From: Mesorhizobium sp. L-2-11
GTDB lineage: Bacteria > Pseudomonadota > Alphaproteobacteria > Rhizobiales > Rhizobiaceae
Assembly (NCBI RefSeq): GCF_016756595.1
Contig: NZ_AP023257.1
Span: 124,001 to 188,000, forward strand
Reading direction: 5' to 3'
Length of the DNA stretch: 64,000 nt
Made by a program: the position numbers and the translations under genes. Below are positions 1 to 64,000 of the stretch, piece after piece. The notes below the pieces were generated by a model that saw only the letters and a program-made list of their open reading frames with translations, searched no databases and was not told the origin of the DNA. The number at the start of each line of letters is the position of its first letter. Position 1 is the stretch's first letter.

Positions 1-39
1 GAGCAACTGCCAATTGGAGCAAGAAACCTTCGACGCTTC

Positions 40-75
40 CTAAGTAAAATGGCCGGCAGGCCAGAGGGGGGTGCC
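40..75. repeat. Degraded palindromic repeat remnant (RIME-like arm)
   Basis: The stretch just upstream of fdhD, containing GGCCGGCAGGCCAGAGGGGG, resembles one arm of the well-preserved repeat at 4539-4694, which carries TGTCCGGCAGGACAGAGGGG. The other arm is not recognisable. The G-rich end of the repeat doubles as a plausible ribosome binding site for fdhD. Repeat identity is inferred from similarity within this window only. Confidence 0.45.
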
Positions 76-80
76 GCGTG

Positions 81-908
81 ATGCCCAAACGTTGCGGTAC
101 CACCCAGATCTCCCGCCTCGCCCACCGCGCCGGCGGCAGTGCGGCCGCCAACCGGATGGTGCCGGAAGAGACGCCGGTGGCGTTCTCCTTCGCCGGCACC
201 ACTCACGCAGTGATGATGGCAAGTCCGGCCGATTTCGAGGATTTTGCGCTCGGCTTCTCGCTGACCGAAGGAATTGTCGCCGACGGCCGGGAAATCGAGA
301 CGATCGAGGTTGAGGATCACGGCGCCGGCATCGACATCCAGATCAGGCTGAAGGACCAGGCCAATACGCGCTTCGCGGCGCGGCGCCGACGGCTGGCCGG
401 TCCGGTCGGCTGCGGGCTGTGCGGCATCGAGTCGATCGAGGAGGCGATGCGCTCGGTCGAGGCGGTCGGTTCGTCAAGACTTACGCTTGACACCGACGAC
501 ATCGTCAGTTCGGTCAGGCTTTTGTCGAAAGCGCAGCCGCTGCATGCCGAGACCGGTGCGGTCCATGCCGCCGGTTTTTATATCCCAGGCAAGGGCGTCG
601 TCATGGCGCGCGAGGATGTCGGCCGCCACAATGCGCTCGACAAGCTGGCCGGGGGGCTCGCCAAAGCCGGCATCGATGGCACCTCGGGAGCCGTCGTGGT
701 GACGTCGCGCGTCTCGGTCGAAATGGTGCAGAAGACGGCGGCGATCGGTGCTGCGTTCATCATTGCCGTTTCGGCGCCGACGGCACTTGCCATCCGCACC
801 GCCGGGGATGCCGGCATGACGCTGGTGGCTTTGGTGCGCGGCGATGATTTCGATATTTTCACCCACCCAGAGCGGGTGGCTTGCGGAGTTGCCAAGCATG
901 TCACATGA
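81..908 (+). CDS. fdhD: Formate dehydrogenase accessory sulfurtransferase FdhD
   Basis: FdhD passes sulfur from the IscS cysteine desulfurase to the molybdenum cofactor of formate dehydrogenase, which the enzyme needs for activity; it acts in the cytoplasm. The roughly 275-residue product has the usual family length. It carries the family's CxxC loop as GCGLCGIES near residue 114, and the later conserved segment GREDVGRHNALDK-like (seen as MAREDVGRHNALDK). The ATG at 81 is preceded by a G-rich stretch at 64-71; a GTG at 78 is an alternative. The gene is followed closely by fdsD, so the catalytic subunits (fdsG, fdsB, fdsA) are probably just outside the left edge (inference from other rhizobia). 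Confidence 0.95.
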   Translation: MPKRCGTTQISRLAHRAGGSAAANRMVPEETPVAFSFAGTTHAVMMASPADFEDFALGFSLTEGIVADGREIETIEVEDHGAGIDIQIRLKDQANTRFAARRRRLAGPVGCGLCGIESIEEAMRSVEAVGSSRLTLDTDDIVSSVRLLSKAQPLHAETGAVHAAGFYIPGKGVVMAREDVGRHNALDKLAGGLAKAGIDGTSGAVVVTSRVSVEMVQKTAAIGAAFIIAVSAPTALAIRTAGDAGMTLVALVRGDDFDIFTHPERVACGVAKHVT

Positions 909-921
909 CGAAGGCCACATC

Positions 922-1245
922 ATGAGCACCAGCGAAAAGCTGGTCCGCATGGCCAACCAGATTGCCGCCTTTTTTCACTCCAAGCCGCGCCAGGAAGGCA
1001 TTGCCGGCGTCGCCGAGCACATCAACAAATTCTGGGAGCCGAGGATGCGGCGACAGTTGTTCGAAATGCTGGACAAAGGTGGCGAAGGCTTCAACGAGCT
1101 TGTTATCGCAGCCGCGCCCAGGATCAAGCGACCGGCCGCAGCGGAAGCAGCGGGCTTCGGCGCCGATGCCGGGCGCGTCGCTCCAGGCGGCAAAGGCGCT
1201 GGAGCCAGTGAATCGAATGCCGGGATCGCCGCTTCGCAGAAGTAG
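922..1245 (+). CDS. fdsD: NAD-dependent formate dehydrogenase delta subunit
   Basis: This is the small delta subunit of the soluble NAD-linked molybdenum formate dehydrogenase, needed for assembly or stability of the complex. The N-terminal 70 residues (KLVRMANQIAAFF, then INKFWEPRMRRQL) fit the FdsD family. The roughly 35 residues after that are an Ala/Gly/Pro-rich tail, so the 107-residue product is longer than the usual 60-80. ATG 922 is chosen because GAAGG lies 7 bases upstream. An in-frame ATG at 898 would overlap the end of fdhD by 11 bases. It is translationally close to fdhD and clearly in the same operon. Confidence 0.9.
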   Translation: MSTSEKLVRMANQIAAFFHSKPRQEGIAGVAEHINKFWEPRMRRQLFEMLDKGGEGFNELVIAAAPRIKRPAAAEAAGFGADAGRVAPGGKGAGASESNAGIAASQK

Positions 1246-1260
1246 GCCCCGCAGAAGGCG

Positions 1261-2688
1261 CTACCCGTGCGCCACCATCACATGGCGGACCGCGGTATAA
1301 TCCTCCAGCGCATAGAGCGACATGTCCTTTCCGTAGCCGGACTGCTTCAGCCCGCCATGCGGCATCTCGTTGGTCAGCATGAAGTGGGTATTGATCCAGG
1401 TGCAGCCGTACTGAAGCCGCGCGGCCGTCGCCATGGCACGCGAGACATCCTTTGTCCACACCGAGGACGCAAGGCCATAGTCGCTGTCATTGGCCCAGTT
1501 CACCGCCTCGTCGACCTCGGAAAAGCGGGTGACGGAGACTACCGGCCCGAACACTTCGCGGCGCACGATCTCGTCTTCCTGCAGCGCGCCGGCGACGACG
1601 GTCGGCTGGTAGAAGAAGCCGGAGCCCTCGCCTGGCTTGCCGCCGGTGGTGATCTCGATATGCTTCAGCTCCGAGGCGCGCTCGACGAAGCTCGAGACGC
1701 GGTCGCGCTGGCGGCGTGAGATCAACGGCCCGATCTCGTTTTCGGTGTCGTCGGGGCGGTTGTACTTGATGGTCGAGACGGCAGAGGAAAGATCGGCGAC
1801 GAGCTTGTCGTAAATCTTCCTGCCGGCATAGATGCGGCAGGCGGCGGTGCAGTCCTGGCCGGCATTGTAATAGCCGAAGGCGCGCAGGCCGTTGACCACC
1901 GCGCCGAGATCGGCGTCGTCGAAGACGATGACCGGAGCCTTGCCGCCGAGCTCCAGATGCGTGCGCTTGACCGACTTGGCAGCGGCCTGCAGCACCTTCT
2001 TGCCGGTGGCGACATCGCCGGTGATAGAGATCATGTTGATTTTCGGGTGGTTGATCAGCGTGTTGCCGACACTGTCGCCTTTGCCGAGCACGACGTTGAC
2101 GACGCCCTCGGGCAGGATCTCGGCAAGGATTTTTGCCAGCTTCAGCGCCGTCAGCGGCGTCTGCTCGGACGGCTTGAAGACGACCGTATTGCCGCCGGCA
2201 ATCGCTGGCGCCAGCTTCCAGGCCATCATCATCAGCGGATAGTTCCACGGCGCGATCGAGGCGACGACGCCGATGGCATCGCGGCGGACCATCGAAGTGT
2301 GGCCGGGGATGTATTCACCGGCGACCTGGCCGGGCATCGAGCGGACAGCGCCGGCAAAGAAACGGTAGCAGTCGACGATCGCCGGGATTTCGTCGTTGAG
2401 CACGGCATTGATCGGCTTGCCGCAATTGAGTGCCTCAAGGGCAGCGAAATCTTGTGCCGCGGCCTCGATGCGATCGGCGATCTTCAGGAGATAGACGGAG
2501 CGCTGCGCCGGCGTGGTACGCGACCAGGTGACGAAGGCGTTCTCCGCCGCCAGCACCGCGGCCTCGATCTGCGCCTGGCTGGCTTCAGGCAGGTTGAGGA
2601 TAGTCGCCCCGGTCTTTGGATTGAGGATCGGCTCCTCGGTCTCGGTGCCCTTCTCGAATTTAGAGCCGATCAGCATCTTTGTGTCCAT
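1261..2688 (-). CDS. patD: Gamma-aminobutyraldehyde dehydrogenase (PatD/YdcW type)
   Basis: The enzyme oxidises 4-aminobutyraldehyde to GABA with NAD, the second step of putrescine breakdown through the transaminase route. The 475-residue product is close in sequence and length to E. coli YdcW/PatD as I recall it: [17 protein letters not shown] near residue 90, [35 protein letters not shown] with the general-base Glu, and [13 protein letters not shown] with catalytic Cys280. The ATG at 2688 has GGGAGAG about 6 bases upstream; a longer open frame continues upstream but only overlaps the permease gene. It is the last gene of an operon with a polyamine-type ABC transporter, 29 bases after the permease, matching the ydcSTUV-patD arrangement of enterics. 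Betaine-aldehyde-type substrates cannot be excluded. Confidence 0.92.
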
Positions 2689-2717
2689 GGCAGTCTCTCC
2701 CTTATGGATTCTTGACG

Positions 2718-3533
2718 TCATTTGCCCGAACCGGCGATCTGGTCGCCGTCGCGGGTCAGGTAATAGGCGACGAGGATGGGCAGCAGCGTCAGCAGCACGA
2801 CGACCATGGCCACGACGTTGGTGACCGGGCGCTGGCGCGGACGGATCAGCTCTTCCAGCATCCAGATCGGCAGCGTCTGCTGCTGGCCGGCGGTGAAGGT
2901 GGTGACGATGACCTCGTCGAACGACAGCGCGAAAGCGAGCATGCCGCCGGCAAGCAGCGCGGTGGCGATGTTGGGCAGCACGACATGGCGAAACGTCTGG
3001 AAGCCGTCGGCGCCGAGGTCCATCGACGCCTCGATCATCGAGCCGGAGGTGCGGCGAAAGCGGGCGACGGCGTTGTTGTAGACGACGACGACGCAGAAGG
3101 TGGCGTGGCCGAGCACGATCGTCCAGAACGAGAACGGAATCTCGGCCAGCGAAAAGGCCGAACGCAGCGCGATGCCGGTGATGATGCCGGGCAGCGCGAT
3201 CGGCAGGATGACCAGCAGCGAGATGGTTTCGCGGCCAAAGAACCGGGTTCGCGAAACGGCGGCCGCGCAGAGCGTGCCGAGGACCAGGGCGACGAGTGTT
3301 GAGATAGCGGCGACGCGGACCGACAGCGACAGCGCTTGCCACACGTCCGGGCGGTTCCAGGTGACGGCGAACCATTGCGTGGTCAGCCCCGGCGGCGGCC
3401 AGACGAAGCTCCTTTCCTCGGTCGTAAAGGCATAGATGAAGATCAGGAAGATCGGCAGATGCAGGAACAGCAGGCCGCCAGCGGCGGCGATCTTCAGGCC
3501 GAGAGGAGCGGACGGTGAACCATCAGAGCGCAT
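2718..3533 (-). CDS. Polyamine-type ABC transporter permease (PotC/PotI/YdcV-like)
   Basis: This is the second membrane subunit of the importer encoded at 2.7-7.1 kb. The 271-residue product has about six hydrophobic segments. It carries the cytoplasmic EAA loop as [20 protein letters not shown], which docks on the ATPase. The ATG at 3533 overlaps the end of the first permease gene by 11 bases, so the two are probably translationally coupled. Length and the paired arrangement fit the PotC/PotI branch rather than sugar permeases. The substrate is inferred from the neighbouring aminobutyraldehyde dehydrogenase and is probably putrescine, spermidine or a related amine. Confidence 0.9.
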
Positions 3534-4488
3534 CGAAGGCCCCCATGCGCTTGGCGCCCCAGAGGTAGAAACCCATGATGACGATCGGCACCACGGTGAA
3601 GGCGGCGGCGAGCGGGATGTTGCCGGCGGTGCCCTGCTGCGAATAGACGGCCTGGCCGATGAACAGCCGCGAGGTGCCAATGATCTGCGGGATGATGTAG
3701 TCGCCGAGCGTCAGCGAGAAGGTGAAGATCGAGCCGGCGACGATGCCCGGCAGCGCCAGCGGGAACAGCACGTTGCGGAAGGTCTGGCCGGGCGAGGCGC
3801 CGAGATCGGACGAGGCCTCGACCAGATTGCCCGGCACGCGCTCGAGCGCCGCCTGCACCGGCAGGATCATGAACGGCAGCCAGACGTAGACGAAGACGAT
3901 GAAGGTGCCGGTGGACGATACCGAGAGCGAGTTGCCGCCGACGACCGGCAGTGACAGCCAGCCATCGAGCAGCCATAGCAGATGCAGCTTGGCGAGCAGC
4001 CAGGTGAGAATGCCTTCCTTGGCGAGAATGAGCTTCCAGGCGTAGATCTTGACCAGATAGCTCGACCACAGCGGCAGCATCACGCCGAGATAGAACAGCG
4101 CCTTCCAGCGACCGCGCGCATAGCGCGCCGCGTAATAGGCGATGGGAAAGGCGATGATCGCCGAGGCGAACGTGACCAGGGCCGCCATCGTCACCGTGCG
4201 CAGGATGATGTCGAGATTGGCGGCCTGCAGCAGGTCGCCATAGGTCTTCAACGTGAACTGCCGGTTGATGAGGCCGGAGAATTCGTCGATCGAGAAAAAA
4301 CTCTGCAGGAGCAGCGCGAACAGCGAGCCGACATAGACGATGCCGAGCCACAGCACCGGCGGCAGCAGCATCAACAGCAGCAGCAGTTTTGGCTTGCGCC
4401 AGAACAGATCGGAGAGGGCGCCAAGCATGCCTCCGGTGCCGGGGAGCACGGCTGGGGCGGGATTGGAGTCGAGTGAGGCGAGTGTCAT
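3523..4488 (-). CDS. Polyamine-type ABC transporter permease (PotB/PotH/YdcU-like)
   Basis: This is the first membrane subunit of the importer. The 321-residue product starts with a short cytoplasmic tail, then a strong transmembrane segment ([20 protein letters not shown]). An EAA loop ([20 protein letters not shown]) precedes the last segments. The ATG at 4488 ([12 protein letters not shown]) is used because the open frame further upstream runs through the palindromic repeat at 4539-4694 and has no conserved content. The ribosome binding site is weak. The repeat separates this gene from the ATPase gene and could form an mRNA hairpin inside the operon. Confidence 0.9.
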
Positions 4489-4538
4489 GACGCCGCTCTG
4501 TCTTGGCCGAGGATATATGAGAGGCCGCGATCCTTCGC

Positions 4539-4694
4539 GCCCCCCTCTGTCCTGCCGGACATCTCCCCCTCTAGGGGGGAGATTGGCTGTCCCTTCCGGT
4601 TTCGCCAATCTTCAGCGTGGCAGAGTTGACGAGACCGAGAAACTGCCAATCTCCCCCCTTGAGGGGGAGATGTCCGGCAGGACAGAGGGGGGTG
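4539..4694. repeat. Palindromic repeat, RIME-like (family A), complete copy
   Basis: Two inverted arms face each other: CCCCTCTGTCCTGCCGGACA at about 4542-4561 and its reverse complement at about 4671-4690. Inside are GGGGGGAGATTGGC and its counterpart GCCAATCTCCCCCC. A central core TTTCGCCAATC lies at 4600-4610. The element sits between the ATPase and first permease genes of an operon. It resembles the rhizobial RIME elements in size (about 150 bases) and design. Related pieces are seen at 40-75 and 37919-37957. Confidence 0.8.
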
Positions 4695-4711
4695 CACCGC
4701 GCAAACCTTCA

Positions 4712-5710
4712 TCATCCCGGCTCGTCCATCAGATGCAAATGCTCGCGGTTGAAGGTGAGCACGAGCGCCTCGCCTTCCCTGGGCAATGTCGCACCGGCCG
4801 GCACGATCGCATGCAATCTCAACCCGTCGGCATCGAGCGCCAGTCTGGTCGTGGCGCCGAGATAATTGGTCGAGACGAGACGAGCGGCAACGCCGTCGCC
4901 CTTGGCGGCACGGCCGATGCGAATGGACTCAGGGCGCAGGCTGCCCCAGCGATGCTGGCCGGAATAGCGCTGGACAAAATCCGGCGGCAGCACATTGGAC
5001 GAGCCGACGAAATCGGCGACGAAGCGCGTCTTCGGCCGCTGGTAGATGTCCTCCGGCGTGCCGATCTGCATGACCTTGCCGTCGTTGAAGACGGCGACGC
5101 GGTCGGCCATCGAAAGGGCCTCGCCCTGGTCGTGGGTGACGAAGACGAAGGTGATGCCGAGCGCCTTCTGCAGCGACTTGAGCTCCTCCTGTATGTTCTC
5201 GCGCAGCTTGAGGTCGAGCGCGCCAAGCGGCTCGTCGAGCAGAAGCACCTTCGGCTGGTTGACCAGCGCGCGGGCGAGCGCGACGCGCTGGCGCTGGCCG
5301 CCGGAAAGCTGGCTCGGGCGGCGGGCGCCGTAGCCGGGAAGCCGGACCAGCGACAATGCTTCCTCCGCCGCCTTCCGCCGCTCCAGCTTGCCGACGCCCT
5401 TGACCATCAGCCCGTAGGCGACGTTGTCGATCACGTTGAGATGCGGAAACAGCGCGTAGTCCTGAAACACGGTGTTGACGTTGCGGCGATAGGGCGGAAC
5501 GCCTTCGGCGCGTTCGCCGAAAATGGAGATCGAGCCCGATGTCGGCTGCTCGAAGCCGGCGATCAGCCGCAGGCAGGTCGTCTTGCCGGAACCCGAAGGT
5601 CCAAGCATGGCGAAGAACTCGCCCGGCACGATCTCGAGATCGACCATGTCGACGGCGCGCACGCTGCCGAAATGGCGCGAGACTTTTTGGAAGGAAACGG
5701 CTGATGTCAT
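4712..5710 (-). CDS. Polyamine-type ABC transporter ATP-binding protein (PotA/PotG/YdcT-like)
   Basis: This ATPase energises the importer encoded around it. In order, the 332-residue protein has Walker [10 protein letters not shown] near residue 38, the Q-loop [10 protein letters not shown], the ABC signature [15 protein letters not shown], Walker [13 protein letters not shown], and the switch histidine in [10 protein letters not shown]-terminal TOBE-like domain spans about 235-332. Length and the order of domains match PotA/PotG. The gene follows the binding-protein gene after a 213-base gap holding a repeat (5800-5916), which could lower its expression relative to the binding protein. Confidence 0.93.
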
Positions 5711-5799
5711 GGGCTGTCAGTCTTGTTGCCGGTTCGATGTGGTGACATCGCCGGCACCGCCACGGATAGCGGGCGGGGCCAGCGGCCTGCGTGGCGCCC

Positions 5800-5916
5800 T
5801 ACCTCCCCCTTGTGGGGAGGTCGCGGCGAAGCCGCGGGTGGGGTCATTTGGCAGGAACTGCCGAGTACCTCCCACCCCGACGCTGCGCGTCGACCCTCCC
5901 CACAAGGGGGAGGGTA
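5800..5916. repeat. Palindromic repeat (family C) between ABC genes
   Basis: The arms ACCTCCCCCTTGTGGGGAGG (5801-5820) and the CCTCCCCACAAGGGGGAGG stretch (about 5895-5913) can pair with each other, and each arm is itself a small palindrome. The inner bases contain GCCGCGGGTGGGGTC and CCCACCCCGACG. A close relative is found inside the hrpB coding region at 57902-58085, sharing the end GGGAGGGTAAGG. It lies between the binding-protein gene and the ATPase gene. Confidence 0.75.
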
Positions 5917-5923
5917 AGGGAAC

Positions 5924-7075
5924 TCACCGTCCGCCGATGACGCCGATATAGTCCGACACCCAGCGATAGTAAGGCACGCACTGGTCCTGGGTGGCGCATT
6001 TCGACACCGGCGTCTTCCAGAACTTGATCTTTTCGAAATTGTCGTAGCCGTTGGTCTTGCAGCCTTCGTCGCCGAGCAATTCGTTGCCCTTGCAGGCAGC
6101 CGGCACCACCGGCAGCGAACCGAACCAGGCGGAGACATCGCCCTGCACTTTCGGCGACAGCGAGTGCTCCATCCACATATAGGCGCAGTTCGGGTGGGCT
6201 GCGTCGGCTGCCAGCATGGTCGTGTCGGCCCAGCCGGTGACGCCTTCCTGGGGAATGGTCGAAGCGACCGGCTTCTTGGCGGCAACCAGCGTGTTGACCT
6301 GATAGGGCCATGAACCGGAGGCAACGACGCCTTCGTTCTGGAAATCGTCGACCTGGATGGCGGCGTCATGCCAGTAGCGTCCGACCAGCGTGCGCTGGAC
6401 GCGCAGCAGATCGAGGGCGGCCTTGTACTGATCTTCGGTTAGCTCGTAGGGATCCTTGATGCCGAGCTCCGGCTTGTGAGACATCAGATAGTTGGCAGCA
6501 TCGGCGATGTGGATCGGCCCGTCATAAGCCTGGACGCGGCCCTTGTTCGACTTGCCGTCGGGCAAGGACATCTCCTCGAAGACGACGTTCCAGCTCTTCG
6601 GCGCTTCCTTGAACACCTCGGTGTTGTACATCAGCACATTCGGTCCCCACTGGTAGGGAACGCCATAGTGGACGCCGCCGACCGTGAACCACGGCGCATC
6701 CCTGAGCCGGTCGTCGACCGTGTTCCAGCTCGGGATGAGATCGGTGTTGATCGGCTGGACCCGCTTGCCGGCGACGAGGCGCAGCGAAGCGTCGCCCGAG
6801 GCGGTAACGAGGTCGAAGCCGCCCTCGTTCATCAGCGCGACCATCTCGTCGGAGGTGTTGGCGGTCTTGATATTGACCTTGCAGCCTGTGTTCTTCTCGA
6901 AAGACGTGACCCAATCATAGTTCTTGTCGGTTTCGCCGCGTTCGATGTAGCCGGGCCAGGCGACAATGTTGACCTGGCCTTCGCCCTTGCCGAGTTCCTT
7001 AACCTGGGCGATCGCCTGGCCGGAGAAGGCCAGCGCGACCGTCAATGCAGTGCACGACTTCAGGAATGAGTTCAT
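5924..7075 (-). CDS. Polyamine-type ABC transporter substrate-binding protein (PotD/PotF-like)
   Basis: This periplasmic protein captures the solute for the importer. The N-terminus (MNSFLKSCTALTVALAFSGQ) is a signal peptide with likely cleavage after AIAQ at about residue 24. The mature part has the family features NIVAWPGYIERGE, a fold-typical ASGDASLRL segment and YGVPYQWGPNVLMYNTEVF. The 383-residue product is slightly longer than PotD because of a C-terminal Cys-containing extension (four Cys after residue 330). The ATG at 7075 has GGGAG about 8 bases upstream. It is the first gene of the operon; a LysR gene lies directly upstream on the same strand. Confidence 0.92.
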   Translation of the reverse strand: MNSFLKSCTALTVALAFSGQAIAQVKELGKGEGQVNIVAWPGYIERGETDKNYDWVTSFEKNTGCKVNIKTANTSDEMVALMNEGGFDLVTASGDASLRLVAGKRVQPINTDLIPSWNTVDDRLRDAPWFTVGGVHYGVPYQWGPNVLMYNTEVFKEAPKSWNVVFEEMSLPDGKSNKGRVQAYDGPIHIADAANYLMSHKPELGIKDPYELTEDQYKAALDLLRVQRTLVGRYWHDAAIQVDDFQNEGVVASGSWPYQVNTLVAAKKPVASTIPQEGVTGWADTTMLAADAAHPNCAYMWMEHSLSPKVQGDVSAWFGSLPVVPAACKGNELLGDEGCKTNGYDNFEKIKFWKTPVSKCATQDQCVPYYRWVSDYIGVIGGR

Positions 7076-7201
7076 CGTCGATCTCCCATCTGAGGGGCCG
7101 CACTCTCGCGGCGGCTTTGGTCCCTGATTGTCAAAGTGCTGTGAAATTTCCGGTTTCGCAAATCCATTTGTCAGAAAGGCGATATCGGTTTTTCCGATAG
7201 A
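7076..7201 (-). promoter_or_regulatory. Likely promoter region of the polyamine ABC operon, with a small dyad
   Basis: The 126 bases between the LysR stop and the binding-protein ATG hold the inverted repeat TATCGG-ttttt-CCGATA at 7183-7199. It lies immediately after the LysR stop and could be a weak terminator stem or an operator. No convincing -35/-10 pair was picked. The assignment as a promoter region is inference from the gap and gene order. Confidence 0.35.
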
Positions 7202-8128
7202 TCAGCGGCCGTTCTTGTCCGGCCGCTGACGAACCATGCGCTGCGACTGGGCAAGCCCGATGAAGTCGCGCGCGGCCTGCGGCAGGCCGGAGCCGCGCCG
7301 CCAGACCGTGCCGACCTGGACAACCGGCAACGAGCCCGAAATATCGCGCGATTCGATGCGGTCGCCTTCCAGCGACCATGGCCGGTAGACGAGGTCCGGC
7401 AGCAGCGCCACGCCGGCGCCGGTGGCGACGAGGCTGCGCACCGCTTCGACCGAGCGGGTGCGGAAGGCGACATGCGGCTTTGCGGCGATCGCCGCCAGCA
7501 GTTTTCCGGTATTCTCTTCGATCTCGTCGACGGTCAGCATGATCAGCGGCTCAGAGGCGATATCGCCAATACCGATGATGTCGGCGCCGGCCAGCGGATG
7601 GCCAAGCGGCAGCCATAGCCGATAGGGTGAGACTTCGAGAATTTCCGATTGCAGGGCGGTGCGGTCGCGCAGGTTCGAGGTGACCATGACGGCGATGTCG
7701 AGCTTGCCGCCGATCAGCAGATGTTCGAGGTAGTCGCCATTGTCCTCGATGGCCGAGATCTCGACGCCCGGATAGGCGCGGCGATAGCGGGCGAGGAGGT
7801 CGGACAGCACATAGCCGGCGACCAGCGAGGTGACGCCGAGTTGCAGCCGGCCGCCAGCCGCCGCTTGCTCGCCGGAGAAGGCGCGGCGCGCATCGGAAAC
7901 ATCGGCAAGGATCTTTGTCGCGTGGCGCAGGAACTGGTGGCCCTTGTGGGTGATGTTGAGGCCGCGCGGATGGCGCTCGAACAGTTCGACGCCGAGATCG
8001 CCTTCGAGTTCCTTGATCGCCTCGGTGACCGACGATTGCGAGATCGACAGGTTTTGGGCGGCGCCTGACACTGTGCCTTGCTCGGCGACGGCGATGAAGA
8101 ACTGCAATTGGCGGATGGTGAAGGCCAT
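7202..8128 (-). CDS. LysR-family transcriptional regulator
   Basis: The protein has an N-terminal winged helix-turn-helix (IRQLQFFIAVAEQGTVSGAA, then SISQSSVTEAIKELE) and a C-terminal effector domain of the periplasmic-binding-protein type from about residue 90. The ATG at 8128 (MAFTIRQL) fits the family start; a GTG 15 bases further upstream is possible. It lies directly upstream of the polyamine ABC operon on the same strand, unlike the usual divergent layout, and may control that operon (inference). Its effector is unknown. Confidence 0.88.
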   Translation of the reverse strand: MAFTIRQLQFFIAVAEQGTVSGAAQNLSISQSSVTEAIKELEGDLGVELFERHPRGLNITHKGHQFLRHATKILADVSDARRAFSGEQAAAGGRLQLGVTSLVAGYVLSDLLARYRRAYPGVEISAIEDNGDYLEHLLIGGKLDIAVMVTSNLRDRTALQSEILEVSPYRLWLPLGHPLAGADIIGIGDIASEPLIMLTVDEIEENTGKLLAAIAAKPHVAFRTRSVEAVRSLVATGAGVALLPDLVYRPWSLEGDRIESRDISGSLPVVQVGTVWRRGSGLPQAARDFIGLAQSQRMVRQRPDKNGR

Positions 8129-8181
8129 CGCCGGACTAAACACGGCCGAGGCGGCGCTGGGAAGTGGGTGACCTACAACAC

Positions 8182-8216
8182 TTGACGGCCGAAAATCTCG
8201 TAACTAAATAAGTTAC
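8182..8216 (+). promoter_or_regulatory. Promoter with operator dyad for the Rrf2 gene; likely leaderless
   Basis: TTGACG (8182-8187) and TAAATA (8205-8210) are spaced by 17 bases, a good sigma-70-type promoter. A perfect dyad GTAACT-aaata-AGTTAC covers 8200-8216 and spans the -10. The ATG of the Rrf2 gene begins at 8217, seven bases after the -10, where transcription is expected to start. There is no ribosome binding site. This suggests an autorepressed, leaderless mRNA (inference). Confidence 0.7.
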
Positions 8217-8666
8217 ATGAAGCGAAACAGCAGACTGTCGTCGACCCTGCACATTCTGGTCCACATGGCCGAGGCGCAGGAGCACGCGCTGACCTCTGAG
8301 CAGCTCGCCACATTCATCCACACCAACCCTGTCGTCGTCCGTCGGACCATTGCCGGCTTGCGCGACGCCGGCATCGTCACCTCGTCGCGCGGACATGGCG
8401 GCGGCTGGCAGCTTGGCCGTGCGCCCGAGAAAATTTCGCTGGCCGAGATCAGCGCCGCGCTCGGAGAAACGCTGCTGCCGTTCAGCACCGAGCCGGAAAG
8501 CCCTGGCTGCCTTGTTGAACAAGCGGTGATAGCCGCGCTCGACGACTTTCGCGTCGAGGCCGAGAGGCTGCTGGCGGAAAAACTCAGCCGCATCACGCTT
8601 GCCGATCTCGCCGCCGATTTCCACCGCCGTTACACGTTGATTGGAGTGACCAGCCATGCAGTATGA
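8217..8666 (+). CDS. Rrf2-family transcriptional regulator
   Basis: The 149-residue product has the Rrf2 winged-helix layout: LSSTLHILVHMAEA at the start, TSEQLATFIHTNPVVVRRTIAGLRDAG as helix-turn-helix, and SRGHGGGWQLGRAPEKISLAEI as the wing. The cysteine cluster of iron-sulfur Rrf2 proteins such as IscR is absent: only one Cys is present (GCLVEQ). It therefore resembles the YwnA-type branch, and sensing by a single thiol is possible. It overlaps the downstream flavoprotein gene by 11 bases, so the two form a coupled pair and the flavoprotein is its probable target. Confidence 0.88.
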   Translation: MKRNSRLSSTLHILVHMAEAQEHALTSEQLATFIHTNPVVVRRTIAGLRDAGIVTSSRGHGGGWQLGRAPEKISLAEISAALGETLLPFSTEPESPGCLVEQAVIAALDDFRVEAERLLAEKLSRITLADLAADFHRRYTLIGVTSHAV

Positions 8667-9552
8667 TCTGATTGTCGTCGGCGGCAGCTTTGCCGGCCTG
8701 TCTGCCGCCCTCCAGGCGGCACGGGCCGGGCGCAACGTCCTGGTGATCGACGCAGGCCAGCCGCGCAATCGTTTTGCCGAGCATTCACACGGGTTCCTGG
8801 GACAGGACGGGCGCGCGCCTGGCGCAATCCTGGATGACGCAAGACGGCAGCTGCTGGCCTATCCGACAGCCAGGGTCCTCGCCGGATTGGCTGACAAGGC
8901 CGCTGCCGCCGGTTCCGGCTTCGAGATCACGACGGATCGCGGCGAGACATTCGGCGCAGCGCGGCTGGTTCTTGCCACCGGCGTGCGCGATATCCTGCCG
9001 GATGTCCCCGGGCTTGCCGAGCATTGGGGAAAGAGCGTGCTGCATTGTCCTTATTGCCATGGCTACGAGGTCGCCGGCGGGCCGCTTGGCGTGCTGGCAA
9101 CCGGCCCGATGGCGGTCCATCAAGCGCAATTGATCGCCGACTGGGGTGACGTCACTCTGTTCGCCAACGGTACGTTAGAGCCTGACGCGGAACAGATGCT
9201 TGCGCTGGAAAAGCGGGACGTGCGGTTCGAGCCGGCCGGCGTGGCCGAACTGGAAAAAAATGGTTCCGGCGGGCTGATCGTCAGGCTCGAAGACGGCCGA
9301 AGGACTGGCGTAAAGGCGCTGTTCACCGCACCGCGCAACACCATGGCCAGTGTGCTGGCCGAACAGCTTGGCTGCACCTTGACGGAGGGCCTCCTCGGCC
9401 CGGTGATCACCGTCGATGACCGACAGCAGACGAGCGTGCAGGGTGTCTATGCCGCGGGAGATGCGGCACGATCGATGCACAACATCGCCTTCGCCGTATC
9501 AGGTGGCGCCTTTGCGGGGATATGCGCCCACCAATCACTGGTTTTCGATTAG
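8656..9552 (+). CDS. NAD(P)/FAD-dependent oxidoreductase, thioredoxin-reductase-like
   Basis: The 298-residue protein has an N-terminal FAD motif (VVGGSFAGLSAALQAARAG), a redox-active CPYC in LHCPYCHGYEVAGG near residue 134, and a C-terminal FAD contact YAAGDAAR. This is the thioredoxin reductase layout. In the central domain the NADPH-binding motif is weak: GVLATGPMAVHQAQL lacks a clear GxGxxA. It may therefore use another electron donor or act as a small-molecule disulfide reductase. The start overlaps the Rrf2 stop by 11 bases. The gene ends convergently with the DeoR gene; their stop codons overlap at 9549-9552. Confidence 0.85.
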   Translation: MQYDLIVVGGSFAGLSAALQAARAGRNVLVIDAGQPRNRFAEHSHGFLGQDGRAPGAILDDARRQLLAYPTARVLAGLADKAAAAGSGFEITTDRGETFGAARLVLATGVRDILPDVPGLAEHWGKSVLHCPYCHGYEVAGGPLGVLATGPMAVHQAQLIADWGDVTLFANGTLEPDAEQMLALEKRDVRFEPAGVAELEKNGSGGLIVRLEDGRRTGVKALFTAPRNTMASVLAEQLGCTLTEGLLGPVITVDDRQQTSVQGVYAAGDAARSMHNIAFAVSGGAFAGICAHQSLVFD

Positions 9553-10322
9553 GTGCCGCTTTCGTCAGCGGCAATGCTGAGCCGTGCGCCAGCTTGCTCA
9601 AGGGCTGCAGCGATGGCGCGCGGCGGCGGCCGATCGGTGACGAGTTCGGAAAAGCCGTCGAGGCCGCAGACCTGGACCAGCCCCTGGCGGCCGAACTTGG
9701 TGTGGTCGGTGATGACGAGCGAGCGCTGGCCGCGCGACAGCACCATGCGGGCGAACTCCGCCTCGTCCAGATCATAGTCCATCACGCCGGTGACGGCATC
9801 GACCGCGCCGGTGGAGATCACAGCGTGGCTGACGGAAAAGCGGCTGACGAATGCAATGGCCGAGACGCCGAAGGCGGCGCCCGAATCGCTGCGCAGTTCG
9901 CCGCCGGCCATATAGACCTTGTTGCCGTTGACGGTGGCCAGCGTGCGGGCGATGTCCGAGGAGTTGGTGACTACCGTCAACCGCCGGTGGCCGAGCAGTT
10001 CGCGGGCCAGGAACGAGGTCGTGGTGCCGGTGTCGAGCATGATCGCTTCGCCGTCGCGGATGGTCGCGGCAACCATGCGGGCGATGGCGCGCTTGGCATC
10101 GGCATTCTCGCGCATGCGCCGCTCGAACGGCGCCTCGCCGGCCATCGACGGCAGGCCGACGGCGCCATGCATCTTCAGGATCGAACCGTCACTGGTCAGC
10201 GGCTTGACGTCGCGGCGCACGGTCTCCAGCGAGACGCCCAGCCGGTCGGCCAGGCTGGCGATGGTGACGGTGCCTTCCTCATGGAGGAGACGCAGGATTT
10301 CGCCATGCCGCTTCGAGGGCAT
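9549..10322 (-). CDS. DeoR-family transcriptional regulator
   Basis: The N-terminal DeoR helix-turn-helix is clear (KRHGEILRLLHEEGTVTIAS, then RLGVSLETVRRDVKPL). The C-terminal sugar-phosphate-sensing domain contains the typical IMLDTGTTTSFLARELL and VVTNSSDIARTL. The ATG at 10322 is chosen; a GTG at 10331 would add three residues. It is divergent from the choline-kinase-like/flavoprotein operon at 10734, across a 411-base gap with repeats, so it probably regulates that operon (inference). Family effectors are phosphorylated sugars, which fits a neighbouring kinase. Confidence 0.88.
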   Translation of the reverse strand: MPSKRHGEILRLLHEEGTVTIASLADRLGVSLETVRRDVKPLTSDGSILKMHGAVGLPSMAGEAPFERRMRENADAKRAIARMVAATIRDGEAIMLDTGTTTSFLARELLGHRRLTVVTNSSDIARTLATVNGNKVYMAGGELRSDSGAAFGVSAIAFVSRFSVSHAVISTGAVDAVTGVMDYDLDEAEFARMVLSRGQRSLVITDHTKFGRQGLVQVCGLDGFSELVTDRPPPRAIAAALEQAGARLSIAADESGT

Positions 10323-10733
10323 CGGTTTCACCCAATCGGTTTGTTGCGCTACTGACCGCTTCTAAGGCAAATCGGCCACAGTTTTCAAGAAATCCTTGTG
10401 ATTTCGGGCAAAAAGCCACAAGTTTTCGTTGACAAGCCAGATCACATGGCGTGACACTGGCTTGTGACAGGCTTCGGAACTGCCACGGGAGAACGATGGC
10501 AGAGCCGCACCAAAATTCGCCTGCCCGAACGTCCGGGAAATCGTCTGACGTAAGGGAAAAGGACTTTTTTGAATCCGCGGGGGCGGATGCCGGAGTCAAC
10601 GAACCCGGCACTGGGGCTCGTCGGTGCGGTGCGGGATACCGATCCCGGGATCCCGCACCGACGAGAACTTCGCATTGATCCCTCCTGCCGGCCGCCAGCT
10701 TTGTGTCGCCCGTGGCGCCTTGACCCCCGCGCA
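10323..10733. promoter_or_regulatory. Divergent control region with direct repeats, dyad and a large hairpin
   Basis: Three structures are visible. A direct repeat GCCACAGTTTTC occurs at 10375-10386, with GCCACAAGTTTTC at 10415-10427. An inverted repeat ACAAGCCAG (10432-10440) / CTGGCTTGT (10457-10465) is separated by 16 bases, just after a TTGACA at 10429-10434. A long hairpin pairs CTCGTCGGTGC...GGGAT (10617-10637) with ATCCCGCACCGACGAG (10650-10665), with a five-base bulge made by a duplicated GGTGC. The first two could be DeoR operators. The hairpin lies in the leader of the downstream operon without a T-run. No gene was recognised here. Confidence 0.5.
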
Positions 10734-11633
10734 ATGAGAGATGGACCCGTGACCGCCGAGGACCGCATCCGCGCCCTGCCCTGCTGGACCGGCAGCGTCG
10801 AGATCGCGCCGCTGCCGGGCGGCCTGAGCAACGCCAACTATCTGGTCAAGGACGCCGCCGGGCGGCATGTCGTGCGCTTTGGCCAGGACTTTCCATTCCA
10901 TCACGTCTTCCGCGAGCGCGAGGTGATGACCGCGCGCGCGGCGCATGCCGCCGGCTTCGCGCCGGCAGTCCACCATTCCGAGCCCGGCATCCTGGTGACG
11001 GAATTTCTCGGCGCCAAGACCTATGTCGCCGAAGACGTCCGCGCCAATATCGACCGCGTCGCCGCCCTGATGCGCGGCTTCCATCGCGAGATGCCCAATC
11101 ATGTCTCCGGCGCCGGCTTCATGTTCTGGGTGTTCCATGTCATCCGCGACTATGCGCGAACGCTGGAAGAAGCCGACAGCCGCATGCGAAGCGAGTTGCC
11201 GCGGCTGCTGACGCTTGCAGACGAGCTCGAACGGGCGCAGAAATTGCTGCCGATCGTCTTCGGTCATAATGACCTTCTGCCGGCTAACATTCTCGATGAC
11301 GGGCACCGGCTGTGGCTTATCGATTTTGAATATGCCGGCTTCAACACGGCGATGTTCGATCTCGCCGGCGTCGCCTCGAACGCCAGCATGAACGACGAGG
11401 AGTCCTTCACCTTCCTGACCTCCTATTTCATGAAGGAGCCGGACGAGGCGATCCGCCGCTCGCATGCGGCCATGCAATGTGCATCGCTGCTGCGCGAGGC
11501 GATGTGGAGCATGGTTTCCGAACTTTATCTCGACGCGCCCGGCATCGACTACGTCGCCTATACCTGCGAAAACCTGACGCGGCTCGATGCCGCGCTGGAA
11601 AACTACAGAACAAAATACGGACAGAAATCATGA
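10734..11633 (+). CDS. Choline-kinase-like phosphotransferase (APH fold)
   Basis: The roughly 299-residue protein has the aminoglycoside/choline kinase fold: a glycine-rich loop LPGGLSNANYLV, the catalytic loop FGHNDLLPANIL (HxDxxxxN), and the metal-binding LIDFEYAGFNTAMFDLAG. This is most like choline/ethanolamine kinases. ATG 10734 is given; GTG 10749 is a serious alternative because GAGAG lies 7 bases before it. The stop overlaps the next start in an ATGA junction, so it is translationally coupled to the flavoprotein gene. Phosphorylation of an amino alcohol or a related small molecule is likely; the substrate is unknown. Confidence 0.85.
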   Translation: MRDGPVTAEDRIRALPCWTGSVEIAPLPGGLSNANYLVKDAAGRHVVRFGQDFPFHHVFREREVMTARAAHAAGFAPAVHHSEPGILVTEFLGAKTYVAEDVRANIDRVAALMRGFHREMPNHVSGAGFMFWVFHVIRDYARTLEEADSRMRSELPRLLTLADELERAQKLLPIVFGHNDLLPANILDDGHRLWLIDFEYAGFNTAMFDLAGVASNASMNDEESFTFLTSYFMKEPDEAIRRSHAAMQCASLLREAMWSMVSELYLDAPGIDYVAYTCENLTRLDAALENYRTKYGQKS

Positions 11634-14083
11634 CATTGCCCGCCCACGCCGAGATCGTCGTCATCGGCGGCGGCATAATCGGCTGTTCGACGGCTTATCA
11701 TCTGGCGCGTGACCACAAGGCCGATGTCGTGCTCCTGGAACAGGGCAAACTGACTTCGGGCTCGACATGGCATGCCGCGGGGCTGGTCGGTCAATTGCGG
11801 TCTTCGGCCTCGATCACCCGCCTGCTCAAATATTCGGTCGATCTCTATAAGGGGCTGGAAGCCGAAACCGGGCTCGCCACCGGCTGGAAGATGACCGGAT
11901 GCCTCAGGCTCGCCACCAATGCCGACCGCTGGATCGAGTATAAGAGGCTGGCGACGACGGCGAAGAGCTTCGGCATGGATATGCAGTTGCTGTCACCGGC
12001 CGAGGTCAAGGCAATGTGGCCGCTGCTGGAAACCGGCGATCTCGTCGGCGCCAGTTGGCTGCCGACCGACGGCCAGGCAAGCCCTTCCGACATCACGCAG
12101 TCGCTGGCCAAAGGCGCGCGCATGCATGGCGCCAGACTATTCGAGGATGTCCGCGTCACCGGCTTCGACATGAACGAGGGCCGCATCACTGCGGTAAAGA
12201 CCAACAGGGGCGATATCGCCTGCGACAAGGTGGTGAACTGTGCCGGGCAATGGGCGCGCCAGGTGGGGGCGCAGGCCGGCATCAACGTGCCGCTGCAGCC
12301 GGTGAAGCACCAGTACATCGTCACCGAGAGAATCGACGGGTTGGCGACCGATGCGCCGACGATCCGCGACCCCGACCGCCGCATCTATTTCAAGGAGGAG
12401 GTCGGCGGGCTGGTGATGGGCGGCTATGAGCCGAACCCGCAAGCCTGGTCGACCGACCTTCCCGGCGGCGATGTTCCTGATGACTGGCAGTTCCGGCTGT
12501 TCGACGACGATTACGATCATTTCGAGCAGCATATGAACCAGGCGATCACGCGGGTTCCGGCGCTCGAAACCGTCGGCATCAAGCAGATGATCAACGGGCC
12601 GGAGAGCTTCACGCCGGACGGCAATTTCATTCTCGGCGTGGCGCCCGAATGCGCCAACATGTTCGTCGGCGCCGGCTTCAACGCCTTCGGCATCGCGGCA
12701 GGCGGCGGCGCCGGCTGGGCTCTGGCGCAATGGGCGGTCGACGGCGAGGCGCCGCTCGACCTGTGGGTGGTCGATATCAGGCGCTTTTCCGACCTCCACC
12801 GCGACCGGCAATGGGTCCGCGACCGCACGCTGGAAGCCTATGGCAAGCACTACACGATCGGCTTCCCGCATGAGGAGTATGTCACGGTTCGGCCACGGAT
12901 CGTGTCGCCGCTCTATGAACGGCTGCAAAAGCACCGCGCCGTGTTCGGCTGCAAACTCGGTTGGGAGCGGCCGAACTGGTTTGCGCCCGGAGGTGTCGAG
13001 CCGAAGGACATCTATTCGATGGGCCGGCAGAACTGGTTCGCGCCGGTCGGCGACGAGCACCGGCATGTGCGCGAACACGTCGGCATCTTCGACCAGTCGT
13101 CCTTCGCCAAATATGAAATGACCGGCGCGGACGCGCTGAAGGCGCTCGACTGGATCTGCGCCAACGACGTCGCCAAGCCGGTCGGCCGGCTGACCTACAC
13201 GCAGCTTCTCAACACGCGCGGCGGCATCGAGGCCGACCTGACCGTGGCGCGGCTCGGCGAAGACCGATTCTACGTCGTCACCGGCACCGGCTTTAGGACG
13301 CATGACTTCTCGTGGATCGGCGACCATGTCGGCAACGAGCTCGACGTGACGCTCACCGATGTCACCGAGGATTTCGGCACGCTGTCGCTGATGGGGCCGC
13401 GCGCCCGCGACGTGCTGGCTGCGGTGACCGATGCGGACGTGTCGAACACCGCTTTCCCGTTCGGACATGTGCGGGAAATCTCCATCGCCGGCCACACAGT
13501 TCGAGCGCTGCGCGTCACCTATGTCGGCGAGCTCGGCTGGGAGCTGCATGTGCCGATCGCGGCGACGGGCGAAATCTTCGACGCGCTGATGGCGGCGGGC
13601 GAGAAATACAGCATCCGCCCGGTCGGCTACCGGGCGCTGGAATCGTTGCGGCTGGAAAAAGGCTACCGCGCCTGGGGCTCCGACATAACGCCCAACGACA
13701 CGCCGCAGGAGGCCGGCCTCGGCTGGTCGGTGAAGCTTCGCAAGAATACCGATTTTCTCGGGCGGCGGGCGCTGGAAGAGATCGGCGGCGCAGCGTTGAA
13801 AAAACGCTTTGCCGGCTTCACCGTCGATGATTGCGAGATCGTGCTGCTCGGGCGCGAGACGATCCTGCGCAACAGCGAGCCGGTCGGCTACCTGACCAGC
13901 GGCGGCTATGGCTACACCGTCGGCAAGAACATCGGCTACGGCTATGTGCGCAACGCCGACGGCGTCAGCGACGATTTCCTCACCTGCGGCGACTACGAGC
14001 TGGTGGTCGCTATGCAGCGGACGCCGGCAAAAATCCATCTCGAGCCGCTTTACGACCCGGCCGGGGAAAGGGTCAGAGCCTAG
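11630..14083 (+). CDS. Sarcosine/dimethylglycine dehydrogenase-like flavoprotein with GCV_T domains
   Basis: The 817-residue protein has four parts in order. These are an FAD-dependent DAO domain (VVIGGGIIGCSTAYHL near residue 10; TWHAAGLVGQLR near 48), an FAO_M-type linker near 370-430, an aminomethyltransferase (GCV_T) domain near 430-690, and a GCV_T C-terminal barrel near 700-810. This is the layout of dimethylglycine and sarcosine dehydrogenases, which oxidise N-methyl amines and pass the one-carbon unit to tetrahydrofolate. The start overlaps the kinase-like gene by four bases. The exact substrate is not decided by the sequence; N-methylated glycine derivatives are the best guess. Confidence 0.88.
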   Translation: MTLPAHAEIVVIGGGIIGCSTAYHLARDHKADVVLLEQGKLTSGSTWHAAGLVGQLRSSASITRLLKYSVDLYKGLEAETGLATGWKMTGCLRLATNADRWIEYKRLATTAKSFGMDMQLLSPAEVKAMWPLLETGDLVGASWLPTDGQASPSDITQSLAKGARMHGARLFEDVRVTGFDMNEGRITAVKTNRGDIACDKVVNCAGQWARQVGAQAGINVPLQPVKHQYIVTERIDGLATDAPTIRDPDRRIYFKEEVGGLVMGGYEPNPQAWSTDLPGGDVPDDWQFRLFDDDYDHFEQHMNQAITRVPALETVGIKQMINGPESFTPDGNFILGVAPECANMFVGAGFNAFGIAAGGGAGWALAQWAVDGEAPLDLWVVDIRRFSDLHRDRQWVRDRTLEAYGKHYTIGFPHEEYVTVRPRIVSPLYERLQKHRAVFGCKLGWERPNWFAPGGVEPKDIYSMGRQNWFAPVGDEHRHVREHVGIFDQSSFAKYEMTGADALKALDWICANDVAKPVGRLTYTQLLNTRGGIEADLTVARLGEDRFYVVTGTGFRTHDFSWIGDHVGNELDVTLTDVTEDFGTLSLMGPRARDVLAAVTDADVSNTAFPFGHVREISIAGHTVRALRVTYVGELGWELHVPIAATGEIFDALMAAGEKYSIRPVGYRALESLRLEKGYRAWGSDITPNDTPQEAGLGWSVKLRKNTDFLGRRALEEIGGAALKKRFAGFTVDDCEIVLLGRETILRNSEPVGYLTSGGYGYTVGKNIGYGYVRNADGVSDDFLTCGDYELVVAMQRTPAKIHLEPLYDPAGERVRA

Positions 14084-14154
14084 CGCGGGCAATCGCGTCA
14101 GGCTTGCGCCGCCCCGGCGCAGACATCGACAGAATCTAAAGCGATCACCCTGGA

Positions 14155-14787
14155 TCAATTCACGCGCAGAACCACCCCGCGGCTGGGCACGATGTCGGCC
14201 TCGCCCGGCATGGAGACATAGGGCGACGTCTCCTCGGCGCGCGTGACGACGCCCTTCGCCTCGAGATCGGCGATCCGCGCGGCAAACCCGGCGTCCCACA
14301 GCGTGTTCTTGACCGTCAGCACGATTATCCCGCCCGGCCGGCAGATGCGGATCAGTTCGTCCAGCCCCTCGGCGCCGACATGGCCCGAGGTGAAGACGCC
14401 GGCCGATATGATGCCGGCATAGGCATCATCCGCGAAAGGCAGCGGCCCGCCGAGCGCCAGGCAGTGAAGCGCCGAATAGACGCCCTTTCGCGCTGCCTGG
14501 GCCAGCATGCCTTCCGAAATGTCGAGCGCCTCGACCTGCGGATAGCCCGCGATCTTCAGCCACTCGCCGATGAGCCCGGTGCCGGCGCCGGCATCGAGGA
14601 GCGGTGCCGCGCCGCGCGGCAAATGGCGGGCAAGCAAAGCGAGGCAGATGGTCGGGTGGCGATAACCGGCCGCCGACATGTCGGCGTCGTAGGTGTCCGA
14701 CCAGCTGTCGTAGAGCGCCGCCACCTCCTCTGGCCGCTTCGCCGCATAGGCTGCGGCGAGCGCGCCCTTATTTTTCCTGTCCGCCAT
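14155..14787 (-). CDS. Class I SAM-dependent methyltransferase
   Basis: The 210-residue protein carries the SAM-binding motif PLLDAGAGTGLIGEWL near residue 63, the acidic turn VEALDISEGML, and LPFADDAYAGIISAG. The opening KRPEEVAALYDSWSDTYDAD is typical of the Williams-Beuren-like or UbiE-like small methyltransferases. ATG 14787 is preferred because AGGA lies 5 bases upstream; an ATG at 14811 is in frame but lacks a binding site. It converges on the flavoprotein gene and is divergent from the second kinase-like gene. The substrate is unknown. Confidence 0.82.
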   Translation of the reverse strand: MADRKNKGALAAAYAAKRPEEVAALYDSWSDTYDADMSAAGYRHPTICLALLARHLPRGAAPLLDAGAGTGLIGEWLKIAGYPQVEALDISEGMLAQAARKGVYSALHCLALGGPLPFADDAYAGIISAGVFTSGHVGAEGLDELIRICRPGGIIVLTVKNTLWDAGFAARIADLEAKGVVTRAEETSPYVSMPGEADIVPSRGVVLRVN

Positions 14788-14947
14788 CGCAGTCCTGTCC
14801 GCAAAAGCCAAAGCGCCGCAACGCCCCTAGCGCGTCCTACGGGAACGCACGGCGCAGAAGTGAATCGCATGCCGGCAATGATAGCCAAACGGCGAAATTT
14901 GTGGAACCGTCGTCACCACAAATAGACGCGAAAAGAGGGCAGAAGCG

Positions 14948-15850
14948 ATGGGGAACGAGGAAGCACGCGCGGCGCTTGCAACCATTCCGGCGCTGGCCGG
15001 CTACGAAGGACCGCTGGAGCGGCTCGGCGGCCTCACCAACCTCGTCTTCAGGGCTGGAGATGCCTGCCTGCGGATTCCCGGCAAGGGCACGCAGGAGTAT
15101 ATCAACCGCGCCAACGAGGCGGTGGCGGCGCGGGCGGCAGCGATGGCCGGCGTCAGCCCTGAGCTTCTGCATGTCGACGGCGAGACAGGCGTGATGGTGA
15201 CGCGCTTCATCGCTGGCGCCGAGACGATGTCGCCGGAAAAATTCAGGACCCGGGCGGGCAGTCCGGCGCGTGCCGGCAAGGCCTTCCGCAGATTGCATAC
15301 ATCCGGCGCGGTGTTTCCCTTCCGCTTCGAGCTGTTTGCGATGATCGACGACTACCTGAAGGTGTTGTCGACCAAGGACGTCGCCCTGCCTGCCGGTTAC
15401 CACGATGTCGTTATCGAGGCGGAAACCGTGCGCTCGGCGCTTGCCGCGCATCCCCTGCCTCTTGTCGCCTGCCACTGTGACCCGCTGTGCGAAAATTTCC
15501 TCGATGCGGGCGACAGGATGTGGATCGTCGACTGGGAGTATTCCGGCATGAACGACCCGCTTTGGGATCTCGGCGACCTCAGCGTCGAGGGACAATTTGA
15601 TACGGCGCAGGAGGAAGAGATGATGGGCGCCTATTTCGGTGGCGAGCCAACCTCGGCGGAGCGCGGCCGCATCGTCACTTACAAGGCGATGTGCGATCTG
15701 TTGTGGACGCTGTGGGGGCTGATCCAGCTTGCCAACAGCAATCCGGCCGACGATTTCCGCGCCTATGCCGACGGTCGTTTTTCACGCTGCAGGGCGCTGA
15801 TGGAGACGGCCGACTTCTCAAGGCATCTGGCGGCAGTGCGCGCGGGTTAA
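14948..15850 (+). CDS. Second choline-kinase-like phosphotransferase
   Basis: The 300-residue protein shares the APH/choline kinase fold: LGGLTNLVFRAGDACLRIPG as the nucleotide loop, CHCDPLCENFL as the catalytic loop (HxDxxxxN kept), and WIVDWEYSGMNDPLWDLGDL as the metal loop. The WDLGDLS segment is typical of LicA/choline kinases. It is clearly a different branch from the kinase at 10734. It is a single gene, divergent from the methyltransferase, with GAGGGCAG before the ATG. Choline, ethanolamine or another amino alcohol are candidate substrates. Confidence 0.83.
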   Translation: MGNEEARAALATIPALAGYEGPLERLGGLTNLVFRAGDACLRIPGKGTQEYINRANEAVAARAAAMAGVSPELLHVDGETGVMVTRFIAGAETMSPEKFRTRAGSPARAGKAFRRLHTSGAVFPFRFELFAMIDDYLKVLSTKDVALPAGYHDVVIEAETVRSALAAHPLPLVACHCDPLCENFLDAGDRMWIVDWEYSGMNDPLWDLGDLSVEGQFDTAQEEEMMGAYFGGEPTSAERGRIVTYKAMCDLLWTLWGLIQLANSNPADDFRAYADGRFSRCRALMETADFSRHLAAVRAG

Positions 15851-15891
15851 GTACCAAAAATCTGAACGTTAAAGTACCAGAAACCTTGACC

Positions 15892-16812
15892 CTAGTTGAC
15901 ACCTTTCGGCACGTTTTCCGGCGGCACCGTGTCGACCACCTTCTGGCGATGGAAGATGAACAGGCCGGCCAGCACGATGATGCCCGAGCCGATCAGGATG
16001 CGCGGGCCGGGCATGTCGCCGAAGAAGGCCAGCCCGAAGATGACGGCCCACAGCAGCAGGCTGTAATGCAGCGGCGCCAGCGTCGACGCCGGCGCCAGCT
16101 TCAGCGCCCTGGTGATCATCAGGTGCGCGCCGCAGGAGACGATGCCAAGAAGCAGCATGGCGCCGAAATCGAGCGAGGACGGCGTCTGCCAGTTGCCGAT
16201 GGTGAGAAACCCGCCGACCAGCAGCGTGCCGATGGTTTGCCAGGTTACGAGCGAGGTGTCGCTCGTGCCGCGCAACCTCCGGTTGAGAATGATGGCGAAT
16301 GCGAATGAAATGCTCCCGGCCAGCGCGAAGGTCGACGACAGCGAAAACGCGGCCGAGGACGGTTTGAGCATGATCAGCACGCCGCAGAACCCGACCAGGA
16401 TCGCCATCCAGCGGCGCCAGCCGACCTTTTCACCAAGCAACAGGTGGGACAGCGCCGCCACATAGATAGGTCCGGCCATGTAGAAGCTCATGACGTCGGC
16501 GAGCGGCAGATAGACGACGGCGGCGTAGAACAGCGCCGTGTCAAGCGTCGTCATGACGACGCGCAAGACCTGCAGTTCCAGGCGCTCCATGCGGAACAGC
16601 TTGGCCGCGCCTTGACGGGCGATCATCGGACCAAGCACGAAAAAGGCGCCGATGGAACGGATCAGCACGACCTGGCCGACGGAAAAGCTGGCGACCAGCC
16701 ATTTGCCCATCGCATCGTTCAACGCAAACAGGAAATCGCCGGCCAGCATCAGCAGAATGCCAGCGAGCAGCACGTTCCTTATCGTCGCATTCTGGGCTGG
16801 TGGTTGTGCCAT
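15892..16812 (-). CDS. EamA/DMT-family transporter (RhaT/RarD superfamily)
   Basis: The 306-residue protein is almost entirely hydrophobic with about ten transmembrane segments and two EamA repeats (about 12-140 and 155-285). It begins MAQPPAQNATIRNVLLAGIL. Members export metabolites such as amino acids or purines across the inner membrane. ATG 16812 is used; GGGAGGAA lies further upstream than usual (about 13 bases). It is the last gene of a minus-strand set running ilvD, deaminase-like gene, small lipoprotein, exporter. Whether they share one transcript is not certain because the gap before it is 137 bases. Confidence 0.86.
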   Translation of the reverse strand: MAQPPAQNATIRNVLLAGILLMLAGDFLFALNDAMGKWLVASFSVGQVVLIRSIGAFFVLGPMIARQGAAKLFRMERLELQVLRVVMTTLDTALFYAAVVYLPLADVMSFYMAGPIYVAALSHLLLGEKVGWRRWMAILVGFCGVLIMLKPSSAAFSLSSTFALAGSISFAFAIILNRRLRGTSDTSLVTWQTIGTLLVGGFLTIGNWQTPSSLDFGAMLLLGIVSCGAHLMITRALKLAPASTLAPLHYSLLLWAVIFGLAFFGDMPGPRILIGSGIIVLAGLFIFHRQKVVDTVPPENVPKGVN

Positions 16813-16949
16813 GCCGATGTCGCTTCCTCCCGCATGAAAGCCCGGTGAGCAGCGTCGTAGACGCAAGCAGCCGCTTTGACGAGCGCAAATCGGGAAGCCG
16901 GCCAGACCAGGGATCGGAAATCGGCTGGGCCTGTACGGTTCGGGGCGGC

Positions 16950-17204
16950 CTACTCTGGCCGTGGCCGAATAATGACCGGACGATAGATCACCGGCCGATC
17001 CCAGGGATCGAAGACCGACGCACTTCTGAGCTCGGCGCGGCGCGCCAGATCGATGCGCTGCAGACATTCGGCGAAGGCATCATTCTTCCTGACGAAGCCG
17101 TAGGAACGGCATTTCGCCTCGTCCGCGGCACGACGCTCTTCGGCCGTCATGCAGCCGGCACAGGTCGCCGCCAACACGACCACCATTGCCGCCTTGTACC
17201 ACAT
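16950..17204 (-). CDS. Small predicted lipoprotein of unknown function
   Basis: The 84-residue product begins MWYKAAMVVVLAATCAGCMT, a short hydrophobic signal ending in CAGC, an imperfect lipobox. The mature part is charged with two further Cys (KCRSYGF and ECLQRI), which could form a disulfide in the periplasm, and a Pro/Arg-rich tail. ATG 17204 is strongly supported by GAGGAGG about 6 bases upstream. Similar short CRSYGF-type lipoproteins are common in rhizobia (from memory), but no function is known to me. Confidence 0.7.
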   Translation of the reverse strand: MWYKAAMVVVLAATCAGCMTAEERRAADEAKCRSYGFVRKNDAFAECLQRIDLARRAELRSASVFDPWDRPVIYRPVIIRPRPE

Positions 17205-17250
17205 GCTGTCCTCCTCGGCATAAAACTGGAGGTTGATCGTAGACTTGCGG

Positions 17251-18561
17251 TCAGGACCTATCAATCGGATCGATGGAGTTTTGGGACGGGCGATGCCTGC
17301 GGTTCACCGTTGCCGGCCGTCCGGCGATCGAGAGCCGTGTTTCCTGCCTGGCCCGCTCGGCCACCACTTTGCCCCTGGCGATGACGCAGAGTCGCTCGGG
17401 ACGCAGGCGCAAGGCCTCGACCGGATTACCGGCATCGAGGACGACGAGGCTGGCCCGCTTGCCGACCTCCAGGCCGAGGTGGTCGAGGCCCATGATGGCG
17501 GCGTTGACGTTGGTGACCATGTCGAAGCAGCGCGCCATGTCGGCCGGGCTCGACATCTGGGCGACGTGCAGGCCCATGAAGGCGACGTCGAGCATGTCGG
17601 CGGTGCCCAGCGAATACCAGGGGTCGAGCACGCAATCCTGGCCCCAGCCGACGCGGATGCCGTGGGCAAGCATTTCCTTGACCCGCGTCAGGCCGCGGCG
17701 TTTGGGGAAAGTGTCGTGGCGGCCCTGCAGCATGATGTTGATCAGCGGATTGGGGATTGCCGAGACGCCTGCCTCTGATATCAGCGGCAACAGTTTTGAA
17801 ACATAATAATTGTCCATCGAGTGCATCGAAGTGAGATGCGAGGCGGCGACCCTGCCCTGCAGGCCGAGGCGTTGCGTCTCATAGGCCAGTTGTTCGATAT
17901 GGCGCGACAGCGGATCATCGGTCTCGTCGCAATGCAGGTCGACCATCAGGCCGCGTTCTGCCGCGATCTCGCACAGTTCCGTCACCGAACGCGTGCCGTC
18001 GGCCATGATGCGCTCGAAATGCGGAATGCCGCCGACGATGTCGACACCCATGTCGAGCGCGCGGATGGTGTTATCGCGCGCCGTCGGCGAGCGATAAAAC
18101 CCATCCTGCGGGAAGGCGACCAGTTGCAGGTCGATATAGGGCGCGACGGTCTTCTTCACATCGAGCAGGGCTTCGACCGCCAGCAGCCTGGCATCGCAGA
18201 CATCGACATGGCTGCGGATGGCGAGCAGGCCCATGGACACCGCCCAGTCGCAATAGGCGAGCGCGCGGTCGCGCACCGCTTCGTGCGTCAACAGCGGCTT
18301 CAGTTCGCCCCACAGCGAGATGCCTTCGAGCAGCGTGCCCGACACGTTGATACGCGGGATGCCCAGGGAGAGCGTGGCGTCCATGTGAAAATGCGGATCG
18401 ACGAAAGGCGGCGAGATCAGATTGCCATGGGCGTCGATCGCCGTACCCGCGGTTACGCTCAGCTCGGACTCGATGGCCGCGATCGTCTCGCCGATGATGC
18501 CGATATCGGCGATCGTGCCGTCGGGCAGCATGCCGCCGCGGACGATAAGGTCGAAATCCAT
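17251..18561 (-). CDS. Cytosine-deaminase-like amidohydrolase
   Basis: The 436-residue metal-dependent hydrolase follows the CodA layout. Motifs are DPHFHMDATLSLG (metal HxH) near residue 55, RSHVDVCD near 115, DLHCDETDDP near 208, ASHLTSMHSM near 238, and GWGQDCVLDPWYSLGTADM with the metal Asp near 305. The ATG at 18561 begins MDFDLIVRGG, typical of the family. It deaminates or hydrolyses a cyclic nitrogen compound: cytosine, isoguanine or a creatinine-like ring are possible. It follows ilvD after 27 bases on the same strand. The last 20 residues are a polar extension. Confidence 0.87.
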   Translation of the reverse strand: MDFDLIVRGGMLPDGTIADIGIIGETIAAIESELSVTAGTAIDAHGNLISPPFVDPHFHMDATLSLGIPRINVSGTLLEGISLWGELKPLLTHEAVRDRALAYCDWAVSMGLLAIRSHVDVCDARLLAVEALLDVKKTVAPYIDLQLVAFPQDGFYRSPTARDNTIRALDMGVDIVGGIPHFERIMADGTRSVTELCEIAAERGLMVDLHCDETDDPLSRHIEQLAYETQRLGLQGRVAASHLTSMHSMDNYYVSKLLPLISEAGVSAIPNPLINIMLQGRHDTFPKRRGLTRVKEMLAHGIRVGWGQDCVLDPWYSLGTADMLDVAFMGLHVAQMSSPADMARCFDMVTNVNAAIMGLDHLGLEVGKRASLVVLDAGNPVEALRLRPERLCVIARGKVVAERARQETRLSIAGRPATVNRRHRPSQNSIDPIDRS

Positions 18562-18588
18562 CTGTCGTCATCCCTCTGAGAAGCAGAC

Positions 18589-20433
18589 CTATTCCGGCAC
18601 ATGCCTTACCGCGCCCTTGGCGGCGCTGGTCGCCATCGAGGCATAGGCGCGCAAGGCCGTCGTCACCTTGCGCTTGCGCTTTTCCTCGGGCTTCCAGGCG
18701 GCGGCTCCCTTGGCCTCCATCGCGGCGCGGCGGGTGGCCAGTTCGGCATCGTCGACGGCAAGCCGGATGGTGCGGTTCGGGATATCGATCTCGATCGTAT
18801 CGCCCTCATGCACCAGTCCGATCAGCCCGCCTTCCGCCGCCTCGGGAGAGGCATGGCCGATCGACAGGCCGGAGGTGCCGCCGGAGAAGCGGCCATCGGT
18901 GACCAGCGCGCAGGCCTTGCCGAGGCCCTTCGACTTCAAATAGCTGGTCGGGTAGAGCATCTCCTGCATGCCGGGGCCGCCGCGCGGCCCTTCGTAGCGG
19001 ATGACGACGACATCGCCGGCCTTGATCTCGTTGGACAGGATCGCCTTGACGCTGGCGTCCTGGCTTTCGAACACCCTGGCCGGGCCGGTGAATTTCAGGA
19101 TCGATTCATCGACGCCCGCGGTCTTGACGATGCAGCCGTCGAGCGCCAGGTTGCCTTTCAGCACGGCAAGGCCACCGTCCTTGGAAAAAGGATATTGGGC
19201 CGAGCGGACGACACCCTTCTCCCGGTCGAGATCGAGCTCGTCCCAGCGGCGATCCTGGCTGAAGGCGACCTGCGTCGGCACGCCGCCCGGGGCCGCCAGA
19301 AAGAAGTCGCGGACATTCTGGCTCGACGTACGCGAAATATCCCAATGGTCGAGCGCCTCACCGAGAGTTGCGGTGTGCACGGTCGGCAGGTCGCGGTTGA
19401 TCAGTCCGGCGTTATCGAGCTGACCGAGGATCGCCATGATGCCGCCGGCGCGGTGGACGTCTTCCATGTGCACATCCGCCTTGGCGGGGGCAACCTTGCA
19501 TAGCACCGGCACCCTGCGTGACAGCGCGTCAATGTCGTCCTGATCGAAATCGATCTCACCCTCATGCGCGGCAGCCAGGATGTGCAACACGGTGTTGGTC
19601 GAGCCGCCCATGGCGATGTCGAGCGTCATGGCGTTTTCGAAGGCGCCTTTGGAGGCGATGCTGCGCGGCAGCGCGGTGTCGTCGTCCTGCTCGTAGTAGC
19701 GCTGGGCGAGATCGACGATCAGGTGGCCGGCCTCGACGAACAGCCGCCTGCGGTCGGCGTGCGTCGCCAGCGTCGAACCGTTGCCGGGCAGCGAAAGGCC
19801 GAGCGCCTCGGTCAGGCAATTCATCGAATTGGCGGTGAACATGCCCGAGCAGGAGCCGCAGGTCGGGCAGGCCGAGCGCTCGATGGTCTTGACGTCCTCG
19901 TCGGAGACCTTGTCGTCGGCGGCAGCGACCATGGCGTCGACCAGGTCAAGCGCCTGCGTCTTGCCGGCAAACACCACCTTGCCGGCCTCCATCGGCCCGC
20001 CGGAGACGAAAACGGTCGGGATGTTGAGACGCAGCGACGCCATCAGCATGCCCGGCGTGATCTTGTCGCAATTGGAGATGCAGACCATGGCGTCGGCGCA
20101 GTGGGCGTTGACCATGTATTCGACCGAGTCGGCGATCAGCTCGCGCGACGGCAGCGAATAGAGCATGCCGTCATGGCCCATGGCGATGCCGTCGTCGACG
20201 GCGATGGTGTTGAATTCTTTCGCAACGCCGCCGGCTTTTTCGATCTCGCGGGCGACCAGCTGGCCGAGATCCTTGAGATGAACGTGGCCTGGCACGAACT
20301 GGGTGAAGGAATTGACGACGGCGATGATCGGCTTGCCGAAGTCGGAATCCTTCATGCCGGTGGCGCGCCACAGGCCGCGGGCGCCGGCCATGTTGCGGCC
20401 ATGGGTGGTGGTGCGGGAACGATAGGCGGGCAT
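18589..20433 (-). CDS. ilvD: Dihydroxy-acid dehydratase
   Basis: IlvD dehydrates 2,3-dihydroxy-isovalerate and its methyl homologue, the third step of branched-chain amino acid synthesis. The 614-residue protein carries the iron-sulfur cluster cysteines in [11 protein letters not shown] and [19 protein letters not shown], the metal-carboxylate region [20 protein letters not shown], and the C-terminal [12 protein letters not shown]. The length is typical of the E. coli type. ATG 20433 ([20 protein letters not shown]) matches the usual start; the open frame upstream is not conserved. It heads a minus-strand set with a deaminase-like gene 27 bases downstream. Confidence 0.97.
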
Positions 20434-20729
20434 AGGCTGTCCCTTGCTGTCTGCGTCGCGCCCGGACAGGCGCGGAAAACCGGAATTGAGCGGCGTTATA
20501 TACGCCGCGTTCGGGTCTGGCCACGGTTTTGCGATGCGCCAGATTGTGGAGCCAGCGGCGATGGTCTCGAGCCAAAGCCGGCCGCCGGACCAAGCCGTAA
20601 AAAAGTCGGAGGTGCTGTCGGATCGTGTTTTGTCCGAGCGTCCTTGGGCAGACGGCGCGACCGGCATCAGTCGCCAGCCGGCCGTGCTACGCGTGAAAAC
20701 AAAGCCAAAACAGCCCGAGGAGCAAGAAA
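20434..20729. other. Gap upstream of ilvD and the VOC gene
   Basis: This 296-base divergent gap should hold both promoters. A TATATA lies at about 20495-20501 and could be a -10 for ilvD, but no matching -35 was evident. No leader peptide rich in Ile, Leu or Val and no obvious attenuator was seen. Nothing else was recognised. Confidence 0.3.
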
Positions 20730-21203
20730 ATGCAAAAGATCACCCCCTGCCTGTGGTTCGACGACCAGGCCGAGGAGGCCATGAACCATTACATCTCCAT
20801 CTTCAAGAACTCGAAGGTGCTGAGCGTGATGCGCTGGCCCAAGGGCAGCGGCGATAATGAGGGCAAGGTGCTGGTGACCTATTTCGAGCTCGACGGCGTG
20901 CAGTTCCAGGCGCTCAACGGCGGGCCGCAATTCAAGTTCACCGAGGCAGTCTCGCTGTCCATCGACTGCAAGACGCAGGAGGAGGTCGACTATTTCTGGG
21001 ACAGGCTCATCGAGGGCGGCGGCGAGCCCAGCCAGTGCAGCTGGCTGAAGGACAAATTCGGCGTCTCCTGGCAGGTCGTGCCTGAGCAATTGCCGAGACT
21101 GCTGCAGGACCCCGACACGGAAAAGGCCGGCCGCGTCATGCAGGCGATGATGCAAATGACCAAGATCGATATCGCCAAGATCGAGGAGGCAGCCAGGGGG
21201 TGA
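20730..21203 (+). CDS. VOC-family protein (PhnB/3-demethylubiquinone methyltransferase-like fold)
   Basis: The 157-residue product begins [20 protein letters not shown] and has [21 protein letters not shown] and [20 protein letters not shown]. These are typical of the PhnB-like branch of the vicinal oxygen chelate superfamily, followed by [18 protein letters not shown]. Despite the old domain name, these proteins are not proven methyltransferases. GAGGA lies about 8 bases before the ATG. It is a single gene flanked by the repeat at 21258. The function is unknown. Confidence 0.85.
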
Positions 21204-21257
21204 GGGAGACGCTCCGACTAGCGATCTTTGCTCGATTTGGAAATATCACCGCCAAAG

Positions 21258-21442
21258 TCGGCGCCGCCCCTCACCTGCCTGCCGGCATCCTCTCCCCGTA
21301 TAGTGACGGGGAGAGGGGCGCTCTCATTCAAGATTTCGCCAATCACTCACGTTGCAGGAAAGGCGTTGGTGTTGCGGCCAGCCCCCTTCTCCCCGTCACT
21401 ATACGGGGAGAAGGTGCCGGCAGGCGGATGAGGGGCAGCGCA
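21258..21442. repeat. Palindromic mosaic repeat (family B), copy 1
   Basis: The outer arms CGCCGCCCCTCACCTGCCTG (about 21262-21281) and CAGGCGGATGAGGGGCAGCG (21421-21440) are near-complementary. Inside, CTCCCCGTATAGTGACGGGG and CCCCGTCACTATACGGGG pair with each other. The centre carries TTTCGCCAATCACTCACGTT (from 21334), the core shared with the other copies. It lies between the VOC gene and the end of prfC, so it may act as a terminator for both. Confidence 0.75.
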
Positions 21443-21480
21443 AACACGCGAGAGTGATCTTGGCGGCCATGCGGCAATGC

Positions 21481-23088
21481 TCAAGCCGCCTTGTCGCGGA
21501 CCTGGTAATCCTTGACCGCGGCGAAGCGGATCGCCTTCCAGCGCTCGGCCTCGTAGTTGAGCGAAAAGGCGTGCTGGGCCAGGAACACCGGATCATTGTC
21601 GAGATCGCGGGCGATGTCGCCGCGATGCGCCTCGATGAAGCGATGCAGCTCGGCCTTGTCGTCGGCCGATATCCAGCGGCAGACGGAAAAGCGCGACATC
21701 TCGAAATCGACCGGTAGCGTGTATTCGATATTCAGCCGCTCCTTCAGCACGTCGAGCTGCAGTGCACCGACGACGCCGACGATGGCCGGCGAACCGTCCT
21801 CCGGCGAAAACAATTGCACGACGCCTTCCTCGGCCATCTGGTGCAGCGCCTCCTTCAGCTTCTTGGCCTTCATCGCGTCGCCGAGACGGACGCGGCGCAG
21901 GATTTCCGGCGCGAAATTCGGCACGCCGCGGAACAGGATCTCCTCGCCCTCGGTCAGCGTGTCGCCGATGCGCAGCGTGCCGTGGTTGGGGATGCCGACG
22001 ACGTCGCCGGCAAAGGCTTCGTCGGCGGTGACGCGGGTGCGGGCGAAGAAGAATTGCGGCGCCGACAGGCTCATCGGTTTTCCGGTGCGCACCAGCTTGG
22101 CCTTCATGCCGCGCTCGAGCTTGCCCGAGCAGACGCGGACGAAGGCGATGCGGTCGCGGTGGTTGGGATCCATGTTGGCCTGGATCTTGAAGACGAAGGA
22201 GGTCATCTTGTCCTCGGTCGCCTCGACTTTTCGGGTGTCGGCGTCCTGCGCGCGCGGCGGCGGCCCGTAGGCGCCAAGCGCCTCGATCAGATCGCGCACG
22301 CCGTAGTTGCGCAACGCCGACCCGAAATAGACCGGCGTCAGATGGCCCTCGCGAAACGCGTCGATGTCGAGCGGACGGCAGGCTTCACGCGCCAGTTCCA
22401 GTTCTTCGATGAAGGCCTCGCGCTCGTTCTCCGGCAACAGGCCGGCGACGCGGTTGGAATCGGGACCGTTGACCGGCGTGCGCTCCTTCTCCGCGTCGCC
22501 CTTGCGCACCGCGTTCAGTGCCAGATGATAGGTGCCGGAAAAGGTCTTGCCGCGGCCGATCGGCCAGGTGATCGGCGCGGTGTCGAGCGCCAGCTTCTGC
22601 TCGATCTCGTCGAGGATCTCGAACGGGTCGCGGCTTTCGCGGTCCATCTTGTTGACGAAGGTGATGATCGGGATGTCACGCAGCCGGCAGACCTCGAACA
22701 GTTTCAGCGTGCGCGGCTCGATACCCTTGGCGGCGTCGATGACCATGACAGCCGCATCGACTGCCGACAGCGTGCGATAGGTATCGTCGGCGAAATCCTC
22801 GTGACCCGGCGTATCGAGCAGGTTGAAAACGTTGTCCTCATACTCGAAGGTCATCACCGAGGTGACGACCGAAATGCCTCGCTCGCGCTCGATCTTCATC
22901 CAGTCCGACCGGGTCTGGATGCGATCCTTCTTAGCCTTGACCTCGCCGGCAAGCTGGATGGCGCCGCCGAACAAAAGCAGCTTTTCGGTCAGCGTCGTCT
23001 TGCCGGCGTCCGGATGCGCGATGATCGCGAAAGTGCGGCGGCGCGCCACCGCGTTCGTGATGTCTTCAGCCAATTTATGGAATCCCAT
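21481..23088 (-). CDS. prfC: Peptide chain release factor 3
   Basis: RF3 is a translational GTPase that ejects RF1/RF2 from the ribosome after peptide release. The 535-residue protein has G1 AIIAHPDAGKTTLTEKLL near residue 21, the switch I threonine region ERERGISVVTSVMTFEY, G3 LLDTPGHEDFADDTYR, G4 TFVNKMDRE, then EF-Tu-like domain II and the RF3-specific C-terminal domain ending DYQVRDKAA. The length matches E. coli RF3. ATG 23088 begins MGFHKLAEDITNAVARRRTF. It is monocistronic and divergent from the oxidase gene at 23210. Confidence 0.96.
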   Translation of the reverse strand: MGFHKLAEDITNAVARRRTFAIIAHPDAGKTTLTEKLLLFGGAIQLAGEVKAKKDRIQTRSDWMKIERERGISVVTSVMTFEYEDNVFNLLDTPGHEDFADDTYRTLSAVDAAVMVIDAAKGIEPRTLKLFEVCRLRDIPIITFVNKMDRESRDPFEILDEIEQKLALDTAPITWPIGRGKTFSGTYHLALNAVRKGDAEKERTPVNGPDSNRVAGLLPENEREAFIEELELAREACRPLDIDAFREGHLTPVYFGSALRNYGVRDLIEALGAYGPPPRAQDADTRKVEATEDKMTSFVFKIQANMDPNHRDRIAFVRVCSGKLERGMKAKLVRTGKPMSLSAPQFFFARTRVTADEAFAGDVVGIPNHGTLRIGDTLTEGEEILFRGVPNFAPEILRRVRLGDAMKAKKLKEALHQMAEEGVVQLFSPEDGSPAIVGVVGALQLDVLKERLNIEYTLPVDFEMSRFSVCRWISADDKAELHRFIEAHRGDIARDLDNDPVFLAQHAFSLNYEAERWKAIRFAAVKDYQVRDKAA

Positions 23089-23209
23089 GTGGTGCGCGGG
23101 CTTCTAGCAGCGCTTTTGCAGCCTGTCGAACAATTTTGGGCGGTTGCCCGGCCTTGAGATAGGTCCGTCGCAATGGCATCAACAGAGGCGGTTCGATAAA
23201 GGTCCATCG

Positions 23210-24286
23210 ATGAGCGCAGGCAAGCACGTCATCGTCGTCGGCGCCGGCATCATCGGTGCGTCCATCGCCTGGCATCTGGCGAAGGCTGGCGCGAAGGTGA
23301 CGATCGTTGCCGACAGCGGCGCCGGTGGCGTTGCCACGCCGAATTCCTTTGCCTGGATCAATGCCAGCTGGGGCAATCCAGAGCCGTATTTCCGGCTGCG
23401 CACCCGTTCGATGGCCGAATGGACGCGGCTGGCGCATGACGTGCCCGGCATTCCGTTGGAATGGTGCGGCGGCCTGTGCTGGGACCTGCCGCCGGCCGAG
23501 TTGGAAGCCTATGCTGTCGAGCATTCTGCCTGGGGTTACGGCATCGAGCGCGTCGACCGCGTGGGAGCCGCAGGTATAGAGCCCAATTTGACCGTGCTTC
23601 CCGATTTCGCGTTGCATGTCGCGGAGGAAGGCATCGCCGAGCCGGTCGCCACTACGCAAGCACTGCTGGCCGACGCCGAGCGGCTTGGCGCGCGGGTGAT
23701 GACCGACACGACAGTCATCGCGCTGATACAGACCAATGGCAGGATTACCGGCGTCGATACGTCAAGCGGACGGATTGTCGCCGACGAGGTGGTGATCGCG
23801 GCCGGCGCCGGCTCTCCGGCAGTTGCGGCGACGGCCGGGTTAAAACTGCCGATCGAGACGCCGCCCGGCCTGATCGTCCATTCATGCCCCTACGAAAAGC
23901 TGCTCAACGGCGTGGTGATCGGCGAGCGGCTGCATATGCGCCAGACTGCCGAGGGCCGTATCATCGCCGGCTCGGATTTCGGCGGCGCCGATCCGGGCAT
24001 GGATGCCGAAGCCACCGCTCGCGAGTTGTTTGCGGCGATGAAGAGCATGTTGCGCGGTGCCGACCGGCTGGAGCCGGATTTCCACACCGTCGGCTATCGG
24101 CCGACGCCCGTCGACGGCTTTCCGATCATCGGACGGGCCCAAGGCGTGAGCGGCCTCTATGTCGCGGTCATGCATTCGGGCATCACGCTGGCGCCTGCGG
24201 TCGGCCTGTTCGCCGCCCGGGAAATCCTCGACGCCGCGCGCGATCCGCTGCTTGATCCTTATGGGCTGACGCGGTTTGCTCAATAG
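23210..24286 (+). CDS. DAO-type FAD-dependent amino-acid or amine oxidoreductase
   Basis: The 358-residue protein has the N-terminal FAD motif VIVVGAGIIGASIAWHLAKAG and the C-terminal YRPTPVDGFPIIGRAQGVSGLYVAVMHSGITLAP, the DadA/glycine oxidase signature. ATG 23210 is chosen because AAAGG lies about 7 bases before it; the open frame further upstream is not conserved. The gene converges on the amidase gene: its stop lies where the amidase would end if its frameshift were repaired (24280-24282). The substrate is not known; D-amino acids or N-alkyl amino acids are candidates. Confidence 0.85.
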   Translation: MSAGKHVIVVGAGIIGASIAWHLAKAGAKVTIVADSGAGGVATPNSFAWINASWGNPEPYFRLRTRSMAEWTRLAHDVPGIPLEWCGGLCWDLPPAELEAYAVEHSAWGYGIERVDRVGAAGIEPNLTVLPDFALHVAEEGIAEPVATTQALLADAERLGARVMTDTTVIALIQTNGRITGVDTSSGRIVADEVVIAAGAGSPAVAATAGLKLPIETPPGLIVHSCPYEKLLNGVVIGERLHMRQTAEGRIIAGSDFGGADPGMDAEATARELFAAMKSMLRGADRLEPDFHTVGYRPTPVDGFPIIGRAQGVSGLYVAVMHSGITLAPAVGLFAAREILDAARDPLLDPYGLTRFAQ

Positions 24287-24320
24287 CCGGGCGGACGGCG
24301 AAAACCGCCGCTCAGCGGCG

Positions 24321-25652
24321 CTATCGCCCTACCGATGCCAAGCAGCCGCGATTCGGACCAGCGACGGCCGCCAGCTGCAGGCCGATGGGCAGCCCGTCGC
24401 GGTCCTGTCCGCAGGGCAGCGAAAGTGCGGGGTGGCCGCTATAGTTGAACACCGCGCCATAGGCCGGCAGCAGCCAGTAGCTCTGCTCTCTGTCATCGAC
24501 CTTGATTGGTGTTCCCGGCTCGCAATGCGGAAAGGCCGTTGTCATGGCGACGGGGCAGAGCAAGACATCGCAACCTTCGAAAAACCGGTCCCAGGCAAGG
24601 ATAGACCGGTCGCGGCGGGCGAGCGCCTCGAACCAGCGCGAGACCGGTGTCGGTTCTTCTGGCGGCTCCGGCTGCGCAGCCTCCAGCATCATGCCGATCA
24701 GCGCGCCGCCTCGCGTCAGATCGTCATGCAGGTCGAGCGTCGGCAGTCTTGCTTCCTCGACGGCTACCCCCGCAGACTTGAGTTGCTCGACCAGACTTTC
24801 GACCGCGGCCCTGATCTCGCCGGCCACTGGAAAACCCGGAAAGGCCGGCGCGAAAGCGATCCGCAGGGACTTGAGATTGACCTCAGGCATGTCCTCGACC
24901 AGCACCGGGGCAAGGTCGGTGTCGCTGCCATCCGGTCCTGCAATGATCCTCAGGATCAGCGCCAGATCTTCGACGTTGCGGGCCAGCGGACCGACACAGG
25001 ACATCAGCCGTACGCCGCGCGGTACGCCACCGGGGTCGGGAAAGGCGCCAGCCAGCGAGACGCGATGCTCGGTCGGCTTGAGGCCGTAGACGCCGCAAAA
25101 GGCTGCAGGCATGCGGATCGAATCCTGCATGTCGGTGCCGATCTCGAATGGTGTCATGCCCGCGCAAAGTGCTGCCGCCGCACCCCCGCTGGAACCGCCG
25201 GCGGTGCGCGAGAGATCCCATGGATTACTGGTGCGGCCGAACAGCGGGTTGTTCGACTGCCAGTCGCCGAGCATCGTTGCGACATTTGTCTTGCCGACCA
25301 GCACGCCGCCGGCAGCCTTCAACCTGAGGACGACCGGGCTGTCTTTTCTCGCCACATAGTCGGCAAAAGGCGGGAAGCCTACCGTCGTCTTCATCCCCAG
25401 TGTTTCGTGGGTGTCCTTCAGCGTGAACGGCACGCCGTGCAGCGGCCCGAGAGCGTCGCCGCGCGCCTGCGCTTCGTCGGCCTTCTTCGCGCGAGCGCGA
25501 GCCCCTTCCCTGTCGAGCGTGACGACCGCGTTGACCGCCTCATTATGCCTGTCGATCTCAGCCAAATGCGCGTCCAGCGCTTCCACGGCGGAAATCTTGC
25601 GGTCGCGGATCGCGGCAGCCAATTCTCTGGCGGAGGAAAAGACGAGGTCCAT
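24321..25652 (-). CDS. Amidase-signature hydrolase with a frameshifted C-terminus
   Basis: The protein has the amidase-signature Ser-Ser-Lys triad: Lys in PFTLKDTHETLG, the cis-Ser in RTAGGSSGGAAAALCAG, and the nucleophile region GTDMQDSIRMPAAFCGVYG, where the usual GG before Ser is QD. The current frame ends oddly after GLPIGLQLAAVAGPNRGCLA. One base added near 24366-24372 restores GRRWSESRLLGIGRAIAPL and a stop at 24280-24282, which matches the family ending. This indicates a one-base deletion or a sequencing error, replacing about 30 residues with about 12. The catalytic core is intact. ATG 25652 follows a GGAG. The substrate amide is unknown. Confidence 0.83.
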   Translation of the reverse strand: MDLVFSSARELAAAIRDRKISAVEALDAHLAEIDRHNEAVNAVVTLDREGARARAKKADEAQARGDALGPLHGVPFTLKDTHETLGMKTTVGFPPFADYVARKDSPVVLRLKAAGGVLVGKTNVATMLGDWQSNNPLFGRTSNPWDLSRTAGGSSGGAAAALCAGMTPFEIGTDMQDSIRMPAAFCGVYGLKPTEHRVSLAGAFPDPGGVPRGVRLMSCVGPLARNVEDLALILRIIAGPDGSDTDLAPVLVEDMPEVNLKSLRIAFAPAFPGFPVAGEIRAAVESLVEQLKSAGVAVEEARLPTLDLHDDLTRGGALIGMMLEAAQPEPPEEPTPVSRWFEALARRDRSILAWDRFFEGCDVLLCPVAMTTAFPHCEPGTPIKVDDREQSYWLLPAYGAVFNYSGHPALSLPCGQDRDGLPIGLQLAAVAGPNRGCLASVGR

Positions 25653-25822
25653 GACCAATGCTCCGGCTTGCTAGCGGCGCCAGCCTCACCAAATGGCGGA
25701 CTACGGCGCGTCTTCAAGCCGAATTCAGCATTTCGAGGACTGGCGGTGCTTGATTGGAATTGCGCTGCGAGGGTCTGCTGAGGTCGGCGCCGTCCCGCGA
25801 TATTGCCGCGATAGCGAGGGAT

Positions 25823-26623
25823 CTACACGGCCAGCGCCAGTCTTGCCGGCTCCGGCGCAAACGGACGAATGGTCATGCCGTCTCTGGTGATGGTGACGAA
25901 GCTAGAGGGCGGGATCGGCTGCCAGTCGCCGCCATCACGGTCGAAAGGCTCCGACATAAGGCATCGTCCGCCGCCATTGCGGAAGACGGAGGTGTAGAGC
26001 GTCGGCGCGTGGGCATCGGTCGCATAGCGCACCGCATGGAGCGATTCGCCGTCCGACAAGGCGGCGGTAAGTCTCAGCGCCGGTTCGAAGCCGGCGCGGC
26101 GCGAGGCGTCGATCACCCGCGCCGTAGCGCGCGATACCGCGCCTCGCGGATCGCCCGCCAGACCCTCGTCGATCATCAGGAGAAAGAAGAGTTCGGAATC
26201 GGTGGTGCCCTCGCGCCGATCGAAGACATCGTCGGAGAGCGCGTTTTCCAGCGCGCGGCGGATTTTTTCGAAGCCGCCGATCTGGCCGTTGTGCATGAAC
26301 GACCAGCGGCCGGCAGTGAAGGGATGACAGTTCATGCGGCTGGTGGCGCCGCCGGTCGAGGCGCGCACATGGGCAAGGAACAGGCTGGACCTGATCTGCC
26401 GGCACAGGCTCTTCAGATTGGGATCGGACCAGGCTGGCAGGATGTCGCGATACAGGCCCGGTTCGGGCCGGTCGCCGTACCAGGCGAGACCAAAGCCATC
26501 GCCATTGGTCGGCGACTTGGCTTCCTGGGCGCAATGACTCTGGGCGATCAGCGAATGGCAGGGCGCCGTGACGATGTCTTCGAGGAAAACCGCTTCCCCC
26601 AGGTAGGCCGCCCACCGGCACAT
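25823..26623 (-). CDS. Class II glutamine amidotransferase (YafJ-like)
   Basis: The start MCRWAAYLGEAVFLED puts Cys2 in the position of the N-terminal nucleophile after Met removal. AHVRASTGGATSRMNCHPF near residue 75 and SFMHNGQIGGF near 96 are the class II (Ntn) glutaminase signatures. The 266-residue length covers only the glutaminase domain, so the acceptor subunit or substrate is unknown. This branch is close to YafJ/EgtC-type proteins. ATG 26623 has GAGGGGG about 8 bases before it. It lies 13 bases downstream of a small DUF6356 gene and is probably cotranscribed. Confidence 0.88.
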   Translation of the reverse strand: MCRWAAYLGEAVFLEDIVTAPCHSLIAQSHCAQEAKSPTNGDGFGLAWYGDRPEPGLYRDILPAWSDPNLKSLCRQIRSSLFLAHVRASTGGATSRMNCHPFTAGRWSFMHNGQIGGFEKIRRALENALSDDVFDRREGTTDSELFFLLMIDEGLAGDPRGAVSRATARVIDASRRAGFEPALRLTAALSDGESLHAVRYATDAHAPTLYTSVFRNGGGRCLMSEPFDRDGGDWQPIPPSSFVTITRDGMTIRPFAPEPARLALAV

Positions 26624-26636
26624 CGCGTAATCCCCC

Positions 26637-26891
26637 TCAGGCGCGATCCATGAGAGCCGCAGGCTCCTTGATTGCGTGTGTGCCTCTGTTGTGCGTGCGC
26701 TCATAGAGCTCGCGAACGATTCGGCTGGCCGTAGTCTCAAACAGAAACGGCAAGAAAGCGTGAATGAGCGCGGCGAACGCTGCCATGAACAGGCGCGAGC
26801 AGAACCACGCCGCGAAGGCCATATGGCTGAAATAGGTCTCGCCCACCTTGGCCGGGTGAGAGGTAAAGAGCCTTGCAAGCCGCGTCGTCAT
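26637..26891 (-). CDS. DUF6356-like small membrane protein
   Basis: The 84-residue product contains LFTSHPAKVGETYFSHMAFA and then a hydrophobic stretch (about 30-55) followed by LFETTASRIVRELYERTHNR. This pattern (HPxxVGETYxxHMxxA) is that of DUF6356, a small conserved alphaproteobacterial family. It has one long or two short membrane segments. ATG 26891 is supported by AGGAGG 7 bases upstream. It sits 13 bases before the glutamine amidotransferase gene. The function is unknown. Confidence 0.78.
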   Translation of the reverse strand: MTTRLARLFTSHPAKVGETYFSHMAFAAWFCSRLFMAAFAALIHAFLPFLFETTASRIVRELYERTHNRGTHAIKEPAALMDRA

Positions 26892-26970
26892 GGTGATCCT
26901 CCTGCCTAGGTTAGCCCCCGATGCTGAGTATTCTGCCACGAGCTTTAGGTTCATCGGTCCCAAATCATCC

Positions 26971-27005
26971 TTGTGTTTGGCAAGTTATTGGGACAAATAT
27001 CCCAC
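26971..27005 (+). promoter_or_regulatory. Promoter and dyad for the Lrp/AsnC gene; likely leaderless
   Basis: TTGTGT (26971-26976) and AAATAT (26995-27000) are 18 bases apart. The dyad TGGGA-caaata-TCCCA (26989-27004) overlaps the -10 and ends one base before the ATG at 27006. No ribosome binding site precedes that ATG. Autoregulation at this dyad and a leaderless transcript are inferred. Confidence 0.6.
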
Positions 27006-27476
27006 ATGTCTCTGGAAATCGATGAAATCGACCGAAGATTGCTGGCCGAACTGCAGCGCGACGGCACGCTGTCGGTCGACCAATTGTCGGAAAGAGTGTC
27101 GCTGTCGCGCAATGCCTGCTGGCGCCGGGTGAAGCGGCTGGAAGAAGACGGCGTCATCACCGGCCGGGTGGCGCTGGTCGATGCCGACAAGCTTGGCCTT
27201 GGCCTTTCGGTTTTCATCCTGGTCCGGACCTCCAATCACGATCCGGACTGGCTGCAAAAATTCCGGGCGGCAGTGAGCGGCTTTCCCGAGATCACCGGAG
27301 TCTACCGCATGTCCGGCGACCTCGATTATGTCTTGCGCGCCCGGGTCGCCGACGTGAAGGCCTATGATCGGCTGTATCAGCGGCTGATCGCCAAGGTGGC
27401 GCTGTCGGACGTTTCGGCGTCCTTCGTCATGGAGGAGATCAAGGAGACGACGATCGTTCCCGTAGAACTGCGCTGA
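27006..27476 (+). CDS. Lrp/AsnC-family transcriptional regulator
   Basis: The 156-residue protein has the family helix-turn-helix (IDEIDRRLLAELQRDGTLSV, then SLSRNACWRRVKRLEEDGVI) and a C-terminal RAM/ligand domain (FPEITGVYRMSGDLDYVLR). ATG 27006 (MSLEIDEIDRR) is preferred. It is divergent from the DUF6356/glutamine amidotransferase pair across 114 bases, so it may respond to an amino acid and control that pair (inference). Confidence 0.9.
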   Translation: MSLEIDEIDRRLLAELQRDGTLSVDQLSERVSLSRNACWRRVKRLEEDGVITGRVALVDADKLGLGLSVFILVRTSNHDPDWLQKFRAAVSGFPEITGVYRMSGDLDYVLRARVADVKAYDRLYQRLIAKVALSDVSASFVMEEIKETTIVPVELR

Positions 27477-27560
27477 AGCGGAACTGCACTGAAAGAAAGC
27501 CGTTGATAGCCTGGGCGCCGAGTTGACTGAATCGGCGTTGATAGCGATAGGATCAGCCTC

Positions 27561-28046
27561 ATGCGCGCAGCCCTCTACACTTCCTCCGTCATCGGTCCGG
27601 CCGTCGGCTTCGTCAGGCTGCCGCATGGCGAAGGCCTGCCACTTCCCGCTTATGAAAGCGCGGGCGCCGCCGGCATGGATCTGCGCGCCGCGGTGCCAGA
27701 CGACCGGCCGCTGCTGATCCTGCCGGGAAAACGCGCGCTGGTGCCGACCGGACTGATCCTGGAGATTCCGGAGGGCGTCGAAGGCCAGGTCCGGCCGCGC
27801 TCGGGCCTCGCCTTCAAGCACGGGCTTACCTGCCTCAACACGCCGGGCACCATCGACAGCGACTATCGCGGCGAGGTCAAGGTGCTGCTGATCAATCTCG
27901 GCGACGAGGATTTCGCGGTGACGCGCGGCATGCGGATCGCCCAGATCGTCTTCGCCCCGGTGACGCAGGCGACGGTAGAGGAGCGCAGCTTGGCCGGCGG
28001 CACGACGCGCGGCCCCGGCGGCTTCGGATCGACCGGCACGGCCTGA
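27561..28046 (+). CDS. dut: Deoxyuridine 5'-triphosphate nucleotidohydrolase
   Basis: dUTPase cleaves dUTP to dUMP and pyrophosphate, keeping uracil out of DNA. All five trimeric dUTPase motifs are present in order: AGMDLRA, RPRSGLA, the catalytic-Asp segment [20 protein letters not shown], and the flexible tail [10 protein letters not shown]. The 161-residue length is normal. The stop shares one base with the ATG of the following HAD gene, so the two are transcribed together. Confidence 0.97.
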
Positions 28047-28702
28047 TGTCCCTACCCAAACTCGTCATTTTCGATTGCGACGGGGTTCTGGTCGACACCT
28101 AGAACCTGGCCAATCGGCGCCTTGCCGATTGGCTCAGCGCCGCCGGCTACCCGGCAAGCTTCGAATATTGCCGCAAGAATTTCTCCGGCCGCGCCATGAT
28201 CTCGGTTCAGAAGGAAGTCGAGGCGACCGGCGTCAGCCTCGGCGCCGATTTCGTCGACCGTTGGAACGCCGGTCTGCCGGACCTGTTCGCGCATGGCGTC
28301 GAAGCCATCCCCTATGTCAGGGAGTTCATTGAAGCCGTTAACGCGGCCGGCATAGCAACTTGCGTCGCTTCATCGGCACGGGTGTCTAAGATGCACATCA
28401 CGCTCGGCCAGACCGGGCTGCTGCCGCTGTTCGAGCAAGCGCTGTTCAGCTCGACCATGGTCTCGCGCGGCAAGCCGTTTCCTGACCTGTTCCTGCATGC
28501 CTCAAGCACGATGGGCTTCGCGCCCGCCGAATGCATCGTCATCGAGGACAGCGTCGCCGGGACATTAGCCGGCATTGCCGCCGGCATGCGCGTATTTTCC
28601 TACCACGGCGACCCGCATTCCGATCGCGACGGCCTGACCGAGGCCGGCGGCATCCTGTTCGACGACATGCGCGAACTGGCCGGACTGGTGCCGATCCACT
28701 GA
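28046..28702 (+). pseudogene. HAD-superfamily phosphatase gene interrupted by an in-frame TAG
   Basis: Starting from ATG 28046, which touches the dut stop, the frame reads [18 protein letters not shown] and then TAG at 28100-28102. It continues open as NLANRRLADWLSAAGY to the stop at 28702. HAD motif I (FDCDGVLVD), II (CVASSAR), III (GKPFPDLF) and IV (ECIVIEDSVAG) are all otherwise present. The usual residue after DT/DS is Glu, so GAG to TAG is the simple explanation. The next in-frame ATG (28196) would give a protein lacking the nucleophile Asp. It is therefore inactive unless TAG is read through. The intact form would be a 218-residue phosphoglycolate-phosphatase-like enzyme. Confidence 0.82.
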
Positions 28703-28867
28703 TCTAACTTTCAGGCTTGTTATCCGGCTGTACGCCTCGGTCGTCCGTGCTAGCTCGAGAAGGCTCGACTGGCAGGAGAAAACGCCGATCGCTTCTGAGC
28801 CAATCGCATTCGTTTGCCCGGCGGGCAGTGGCGGGATAAAATGCGCTTCGCACTCTGGGGAGCATCC

Positions 28868-29671
28868 ATGGACAAGGGCAAAATATTTCGCGACCTGCAC
28901 AGCTCGATCTTCGTCATGCCCAACCCCTGGGACGTCGGCACGACGAAACTGCTGGCCTCGTTCGGTTTCAAGGCGCTGGCGACGACCAGCGCCGGCTTTG
29001 CCTTTTCGCGCGGCCTGCCCGACGGCGCGGTGACCTTCGAGGCGATGATCCACCACTGCCGCGACGTGACCGCGGCGACCGGCCTGCCGGTCTCGGCCGA
29101 TCTCGAGAAGGGCAAGGGCGACAGCGCGACAAGTGCCGCCGAAACCATCTTCGCAGCCGAAGCGGCAGGCCTCGCCGGCTGCTCGATCGAGGACCACACC
29201 GGCGAGCCCGACAAGCCGATCTATGATTTTTCGCATGCCGTCGAGCGCGTCGCCGCTGCAGCGGAGGCGGCACGGGCGCTGAAGCACGATTTCGTCTTCA
29301 CCGCGCGGGCCGAGAATTTTCTGTGGGGCAAGCTAGATATCGACGACACGATCAAGCGGCTGCAAGCCTTCGAGGAGGCCGGCGCCGACGTGCTCTATGC
29401 GCCAGGCCTCGGCGATATCGAGACGGTGCGAACCGTCTGCTCGGCGCTGACCAAGCCGGTCAACGTCATGGTCAGGCCCGGCTTCACCATCGCCGATCTT
29501 GCCCTGGCAGGGGTCAAGCGCATTTCGCTCGGGCCCTGGCTGGCCAATTACGCCTTCGGCATGCTGGAAACGGCGGCGCGTGAGATCCAGCAGGACGGCA
29601 CCTTCGGCTTCACCCACACCGCCATGCCGTTCGGCAAGCTGCAGGCGTTGTTTGCCGAACCCAACGCATGA
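28868..29671 (+). CDS. Isocitrate lyase/PEP mutase-family protein
   Basis: The 267-residue product belongs to the PEP mutase/isocitrate lyase superfamily: FVMPNPWDVGTTKLLASFGF, ATTSAGFAFSRGLPDG, SADLEKGKGD, AGCSIEDHTGEPDKPIYDF and FTARAENFLWG. The usual KxxxCxxH-type loop of isocitrate lyase is absent, so it is likely an oxaloacetate decarboxylase- or phosphonate-lyase-like enzyme. ATG 28868 is preceded by GGGAG. It overlaps the next gene by four bases (ATGA), indicating a shared pathway. The substrate is unknown. Confidence 0.85.
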   Translation: MDKGKIFRDLHSSIFVMPNPWDVGTTKLLASFGFKALATTSAGFAFSRGLPDGAVTFEAMIHHCRDVTAATGLPVSADLEKGKGDSATSAAETIFAAEAAGLAGCSIEDHTGEPDKPIYDFSHAVERVAAAAEAARALKHDFVFTARAENFLWGKLDIDDTIKRLQAFEEAGADVLYAPGLGDIETVRTVCSALTKPVNVMVRPGFTIADLALAGVKRISLGPWLANYAFGMLETAAREIQQDGTFGFTHTAMPFGKLQALFAEPNA

Positions 29672-30663
29672 CCCTCACCGTCGTCGACATGCACACCGGC
29701 GGCGAGCCGCTGCGGATCGTCACCGGCGGCTACCCCGGGATTCCTGCGGGCACGATCCTGGAAAAACGCGCCTATGTGCGCGATCGCCTCGACCACCTCA
29801 GGAAGATCCTGATGTTCGAGCCGCGCGGCCACTACGACATGTACGGCGCGCTGCTGGTGGAACCCGACCTGCCCGGCGCCGACCTCGCCGTGCTGTTCAT
29901 GCACAATGAGGGCTATTCGACAATGTGCGGCCACGCCATCGTCGCGCTCGGCCGCTACGCGGTCGACGAAGGGCTGGTGGCGCGGCGGGAGCCGGTGACG
30001 ACGGTCAACATCGAAGCGCCGTGCGGGCTGATCGTCGCCTCGGTCGAGGTGCAGGACGGCAAGGCCGGTGCGGTGTCGTTCGAAAGCGTGCCGGCCTTTC
30101 TGTTCGCCCGCGATCAGCAGATCGAATTGCCGGGCTTCGGTGCGATCGGATTCGACATCGCCTATGGCGGAGCCTTCTATGCGCTCGCCGATTGCCGGCA
30201 GTTCGGGCTGGAGTTCGGCAAAAACCGCGTGCGCGATTTCGTCGATGCGGCGACGGCGCTGACGGAGAAGCTGAAGAAGCAATTCCCGCTGTCGCATCCC
30301 GACCATGCCGACCTTGCCTTTCTCTACGGCACCATCCTGACCGACGGACAGGACGTATATTCCGATAGCCCGACCAAGAACATCTGCGTCTTCGCCGAGG
30401 CCCAGGTCGACCGCTCGCCAACCGGATCGGGCGTCGCCGCGCGGCTGGCGGCAATGCATGCCAAGGGCGAAATCGCCGGCCAGACGCGGCTGTTCGAGAG
30501 TATCGCCGGCTCGCGCTTTTCCGGCAGCGTGGCGAGGACCGCGAAAGCCGGTCCGCATGACGCCATCGTCGCCCGCGTCGGCGGCCGAGCCTTCTATTGC
30601 GGGCGGGCCGAATTCATCGTCGAACCCGAGGACGAACTGGGACGCGGTTTTCTTTTACGCTAG
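29668..30663 (+). CDS. Proline-racemase-family trans-3-hydroxy-L-proline dehydratase (predicted)
   Basis: The 331-residue protein has the proline racemase fold: VVDMHTGGEPLRIVTGG, EPRGHYDMYGALL, the first catalytic Cys87 in STMCGHAIVALGR, and DRSPTGSGVAAR at the second site, where Thr252 replaces the usual Cys. In this family a Cys/Cys pair marks racemases and epimerases. A Cys/Thr pair marks trans-3-hydroxy-L-proline dehydratases, which yield a pyrroline carboxylate. The assignment rests on that rule. It is translationally coupled to the PEP-mutase-family gene. Confidence 0.85.
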   Translation: MTLTVVDMHTGGEPLRIVTGGYPGIPAGTILEKRAYVRDRLDHLRKILMFEPRGHYDMYGALLVEPDLPGADLAVLFMHNEGYSTMCGHAIVALGRYAVDEGLVARREPVTTVNIEAPCGLIVASVEVQDGKAGAVSFESVPAFLFARDQQIELPGFGAIGFDIAYGGAFYALADCRQFGLEFGKNRVRDFVDAATALTEKLKKQFPLSHPDHADLAFLYGTILTDGQDVYSDSPTKNICVFAEAQVDRSPTGSGVAARLAAMHAKGEIAGQTRLFESIAGSRFSGSVARTAKAGPHDAIVARVGGRAFYCGRAEFIVEPEDELGRGFLLR

Positions 30664-30763
30664 CGCCGGCCCAAGGAAACGGAACCAAGCGTAACGTCGG
30701 GTACGCCCCGGAAGCGCAGAACATCGGCATTCGCAAGCCGGCGTCACCTTAGCATCAGCACTC

Positions 30764-31459
30764 CTACGCCGCTTCCCGCGCCGAGATCGCCTTGTGCAGG
30801 TGCACCATCATGGCGGCGGCGAACAGAGGCGTCAGAAGGTTGAGCAGCGGCACGGCGAGGAAGGCAGCGACGACCAGCCCGGCGAGGAACACCGCGACGG
30901 CATGTTTCTTGCGCAACGCCCGAGCCTCGGCCTCCGGGCGAAAGCGCATCGCGGCGAATTCGAAGAATTCGCGTCCGAGCAGATAGCCGTTGACGATGAA
31001 GAAAGCGGCTATGTTGATGCCCGGCACAAGCAGAAGCAGCAAAGCCACGATGTTGCCGAGGACGACGACGCCGAAGAATTTTATCGCCAGCACCATAGAG
31101 CGCAGTGCCGGCACGGCGCGGCCGGGCGGGTCATTGGGATAGTCGGTGCGTTCGACCACTTCCGCGACATCGTCGAGAAACAGGCCGGCAATGATCGCCG
31201 TCACCGGCGCGATAAGCAGCGCCATCCCGAAGGCAAGAGCGATAGCGGCGATGATCCCGCCCAACCAGCCGGCCCAGGACGGCAGGCCGGGTATCAGGGA
31301 CTCCAACCATGGCAAGGCCAGCCACTCGACAAGGCTCGTCAACCCGAACCACAAGGCCACCAGCGCCAGCAAGGTCAGGCCAAGCGTTTTTACGAACACC
31401 GAGCGGAATTCGGGCGAGAACAGCTGGCTGGCGGCGGCGCGGGCGGCGCTAGGGATCAC
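30764..31459 (-). CDS. EI24/CysZ-like integral membrane protein
   Basis: The roughly 231-residue protein has AASQLFSPEFRSVFVKTLGL followed by four or more membrane segments, the central LDDVAEVVERTDYPNDPPGR and GYLLGREFFEFAAMRF. These are hallmarks of the EI24/CysZ family, linked to sulfate uptake in enterics. The function in rhizobia is not proven. GTG 31459 (IPSAARAAA) with GGAA 5 bases before is chosen; another GTG at 31507 is in frame but has no binding site. It converges on the hydroxyproline dehydratase gene. Confidence 0.8.
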   Translation of the reverse strand: MIPSAARAAASQLFSPEFRSVFVKTLGLTLLALVALWFGLTSLVEWLALPWLESLIPGLPSWAGWLGGIIAAIALAFGMALLIAPVTAIIAGLFLDDVAEVVERTDYPNDPPGRAVPALRSMVLAIKFFGVVVLGNIVALLLLLVPGINIAAFFIVNGYLLGREFFEFAAMRFRPEAEARALRKKHAVAVFLAGLVVAAFLAVPLLNLLTPLFAAAMMVHLHKAISAREAA

Positions 31460-31655
31460 GGCGTTTCCAATTCCATGTTGAACATCCTGCGAAATAGGCG
31501 GAGACACGACAAGTCACAAGCGCAACCAAGGGCGCAACCACGTGCGGCGTCACGCCATTTAAAAATCACGGCCTAGGCAAAGCCGCATCAAATCGCTAGA
31601 CCCGCCCGCGGCCGGCATGCCAGAAAGCCGGTGGTTTCTCGCGGAGACATCATTG

Positions 31656-32648
31656 ATGCCGAACTATGACGTGCTTTGTATCGGTAATGCCATCGTCGAC
31701 ATCATCGCCCACTGCGACGAGGCATTTCTGCAAACCAATGGCATCATCAAGGGCGCGATGAACCTGATCGACACGAGGCGCGCCGAGCTGCTTTACAGCC
31801 GGATGGGCCCGGCCATCGAAGCCTCCGGCGGCAGCGCCGGCAACACGGCGGCGGGCGTCGCCAGCTTCGGCGGTCGCGCCGCCTTCTTCGGCAAGGTCTC
31901 GAACGACACGCTCGGCGAAATCTACGCCCATGACATGCACGCGCAGGGCGTCGCCTTCGACACCAGGCCGCTCAATGGCGAACCGCCGACGGCGCGCTCG
32001 ATGATCTTCGTCACGCCGGACGGCGAGCGCTCGATGAACACTTATCTCGGCGCTTGCGTCGAGCTCGGTCCGGAGGATGTCGAGGCGGACAAGGCGTCAG
32101 GCGCCGCCGTCACCTATTTCGAGGGCTATCTTTGGGACCCGCCGCGCGCCAAGGAAGCGTTCCGGCAGACGGCGAAGCTCGCCCATGCCGCCGGGCGCGA
32201 AGTGTCGATGACATTGTCGGATTCGTTCTGCGTCGACCGCTACCGCGACGAATTTCTGGAGCTGATGCGCTCGGGCACCGTCGACATCGTCTTTGCCAAC
32301 AGCCACGAGATCAAATCGCTCTACCAGACCGCCTCCTTCGACGAGGCGCTGGCCCAGATCCGCAAGGATTGCAAGATCGCCGCCGTCACCCGCTCCGAAA
32401 AGGGCTCGGTCATCGTGCGTGGCGACGAGACGGTCACCATCAATGCGACGAAAATCCGCGAGCTGGTCGACACCACCGGCGCCGGCGACCTCTATGCCGC
32501 CGGTTTCCTCTACGGCTACACGCAAGGGCGCAGCCTGAAGCATTGCGGCGATCTCGGCTCGCTGGCGGCCGGACTGGTGATCCAGCAGATCGGCCCAAGG
32601 CCGCGGCAGAATTTGCGCCACGAGGCTGAGCAGGCAGGGCTGATTTAG
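31656..32648 (+). CDS. PfkB-family sugar/nucleoside kinase (adenosine-kinase-like)
   Basis: The 330-residue protein has PfkB signature 1 (ASGGSAGNTAAGVASFGGRA near residue 55), the substrate region SMNTYLGACVEL, and signature 2 with the catalytic base (VDTTGAGDLYAAGFLYGY near 280). MPNYDVLCIGNAIVDIIAHC matches the branch annotated as adenosine kinase or putative ribokinase in rhizobia. GGAG lies before ATG 31656. It converges on maeB with a strong hairpin between. The substrate is not certain. Confidence 0.9.
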   Translation: MPNYDVLCIGNAIVDIIAHCDEAFLQTNGIIKGAMNLIDTRRAELLYSRMGPAIEASGGSAGNTAAGVASFGGRAAFFGKVSNDTLGEIYAHDMHAQGVAFDTRPLNGEPPTARSMIFVTPDGERSMNTYLGACVELGPEDVEADKASGAAVTYFEGYLWDPPRAKEAFRQTAKLAHAAGREVSMTLSDSFCVDRYRDEFLELMRSGTVDIVFANSHEIKSLYQTASFDEALAQIRKDCKIAAVTRSEKGSVIVRGDETVTINATKIRELVDTTGAGDLYAAGFLYGYTQGRSLKHCGDLGSLAAGLVIQQIGPRPRQNLRHEAEQAGLI

Positions 32649-32655
32649 GAGGCGG

Positions 32656-32699
32656 CGCCTCTTTTTTCCTTCTCCCCTTGTGGGAGAAGGAAGAGGCGC
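32656..32699. terminator. Bidirectional hairpin terminator between kinase gene and maeB
   Basis: GCGCCTCTT (32656-32664) pairs with AAGAGGCGC (32691-32699), enclosing CCTTCTCCC and GGGAGAAGG around a TTGT loop. T-runs lie inside the stem on the plus side. It sits exactly between two convergent genes. It also shares the CTTCTCCCC theme with the palindromic repeats of this genome. Confidence 0.75.
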
Positions 32700-32717
32700 T
32701 CGCTGCTGCCCCGCTCC

Positions 32718-34997
32718 TCACGCCCCCGCCGTATATGCGGCAATCGCCGCCATGTTGACGATGTCTGAGTCCTTGGCGTTGAGCGAGACGATCTGAACCG
32801 GCTTGTCCAAGCCGACCAGCAGCGGACCGATGACGGTCGAGCCGCCGAGCTCCTGCAGCATCTTGGTCGAGATCGAGGCCGAGTGGAAGGCCGGCATGAT
32901 CAGCACATTGGCCGGACCGGCCAGCCGGATGAACGGGTATTGCGCCATGGCGCGTGCGCTGAGCGCCACGTCGGCGGCCATCTCGCCGTCATACTCGAAA
33001 TCGACGCGCCGCTTGTCGAGGATGCGCACCGCTTCCTGGATGCGTTCGGAGCGTTCGCCCTGCGGATGGCCGAAGGTGGAATAGGCAAGCATGGCCAGCC
33101 GTGGCTCATAACCCATGCGGCGGGCAAAGCCGGCGGCCTCCTCGGCGATGTCGGCGATCTGTTCGGCATTCGGCATGTCATGCACGGCGGTGTCGGCGAC
33201 AATCACGGTTCGGCCCCGCGCCAGCACGATCGAGGCGCCGATGACGCGGTGGCCGGGCTTGGCGTCGATGATGCGGCGGATGTCGTCGAGTGCCGTCGAG
33301 TAGTTGCGGGTGACGCCGGTGACGATGCCATCGGCATCGCCAAGCGCCACCATGCAGGCGGCGAAGTGGTTGCGGTCGTTGTTGATCAGGCGCTGGCAGT
33401 CGCGAAACAGGAAACCCTTGCGCTGCATGCGCTCGTACAGATAGTCGGTGTAGACGCCATTGCGGCGCGACAGCCGGGCATTGATGATCTCGATGCCTTG
33501 CTTGTTCAGTTCGATGCCGGCGTTCCTGGCGTTCTCCTTGATGATATCGTCGCGGCCGAGCAGGATGGCGGTGCCGAGCCGCTGGTTCACATAGGAGACG
33601 GCGGCGCGCATCACCTGCTCCTCCTCGCCTTCGGCGAAGACGATGCGCTTGGGCTGGCGACGCACGCGGTCGTAGATGCGCTGCAGGGTCGAGGCGATCG
33701 GATCGCGGCGGGCGGAAAGCTCCTGCGCGTAGCGGTCGAGGTCGAGGATCGGCTTGCGCGCGACGCCGGATTCCATCGCGGCCTTGGCAACCGCGATCGG
33801 AATGGCCGAGATCAGGCGCGGGTCGAACGGCACCGGGATGATGTAGTTGGGGCCGAATTTGGGCCGCATACCCTGGTAGGCGGCGGCGACGTCGTCGGGC
33901 ACATCCTGGCGCGCCAGTTCGGCGAGCGCCCGCGCCGCGGCGATCTTCATGTCGTCATTGATGGTGGTCGCCCGCACGTCGAGCGCGCCGCGGAAGATGT
34001 AAGGGAAGCCGAGCACGTTGTTGACCTGGTTCGGATAGTCCGAACGGCCGGTGGCCATGATGGCATCGGCGCGGATTTCGGCGACTTCCTCCGGCGTGAT
34101 CTCGGGATCGGGGTTGGCCATGGCGAAGATAATCGGCTTCTCGGCCATCGACTGCACCATCTTGGTGGTCAGCGCGCCCTTGGCTGAGAGGCCGAGGAAC
34201 ACGTCGGCACCGTCGAGCGCCTCGGCCAGCGAGCGCGCGTCGGTCTTGACGGCATGCGCCGACTTCCATTGGTTCATGCCTTCGGTGCGGCCCTGGAAGA
34301 CGACGCCTTTGGTGTCGCACAGGATGATGTTTTCGGGCGCAAAGCCCATCGCCTTCATCAGCTCGATGCAGGCGACGCCGGCGGCACCGGCGCCGTTGCA
34401 GACCATTCTTGTGGTCTTCATGTCGCGGCCGGTGATTTCCAGCGCGTTGATCAGGCCGGCCGCCGAAATGATGGCGGTACCGTGCTGATCGTCATGAAAG
34501 ACCGGTATGTCCATAAGTTCGCGCAGCCGCTGCTCGATGATGAAGCATTCCGGCGCCTTGATGTCTTCCAGATTGATACCGCCGAAAGACGGCCCGAGGA
34601 AACGCACGCAATTGATGAACTCTTCGGCATCCTCGGTATCGACCTCGAGATCGATAGAATCGACATCGGCGAAGCGCTTGAACAGCACCGCCTTGCCTTC
34701 CATCACCGGCTTGGCGGCCAGCGCGCCGAGATTGCCGAGGCCGAGGATGGCGGTGCCGTTGGAGATGACGGCGACCATGTTGCCGCGCGCCGTGTAGTCG
34801 AAGGCGCGGCTGGGATCCTCGGCAATGGCAAGAACCGGAACCGCGACGCCCGGCGAATAGGCGAGGCTGAGGTCGCGCTGGGTGGCCATCGGCTTGGTGG
34901 CGACGATCTCCAGCTTGCCCGGGCGGCCCATGGCGTGAAATTCCAGCGCCTCCTGCGCACTGACGGAGGGGCCGTTGCTTTCGGTTTTCTTGGCCAT
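32718..34997 (-). CDS. maeB: Malic enzyme with phosphotransacetylase-like C-terminus (Tme/Dme/MaeB type)
   Basis: It decarboxylates malate oxidatively to pyruvate, with NAD(P). The 759-residue protein has a malic enzyme half: the [12 protein letters not shown] region with the catalytic Tyr, NDYTARGN-like [40 protein letters not shown], then [16 protein letters not shown] for nucleotide binding. From about residue 430 there is a phosphotransacetylase-like half ([16 protein letters not shown], ending [20 protein letters not shown]), typical of rhizobial Dme and Tme. The first is NAD-linked and needed in bacteroids; the second is NADP-linked. Which one this is cannot be told. ATG 34997 (MAKKTESNG) is chosen; divergent from mutS. 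Confidence 0.94.
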
Positions 34998-35139
34998 GAT
35001 GCTTTCGATTTCCTCACCCGTGCAGCACCTCGTTGAGACGGGCGCGGTGCTTTCTTTTGTGGAACGTTCGGGATTAAGGCTACACTTCGCCGCTGTAAAC
35101 CGCCAAGCAGATGGCTTGGGAAACTTTGGAAGCAATTTC

Positions 35140-37890
35140 TTGAACGACGAAACGCCCATTCGCAGCGACAGCGCTACGCCGGCCGTTGCGCCGGCAACGC
35201 CGATGATGGAGCAGTATATCGAGATCAAGGCGGCGAATCCGGATTCGCTGCTGTTCTACCGCATGGGCGATTTCTACGAACTGTTCTTCGACGACGCCGA
35301 GAAGGCCAGCCGGGCGCTCGGCATCGTCCTGACCAAGCGTGGCAAGCACCAGGGCCTAGACATCCCGATGTGCGGCGTGCCGGTGCATGCCGCCGACGAT
35401 TATCTGCAGAAGCTGATTGGACAGGGGTTCCGCGTCGCCGTCTGCGAGCAGATCGAGGATCCGGCAGAGGCGAAGAAACGCGGCGGCAAATCGGTGGTGC
35501 GCCGCGACGTGGTGCGGCTGGTGACGCCCGGCACCATCACCGAGGACAAGTTGCTGGCGCCGTCGGAATCGAGTTTTTTGATGGCGCTCGGCCGGGTCAA
35601 GGGCGGGGCCGAGCCAAGAGGCGGGGAGCGCGGCAGCGCGACAGGGAACCAAGGAAGTTTTGCGCTGGCCTGGATCGAGATCTCGACCGGCGCCTTCCGT
35701 GTTGCCGAGACAACCGCCGACCGGCTGCTCGCCGATGTCTTTCGAGTCGACCCACGCGAGTTGATCGTCGCCGAGCCGGTGTTTTACGATCCGGAGCTGA
35801 AACCGGTGTTCGAAGTGCTCGGCCGCGTCGCCAATCCGCAGCCGCCGAGCCTGTTCGACTCGGCGTCGGCCGCCGGGCGCATCGCCCGTTTCTTCGAGGT
35901 GGCGACGCCGGACAGTTTCGGCACGTTTTCCCGCGCCGAACTGTCGGCGATCTCAGGCGCCATCGCCTATGTCGAGAAGACGCAGAAGGCCGAGCGGCCG
36001 CCGCTGTCGCGGCCCGAGCGCGAGGAGCAGGGTTCGACGCTGTTCATCGATCCGGCGACACGCGCCAATCTGGAACTGCTGCGCACGCTGTCCGGCAGCC
36101 GCGAGGGTTCGCTGTTCAAGGCGATCGACCGCACGGTGACCGGTGGCGGGGCGCGGCTGCTCGCCGACCGGCTGATGGCGCCCCTAACCGATCCGGCGGC
36201 TATAGGCGCAAGGCTGGATTCGGTGTCGTTCTTCCGGTCCGAGACACAACTGTGCCAGGCGGTGCGGGCGAGCCTGAAGAGCGTCGCCGACATGCCACGC
36301 GCCCTGTCGCGGCTGGCGCTCAACCGCGGTGGCCCGCGCGATCTCGGCGCCCTGCGTGCCGGGTTCGAGGCCGCCGGCGCTATTGCCGAACTGTTTGCGG
36401 CGACCGCCCTTCCACCAGAATTGGCGGCGGCGCTGGCGGCGATCGAGGCGCTGCCGCGCCCGCTGGCCGAGCATCTGACGCAGGCGCTCGCCGACGAACT
36501 GCCGCTGCTCAAGCGCGACGGCGGCTTCGTCCGTTCCAGCTACAACGCTGATCTCGACGAGATGCGGGCGCTCCGGGATGAATCACGAAAAGTGATCGCC
36601 GGGCTGGAACGCTCGCTGATCGATGAAACCGGCATCCGCTCGCTGAAAATCCGGCACAACAATGTGCTTGGCTACTACATCGAAGTCACCGCCAACCACC
36701 ATGCGATCTTGACCAGCAGCGACGGGGCGAAGGCGCGCTTCATCCATCGCCAGACCATGGCCAACGCCATGCGCTTCACCACGACCGAACTGGCGGACTT
36801 GGAATCGAAGATCGCCAATGCCGCCGACCGGGCGCTGGCGATCGAGTTGGCCGCCTTCGACAGGCTGACGGCGGAAGCGGTCGGCGAGGCGGACAAGATC
36901 CGCGCCGGCGCCGAAGCACTCGCCGTGCTCGACGTGTCGACGGCACTGGCGCTGCTTTGCGAAAGCGAGGCCTGGTGCCGACCCATCGTGGACGCGAGCC
37001 TCGCCTTCGCCATTTCGGGCGGGCGGCATCCGGTGGTGGAACAGTCGCTGCGGCGGTCGGGCGAAGGACCGTTCGTCGCCAATGATTGCGATCTGTCGCC
37101 GGAAGGCGATGCCAAAAACGGCGCGATCTGGCTGCTGACCGGCCCTAATATGGGCGGCAAATCGACCTTCCTCAGGCAGAACGCGCTGATCGCCATCCTC
37201 GCCCAGACCGGCTCCTTCGTGCCGGCGACATCAGCCCATATCGGCGTTGTCGACCGGCTGTTTTCACGTGTCGGCGCCTCGGACGATCTGGCGCGCGGCC
37301 GCTCGACCTTCATGGTCGAGATGGTCGAAACGGCGGCGATCCTCAACCAGGCCGGCGAGCGCGCGCTGGTGATCCTCGACGAGATCGGCCGCGGCACCGC
37401 CACCTTCGACGGACTGTCGATCGCCTGGGCAGCGGTCGAGTATCTGCACGAGAAGAACCGCTGCCGGGCGATCTTCGCCACCCATTTCCACGAAATGACT
37501 GCGTTGGCCAGCAAGCTCGCTCGACTGCACAATGTCACTATGCGGGTCAAGGAATGGGAAGGCGACGTGGTCTTCCTGCACGAGGTCGGCAAGGGTGCCG
37601 CCGACCGCTCCTACGGCGTGCAGGTGGCGCGCCTGGCCGGGCTGCCGGAAGCGGTGGTCGGGCGGGCCAGGGAAGTGCTGCACCAGCTGGAAGCGGGCGA
37701 GGTTTCGGGCAAGGCCAACCGGCTGGTCGACGATCTGCCGCTGTTTTCGGTGGCAATGAGGCGGGAAGCGCCAAAGCCGGTGAAGAGCGATGGGCTGAGC
37801 GCGGCGCTGGCGGAGATCAATCCCGACGAGATGACGCCGCGGGAGGCGCTGGAGGCGCTGTACAGATTGAAGGGGATGGCGGGGAAGTAG
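35140..37890 (+). CDS. mutS: DNA mismatch repair protein MutS
   Basis: MutS recognises base mismatches and recruits MutL. The 916-residue protein carries the mismatch-contact motif [12 protein letters not shown] (GxFYE variant DFYEL) near residue 42, the connector and lever domains, Walker [16 protein letters not shown] near 668, Walker [17 protein letters not shown], and [10 protein letters not shown]. The start is TTG at 35140, supported by GGAAG 7 bases upstream; the nearest ATG (35203) would remove 21 residues and has no binding site. The region 34998-35139 is the shared divergent promoter with maeB. Confidence 0.95.
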
Positions 37891-37918
37891 TCAGCCTTTG
37901 TAAGATAGCGCTCTACGG

Positions 37919-37957
37919 CGCCCCCCTCTGTCCTGCCGGACATCTCCCCCACGAGGG
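37919..37957. repeat. Palindromic repeat (family A), left part split by the insertion sequence
   Basis: CCCCCCTCTGTCCTGCCGGA and CATCTCCCCC match the arm of the complete copy at 4539-4694. The element continues after the insertion at 39255 as CCACGAGGGGGGAGATTGGC. Removing the insertion sequence and one copy of its 9-base duplication restores a continuous arm. The element therefore existed before the insertion. Confidence 0.75.
37949..37957. repeat. Left target-site duplication of the insertion sequence
   Basis: The bases CCACGAGGG directly before the left inverted repeat are repeated exactly at 39255-39263 after the right inverted repeat. Nine bases is within the range known for IS4-family elements. 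Confidence 0.9.
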
Positions 37958-39254
37958 CAGGGCTGTCCGGGGAAAGTTTTGAGTGAATCGAAATGCCACA
38001 TGTGCATGCCCCGTAAAACGGGGTTTGTCCGTCTTTTCTCTGGTTGTCGAGACTCAGAAAAGGAACGGGGCATGCGCTTTGCACCTAGCATCTTCGGGCA
38101 GCTTCTTGAACCCATCGATCGGCGTCAATTCCAAGCAATTGTGGATCGCCACGACGGGGATGCGTACGACAAATCGTTCAGAAGCTGGGATCATCTGGTG
38201 GCGCTGATCTATGCCCAGTTCTGCGGCAGCAGCAGCTTGCGTGGCCTGGAAGCCGGCTGGAACGCCAACAGCCAGCATCATTATCACCTGGGCAGCGGTC
38301 CGTTGATGCGTTCGACCTTGTCGGATGCCAACAGACGGCGTCCGGTCGCCATCTTTGCCGAGGCGTTCGGTCTGGTGGCGAACCTGCTCGACAGGCAAAT
38401 GCGGCGCGAGGGCGAAGCAATGCTGCGGCTGATCGACTCGACCCCCATTCCGCTCGGCAAACTGTGCGATTGGGCCAAGTCGAACGGGCGCATTCGCGGC
38501 ATGAAGGTGCATGTCGTCTATGACCCGAAGACCGACTGTCCGCGCGTCCTCGACATCACCGACGCCAACGTCAACGACGCCCAGGTCGGTCGCCAGATCA
38601 CGATCGAAGCTGGAGCGACCTACGTGTTCGACAAGGGCTACTGCCATTATGGCTGGTGGACGGCGATCGCCGAAGCCGGATCGATCTTCGTGACGCGGCC
38701 CAAATCCAACATGAGGCTGGCGCTGCTGCGTGATCGCCCTATAGCCGAGCCGCAGGGCGACGGCTTCCTGGTTGTGGAAGACAGTGAGGTAAGCTTGGTC
38801 AGCAAGGCTGCTTGCAAGCTGCCGATGCGGCTGCGTCGCCTGCGCGTTCAGCGCGAAACGGGCGACACCATCACGCTTTTGACCAACGATCTGGAGCGCT
38901 CTGCCGTCGAGATTGGACGGCTTTACAAAGGCCGCTGGCACATCGAGCTTCTGTTCCGATGGATCAAGCAGCACCTCAAGATCCGCAAGTTCCTCGGCAA
39001 CAACGGCAATGCAATCCGCCTGCAACTCTTTGCCGCAATGATCGCCTTTGCGCTGCTGCGCATTGTCGCGCGCACCCGCCGCGTCACTATTCCTATCTTG
39101 AGGTTCACAGAACTGGTCGCTCAATACTTGTTCGGGCGGCGGAAACTGCACACCATCGATAAGCCGCCACCGGTCAATCCAAGCCGACCAAGGGACCGAG
39201 CCTCTCCCAATCAGATGGCCTTCATTTATGAATAACTTTCCCCGGACAGCCCTG
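37958..39254 (+). mobile_element. IS4-family insertion sequence, complete
   Basis: The 1297-base element is bounded by perfect 21-base inverted repeats: CAGGGCTGTCCGGGGAAAGT begins the left one (37958-37978), and its complement occupies 39234-39254. Exact 9-base duplications flank it. It holds one intact transposase gene. The intact ends, gene and duplication indicate a recent insertion. The target was the arm of a palindromic repeat. Assignment to the IS4 family rests on the transposase signature. Confidence 0.93.
38072..39235 (+). CDS. IS4-family transposase
   Basis: The 387-residue protein opens MRFAPSIFGQLLEPIDRRQF, an N-terminal DUF4372-like domain. It has DDE residues at Asp122 (RLIDSTPIPLG), Asp187 (VFDKGYCHYGWW) and Glu292 (YKGRWHIELLFRWIKQHLK). 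The last motif contains the Y-R-E-K spacing diagnostic of IS4. The ATG at 38072 has AAGGA before it; an in-frame upstream start inside the terminal repeat is unlikely. The stop overlaps the right inverted repeat by two bases. It should be active. Confidence 0.95.
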   Translation: MRFAPSIFGQLLEPIDRRQFQAIVDRHDGDAYDKSFRSWDHLVALIYAQFCGSSSLRGLEAGWNANSQHHYHLGSGPLMRSTLSDANRRRPVAIFAEAFGLVANLLDRQMRREGEAMLRLIDSTPIPLGKLCDWAKSNGRIRGMKVHVVYDPKTDCPRVLDITDANVNDAQVGRQITIEAGATYVFDKGYCHYGWWTAIAEAGSIFVTRPKSNMRLALLRDRPIAEPQGDGFLVVEDSEVSLVSKAACKLPMRLRRLRVQRETGDTITLLTNDLERSAVEIGRLYKGRWHIELLFRWIKQHLKIRKFLGNNGNAIRLQLFAAMIAFALLRIVARTRRVTIPILRFTELVAQYLFGRRKLHTIDKPPPVNPSRPRDRASPNQMAFIYE

Positions 39255-39263
39255 CCACGAGGG
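39255..39263. repeat. Right target-site duplication of the insertion sequence
   Basis: CCACGAGGG follows the right inverted repeat and matches 37949-37957 exactly. It continues into GGGAGATTGGC, the rest of the interrupted palindromic repeat. Confidence 0.9.
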
Positions 39264-39332
39264 GGGAGATTGGCAGCTTCATGGGGGCGCGAAGGAACGC
39301 GGCCTTAGTTTCATTTCCCCGCTCTCAATCCC

Positions 39333-40178
39333 TCAAATCATCGCCAAGCCCGACTTGCGCCTCGGCGGCGGGAAGGCGCGGTCGATGTCGGCGAAATCTT
39401 CACGCGTAAGCTCGATGTCGAGCGCCGCAGCATTCTGGCGGATATGCTCCTGTTTGCTGGCCTTTGGAATGGCGATTACCCCGTCCTGTGCCATCACCCA
39501 GGCAAGTGCGATTTGCGCCGCTGTCACATCGTGGCGGGCGGCGATGGCTTCGAGGCTGGCGTTGCGCGCCAATACGCCCTGGTCGACCGGCGAATAGGCC
39601 ATCAGCGGAATGCCGCGTTGCCGGCTCCAGGGCGCAAGGTCGAATTCGGGGCCACGCTGGGACAGATTGTAGAGGATCTGGTTGGTCTGGACGCCGTCGC
39701 CGGCCGGCAGACTGACCAGTTCCTCCATTTCATGGGTGTCGAAATTGCTGACGCCCCAGTGGCGGATCTTGCCGGCTTTTTTCAACGCTTCGAAGGCCTC
39801 GACCGTTTCCGCCAGCGGCACGCTGCCGGGCCAGTGCAGCAAATAGAGATCGATGCGGTCGGTGCGCAGATGCCTGAGGCTTGCCTCGCAGGCCGCCGGC
39901 ACGCCGGTGCGCGAGGCGTTGGATGGCAGCACCTTGGAGACCAGGAACACCTCGTCGCGGCGCCCGGCAATGGCGTCGGCCACCACTTCCTCGGCGCCGC
40001 CGCTGGCATACATTTCGGCGGTGTCGATCAGCGTCATGCCGAGATCAAGCCCGAGCTTCAGCGCGTTGACATCTTCGGCATGGCTGCATGCGTCCTCGCC
40101 CATTCTCCAGGTGCCCTGACCAAGCACGGGAACGGCTTCGCCCGAGGGCAGTGTTGTGGTTCTTATCGTTGACGGCAT
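39333..40178 (-). CDS. Aldo/keto reductase
   Basis: The 281-residue protein is an NADPH-dependent aldo/keto reductase with the tetrad Asp in [15 protein letters not shown] and Tyr in the same motif (near residues 50-55), Lys in VFLVSKVLP and His in [23 protein letters not shown] segment follows, and [20 protein letters not shown] binds the cofactor. It is closest to the diketo-gluconate reductase-like bacterial group. ATG 40178 has GGAG 7 bases upstream. It lies 82 bases after a DUF305 gene of the copper cluster and may be cotranscribed. Confidence 0.92.
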
Positions 40179-40260
40179 GGCGCGCTCCAGTCGAGGCCCG
40201 ATGGCAGCACACCCCCGCGGAGAAATCCAGATCAAAGTCCGTCCCGCGAGCTGCCTGATG

Positions 40261-40677
40261 CTACTTCACCGGATGAGCGGCCAGCCAATCCTGCATCTGC
40301 TTGATCTCGGCTTCCTGCGCCGCGATCACCGCTTCGGCCAGCTTGCGCATTTCCGGATCCTTGCCATTGGCAAGCTCAACCTTGGCCATGTCGATAGCCG
40401 CCTGGTGATGCGGGATCATGCCGCGGGCGAAATCGACATCGGCATTGCCGGAATATCCGATCGCCATCATCGCGCTATGCATCTTGTCCATCGCCGCCTT
40501 GTAGCTATCGGTCGAAGCACCCTGCGCGCCCATCGCACCCATGTCGTGCGCCCCCATGTCGTGCGCCCCCATGTCGTGTTTCGTCTCCTGGGCTTGCGAC
40601 GGAATGCTTTCGAGGAAAACGGCAAGCAGCATTCCCGCCGCCATCAGCAGCAGCACGATCTTCTTGGCCAGCGTCAT
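40261..40677 (-). CDS. DUF305 exported protein with His/Met repeats
   Basis: The 138-residue product has a signal peptide ([20 protein letters not shown]) and cleavage near IPSQA. A linker follows made of three HDMGA repeats, encoded by tandem 15-base units at 40540-40578. The DUF305 domain carries [20 protein letters not shown] and EIKQMQDWL. The HH and Met residues suggest metal binding. Linkage to the copper ATPase 43 bases upstream suggests a periplasmic copper role (inference). AAGGAG precedes the ATG. Confidence 0.88.
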
Positions 40678-40720
40678 TCATGATTCTCCTTTTAAACGAA
40701 TTCCTATCTGGGGACTTGGC

Positions 40721-43225
<2,505 letters not shown>

Positions 43226-43259
43226 GCGGAAAAGGCCTCTCTGTCTCGAACTTGCAACG

Positions 43260-43290
43260 GAGGTAGTGCTTCCAGTGACTGGAAGGTCAA
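43260..43290 (-). promoter_or_regulatory. CueR-type (MerR-family) promoter of the copper ATPase operon
   Basis: On the minus strand, TTGACC (43285-43290) and TACCTC (43260-43265) are separated by 19 bases. The long spacer, which MerR-type activators require, contains the perfect dyad CTTCCAGT-c-ACTGGAAG (43269-43285). This is close to E. coli copA as I recall it (GACCTTCC...GGAAGG). The cueR-like gene of this window is at 51954, not adjacent. Confidence 0.85.
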
Positions 43291-43524
43291 GGCCCAATTT
43301 CGGCATATTGGGCTGTGGCGCATGCCGCACGGCCAGGGCGGAAAATCCCGCAACCAAACCGCTCTTGGGCTTGGCAACCTCGTCCAGCAAGACCATCTAT
43401 CAGCTGCGGCAGGAGACGATGATACGGTTTCGACTCCCGGGAAGAGCGTGTCCGTCCGCCCCATACCCAGCGCCACGAAAACGCGCTATAGACGCCGCCA
43501 AAACGGCGAGGCCGAACGGCACTT

Positions 43525-46326
43525 ATGGCAAGAATCTCTCTTAAGCTCGATGAACTGATCGACGGCGAAGCCTTGCGCCGCGAGATGAGCGCGCTGACAG
43601 CGGCTACGGCAGGCGACGGCTCCGGCAAGGCAGCGCGTGCCGGTGTTCTCCAGCTTCTCAAGGGCAGGCTAGCCGCCGGCCGCAGCATCGCCGAACGCAT
43701 GCTGATGGACGACGGCAGCGGCACTGCCTGCGCCGCCCGGCTGTCGCATCTCATGGACGAAACCATCCGCGCGCTCTACGAGTTCGCCGCCACCCACGTC
43801 TATCGCGTCAAAAATCCGTCATCGGCCGAACGCATGGCCGTCGTCGCGGTCGGCGGCTATGGCCGCGGCACGCTGGCGCCGGGATCCGATATCGATCTGC
43901 TCTTCCTGCTGCCCTACAAGCAGACGCCATGGGGCGAGCAGATCGTCGAATACATGCTCTACGTGCTGTGGGACCTGGGACTGAAGGTCGGCCACGCCAC
44001 CCGCAACATCGATGAATGCCTGCGGCAGTCGCGCACCGACATCACCATCCGCACCTCGATCCTGGAGGCGCGTTTCCTGTGGGGCGAGCAGAAGCTCTAT
44101 GACGAGCTCTTGCAGCGCTTCGACCGCGAGGTGGTGCGCACGACCGGACCTGAATATGTCCAGGCCAAGCTTGCCGAACGCGACGAGCGTCATGCCAAGG
44201 CCGGCGAAAGCCGCTATCTGGTCGAACCCAACGTCAAGGACGGCAAGGGCGGCCTGCGCGACCTGCAGACGCTGTTCTGGATCGGCAAGTATTTCTACCG
44301 GGTCCGCACCGGCGAGCAACTGGTCGACAAGGGCGTCTTCACCGGCACCGAATACCGGGAATTCCAGAAGGCCGAGGACTTCCTGTGGGCGGTGCGCTGC
44401 CACATGCATTTCCTCACCGGCAAGGCCGAAGAACGGCTGCATTTCGACATCCAGCGCGAGATCGCCGAGCGGCTGGGCTACACCACACATCCGGGCCTGT
44501 CGGCGGTCGAACGCTTCATGAAGCATTACTTCCTCGTCGCCAAGGACGTCGGCGATCTGACCCGCATCTTCTGCGCGGCGCTCGAGGAAGAGCAGGCCAA
44601 GCATGTGCCGGGCTTCAACCGCATCTTCCTCACCTTCTCGCGCCGCAAGCGCAAGCTTGCCGGCACGTCAGATTTCATTGTCGACAACCATCGCATCAAC
44701 ATCGCCGACGACCTGGTGTTCGAGCGCGATCCGGTCAATCTCTTGCGGCTGTTCTGGTTCGCCGACAGGCACGGGCTGGAATTTCACCCCGATGCGCTGA
44801 AGCTGCTGACCCGATCGCTCGGCCTCGTCGGCAAGGCGCTCAGGCGCGACGAGGAAGCCAACCGGCTGTTCCTCGACATACTGACGTCGGACCGCAATGC
44901 CGAACTCAATCTCAGGCGCATGAACGAGGCGGGACTGCTGGCAAAGCTGATCCCGGATTTCGGCAAGATCGTCGCCATGATGCAGTTCTCGATGTACCAC
45001 CACTATACGGTGGACGAGCACCTGATCCGCTGTATCGGCGTGCTGGCCGAGATCGAGCGTGGCGACGGTGAAAAGATCCACCCGCTTGCCCACTCGCTGA
45101 TGCCTGGGCTGAAGAAAAGCCGCGAGGCGCTCTATGTCGCAGTGCTGCTGCACGATATCGCCAAGGGCCGGCCGGAGGACCATTCCGAAGCGGGCGCCCG
45201 GATCGCGCGGCGCATCTGCCCGCATATGGGGCTGTCGGCGGCCGACACCGAAACGGTTGCCTGGCTGGTCGAGAACCATCTGGCCATGTCGATGACGGCG
45301 CAGACCCGCGACCTCAACGACCGCAAGACGATCGAGGACTTTTCCGCGATCGTGCAGTCGGTCGAACGGTTGAAGCTGCTGCTAGTGCTAACCGTCTGCG
45401 ATATCAGAGGCGTCGGGCCTGGCGTCTGGAACGGCTGGAAAGGGCAGTTGCTGCGCACGCTCTACTACGAAACCGAATTGCTGTTGACCGGCGGGTTTTC
45501 GGAGGTGTCGCGTGCGATGCGCACCGCAGCCGCCCGCGAAAATCTGGCCGAGGCGCTCGCCGATTGGCCGGAAAAGGCCCGCAAGCGCTATGTCGCCAAG
45601 CACTATGAGAATTATCTGCTGGCGGTCGATCTCGCCGACCAGATTCGCCACGCCGAATTCATCCGCGAGGCGGATGCGGCGGGCAAGAAGCTCGCCACCA
45701 TGATCAAGACCCATCAGTTCGAGGCGGTGACCGAGATCACCGTGCTGGCGCAGGACCATCCCCGCCTGCTGTCGGTGATTGCCGGCGCCTGTGTGGCAGC
45801 CGGCGGCAACATTGTCGACGCGCAGATCTTCACCACCTCCGACGGCCGCGCGCTGGACACCATCCTGATCTCGAGGGAATTCGACCGCGACGAGGACGAA
45901 CGCCGACGCGCCGAACGCGTCGGCCGTCTGATCGAGGACGTGCTGTCGGGCAAGAGCTGGCTGCCGGAGATGATCGAGAAGCGCACCAAGCCGCGGCGCG
46001 GCGCCAAGGTCTTCCGCATCCAGCCGCGGGCCGAAATCCGCAACACGCTGTCGAACCGGTTCTCGGTGATCGAGGTCGAGGGGCTGGATCGGCCGGGCCT
46101 GCTGTCCGAGATCACCGGGGCGTTGTCCGACCTGTCGCTCGACATCGCCTCGGCCCACATCACCACCTTCGGCGAAAAGGTCATCGACACCTTCTATGTC
46201 ACCGATCTCACCGGCCAGAAGATCGACAGCCCGACGCGCATGGCTACCATCCAAAACAGGCTGATTGTGGTCCTCGAAGGCACCGTGCCCGAGCGCGGCG
46301 GCAAGGCCAAGGCCGCCGCCGAGTGA
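43525..46326 (+). CDS. glnD: Bifunctional uridylyltransferase/uridylyl-removing enzyme GlnD
   Basis: GlnD senses glutamine and adds or removes UMP on PII proteins. The 933-residue protein has the nucleotidyltransferase motif [20 protein letters not shown] near residue 110, a UTase-type central region, an HD phosphohydrolase motif [15 protein letters not shown] near 543, and two ACT domains ([15 protein letters not shown] near 735; [18 protein letters not shown] near 848) for glutamine binding. Length and order are standard. murJ follows 46 bases later, as often seen in rhizobia. Confidence 0.97.
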
Positions 46327-46372
46327 CAGCCACCATTCATTTGTCCCAATCCTGCAGGCAGTCTCCAGACGC

Positions 46373-47956
46373 ATGAGCCTTGTCAAAAAGTTCGCGACGG
46401 TCGCTTCCGGCACGCTGATGAGCCGTGCTCTCGGCTTCGGCCGCGAGATGCTGATGGCGGCCGCGCTCGGCACCGGGCCGATCGCCGACGCCTTCAACGC
46501 CGCCTTCCAGTTTCCCAACACCTTCCGCCGGCTGTTTGCCGAAGGCGCCTTCAACGCCGCCTTCGTGCCGCTCTTCGCCAAGGAGATCGAGACCCACGGC
46601 ACCGATGGCGCCAAGCGCTTTTCCGAAGAGGTGTTCGGCGTGCTGTTCACGGCGCTGCTGGCGCTGACCATCGCCATGGAACTGGCGATGCCGCTGATCG
46701 TGCGCTACCTGGTGGCGCCGGGCTTTGCCGATTCGCCGGGAAAGTTCGAGATGACGGTCGGGCTTGCGACCATCATGTTTCCCTATCTGATCTGCATGTC
46801 GCTCGGCGCCATGATGGCCGGCATGCTGAATTCGCTGCGCCGCTATTTCGCCGCCGCTGTGGCGCCGGTGTTCCTCAACATTATCCTGATCGGCGTGCTC
46901 GCCTATGCCTGGCACAAGGGATCGGACGCGCGCAGCGTTGGCTTCGCACTGGCCTGGGGGGTGCTGGCCGCGGGGCTGGTGCAACTGGCGATCGTCTGGG
47001 TCGCGGTGCGACATGCCGGCATCTCGATCGGCTTTCGCCGGCCTAGGATGACGCCCAATGTCAAGCGGCTGCTGATCCTGGCGCTGCCGGCGGCGATCAC
47101 CGGCGGCATCACCCAGATCAACCAGTTGATCGGCACCGCAATCGCCTCGGCGCAGGACAGCGCGGTGTCGTCGCTCGCCTATGCCGATCGCATCTACCAG
47201 CTGCCGCTCGGCGTCGTCGGCATCGCCGTCGCCATCGTGCTTCTGCCCGAACTGTCGCGAGCGCTGAAGTCAGGCAACCTGATCGAGGCGGCCAATCTGC
47301 AGAACCGGTCGGTGGAGTTCACGCTGTTCCTGACCTTGCCGGCGGCGGCGGCACTGCTGGTCATGGCGGAGCCGATCGTCGGGCTGGTCTACGAACGCGG
47401 CGCGTTTGCCGCCAACAACTCGACGCCGATCGTGGCGGCGATCCTGGCGATCTTCGGCTTGGGGCTGCCGGGCTTCGTGCTGATCAAGGCGTTCACCCCC
47501 GGCTATTTCGCCCGCGAGGACACGCGCACGCCGATGATCTTCGCCGCCATCTCGGTGGCGGTGAACATCACCACCGCGCTGACGCTGTTTCCGCAGATGG
47601 GCGCGCCGGGTATCGCCGTCGCCTCGGCCGTCGCCGGCTGGGTCAATGCGCTGATGCTGCTCGGCGTGCTGATCCGGCGCGGCCATTGGGGCCGCGACGT
47701 ACAGCTCATGAGACGCATCCCACGGCTGGTGCTGTCGGCGGCGGTGATGGCGGCGGCGCTGTATTTTGCCGAGCACTGGTTTGCCGCCCAACTGGCTTCC
47801 GGCTCGCCGCTGGTGGTCAAGACTGCAACGCTGCTTGGGCTCGTCGCCGGCGGGGCGCTGCTTTATTTCGTTACCGCCTTCGTCACCGGGGGGGCGGATT
47901 TCGGCATGATCCGGCGCAGTATCAGGCGGAAGGGGCCTGCGCCGACTAGGGAATAG
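46373..47956 (+). CDS. murJ: Lipid II flippase MurJ (MviN)
   Basis: MurJ moves lipid-linked peptidoglycan precursors across the inner membrane. The 527-residue protein starts MSLVKKFATVASGTLMSRAL and has about fourteen membrane segments. It shows the typical LGTGPIADAFNAAFQFPNTFRRLFAEGAF region with conserved charged residues in the cavity. ATG 46373 begins the conserved N-terminus; the frame open further upstream overlaps glnD and is not conserved. It is co-oriented with glnD. Confidence 0.95.
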   Translation: MSLVKKFATVASGTLMSRALGFGREMLMAAALGTGPIADAFNAAFQFPNTFRRLFAEGAFNAAFVPLFAKEIETHGTDGAKRFSEEVFGVLFTALLALTIAMELAMPLIVRYLVAPGFADSPGKFEMTVGLATIMFPYLICMSLGAMMAGMLNSLRRYFAAAVAPVFLNIILIGVLAYAWHKGSDARSVGFALAWGVLAAGLVQLAIVWVAVRHAGISIGFRRPRMTPNVKRLLILALPAAITGGITQINQLIGTAIASAQDSAVSSLAYADRIYQLPLGVVGIAVAIVLLPELSRALKSGNLIEAANLQNRSVEFTLFLTLPAAAALLVMAEPIVGLVYERGAFAANNSTPIVAAILAIFGLGLPGFVLIKAFTPGYFAREDTRTPMIFAAISVAVNITTALTLFPQMGAPGIAVASAVAGWVNALMLLGVLIRRGHWGRDVQLMRRIPRLVLSAAVMAAALYFAEHWFAAQLASGSPLVVKTATLLGLVAGGALLYFVTAFVTGGADFGMIRRSIRRKGPAPTRE

Positions 47957-48001
47957 ACTCCAGATCCGTAAACCTGACCGTAGCGAACCCGTCGACGAGC
48001 A

Positions 48002-48163
48002 TCAGTCTTCGCCGGACAATTCGTCGTAGACCGAGCGCGGCAGCGGGTTGCGGGCCTGCTCGCTCAGCTCAATACCGAACTCGGCCCGGAGCCGTGCCGC
48101 TGTCTCCAGTGGCGTCTCGCGGCCATGTCGGCGCTCCAAAGCTTTCTCGTTGGTGATGGTCAT
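48002..48163 (-). CDS. Small hypothetical protein, VapB-antitoxin-like
   Basis: The 53-residue product is MTITNEKALERRHGRETPLE followed by TAARLRAEFGIELSEQARNP. This resembles short antitoxin-type proteins (an amphipathic helix after a charged N-terminus) but the match is weak and no toxin gene is next to it. A start at 48208 is possible and would give 68 residues, with the extra part beginning at the edge of a repeat. It converges on murJ. Confidence 0.4.
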   Translation of the reverse strand: MTITNEKALERRHGRETPLETAARLRAEFGIELSEQARNPLPRSVYDELSGED

Positions 48164-48219
48164 CCATTTCTCATCAGGTCGTTTGAAGAATATGGTCCAC
48201 CCTATCACGCATATCGATG

Positions 48220-48398
48220 TCGGCGCCGCCCCTCATTGCCCTGCCGGGCATTTCTCCCCGTAAACGGGGAGAAAGTAGCTGGCCGCAATGTCGGCGCCCC
48301 TCCTGCAAGTTGGCGATTGGCGAAACCGGTGATGACGGCGTTTTCTCCCCGTCTCTATACGGGGAGAAATGTCCGGCAGGACAATGAGGGGCGGCATC
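48220..48398. repeat. Palindromic mosaic repeat (family B), copy 2
   Basis: Outer arms CGGCGCCGCCCCTCATTGCC (48221-48240) and CAGGACAATGAGGGGCGG (about 48377-48394) face each other. Inside, CTCCCCGTAAACGGGGAG and CTCCCCGTCTCTATACGGGG form hairpins. On the minus strand the core TTTCGCCAATCGCCAACTTG occupies about 48305-48326. It lies upstream of trpS. Confidence 0.75.
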
Positions 48399-48573
48399 GG
48401 CCTGTCGAGCCAAACGAAAGTGCGATGCCCCGAACAATATTGAACAAGCAATCCGACATGAAGCGCCGCGATCGCTGTCGGCCCCTTGATCGTCTCCTCG
48501 CTCTCGTCCATAAGCGCGCCGTCGCAAGACTTTCGCCGCGCGCGAAACGGCCCTCCACAAGCCAGGGAACACC

Positions 48574-49656
48574 ATGACTGACGCCAATCAGCCCGCTTTC
48601 AAGCCACTCGTCTTTTCCGGCGTCCAGCCGACCGGCAATCTGCACCTCGGCAACTATCTCGGCGCCATCAAGAAATTCGTCGCCCTGCAGGACACCTCCG
48701 ACTGCATCTATTGCGTCGTCGACCTGCATTCGCTGACCGCGCAGCTTGTCCATGAGGATCTCAAGGACCAGACGCGTGCGATCACCGCGGCGTTTCTCGC
48801 CTCCGGCATCGACCCGAAGAAGCACATCGTCTTCAACCAGTCGCGGGTCATGCAGCACGCCGAGCTTGCCTGGATCTTCAACTGCGTGGCCCGCATCGGC
48901 TGGATGAACCGGATGACGCAGTTCAAGGACAAGGCCGGCAAGGATCGCGAGAACGCCTCGCTCGGGCTGCTTGCCTATCCGAGCCTGATGGCGGCCGACA
49001 TCCTCGTCTACCGCGCCACCCATGTGCCGGTCGGCGACGACCAGAAGCAGCATCTGGAGCTGACACGCGACATTGCGCAAAAATTCAACAACGACTTTTC
49101 CGACCGCATCGCCGGCCTTGGCGTCGGCGTCGAAATGAAGGTCGGCGAGGAGACGGTGAACGGCTTTTTCCCGCTTACCGAACCGATCATCGGCGGACCC
49201 GCGGCGCGCATCATGTCGCTGCGCGACGGCTCGAAGAAGATGTCGAAGTCGGATCCGTCGGACCTGTCGCGCATCAATCTGACCGACGATGCCGACAGCA
49301 TCTCGAAGAAAATCCGCAAGGCCAAGACCGACCCGGAGGCTTTGCCTGGCGAATTGGACGGCCTGGCCGGCCGGCCGGAAGCCGAAAACCTGGTCGGTAT
49401 CTATGCGGGTCTCGCCGAGATCTCGAAAGAGGCGGTGCTGAAGGAGTTCGGCGGCCAGCAGTTTTCGGTGTTCAAGCCGGCGCTGGCCGACCTTGCCGTG
49501 GAAAAGCTGGCGCCGGTCGCCGGCGAAATGCGCCGCATTTCCGGCGATCGCGCCTATGTCGATGCAGTGCTGAGCGACGGCGGCGAGCGGGCCGGCCTGC
49601 TGGCCGAGGCGACGATGAAGACCGTGCGCGACATCATCGGCCTGCTGCAGGATTAA
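48574..49656 (+). CDS. trpS: Tryptophanyl-tRNA synthetase
   Basis: The enzyme charges tRNA-Trp. The 360-residue protein has the class I HIGH motif as [14 protein letters not shown] near residue 20, [27 protein letters not shown], and the KMSKS loop [17 protein letters not shown] near 220-235. Length and motifs match the short bacterial TrpRS. No regulatory leader was recognised; the repeat family B copy sits upstream. Confidence 0.97.
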
Positions 49657-49744
49657 TCTGCAGCCAATATTGCTACATCCGCCGGTCGCTTGCGGCCGGG
49701 CTGTGGCGGTGGCAGATTGCGACCGAAACCATCGAAGGTAGAAA

Positions 49745-50236
49745 ATGGTCTCCAAACGCCTCAGCCGCGAAGCCGGCCATCGCCGCAAGTTTTTGGCGAT
49801 CATCGACGACACGCCCGAATGCGAACGGGCCGTCGTCTACGCCTCGAAGCGCGCGCAGAGCACCAGTGGCGTGCTGGTGCTGCTCTATGTGATCGAGCCG
49901 GACGATTTCCAGCATTGGCTGGGTGTCGAGAAGATCATGCGCGAGGAGGCTACCGCCACCGCGCGCGCCGCACTGGACAGCTATGCCAACAAGGTGCGCC
50001 AGAAGCTCGGCATCGAGCCGGAACTCGTGGTGCGCGAAGGCAAGCCGACGGAAGAGATCCACAAATTGATCGAGGAGGACCAGGATATCGCCATCCTCGT
50101 GCTGGCCGCCGGCGCCGGCAAGGAGGGGCCGGGGCCGCTGGTCGGCGCGGTCGCCGGCAAGGGCGCCGCCTTCCCGATCCCGGTGACAGTGGTGCCGCAG
50201 AACCTGTCGGACGAAGAAATCGACAGCCTGGCCTGA
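49745..50236 (+). CDS. Universal stress protein (UspA family)
   Basis: The 163-residue protein starts MVSKRLSREAGHRRKFLAII and has the Usp fold (a beta strand FLAIIDDTPECERAVVYASK, then VLVLLYVIEP). The ATP-binding signature GxxGxGxxGS is only partly kept (LAAGAGKEGPGPLVGAVAG), so nucleotide binding is uncertain. It follows trpS after 88 bases. Its role is probably a general stress or metabolic one. Confidence 0.87.
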   Translation: MVSKRLSREAGHRRKFLAIIDDTPECERAVVYASKRAQSTSGVLVLLYVIEPDDFQHWLGVEKIMREEATATARAALDSYANKVRQKLGIEPELVVREGKPTEEIHKLIEEDQDIAILVLAAGAGKEGPGPLVGAVAGKGAAFPIPVTVVPQNLSDEEIDSLA

Positions 50237-50352
50237 GGTGTGCTGATATTCGAGTGAGGCCGGCCTGCGAACGGCGGCTTCCTGCGCTTCCGGTGCGGCG
50301 CGGTAGAAGAAAAAACATTCTCTCGGGTGGCAGTTCCGGCGCTGCGTTTCGC

Positions 50353-50394
50353 TTGAATGTCCTGCCGATAGGGCCTATTTAGAATTATTCCAAA
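50353..50394 (+). promoter_or_regulatory. Promoter with an Irr-type iron control element (ICE)
   Basis: TTGAAT (50353-50358) and TATTTA (50376-50381) are 17 bases apart. Overlapping the -10 is TTTAGAATTATTCCAAA (50378-50394), a full match to the rhizobial ICE consensus TTTRGAAYNRTTCYAAA as I recall it. Irr binds this element when iron is low. Its position over the -10 predicts repression of the downstream iron-sulfur scaffold gene under iron limitation (inference). Confidence 0.82.
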
Positions 50395-50424
50395 CTATCT
50401 GCCCGAACGGGCTCGGAGACGTCC

Positions 50425-50994
50425 ATGTTCATCCAGACCGAATCGACGCCAAATCCGGCGACATTGAAGTTCCTGCCCGGCAAGGAAGTGCTCGTAGAAG
50501 GCACTGCCGATTTCCGCGATGCCGACAGCGCTGCCGCGGCTTCGCCGCTGGCCGGCCGGCTGTTCGAGATCCCCGGCGTCACCGGCGTCTTCTTCGGCTA
50601 TGATTTCGTCACCGTGACCAAGGACGGCCCCGACTGGCAGCATCTGAAGCCGGCGATCCTCGGCGCCATCATGGAACATTTCATGTCCGGCGCTCCTGTC
50701 ATGGCCAGGGCCGGCCCCGCCGCCGAAACCAGCCAGACCGGCGAATTCTACGACAAGGCCGACGAGGAACTGGTCATCACCATCAAGGAACTGCTCGACA
50801 CACGGGTGCGCCCGGCCGTCGCCCAGGACGGTGGCGACATCACCTTCCGCGGCTTCGAGAACGGCACCGTGTTCCTGCACATGAAGGGCGCCTGCGCTGG
50901 CTGCCCGTCATCGACGGCGACGTTGAAGCACGGCATCCAGAACCTGCTCCGGCATTTTGTGCCCGAGGTGCAACAGGTCGAACAGGTCTCTTGA
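50425..50994 (+). CDS. nfuA: NifU-like iron-sulfur cluster scaffold/carrier (NfuA type)
   Basis: The protein delivers iron-sulfur clusters to client enzymes. The 189-residue product begins with an Nfu N-terminal domain (MFIQTESTPNPATLKFLPGK, near 1-88) and ends in the NifU C-terminal domain with CAGCPSSTATLKHGI, whose CxxC ligates the cluster. The order matches alphaproteobacterial Nfu. The ICE box just upstream links it to iron supply. It ends at a strong terminator. Confidence 0.93.
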   Translation: MFIQTESTPNPATLKFLPGKEVLVEGTADFRDADSAAAASPLAGRLFEIPGVTGVFFGYDFVTVTKDGPDWQHLKPAILGAIMEHFMSGAPVMARAGPAAETSQTGEFYDKADEELVITIKELLDTRVRPAVAQDGGDITFRGFENGTVFLHMKGACAGCPSSTATLKHGIQNLLRHFVPEVQQVEQVS

Positions 50995-51034
50995 GAGACA
51001 AACGTCCAGGAACAATCCGCACTCGAGCAAAAAC

Positions 51035-51068
51035 AAAAAACCGGGCCAAATTGCCCGGTTTTCTGTTT
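51035..51068. terminator. Bidirectional intrinsic terminator after nfuA
   Basis: CCGGGC (51041-51046) and GCCCGG (51053-51058) form a stem with an A-run before it and TTTTCTGTTTT after. This gives a T-run on each strand's exit. It separates the plus-strand nfuA from the minus-strand L,D-transpeptidase gene. Confidence 0.9.
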
Positions 51069-51108
51069 TGGGACGTCAGTTGTTGCCTAGACGGTCCGCG
51101 TATGAGCT

Positions 51109-51726
51109 TTAGAGAACGATGACCTTGGCGCCGACGGAGGTGCGGTCGTAAAGGTCGATGATGTCCTGGTTCATCAGCCGGATGCAGCCCGACGACATCG
51201 CCTTGCCGATCGAGTTCCACTCCGGGCTGCCATGCAGGCGGTAGCCTGAATCGCCGCCCTTGTTGAACAGATACAGGGCGCGCGCGCCGAGTGGGTTGGT
51301 CAATCCGGGATCCATTCCGCCAGCAAATTTGGCGAGTTCCGGCTGGCGCTTGATCATCGCCGAAGGCGGCGTCCAGGTCGGCCATTCGCGCTTCGCCGCG
51401 ATGCGGGCGGTGCCGCGCCATTCAAAACCCTCGCGACCGACGCCGATGCCGTAACGCATCGCCTCGCCGCCGCCCATGACGTAGTAGAGAAACTTGTTCT
51501 GGGTATCGACGACGATGGTGCCCGGCTTTTCACCGGTGTCGTAGCTCACCACCTGCCGGCGGTACTTGAATGGCACCTTTTCGATCGGAATGCGCGGCAG
51601 TTTATAACCTGCATCGGTCATCGGGCCATAGTTGTTGGTGAAGATCTGCGAGCCGATGGTGCTGCAACCAGCAATTGCCGTCGACAGCGCTAGTGCGGCG
51701 ACGATTGCGAATGACTTCATGCGCAT
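51109..51726 (-). CDS. L,D-transpeptidase (YkuD domain) lipoprotein
   Basis: The enzyme cross-links peptidoglycan stems or attaches lipoproteins to it. The 205-residue product has a lipoprotein signal ending ALALSTAIAGC, a short spacer, and a YkuD domain with GTIVVDTQNKFLYYV. The catalytic region is RLHGSPEWNSIGKAMSSGCI, with His and the nucleophile Cys in SSGCIRL. Met 51726 or 51720 may be used. It ends convergently with nfuA at the terminator. Confidence 0.92.
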   Translation of the reverse strand: MRMKSFAIVAALALSTAIAGCSTIGSQIFTNNYGPMTDAGYKLPRIPIEKVPFKYRRQVVSYDTGEKPGTIVVDTQNKFLYYVMGGGEAMRYGIGVGREGFEWRGTARIAAKREWPTWTPPSAMIKRQPELAKFAGGMDPGLTNPLGARALYLFNKGGDSGYRLHGSPEWNSIGKAMSSGCIRLMNQDIIDLYDRTSVGAKVIVL

Positions 51727-51953
51727 GAAAAGGTCCGATGCCCCGCCCGAAAAGATAGCGGCACGAGACGGCCGCCTTGTCGCCATCATTCATGCTGGCA
51801 TTTGCTTTGCTTGCCAAGCGGGCGATGCCTATATGGAGGGGCTTACATGCCGGTAGGTCGGTAACTGTGGCTTTTCGGCAACGGCTCTCATAAGATTATG
51901 TAGGAAATTCAATGGGGCGGTCCGCCAAGCCGCCGGAAGTTAGGGAACCAATC

Positions 51954-52376
51954 ATGAATGTCGGAGATGCCGCTCAGCGTTCCGGCCTGCCGGCCAAGAC
52001 CATTCGCTACTATGAGGAGATCGGCCTGATCCGTCCCGCACGCGCCGGCAATGGCTACCGCGACTATTCGGGCGACGATATCCACCGGCTGACTTTTCTG
52101 CGCCGCGCGCGCAATCTCGGCTTTTCCATCGACGACTGCCGCCAGTTGATGGCGCTGTACCAGGATCGCAGCCGCGCCAGCCATGACGTGCGCGAGATCG
52201 CCGCCGCGCATGTGACGGCAATCGAGGAGAAGGTGCGCGAATTACAGTCGATGCGCTCGACCCTGCAGAAGCTGATCCATGCCTGCCACGGTGACGACAG
52301 GCCGGACTGCCCGATCCTTGACGATATTGCAGGGGCGTCCTCGCCAGGTGATGAAGTCGTTCCCGCACAGATGTGA
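51954..52376 (+). CDS. cueR: Copper efflux regulator CueR (MerR family)
   Basis: CueR binds Cu(I) and activates copper export promoters. The 140-residue protein has the MerR helix-turn-helix (MNVGDAAQRSGLPAKTIRYY), a long dimer helix, and the metal-binding loop HACHGDDRPDCPILDD with two Cys eight positions apart, the CueR pattern. ATG 51954 follows AGGGA; the earlier open frame is unlikely. The matching promoter is at 43260-43290, upstream of copA. The 8.7-kb separation is unusual. Confidence 0.92.
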   Translation: MNVGDAAQRSGLPAKTIRYYEEIGLIRPARAGNGYRDYSGDDIHRLTFLRRARNLGFSIDDCRQLMALYQDRSRASHDVREIAAAHVTAIEEKVRELQSMRSTLQKLIHACHGDDRPDCPILDDIAGASSPGDEVVPAQM

Positions 52377-52425
52377 AGGTTGCGCGGCTAGCGCTAGCCG
52401 TTTTGCACGTTGGGTTTTCCGGCGA

Positions 52426-52662
52426 TCAAGAGGTACCGTCGACACGCTCGGCTATAGCGAATGCCTGCAGGTTCCTTGCCTTGCCGTGGTCTGCTTCGGC
52501 GTTGGCGATAATCGAGAAGAACGCCGCACGTGCGATGTCCTTCTTTGACGCATTCGGGTGTTCCTTCCTGGCCGCTTTGATCAATTGCTTGGGTGCCATG
52601 TCAGGCGTCACGACCCGCATCAGGGTGTCGGCTACCGCCTGCATCTCCTCCGCGTTCATCAT
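52426..52662 (-). CDS. Small conserved hypothetical protein
   Basis: The 78-residue protein (MMNAEEMQAVADTLMRVVTP, then MAPKQLIKAARKEHPNASKK and DIARAAFFSIIANAEADHGK) is soluble, charged and largely helical. ATG 52662 has GGGAG 5 bases before it. I do not recognise a function. It sits between cueR and mmcB, on the opposite strand. Confidence 0.65.
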   Translation of the reverse strand: MMNAEEMQAVADTLMRVVTPDMAPKQLIKAARKEHPNASKKDIARAAFFSIIANAEADHGKARNLQAFAIAERVDGTS

Positions 52663-52834
52663 CCACACTCCCTAGAGCCACCCGCATTCGCACCGTATCT
52701 CATATTGCTAATGTGTGGAACTTGCGGTGTCCATTTGAGTAGCAAGATTTCACGTAAAAACCACATTTCAGCGCGCTTGGGTGCCTCCCAGAAAACGGGT
52801 TCAAACCGTGAACAAAGTCTGGCATGATGCCGCC

Positions 52835-53335
52835 ATGCCAATCATCTCACCGATTCCTCTCAATCCGCTGATCGACGGCCGCCAGTCTGAGCGCGCCATG
52901 CTGGTCAGGCGCGGCGTGCAGCGGCTGCTCAGGGAGATGGGCGCGCATGTGCTGCCGGAACTGTCACTGGCGACCGGGCGCCGCGCCGACCTCGTCGCGC
53001 TGACCCGCCAGGGCGACATCTGGATCATCGAGATCAAGTCCTCGATCGAGGATTTCAGGATCGACCGCAAATGGCCGGATTATCGCCTGCACTCCGACCG
53101 GTTCTTCTTTGCCACTCATCCCGGCGTACCCTCGGAAATTTTTCCGCAGGAATGCGGTTTTATCCTTTCCGACGGCTACGGTGCCGAAATCCTGCGCGAT
53201 GCGCCCGAGCACCGCATGGCGGCGGCGACGCGCAAGGCGCTGATGCTGAGGATCGCACGGGCCGGCGCAGCGCGGCTGCTGGCGGCTGAACTCGCCGGTG
53301 TGGCGGTGCCGGCGCTGGAGGGCGAGAGCGAATAG
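52835..53335 (+). CDS. mmcB: MmcB-family DNA repair protein
   Basis: The 166-residue product matches the DUF2161/MmcB family, a nuclease-like fold: RRGVQRLLREMGAHVLPELS, RRADLVALTRQGDIWIIEIKSSIEDF (Asp, Glu, Lys of a restriction-endonuclease-like core), and DYRLHSDRFFFATHPGVPSE. MmcB is SOS-linked in Caulobacter. ATG 52835 (MPIISPIPLNPLID) is chosen. It is a single gene with the repeat copy at 53364 downstream. Confidence 0.9.
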   Translation: MPIISPIPLNPLIDGRQSERAMLVRRGVQRLLREMGAHVLPELSLATGRRADLVALTRQGDIWIIEIKSSIEDFRIDRKWPDYRLHSDRFFFATHPGVPSEIFPQECGFILSDGYGAEILRDAPEHRMAAATRKALMLRIARAGAARLLAAELAGVAVPALEGESE

Positions 53336-53363
53336 AGGGTTTCGGATTCCCCTGTAACGTTTG

Positions 53364-53562
53364 CGCTGCCCCTCATCTGCCTGCCGGCATCTTCTCCCCG
53401 TGAACGGGGAGAAGGGACGCTGGCCGCGACCTCGGCACCCGTTCTGCAACGCTGGAGATTGGCGAAATCCTTTGCGAAGGCGTCTTTCTCCCCGTCTCAA
53501 TACGGGGAGAAATGACCCTCCGCAGCTGCTGCGGAGAACGGGCAGGGCAATGAGGGGCGCGC
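53364..53562. repeat. Palindromic mosaic repeat (family B), copy 3, with extra small palindrome
   Basis: The outer arm CGCTGCCCCTCATCTGCCTG and GCAGGGCAATGAGGGGCGCG face each other. Inner stems CTTCTCCCCGTGAACGGGGA and CTCCCCGTCTCAATACGGGG are present. The core TTTCGCCAATCTCCAGCGTT is on the minus strand at about 53446-53467. Unlike the other copies, CTCCGCAGCTGCTGCGGAG (53518-53536) is inserted near the right arm. It separates mmcB from nhaA. Confidence 0.75.
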
Positions 53563-53571
53563 GACGTTCGG

Positions 53572-54768
53572 CTACTCTTCGTCCTCGTCCGCCCCATTCG
53601 CCGCCGGCGCCATCAGCAGCACGGCGGCGCCGAGGATGGCGGCGATGAAGGAGCCGGCGAGGATGCCGACTTTCACAGCGTCCTGCAGCTCGACATTGCT
53701 GGCGAAGGCGAGCAGGCCGATGAACAGGCTCATGGTGAAACCGATGCCGCAGAGCAGCGAAATGCCGACCATATGCAGCCAGCCGGCATTGACGGGCAGA
53801 TCGGCGAGGCCGAGCCGGATGGCCAGCGCGGAAGAACCGAACACGCCGACCAGCTTGCCGGCGACGAGGCCGGCGGCGACGCCCAGTGTCAGCGGCTCGA
53901 CCAGGGTGGCTGCGCTGAGGCCGGCGAACGGGACGCCGGCATTGGCAAAGCCGAAGATCGGGACGACGACGAAGGCCACTATTCTGTGCAAGCCGTGCTC
54001 GAGCTGGTGCAGCGGGGAATCCTCTGAATCCCGGCTGATGCCCGGGGTGATTTTCAAAGGTATGGTCAGGGCCAGCGCCACGCCGGCGAGCGTGGCATGG
54101 ACGCCCGATTTCAGCACCAGGACCCATAGGACGACACCAAGCAGGAGATAGGGCAGCAGCGTCAGCACCTTCATGCGGTTGAGCCCGATTAGCAGAGCGA
54201 TGACCGCGAAGGCAGCGCCGAGATAGGCGAGCGACAGGCCGCTCGTGTAGAACACCGCAATGATGATGACGGCGCCAAGGTCGTCGATGATGGCGAGCGC
54301 GGTGAGGAAGACCTTCAGCGACCCCGGCACGCGGCTGCCGAGCAGTGACAGCACGCCAAGCGCAAAGGCGATGTCGGTGGCGGTCGGGATCGCCCAACCG
54401 GACAGGGCGGCTGGATTGTCGCGGTTGATGGCGACATAGACAAGCGCCGGCACCAGCATGCCGCCGGCAGCGGCGATGCCGGGCAGGGCGCGGCGGGGCC
54501 AGGTCGAGAGCTGGCCGTCCAGCATCTCGCGCTTGATCTCGAGGCCGACCAGCAGGAAGAACACGGCCATCAGGCCGTCATTGATCCAGTGCGATACGCT
54601 GAGCGGTCCCAGATAGGCGTGAAGGGCGTCGAAATAGGTTTCGGCCAGCGGCGAATTGGCGACGACCAGCGCCAATGCCGCGGCTGCCATCAGGACGATG
54701 CCGCCTGCCGCCTCGCTGGCGACGAATTCGCGAAAAATGGAGATCGGCCGCGGCTTCTGGTCCTGCAT
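53572..54768 (-). CDS. nhaA: Na+/H+ antiporter NhaA
   Basis: NhaA exchanges two protons for one sodium at alkaline pH. The 398-residue protein has about twelve membrane segments and the ion-binding Asp pair in [17 protein letters not shown]. The related Asp is in [24 protein letters not shown]-like [15 protein letters not shown] lies mid-protein and [16 protein letters not shown] near the end. A tail ADEDEE ends it. ATG 54768 has GGAG 6 bases before. It lies downstream of actR on the same strand, across 183 bases. Confidence 0.96.
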
Positions 54769-54871
54769 GTCGTCTCCGTCGTGTCGGCCGAAAGGGCCGG
54801 TGTCGCATCGTGCGATGATGCGCAACCGCCGATGGCAGGGCAAGCCTCTACAGCGCGGCGTATCTTTTGGG

Positions 54872-54906
54872 CGCGCAAAGGACGCTGTAGCACCTTGATT
54901 TGCGCG
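54872..54906. other. Inverted repeat between actR and nhaA
   Basis: CGCGCAAA (54872-54879) and TTTGCGCG (54899-54906) pair across a 19-base loop. It could be an operator or a weak terminator of actR. It lies in the 183-base gap upstream of nhaA, a plausible control region of nhaA. No T-run follows. Confidence 0.35.
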
Positions 54907-54951
54907 TGATGCCCGCTATTCGCCGACGCGACCCTTCGGTTCGGTCAGGTG

Positions 54952-55515
54952 TTAGCGCGGCGCGCGTTTGGCGAGTATCCGCTGCAGCGTGCGGCGATGC
55001 ATGTTGAGCCGGCGCGCCGTCTCGGAGACGTTGCGGTCGCACATTTCGTAGACGCGCTGGATGTGTTCCCAGCGCACGCGGTCGGCCGACATCGGGTTTT
55101 CAGGCGGTGCGGCGCGTTCGCCCGCAGTGCGGGTAAGAGCCGCGAAAACCTCGTCGGCATCGGCCGGTTTCGACAGATAGTCGATGGCTCCCAGCTTCAC
55201 CGCCGTAACCGCGGTGGCGATGTTGCCATAGCCGGTGAGGATGACGGCGCGGGCGTCGTCGCGCTTCTCGCGGATGGCGGCGACGACGTCGAGGCCGTTG
55301 CCGTCGGCGAGCCGCATGTCGACCACCGCGTAGGCTGGCGGATTGGCGCGCGCCTTGGCTACCGCCTCCTCGACACTCTCGGCCGTCTCGACCACGAAAC
55401 CCCTGCTTTCCATGGCGCGGGCAAGGCGCGTGAGGAACGGCCTGTCGTCGTCGACGATCAGCAGCGAGGTGTCCTCGCCCTCAACCATTGCGCCAATCGT
55501 TTCGTCGCCGTTCAT
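54952..55515 (-). CDS. actR: Response regulator ActR/RegA
   Basis: ActR is the DNA-binding response regulator partnering ActS in redox and acid response. The 187-residue protein has a receiver domain with Asp66 in AYAVVDMRLADGNGLDVV, the conserved LTGYGNIATAVTAVKLGAID and SKPADADE. The C-terminal Fis-type helix-turn-helix DRNVSETARRLNMHRRTLQR is the RegA/ActR/PrrA signature. It follows actS after a 64-base gap. Confidence 0.95.
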   Translation of the reverse strand: MNGDETIGAMVEGEDTSLLIVDDDRPFLTRLARAMESRGFVVETAESVEEAVAKARANPPAYAVVDMRLADGNGLDVVAAIREKRDDARAVILTGYGNIATAVTAVKLGAIDYLSKPADADEVFAALTRTAGERAAPPENPMSADRVRWEHIQRVYEMCDRNVSETARRLNMHRRTLQRILAKRAPR

Positions 55516-55579
55516 CGTCTTCTAAATTCCTGCTGCCCGATTTTTACGCAGATATAGTTTGGCAGCGCTATTGTCCAAT

Positions 55580-56905
55580 TCAAGCCGTGTCAAACATGGT
55601 GGCCGAAGCCGATTCAGGATTGAGGAAGACGCTGCGCGGCCACGATATCCGCACGACGGCGCCCTCGCCCGGCTCGTTTGAATTGCGGAAATCGAGCGTG
55701 GCGCCCGAGCGCTCAAGCAGGGTTTTGGCGATGAACAGCCCCAGTCCCAGCCCGCCGCCGGCCTCGGTGCCCTGGCGCGTCGACATATAGGGCTCGCCGA
55801 TGCGATCGATGATCTCGGGAGGAAAGCCCGGCCCATCGTCGGTGATCGAGAAGGTGACCGTGGCCTCGTTCCAGCTCCAGCGCACGGTGACGCTCTTGCG
55901 GGCAAAATCGACGGCGTTCTCGACCAGATTGCCGAGGCCGTAGATGACGCCGGGATTGCGCCGTCCCACCGGCTCGGGGCCGATGCGCTCGCCGGGGCGA
56001 AGCTTGATCGAGATGCCGAAATCACGGTGCGGGGCCGTCATCTCCTCGACCAGCGAGGTCAGCGGCAGGCGGGAGAGATGCGCCTCGCCCTCGGAGGACA
56101 GGCTGGTGAGGCGTTTGAGGATCTCGCGGCAACGCTCGCTCTGCGAGCGTAGCAGCGTCACGTCCTCGCCGTATTTCGGATCGTTGCGGAGCGCCTTCTC
56201 CATCTCCTTGGCAACCAGCGTGATGGTGGCGAGCGGCGTGCCGAGCTCATGCGCGGCGGCGGCGGCAAGGCCGTCCAGCGCCGACAAATGCTGCTCGCGC
56301 TGCAGCACCAGTTCGGTGGCGGCAAGCGCGTTGGCGAGCAGCCGGGCTTCCTCGGCGACGCGGAAGGCGTAGATCGCGGTGAAGGCGACCGAGGAAAACA
56401 CCGCCATCCACATGCCGGCGACGTAAATGAACGGCATCTCCAGCGGCGCGCCCTCGTACCAGGGCAGCGGCAGATGGAAGAACACCAGCAGGCTCGCCGC
56501 CACCATCACCAGCGCGCCGAGGATGGCGGTCAGGCGCAGCGGCAGCGACGTCGCCGAGATGACCACGGGCACGGTGACCAGCACCGAAAATGGGTTGGTG
56601 AGGCCGCCGGTCAGGTAGAGCAGACCGGCAAGCTGCAGGCTGTCGATGGTCAGGATGGCGAAAGCCTGCAACGGGGTCAGCCGATGCGCCGCCGGATACC
56701 GGAAGGTCAGCAACAGGTTCATCCAGGCCGAACAGGCGATCAGCGCGAAACAGAGACTCACCGGCAGCGGGAATTTCAGCCCGTAGGCAACGACAAGAAC
56801 CGCCAGGCTCTGGCCGACAATGGCAAGCCAGCGCAGCCTGATCAGCGTGTTGAGGCGCAGCCGCTGGCTTTGCTGGAAGTCGGGCGCCCGCAGGATGTTT
56901 ATCAT
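55580..56905 (-). CDS. actS: Redox sensor histidine kinase ActS/RegB
   Basis: The 441-residue membrane kinase has six N-terminal transmembrane segments with the quinone/redox motif GGLTNPF near residue 101-107, the phospho-acceptor His219 in AAAAHELGTPLATI, and the redox-sensitive Cys259 in SERCREILKRL. The ATP domain has NLVENAVDFA, DDGPGFP and GGGLGLGLFIAKTLL. These are the features that identify RegB/ActS. ATG 56905 is used; a TTG at 56911 is possible. A TATAAT at 56914-56919 lies only 8 bases upstream of the ATG. Confidence 0.95.
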   Translation of the reverse strand: MINILRAPDFQQSQRLRLNTLIRLRWLAIVGQSLAVLVVAYGLKFPLPVSLCFALIACSAWMNLLLTFRYPAAHRLTPLQAFAILTIDSLQLAGLLYLTGGLTNPFSVLVTVPVVISATSLPLRLTAILGALVMVAASLLVFFHLPLPWYEGAPLEMPFIYVAGMWMAVFSSVAFTAIYAFRVAEEARLLANALAATELVLQREQHLSALDGLAAAAAHELGTPLATITLVAKEMEKALRNDPKYGEDVTLLRSQSERCREILKRLTSLSSEGEAHLSRLPLTSLVEEMTAPHRDFGISIKLRPGERIGPEPVGRRNPGVIYGLGNLVENAVDFARKSVTVRWSWNEATVTFSITDDGPGFPPEIIDRIGEPYMSTRQGTEAGGGLGLGLFIAKTLLERSGATLDFRNSNEPGEGAVVRISWPRSVFLNPESASATMFDTA

Positions 56906-56937
56906 GGCCAAGGATTATAGCCGGAAAAGGATAAAGG

Positions 56938-59547
56938 CTAGCTCCCCCGCGGTTTGGCGCGGCTGGTGGCGGTGGCGAGAAGCGGGTTCTCCGGCCAGAC
57001 ATGCCGGGGATAGCGACCACGCATCTCGGCCCGCACATCGGCCCAGGAGCCGCGCCAGAAACCGGGCAGGTCACGCGTCGTCTGGATCGGCCGGTGCGCC
57101 GGCGACAATAGCTCGAGCGTCAGCGGCACGCTGCCGTTGGCGATTGCCGGATGCCGGTCGAGACCGAACAGCTCCTGGACGCGGATCGCCAGCACCGGCC
57201 ATTCACCGTCATAGCGGATCGGCACCCGGCTGCCGGACGGAGCGTCGAAATGGGTCGGCGCCAGCGCCTCGATCCGGCGCTGCAGATCGTGCGGCACCAA
57301 TGCCATCAGGCCCGTCGAAAGCACGCCCGGATCGATCGCGGCAAAGGACGCCGCGCCGGAAAGGAAGGGCAGCAGCCAGTCGTCGAGGCGGTCGATGAGC
57401 GCCGCGTCGGAAACATCTGGCCAGGGCACGCCAAGACCGCGATACAGCCAGCCGAGCCGTTGGCGCAGCGTTTCCGCCTCTTTGCCCCATGGCAACAGCG
57501 ACAGCCCGTGTTGGCGCAAGGCGTCGAGGATGGCGCGATCGGCGGCGGCGCCGGCCGGCGCCGGCAGCATGCGTTCGGACAGGGTGATGGCGCCGAGGCG
57601 AACGGTTTCACGCACGCGCACCGCGCGCCGGTCGCGGTCGAAACTGGTTTCGCGGTTTGTCTCGATTTTTTGCGCAAGCGAAGCGCGAATGTCGGCCTCG
57701 TCTATCGCCGCCGCTGCGGTAATGCGGGCGTTCTGCGCCTTGCCCTGCAGATCGGCGACGACGAGCCAGGTTTGGCCCGCCAACGGGTCGGCGGCGTCGA
57801 GTATGGCGCCCGAACCGTTGGCCAGCACGAAACGGCCGCGCTCGCCGCGCGCCTTGGCGACGCGGTCCGGCCAGGCATGAATGAGGAGAGCGCCGGCGGC
57901 GCTACCCTCCCCCTTGAGGGGGTCCGAAGGACGGGCGAGACCCGTGGCTCGCCCCGGCACGTCCATCCGCGAAGCGGAGCGGGGTGGGGTCATGTCGGGC
58001 ACGCCATCGGCGACCCCACCCCGTCTCCCTCGCTTCGCTGCGCTCGGCTCGCTCGCCGACCCTCCCCTCGAGGGGGAGGGTAAGGCCAGCCGTTCGGCGA
58101 GTTGCCGCGCGGCGGTGGCGCGCGGCGATCTTTCGGATCGGAACCGCATCAGCCGCCGTTCGAGGTCGGCGCCTTCGCCGCCCAGGCCACGCTCGGTGAG
58201 CAGCACGGCAAGCATGGCCGCCTCGAACGCCTGGCCGGTGCTTGCCGCCTCGGCGACCATGTGAGCCAGCCGTACCGGCAGTGCCAGCCAGCGCATCGCA
58301 GCACCCGATTGCGTCAGGCGCCCTGCCTCGTCAATGGCGTCGAGCGCACGAAGCAGCGCCCTTGCCTCACTGAGTGCCGGGGCCGGCGGCGGGTCGAGAA
58401 AGGAGAGGCTCGACGGGTCGGCGACACCGAAGGCGGCGCAATCGAGCAGAAGTCCGGAAAGGTCAGCCTCGAGGATTTCCGGCGGCGTGAAGGCGGGAAG
58501 TGCCGCAGTCTGCTCGGCCCGCCACAGCCGGACGGCGACGCCCGGCTGCGTGCGGCCAGCGCGGCCGGCGCGCTGGTCGGCGGAGGCTTTGCTGACCCGC
58601 ACCGTCTCCAGCCGCGTCAGGCCGCTGGCCGGCTCGTAGCGCGGCAGGCGCGACAAGCCGGAATCGATGACGACGCGCACGCCGTCGATGGTAATCGAGG
58701 TCTCGGCGATCGAGGTCGCCAGCACCACCTTGCGGCGGCCGGACGGCGCCGGCTTGATGGCGGCGTCCTGCGCCTTGTTATCGAGCATGCCATAGAGCGG
58801 CACGATGTCGGTGTCGGCGCTGACGCGGCCTTGCAGCCGCTCGGCAGTGCGTTCGATCTCGCGTTGGCCGGGCAGGAAGGCGAGCACGCTGCCGCTCTCC
58901 TCGGCAAGGGCCGCGCGGATCGCCTTGGCCATGGCGTCCTCGATGGCGATGCCGGCCGGCCGCTCGTCGTAGCGGATGTCGACAGGAAAGGCGCGGCCCT
59001 CGCTCTCGACCACGGGGGCGCTGGAAAGCAGCCGCGCGACGCGCGCGCCGTCGAGCGTCGCCGACATGACCAGCAATCGCAGATCGGGCCTCAGCGCACC
59101 TTGCACATCGAGCGCCAGCGCCAGACCAAAATCGCCGTCGAGCGAGCGCTCGTGGAACTCGTCGAAGAAGACCGCCGAGACATCGTGCAACTCCGGATCG
59201 TCGAGGATCATCCGCGACAGCACGCCTTCGGTGACGACGAGGATCCTGGTCCTCGCAGAAGTGCGGTTCTCCATCCGCATGGCATAGCCGACCGTTTCGC
59301 CGGGCTGCTCGCCGAGCAGTTCAGCCATGCGGCGGGCGGCAGCGCGGGCAGCGAGCCGGCGCGGCTCGAGCACAATAATCTTCCCCTTGCCGAGCCATGC
59401 TGCATCGAGCAACGCCAGCGGCACCAGCGTCGTCTTGCCGGCGCCGGGCGGCGCCACCAGCACGGCACTGTTGCCATGGCCGAGCGCTTCAGCGAGCGCC
59501 GGCAGCACGGCGGAGACCGGAAGCTCTGGCAAGGATTTTCTGGTCAT
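56938..59547 (-). CDS. hrpB: ATP-dependent helicase HrpB with an in-frame repeat insertion
   Basis: HrpB is a DEAH-type helicase of poorly known function. The 869-residue protein has Walker A VAPPGAGKTTLVPLAL near residue 45, the DEAH-like box FFDEFHERSL, SAT in LLVMSATLDG, the motif VI-type DQRAGRAGRTQPGVAVRL, and an HrpB C-terminal domain. Between about residues 488 and 548 the sequence turns low-complexity (ALPSPSRGGSASEPSAAKRG and onward); this is a palindromic repeat of family C inserted in frame. Without it the length would match the usual 810-820. ATG 59547 is preferred. Confidence 0.92.
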   Translation of the reverse strand: MTRKSLPELPVSAVLPALAEALGHGNSAVLVAPPGAGKTTLVPLALLDAAWLGKGKIIVLEPRRLAARAAARRMAELLGEQPGETVGYAMRMENRTSARTRILVVTEGVLSRMILDDPELHDVSAVFFDEFHERSLDGDFGLALALDVQGALRPDLRLLVMSATLDGARVARLLSSAPVVESEGRAFPVDIRYDERPAGIAIEDAMAKAIRAALAEESGSVLAFLPGQREIERTAERLQGRVSADTDIVPLYGMLDNKAQDAAIKPAPSGRRKVVLATSIAETSITIDGVRVVIDSGLSRLPRYEPASGLTRLETVRVSKASADQRAGRAGRTQPGVAVRLWRAEQTAALPAFTPPEILEADLSGLLLDCAAFGVADPSSLSFLDPPPAPALSEARALLRALDAIDEAGRLTQSGAAMRWLALPVRLAHMVAEAASTGQAFEAAMLAVLLTERGLGGEGADLERRLMRFRSERSPRATAARQLAERLALPSPSRGGSASEPSAAKRGRRGGVADGVPDMTPPRSASRMDVPGRATGLARPSDPLKGEGSAAGALLIHAWPDRVAKARGERGRFVLANGSGAILDAADPLAGQTWLVVADLQGKAQNARITAAAAIDEADIRASLAQKIETNRETSFDRDRRAVRVRETVRLGAITLSERMLPAPAGAAADRAILDALRQHGLSLLPWGKEAETLRQRLGWLYRGLGVPWPDVSDAALIDRLDDWLLPFLSGAASFAAIDPGVLSTGLMALVPHDLQRRIEALAPTHFDAPSGSRVPIRYDGEWPVLAIRVQELFGLDRHPAIANGSVPLTLELLSPAHRPIQTTRDLPGFWRGSWADVRAEMRGRYPRHVWPENPLLATATSRAKPRGS
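57902..58085. repeat. Family C palindromic repeat inserted inside hrpB
   Basis: Arms CTACCCTCCCCCTTGAGGGG (57902-57921) and CCTCCCCTCGAGGGGGAGGG (58061-58080) are near-complementary. They end in the same GGGAGGGTAAGG as the copy at 5800-5916. Inside are GCGGGGTGGGGTC- and GACCCCACCCCG-type segments. It lies within the hrpB open frame, in the region between the helicase core and the C-terminal domain. It does not shift the frame or add a stop. Confidence 0.85.
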
Positions 59548-59946
59548 TGTTTCAGGGATGTATCCATCCAATCGCGGCAGGTCGGTCGCGCCCCGCATAT
59601 CAGCGGCGGCGGTCGCCGCGCAACATCAACGGCACAACTCAAGGCGGGGCCACCTCCTCGCCATAGTCAAAGGCGGGAGCCACCGACGATGGCGCGGCCA
59701 AGGAGCGACAGGAGGTCTGGATATTTCCTGAGAGAACGGCGCGGCCGGGACCACCGCTCAGATGCATGCAAATTATGCTGCAGCGCAGCGACGAATTCGC
59801 TTGCGTTGTTTAGTAAAAATTGCATCACTAAACAAATTACTAAACATCGGACGCTCTACCGCGCGTCGTCATGTTTAGACCCCTGAGGAGGGGGTTGAGG
59901 TTTTTGGAACCGTCATCCGGGCGCGTTTCGCAAATGGGAGGAAGGC
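59548..59946 (+). promoter_or_regulatory. Control region of the carbohydrate ABC operon with repeated ACTAAAC boxes
   Basis: The 399-base gap contains GTTTAGT (59808-59814), ACTAAAC (59827-59833), ACTAAAC (59839-59845) and GTTTAG (59873-59878). The first two form a perfect dyad with a 12-base spacer; the second and third are direct repeats at 12-base distance. This clustering suggests a repressor or activator site. The rest is GC-rich with nothing else recognised. Confidence 0.55.
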
Positions 59947-61278
59947 ATGAAATCGACCTTGAAACTGACGTTGGGACTGACCTCGGCGATGTTTGCGTCG
60001 ACCGCCGTTTCGAACGTCGCGCAGGCGGAAGATCTGACGCTTTGCTGGGCAGCTTGGGACCCGGCCAACGCGCTCGTCGAATTGTCCAAGGATTTTACCA
60101 AGGAAACCGGCATCGGCATGAAATTCGAATTCGTGCCGTGGACCAATTATGCTGATCGTTTCCTCAACGAACTTAATTCCAAGGGCAAGCTGTGCGACCT
60201 GATCATCGGTGACAGCCAGTGGATCGGCGGCTCGGCCGAGAACGGCCACTACGTCAAGCTGAACGACTTCTTCGACAAGGAGAAGATCAGCATGGACGAC
60301 TTCGTGCCGGCGACCGTCGTCGGCTACTCCGAATGGCCGAAGAACTCGCCGAATTACTGGGCGTTGCCGGCCATGGGCGATGTCGTCGGCTGGACCTATC
60401 GCAAGGACTGGTTCTCCAAGCCGGAACTGCAGAAGGAGTTCAAGGAAAAGTACGGCTGGGATCTCGCAGCGCCGACGACCTTCGACCAGTTGAAGCAGAT
60501 CGCCGAGTTCTTCCAGAAGCGCGAGGTCGACGGCAAGACAGTCTATGGCGCGTCGATCTACACCGAGCGCGGCTCCGAAGGCATCACCATGGGCGCCATG
60601 GACGTGCTCTACAGCTTCGGCTTCAATTATGAAAATCCCGACAAGCCCTACGAGATGGACGGCTTCGTCAACTCCGACAAATCGGCGAACGGCCTGGAGT
60701 TCTATAAGGCGCTCTATGACTGCTGCACGCCTCCCGGGGCTTCGAACAGCTACATGGGCGAAGGCGTCGATGCCTTCAAATCCGGCCAGGTGGCGATGCA
60801 CATGAACTTCGCCTTTACCTGGCCAGGCCTGCAGAAGGACGAAAATGTCGGTGGCGACAGGATTGGTTATTTCGCCAATCCCAAGGGTCCTGACGGCAAT
60901 CAGTTCGCCCAGCTTGGCGGCCAGGGCATCTCGGTGGTCTCCTATTCGGACAAGCAGGAGGCCGCGCTCAAATACATAAAATGGTTCGCCAACAAGGACG
61001 TGCAGGCCAAATGGTGGTCGCTCGGCGGCTTTTCCTGCCTCAACGCGGTCGTCAAGGATCCAGGCTTCCCGGCCAGCCAGCCTTACGCGCAGACCTTCCT
61101 CGACTCCATGGCCATCGTGAAGGATTTTTGGGCAGAGCCCAGCTATGCGCCGCTGCTGCAGGCGTCGCAGAAGCGCTTCCATGACTATGTTGTCGCCGGC
61201 CAGGGGTCGGCCAAGGATGCACTTGATGGCCTGGTCAAGGACTGGACCGAGGTGTTCCAGGACGATGGCAAGATGTAA
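59947..61278 (+). CDS. Carbohydrate ABC transporter substrate-binding protein
   Basis: The 443-residue product has a signal peptide (MKSTLKLTLGLTSAMFASTA, cleavage likely after NVAQA) and a class I sugar-binding fold typical of the MalE/ExtSBP1 family (FTKETGIGMKFEFVPWTNYA, then DLIIGDSQWIGGSAENG, and FKSGQVAMHMNFAFTWPGLQ). GGAGG precedes the ATG. Two Cys pairs are seen (CC near residue 260). It heads an operon with two permeases, a small membrane protein and an ATPase. The sugar or polyol is unknown. Confidence 0.88.
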   Translation: MKSTLKLTLGLTSAMFASTAVSNVAQAEDLTLCWAAWDPANALVELSKDFTKETGIGMKFEFVPWTNYADRFLNELNSKGKLCDLIIGDSQWIGGSAENGHYVKLNDFFDKEKISMDDFVPATVVGYSEWPKNSPNYWALPAMGDVVGWTYRKDWFSKPELQKEFKEKYGWDLAAPTTFDQLKQIAEFFQKREVDGKTVYGASIYTERGSEGITMGAMDVLYSFGFNYENPDKPYEMDGFVNSDKSANGLEFYKALYDCCTPPGASNSYMGEGVDAFKSGQVAMHMNFAFTWPGLQKDENVGGDRIGYFANPKGPDGNQFAQLGGQGISVVSYSDKQEAALKYIKWFANKDVQAKWWSLGGFSCLNAVVKDPGFPASQPYAQTFLDSMAIVKDFWAEPSYAPLLQASQKRFHDYVVAGQGSAKDALDGLVKDWTEVFQDDGKM

Positions 61279-61319
61279 TTGGGGCAAGACCTAACCGGCT
61301 CCTCCCGAGCCACGACCGC

Positions 61320-61349
61320 GTGTCCCGTGCCACCCTTGGCACGGGACAC
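61320..61349 (+). promoter_or_regulatory. Strong intercistronic hairpin after the binding-protein gene
   Basis: GTGTCCCGTGCCA (61320-61332) and TGGCACGGGACAC (61337-61349) form a perfect 13-base stem with a CCCT loop. No T-run follows, so it is unlikely to stop transcription completely. Such stems between a binding-protein gene and its permease gene often protect the upstream mRNA and make the binding protein more abundant. Confidence 0.75.
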
Positions 61350-61403
61350 AGCTCAGATAAATTCCATTGTCGAGACACCCAAGTGACCGAAGCGGGACTG
61401 ACC

Positions 61404-62351
61404 ATGCTCAATCGGACTGCGGACAGCGTTGCCCGGGCTACGCCTGAGCCGTTGGCCCGCAAGGTCCGAGGCATCAGCGACAAGGGCCTCGCCTGGCTGT
61501 TCATCTCACCGACGATCCTGTTGCTGCTCGCCATCAACATCTTCCCGCTGTTCTGGGCGATCTATCTGTCCTTCACCAACTACCGCGCCAATCGTCCCAA
61601 CGAGGTGGTCAGGAATGTCGGCCTGGCCAATTACAAGCGCATCCTCGGCGACCAGGACATCTGGATCGCCATGCAGACGACGGCGCATTTCGTGTTCTGG
61701 ACCATCCTGCTGCAGACCCTGATCGGCTTCACGCTGGCCTGGCTGATCGACCGAAAATTTCGCGGCCACGCCTTCTGGACGACCATCATTCTGGTGCCGA
61801 TGATGCTGTCGCCGGCAGTGGTTGGCAATTTCTGGCGCTTCCTCTACGAGCCACAGATCGGGCTGTTCGCCTACGCCATCTCGTTCGTCACCGGCATCCC
61901 GGCAACGCAGATCGGCATGCTCTCCAACGTGTCGCTGGCGCCGTGGTCGATCGTCATCGTCGACACCTGGATGTGGACGCCTTACGTGATGCTGATCTGT
62001 CTCGCCGGCCTGCGCTCGATCCCCGAATACATCTACGAGGCAGCCGAGGTCGACCGCGCCTCCAATTGGCGGCAGTTCTGGTCGATCACGCTGCCGATGG
62101 CGCTGCCGTTCATCATGCTGGCGGTGCTGTTCCGCGGCATCGAGAATTTTAAGATGTTCGACATGGTCAACCTGCTGACCGGCGGCGGACCGGGATCGAC
62201 CACCGAGGTCGCTTCGATCACGCTGAAGCGGCAGGCCTTCGAAAGCTGGCGGACCGGCTATTCCTCGGCCTTCGCCATCATCCTATTCGTTGCGGTGTTC
62301 GGGCTGGCCAACATCTATGTCAAGGCGCTCAACAAGGTGAAGCAGAGATGA
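61404..62351 (+). CDS. Carbohydrate ABC transporter permease (MalF type)
   Basis: The roughly 315-residue protein has six membrane segments starting WLFISPTILLLLAINIFPLF, and a cytoplasmic EAA loop EAAEVDRASNWRQFWSITLP. It is the first membrane subunit. ATG 61404 is used; GTG 61383 is possible. It overlaps the second permease gene by four bases. The large hairpin at 61320 lies before it. Confidence 0.9.
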   Translation: MLNRTADSVARATPEPLARKVRGISDKGLAWLFISPTILLLLAINIFPLFWAIYLSFTNYRANRPNEVVRNVGLANYKRILGDQDIWIAMQTTAHFVFWTILLQTLIGFTLAWLIDRKFRGHAFWTTIILVPMMLSPAVVGNFWRFLYEPQIGLFAYAISFVTGIPATQIGMLSNVSLAPWSIVIVDTWMWTPYVMLICLAGLRSIPEYIYEAAEVDRASNWRQFWSITLPMALPFIMLAVLFRGIENFKMFDMVNLLTGGGPGSTTEVASITLKRQAFESWRTGYSSAFAIILFVAVFGLANIYVKALNKVKQR

Positions 62352-63298
62352 GCCTGACGTCAGCCCATTCTGTCGTCGCACCCTCGGTCACGTCGAAACG
62401 CGTCGCCGGCACGATCATCGTGCTTTACGCGCTGATCTCGATCGTGCCGCTGTTGTGGATCTTCGCCACCAGCTTCAAGACGCCGCCGGATTCGATTGCC
62501 TATCCGCCCAAGATCCTGTTCCAGCCGAGCCTCGAGGGCTACTGCAATCTGTTCTCGACCCGCACAAGGCAGACACCGGAATACATCAACGCGCTGGGAC
62601 CGGCGACGGGCATCTGCGATGAGACAGTGCGCAAGCGCAACATGGTGATCGCCGGCGCGTCCAATTTCATGCCGCGCTTCGTCAATTCGCTGATCATCGC
62701 CTTCGGCTCGACCTTTTGCGCGGTGTTCCTCGGCACATTGTCGGCCTATGGCTTCTCGCGCTTCAAGGTGCCGCTGGCCGACGACCTTTTGTTCTTCATC
62801 CTGTCGACGCGGATGATGCCGCCGATCGCGGTCGCAATTCCCATCTACCTGATGTATCGCGAGCTTGGCCTGTCGGACACCGCGCTCGGCATGATCCTGC
62901 TCTATACGGCGGTCAATGTGTCGCTCGCCGTGTGGCTGCTGAAGGGCTTCATCGACGAGATCCCGCGCGAGTACGAAGAAGCAGCGATGATCGACGGATA
63001 TACGCGGCTGCAGGCCTTCTGGCGGACCGTTCTGCCGCAGGCGACCACCGGCATTGCCGCGACCGCCATCTTCTGCCTGATCTTCGCCTGGAACGAATAT
63101 GCCTTCGCCGCCCTTTTGACCTCGGGCACCGCGCAGACCGCACCGCCCTTCATCCCGACCATCATCGGCGAAGGCGGCCAGGACTGGCCTGCGGTCGCCG
63201 CAGGAACGACGATCTTCCTGGTGCCGATCCTGGTGTTCACCATCCTGCTTCGCAAGCAGTTGCTGCGTGGCATCACCTTCGGCGCGGTGCGCAAATGA
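62348..63298 (+). CDS. Carbohydrate ABC transporter permease (MalG type)
   Basis: The 316-residue protein has six membrane segments and the MalG-type EAA loop EEAAMIDGYTRLQAFWRTVL. Its first outer loop is longer than usual (about residues 60-100, with FSTRTRQTPEYINALGPATG and two Cys). The start overlaps the previous gene and its stop overlaps the next in ATGA junctions, so translation is coupled. Confidence 0.9.
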   Translation: MSLTSAHSVVAPSVTSKRVAGTIIVLYALISIVPLLWIFATSFKTPPDSIAYPPKILFQPSLEGYCNLFSTRTRQTPEYINALGPATGICDETVRKRNMVIAGASNFMPRFVNSLIIAFGSTFCAVFLGTLSAYGFSRFKVPLADDLLFFILSTRMMPPIAVAIPIYLMYRELGLSDTALGMILLYTAVNVSLAVWLLKGFIDEIPREYEEAAMIDGYTRLQAFWRTVLPQATTGIAATAIFCLIFAWNEYAFAALLTSGTAQTAPPFIPTIIGEGGQDWPAVAAGTTIFLVPILVFTILLRKQLLRGITFGAVRK

Positions 63299-63501
63299 GC
63301 CTGACCCAACCCGCAAAACGCAAGTCGCGCTGGCCGCGTGCGCTCCGGCGCGGCCTGATGGAGAACGTCGCCACAGCGATCATTGCCATTGGCTTCCTGA
63401 TGCTGTTCCAGCCGTTCGCGCTGCCGCTCTACACCTATTCCTTCATCACCATGCTGGCCGGCACGGCGATGTTCATCATCGTCTCGAAGTTTCCGGAGTA
63501 G
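63295..63501 (+). CDS. Small membrane protein of the ABC operon
   Basis: The 68-residue product begins MSLTQPAKRKSRWPRALRRG, a basic cytoplasmic tail, then has two hydrophobic segments (VATAIIAIGFLMLFQPFALP and YTYSFITMLAGTAMFIIVSK). ATG 63295 overlaps the permease stop by four bases and the ATPase ATG follows four bases after its stop. The tight coupling on both sides supports a real gene. It may be an accessory subunit, comparable in position to DUF2160-type proteins in glycerol transporters, but the family is not recognised. Confidence 0.78.
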   Translation: MSLTQPAKRKSRWPRALRRGLMENVATAIIAIGFLMLFQPFALPLYTYSFITMLAGTAMFIIVSKFPE

Positions 63502-63504
63502 ACG

Positions 63505-64000
63505 ATGGCGGAGATCAGGGTCGAGCATCTGAGGAAGGCATTCGGCGATTTCGTCGCCGTGCAGGATTCCAACTTTGTCGTTAGAGACGGTGAGTTCTTC
63601 GTCATGCTGGGGCCGTCGGGTTGCGGCAAGACGACGACGCTGCGCATGATCGCCGGCCTGGAATTGCCGACAGGCGGCAAGATCCTGCTTGGTGGCGAGG
63701 ACGTCACCATGCGGCGTGCCCGCGAGCGCGACATCGCCTTCGTCTTCCAGCTGTTCGCGCTCTATCCGCATATGAATGTGCGCAAGAACATCGGCTTCCC
63801 GCTGCTGGCGCAAGGCACGCCAGGCATCGAAATCCGCCGGCGCGTCGAAGAGACGGCGAAGCTGTTGCGCATCGACCATCTGCTCAACAAATCGGTCTCC
63901 GGTCTTGCCGGCGGCGATCGCCAGCGTGTGGCGCTCGGCCGCGCCATCGTGCGGCGGCCAAAATGCTTCCTGATGGACGAGCCGCTCGGCACGCTCGACA
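63505..64000 (+). CDS. Carbohydrate ABC transporter ATP-binding protein (cut by window end)
   Basis: The visible 165 residues have Walker A LGPSGCGKTTTLRMIAGLEL near residue 37, the Q-loop FVFQLFALYPH, and Walker B CFLMDEPLGTLD. The signature is LAGGDRQRVALGRA, where Ala replaces the usual Ser of LSGGQ. The MalK/UgpC-type group is likely. The C-terminal TOBE region is outside the window. Confidence 0.92.
   Translation, partial: MAEIRVEHLRKAFGDFVAVQDSNFVVRDGEFFVMLGPSGCGKTTTLRMIAGLELPTGGKILLGGEDVTMRRARERDIAFVFQLFALYPHMNVRKNIGFPLLAQGTPGIEIRRRVEETAKLLRIDHLLNKSVSGLAGGDRQRVALGRAIVRRPKCFLMDEPLGTLD

Follow-up and report, generated by a model that had tools for sequence, protein, structure and literature searches.

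The hrpB gene and its palindromic element

The window, a 64,000-nt stretch of the genome of Mesorhizobium sp. L-2-11, contains hrpB, which encodes an ATP-dependent helicase. This HrpB is a DEAH-type helicase; a regulator of type III secretion that is also called HrpB is a different protein. Within the gene, and in its reading frame, lies a palindromic repeat element (Table 1). The original prediction had placed the element there on the basis of the letters alone, and its position was confirmed. The outer arms are 24 nt long and 88% complementary. The minus-strand transcript of positions 57895–58092 folds at −132.3 kcal/mol (z −5.5), and 0 of 200 shuffled sequences folded as well. Residues 507–565 read open, in agreement with the claim that no stop interrupts the element, and the open, conserved frame suggests that it is translated as part of HrpB.

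A related copy lies in an intergenic region of the window. Its arms are 19 nt long and 100% complementary, and it ends, like the hrpB element, in GGGGGAGGGTAAGG. The proposed kinship between the hrpB element and an intergenic copy (noted at 5800–5916) is thus borne out by both arm type and shared end. A search of the window against Rfam at gathering level returned 0 matches.

Table 1 Features of the hrpB locus and related element copies
Feature	Position	Strand	Details
hrpB, ATP-dependent helicase, 886 aa	56938..59598	minus	ORF; Pfam DEAD, Helicase_C, HrpB_C
Palindromic repeat element in hrpB	57902..58085		57906–58080 between outer arm ends; HrpB residues 507–565 (59)
Outer inverted-repeat arm, one side	57898..57921
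Outer inverted-repeat arm, opposite side	58064..58087		bears end GGGAGGGTAAGG
Inner stem-loop of hrpB element	57980..58023		12-nt perfect arms CGGGGTGGGGTC/GACCCCACCCCG at 57980–57991/58012–58023, 100% complementary
Intergenic copy of same arm family	5802..5914		arms 5802–5820/5895–5913
Three element copies in FtsY, N-terminal region	L231:2914–3026, 3292–3404, 3616–3728		own genome

The repeat family and its in-frame copies in other genes

The arms of the hrpB element are shared with the 5802–5914 copy and with about 20 further places in the genome. A scan of the 7.42-Mb genome for the exact arm pattern CCTCCCC-N3-7-GGGGAGG gave 32 matches, and for the reversed control pattern 0. In the window and 20 other genome stretches we read 23 element clusters, some of them single hairpins. 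The layout of an element is two inverted CCTCCCC..GGGGAGG hairpins flanking variable inner stems. The motif RGCGC/GCGCY lies no more than 15 nt from 18 of 36 element ends in the own genome, versus 301 of 2160 control windows; it could reflect a target preference or the true end of the element.

The hrpB element is not a single oddity, since a search of the genome for further in-gene copies found several that are in frame. Among the ORFs tested over the clusters, those recognised by Pfam that hold the element in frame are hrpB, ftsY (three), uvrB, uvrD, glyQ, a Suv3-like helicase and a fused 5-oxoprolinase. Together they hold 9 elements in 8 of the 23 clusters. The xdhC gene of the same genome has an in-frame element too, and relatives have in-frame elements in pdhC (two in the single gene read) and cobN. 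Both glyQ and ftsY are usually essential. The uvrD insert separates motifs II and III of the helicase. Mapped onto solved structures, it falls between residues 237 and 242 of 3lfu, and the glyQ insert falls between residues 236 and 240 of 7eiv. An AlphaFold model of GlyQ was poor (mean pLDDT 54.7), and we draw no conclusion from it. A terminal extension of the protein houses the element in the case of uvrB and of the Suv3-like gene. The window element has four of its six frames free of stops, and each of eight other in-gene copies has 4 or 5 of 6.

Two minor observations concern these genes. The oxoprolinase (L236) has a second repeat-like insert peptide of another type, ISPPVGEMSAKPTEGG..GISPTRGEI, which separates its Hydantoinase A part from its Hydantoinase B part. 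A GntR/UTRA-type gene of the own genome (L239:2169–3119) extends 57 nt into an element, which seemingly supplies the end of the gene.

Presence, absence and orientation among hrpB orthologues

To see how the segment is distributed, we searched 119 genomes of the genus, own included, all 119 of which gave an hrpB match. The gene's DNA was taken from 110 of them (G006, G013, G014, G018, G023, G053, G066, G086 and G094 were left out), and two more were set aside because the contig ends at the linker (L053, L056). Of the 108 readable linkers, 65 are empty, 36 hold a full element, 4 hold remnants and 3 hold something else. An empty linker is 51–60 nt long, mostly 54 nt, and resembles ERLARQAGGAKNSEAASA, which is unrelated to the element. 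The segment is therefore missing from most of the relatives compared, with an unrelated short linker in its place.

The nearest named hrpB relative among the matches listed is that of M. prunaredense, at 95% identity. When the 132 other hrpB genes in our tree are ranked by nearness to the window's gene, the first ten all contain an element, in both orientations and at several lengths, whereas numbers eleven (M. mediterraneum, L050) and twelve are empty. A segment conserved in all close homologues, named with the original prediction as the mark of an ordinary linker, is thus not what the relatives have. Outside the genus, the element is present in two Aminobacter hrpB genes (L200, L202), while in a third (L208) the corresponding position is taken by an unrelated palindrome (fold z −7.4).

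Measured between conserved borders, the stretch is 54 nt long in relatives without the element and 201 nt long in the window's hrpB. In comparisons such as that of an empty allele (L052) with a filled one (L043), the filled allele has lost about 30 nt of the former linker: the element replaces the old linker and is not added to it. The claim that it adds about 60 residues consequently stands for the 59 residues encoded but not for the net gain, which is about 49. In 42 of 45 full alleles the distance from the left junction to the first arm is 15, 24, 27 or 33 nt, each of which is divisible by three.

To follow these states through time, we built trees from 133 distinct hrpB genes with the linker excluded (L221, which has an N in its linker, was dropped). 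Changes between empty and full numbered 24 on a quick tree, 25 on a careful one and 19 on the quick tree with branches below 95 support collapsed; between empty and anything else they numbered 27, 28 and 21, respectively. Orientation changed 8–9 times among the 31 alleles in which it is clear. Two alleles inside the window's own clade, L149 and L024, carry the element inverted, and L018 matches the reverse complement of L024 at 93% over 183 nt. Close species thus encode unrelated peptides with the same DNA.

Reading frame and predicted structure

The frame is kept in 48 of 51 non-empty hrpB linkers, counting full elements, remnants and other palindromes. In the remaining three (L051, L072 and L116, one of them from the single-contig genome G090) it is shifted at the linker, so that hrpB looks dispensable or decaying there unless these are sequence errors. 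The earlier description of the helicase as essential-looking is not sustained by these relatives. In L126 hrpB is broken upstream of the linker, which itself measures 171 nt. In the other genes the frame is kept at 30 of 30 glyQ loci and 29 of 30 uvrD loci of the genus, at all 29 uvrD loci from other genera, and at 29 of 29 xdhC loci.

The best solved relative of the window's HrpB is E. coli HrpB (6eud). In an alignment to it, query residues 480–563 lie between matched stretches, at chain residues 457 and 487. An AlphaFold model of HrpB from a 34-row alignment was moderate (mean pLDDT 67.7, pTM 0.47). It places residues 508–565, with pLDDT below 50, between helices 492–505 and 568–575. Other stretches also fall below 50, for example 316–382 in the helicase core, so the low value at 508–565 is support for disorder and not proof. 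The 59-residue linker derived from the element is probably floppy.

Recurrent sites hold different repeat types

At the hrpB, uvrD, glyQ and xdhC sites, different species hold different repeat types. Among 30 glyQ loci of the genus, 5 are filled and 25 short, and all five filled genes have lost ASNDNLPM. From a list of 120 glyQ homologues, sorted by similarity to a filled query and hence biased towards filled genes, 112 could be cut; by eye, 31 of these have an insert peptide, and at least three peptide types occur. The 29 xdhC loci divide into 16 long ones, in three peptide types, and 13 short ones. None of the 30 uvrD loci of the genus is empty; among 29 loci from other genera, 4 are short (63–81 nt).

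We folded eight uvrD inserts. Six gave z scores of −3.5 to −8.0, and two of a single type gave −1.1 (L291) and −1.7 (L285). This type, AEGRKPDRAS, was accordingly left out of the palindromes, its two folded copies doing no better than chance. The AEGRKPDRAS... insert (L291, L285, L381) is frequent in the uvrD loop, is repeat-like, and is found in another genus too. Two further uvrD sequences look like assembly faults: the insert of L304 contains an unknown base, and that of L305 (G001) has several hundred bases of poly-C followed by poly-G, a likely assembly artefact at a palindrome.

The intergenic site shows the same variety. In 20 genomes, the site of the 5802–5914 copy holds this family in 7 (own included), a different palindrome pair in 12 and an unclassed sequence in 1. 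In G019, a close relative, the other pair sits between flanks that are both 98.7% identical. At this site in G020 (L465), a putative insertion sequence of about 1.4 kb lies in the right arm of the palindrome.

Tentatively, such sites may be fixed chromosomal "docking" sites, in the loops of hrpB, uvrD, glyQ and xdhC as well as between genes, which persist while unrelated palindrome families swap through them like cassettes. The odds appear to us somewhat against this. Turnover of the kind was seen at both window loci examined, 5802–5914 and hrpB. If the reading is right, protein loops would be long-term reservoirs of repeat DNA, and the loop peptides would be rewritten by inversion and family swap.

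Origin and spread of the hrpB element

What kind of segment is this? In our judgment it is probably a non-autonomous palindromic repeat that lies in frame in the inter-domain linker of HrpB, selfish or neutral, and tolerated in the loop. Two properties would let such an element survive within genes: being GC-rich, it has several reading frames that contain no stop, and it sits in loops that accept extra residues. Copies that shift the frame would be lost, or kept only in genes that are decaying. The suggestion that the protein tolerates the element as a linker is supported overall by the unstructured prediction and by the empty, filled and inverted states among relatives. At the protein level the element would then be selfish or neutral. 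Nonsynonymous difference in the insert is below synonymous in several pairs (L019/L023, 5 versus 16), which would count against neutrality, though not in others (L024/L149, 8 versus 8; L034/L163, 5 versus 2).

The inter-domain position, the predicted lack of structure and the widely varying lengths would also suit an ordinary, fast-evolving, low-complexity linker without a mobile history. We reject that explanation, to which we give almost no credence, because the segment's strongly palindromic DNA belongs to a repeat family with intergenic and other-gene copies elsewhere in the genome, and because it occurs in both orientations. Recruitment of the inserted peptide, or of an mRNA or DNA hairpin, for a function such as an interaction segment, translation pausing or helicase regulation would fit the presence of an element in 10 of 10 nearest relatives. 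It would also fit the lower nonsynonymous than synonymous difference in several pairs, the slow synonymous change of some inserts, and the recurrence of helicase, repair and translation genes as hosts both here and among those described in PMC3733652. Inverted copies, however, encode unrelated peptides at this position, the linker of 65 of 108 relatives is unrelated to the element, and other repeat types occupy the hrpB, uvrD, glyQ and xdhC sites, so that recruitment seems to us unlikely.

How the tolerated repeat came to so many species is a separate matter. With low confidence, we propose that the hrpB copies trace to a few founding insertions, that they reached other species by very short-tract exchange at the locus and not by fresh jumps in each genome, and that the element sometimes inverts in place. 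Against this stands the possibility of independent fresh insertions, in which transposition into a hot hrpB site would have occurred in many species, with the short target linker lost each time. The roughly 25 state changes on the tree, the two orientations, the several left-junction types and the small gain in flank identity that goes along with shared inserts all favour fresh insertions, as would the RGCGC/GCGCY motif near element ends if it is a target preference. On the other side, the same left junction appears in distant species (L043, L044 and L161, L042), the filled alleles read lack an identical piece of the linker, and no mobiliser was found in the genome. Moreover, the hrpB inserts of scattered species resemble one another above any other copy scored. 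With one hrpB insert as query against the 119 genomes and 7 candidates scored per genome, the best seven matches were all hrpB (87–100%), from scattered branches, and the best non-hrpB copy reached 86%; several other filled hrpB genes ranked below non-hrpB copies. On balance we hold fresh insertions to be a serious contender, if a somewhat improbable one.

Rates of change bear on the same choice. Insert difference tracks flank difference weakly (Spearman 0.30; 816 of 820 pairs of 41 alleles), with a median insert difference of 0.10 at 10–20% flank third-position difference and 0.15 at 35–50%, although the palindrome itself limits the apparent insert difference. Synonymous difference is alike in insert and flank for L019/L023 (16% vs 15%) and L022/L028 (33% vs 35%), and lower in the insert for L021/L147 (12 vs 19), L029/L030 (7 vs 15), L024/L149 (8 vs 17), L034/L038 (8 vs 26) and L200/L202 (15 vs 36); L018/L020 was excluded as misaligned, with offset indels. 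The extreme is L034/L163, with 2% in the insert versus 38% in the flank. Given the slower insert in five other pairs, this gap may partly be slow insert evolution, and the slower inserts of close pairs put more weight on fresh insertions.

Exchange of long tracts was rejected, as there was no marked rise in flank identity in 13 pairs, nor in 3634 pairs that included empty controls. In the latter, which are of like divergence and not independent of one another, identity of the nearest 60 nt on the two flanks was 0.788 and 0.854 for filled–filled pairs (425), 0.772 and 0.845 for filled–empty pairs (1824), and 0.759 and 0.825 for empty–empty pairs (1385). Flanks beside shared inserts are thus only slightly more alike than controls, which would count against the exchange step. 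Three accounts of the spread fit these data: recombination over very short tracts, a lineage specific to the locus that inserts anew, or an old insert that changes slowly; we weakly favour the first.

The sole Y1 transposase gene of the genome (PF01797, L128) is flanked by another repeat (by eye), and the genome-wide pattern search placed no exact arm near it. For these reasons mobilisation by this gene in the manner of a RAYT has no support. The gene (L128:1180–2830) lies between repeats containing GGTGACAGTGCAC, and a second partial copy of its end is found nearby (by eye).

Relation to known repeats

Palindromes within coding sequence are best known from the intracellular Rickettsia and from scattered intragenic REPs. 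The best reading of the hrpB element is that it is of this known kind, a selfish or neutral palindrome tolerated in a loop; that it is real, and a strong rhizobial instance of the kind, is well supported. Rickettsia palindromic elements (RPEs) are described as 105–146-bp palindromes that occur both between genes and in frame within unrelated conserved genes (PMC2229807, PMC10969869). The Mesorhizobium element is likewise found in both settings, in several unrelated conserved genes, and is absent from relatives' orthologues (65/108 empty for hrpB, 25/30 short for glyQ, 13/29 short for xdhC). It differs in that the host is a large-genome Mesorhizobium, that a single protein site may be empty, filled, inverted or of another type among congeners, and that the old linker is replaced. 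The likeness to RPEs is drawn from their description.

Intragenic REPs of the GTAG/CGTC kind are reported from many species, many of them in DNA repair genes, among these uvrA/uvrB, and in UvrD/Rep, RNA helicase and tRNA synthetase genes, and the recB genes of two Xanthomonas have a REP at about the same site (PMC3733652). The main text of that paper does not mention Mesorhizobium. REPs are elsewhere said seldom to overlap coding regions (PMC12306157). Like these intragenic REPs, the element is a palindrome within ORFs, but it is longer and bipartite, and no RAYT/Y1 transposase gene flanked by it was found in the genome. Nor do the hrpB copies end in a constant GTAG/CGTC tetranucleotide: GGGAGGG is followed by TAG, TAA, TGG, CAG and others, and CCCTCCC is preceded by TTA, TCA, AAA and others.

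Rhizobial genomes contain dozens of palindromic repeats such as RIME and Sm/ABC, which the element resembles as a palindromic repeat; by description, the basis of this comparison, they differ in being intergenic (PMC2573895). Rhizobial repeats are treated as intergenic or extragenic in these sources (PMC2573895, PMC2873474). Our search by title and abstract, with most subscription papers outside it, found no paper on coding palindromes in Mesorhizobium. Less usual here, and without a description in the literature examined, are the recurrent sites, the swapping of types, the inversion and the replacement of the linker.

With more than 100 species genomes, the genus allows one to count, for several genes and at a single site in each, how often a repeat was gained, lost, inverted or replaced. 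The movement of small repeats for which no transposase is known thereby becomes open to test, as does the amount of foreign loop sequence that core enzymes tolerate. It is also a warning that protein segments of this sort are repeat DNA and not conserved linkers.

With MITEs the element shares small size, terminal inverted repeats and the lack of a gene of its own; neither a parent insertion sequence nor a duplicated target has come to light. Empty and filled sites differ by replacement, which would hide any target-site duplication. No gene-sized stretch between two arms stands out in the genome-wide list of exact arms, where arms cluster beyond the scale of a single element at ftsY alone. The last two of the three ftsY copies lie 324 nt apart and their flanks are repeated, forming a coding tandem built on the palindrome.
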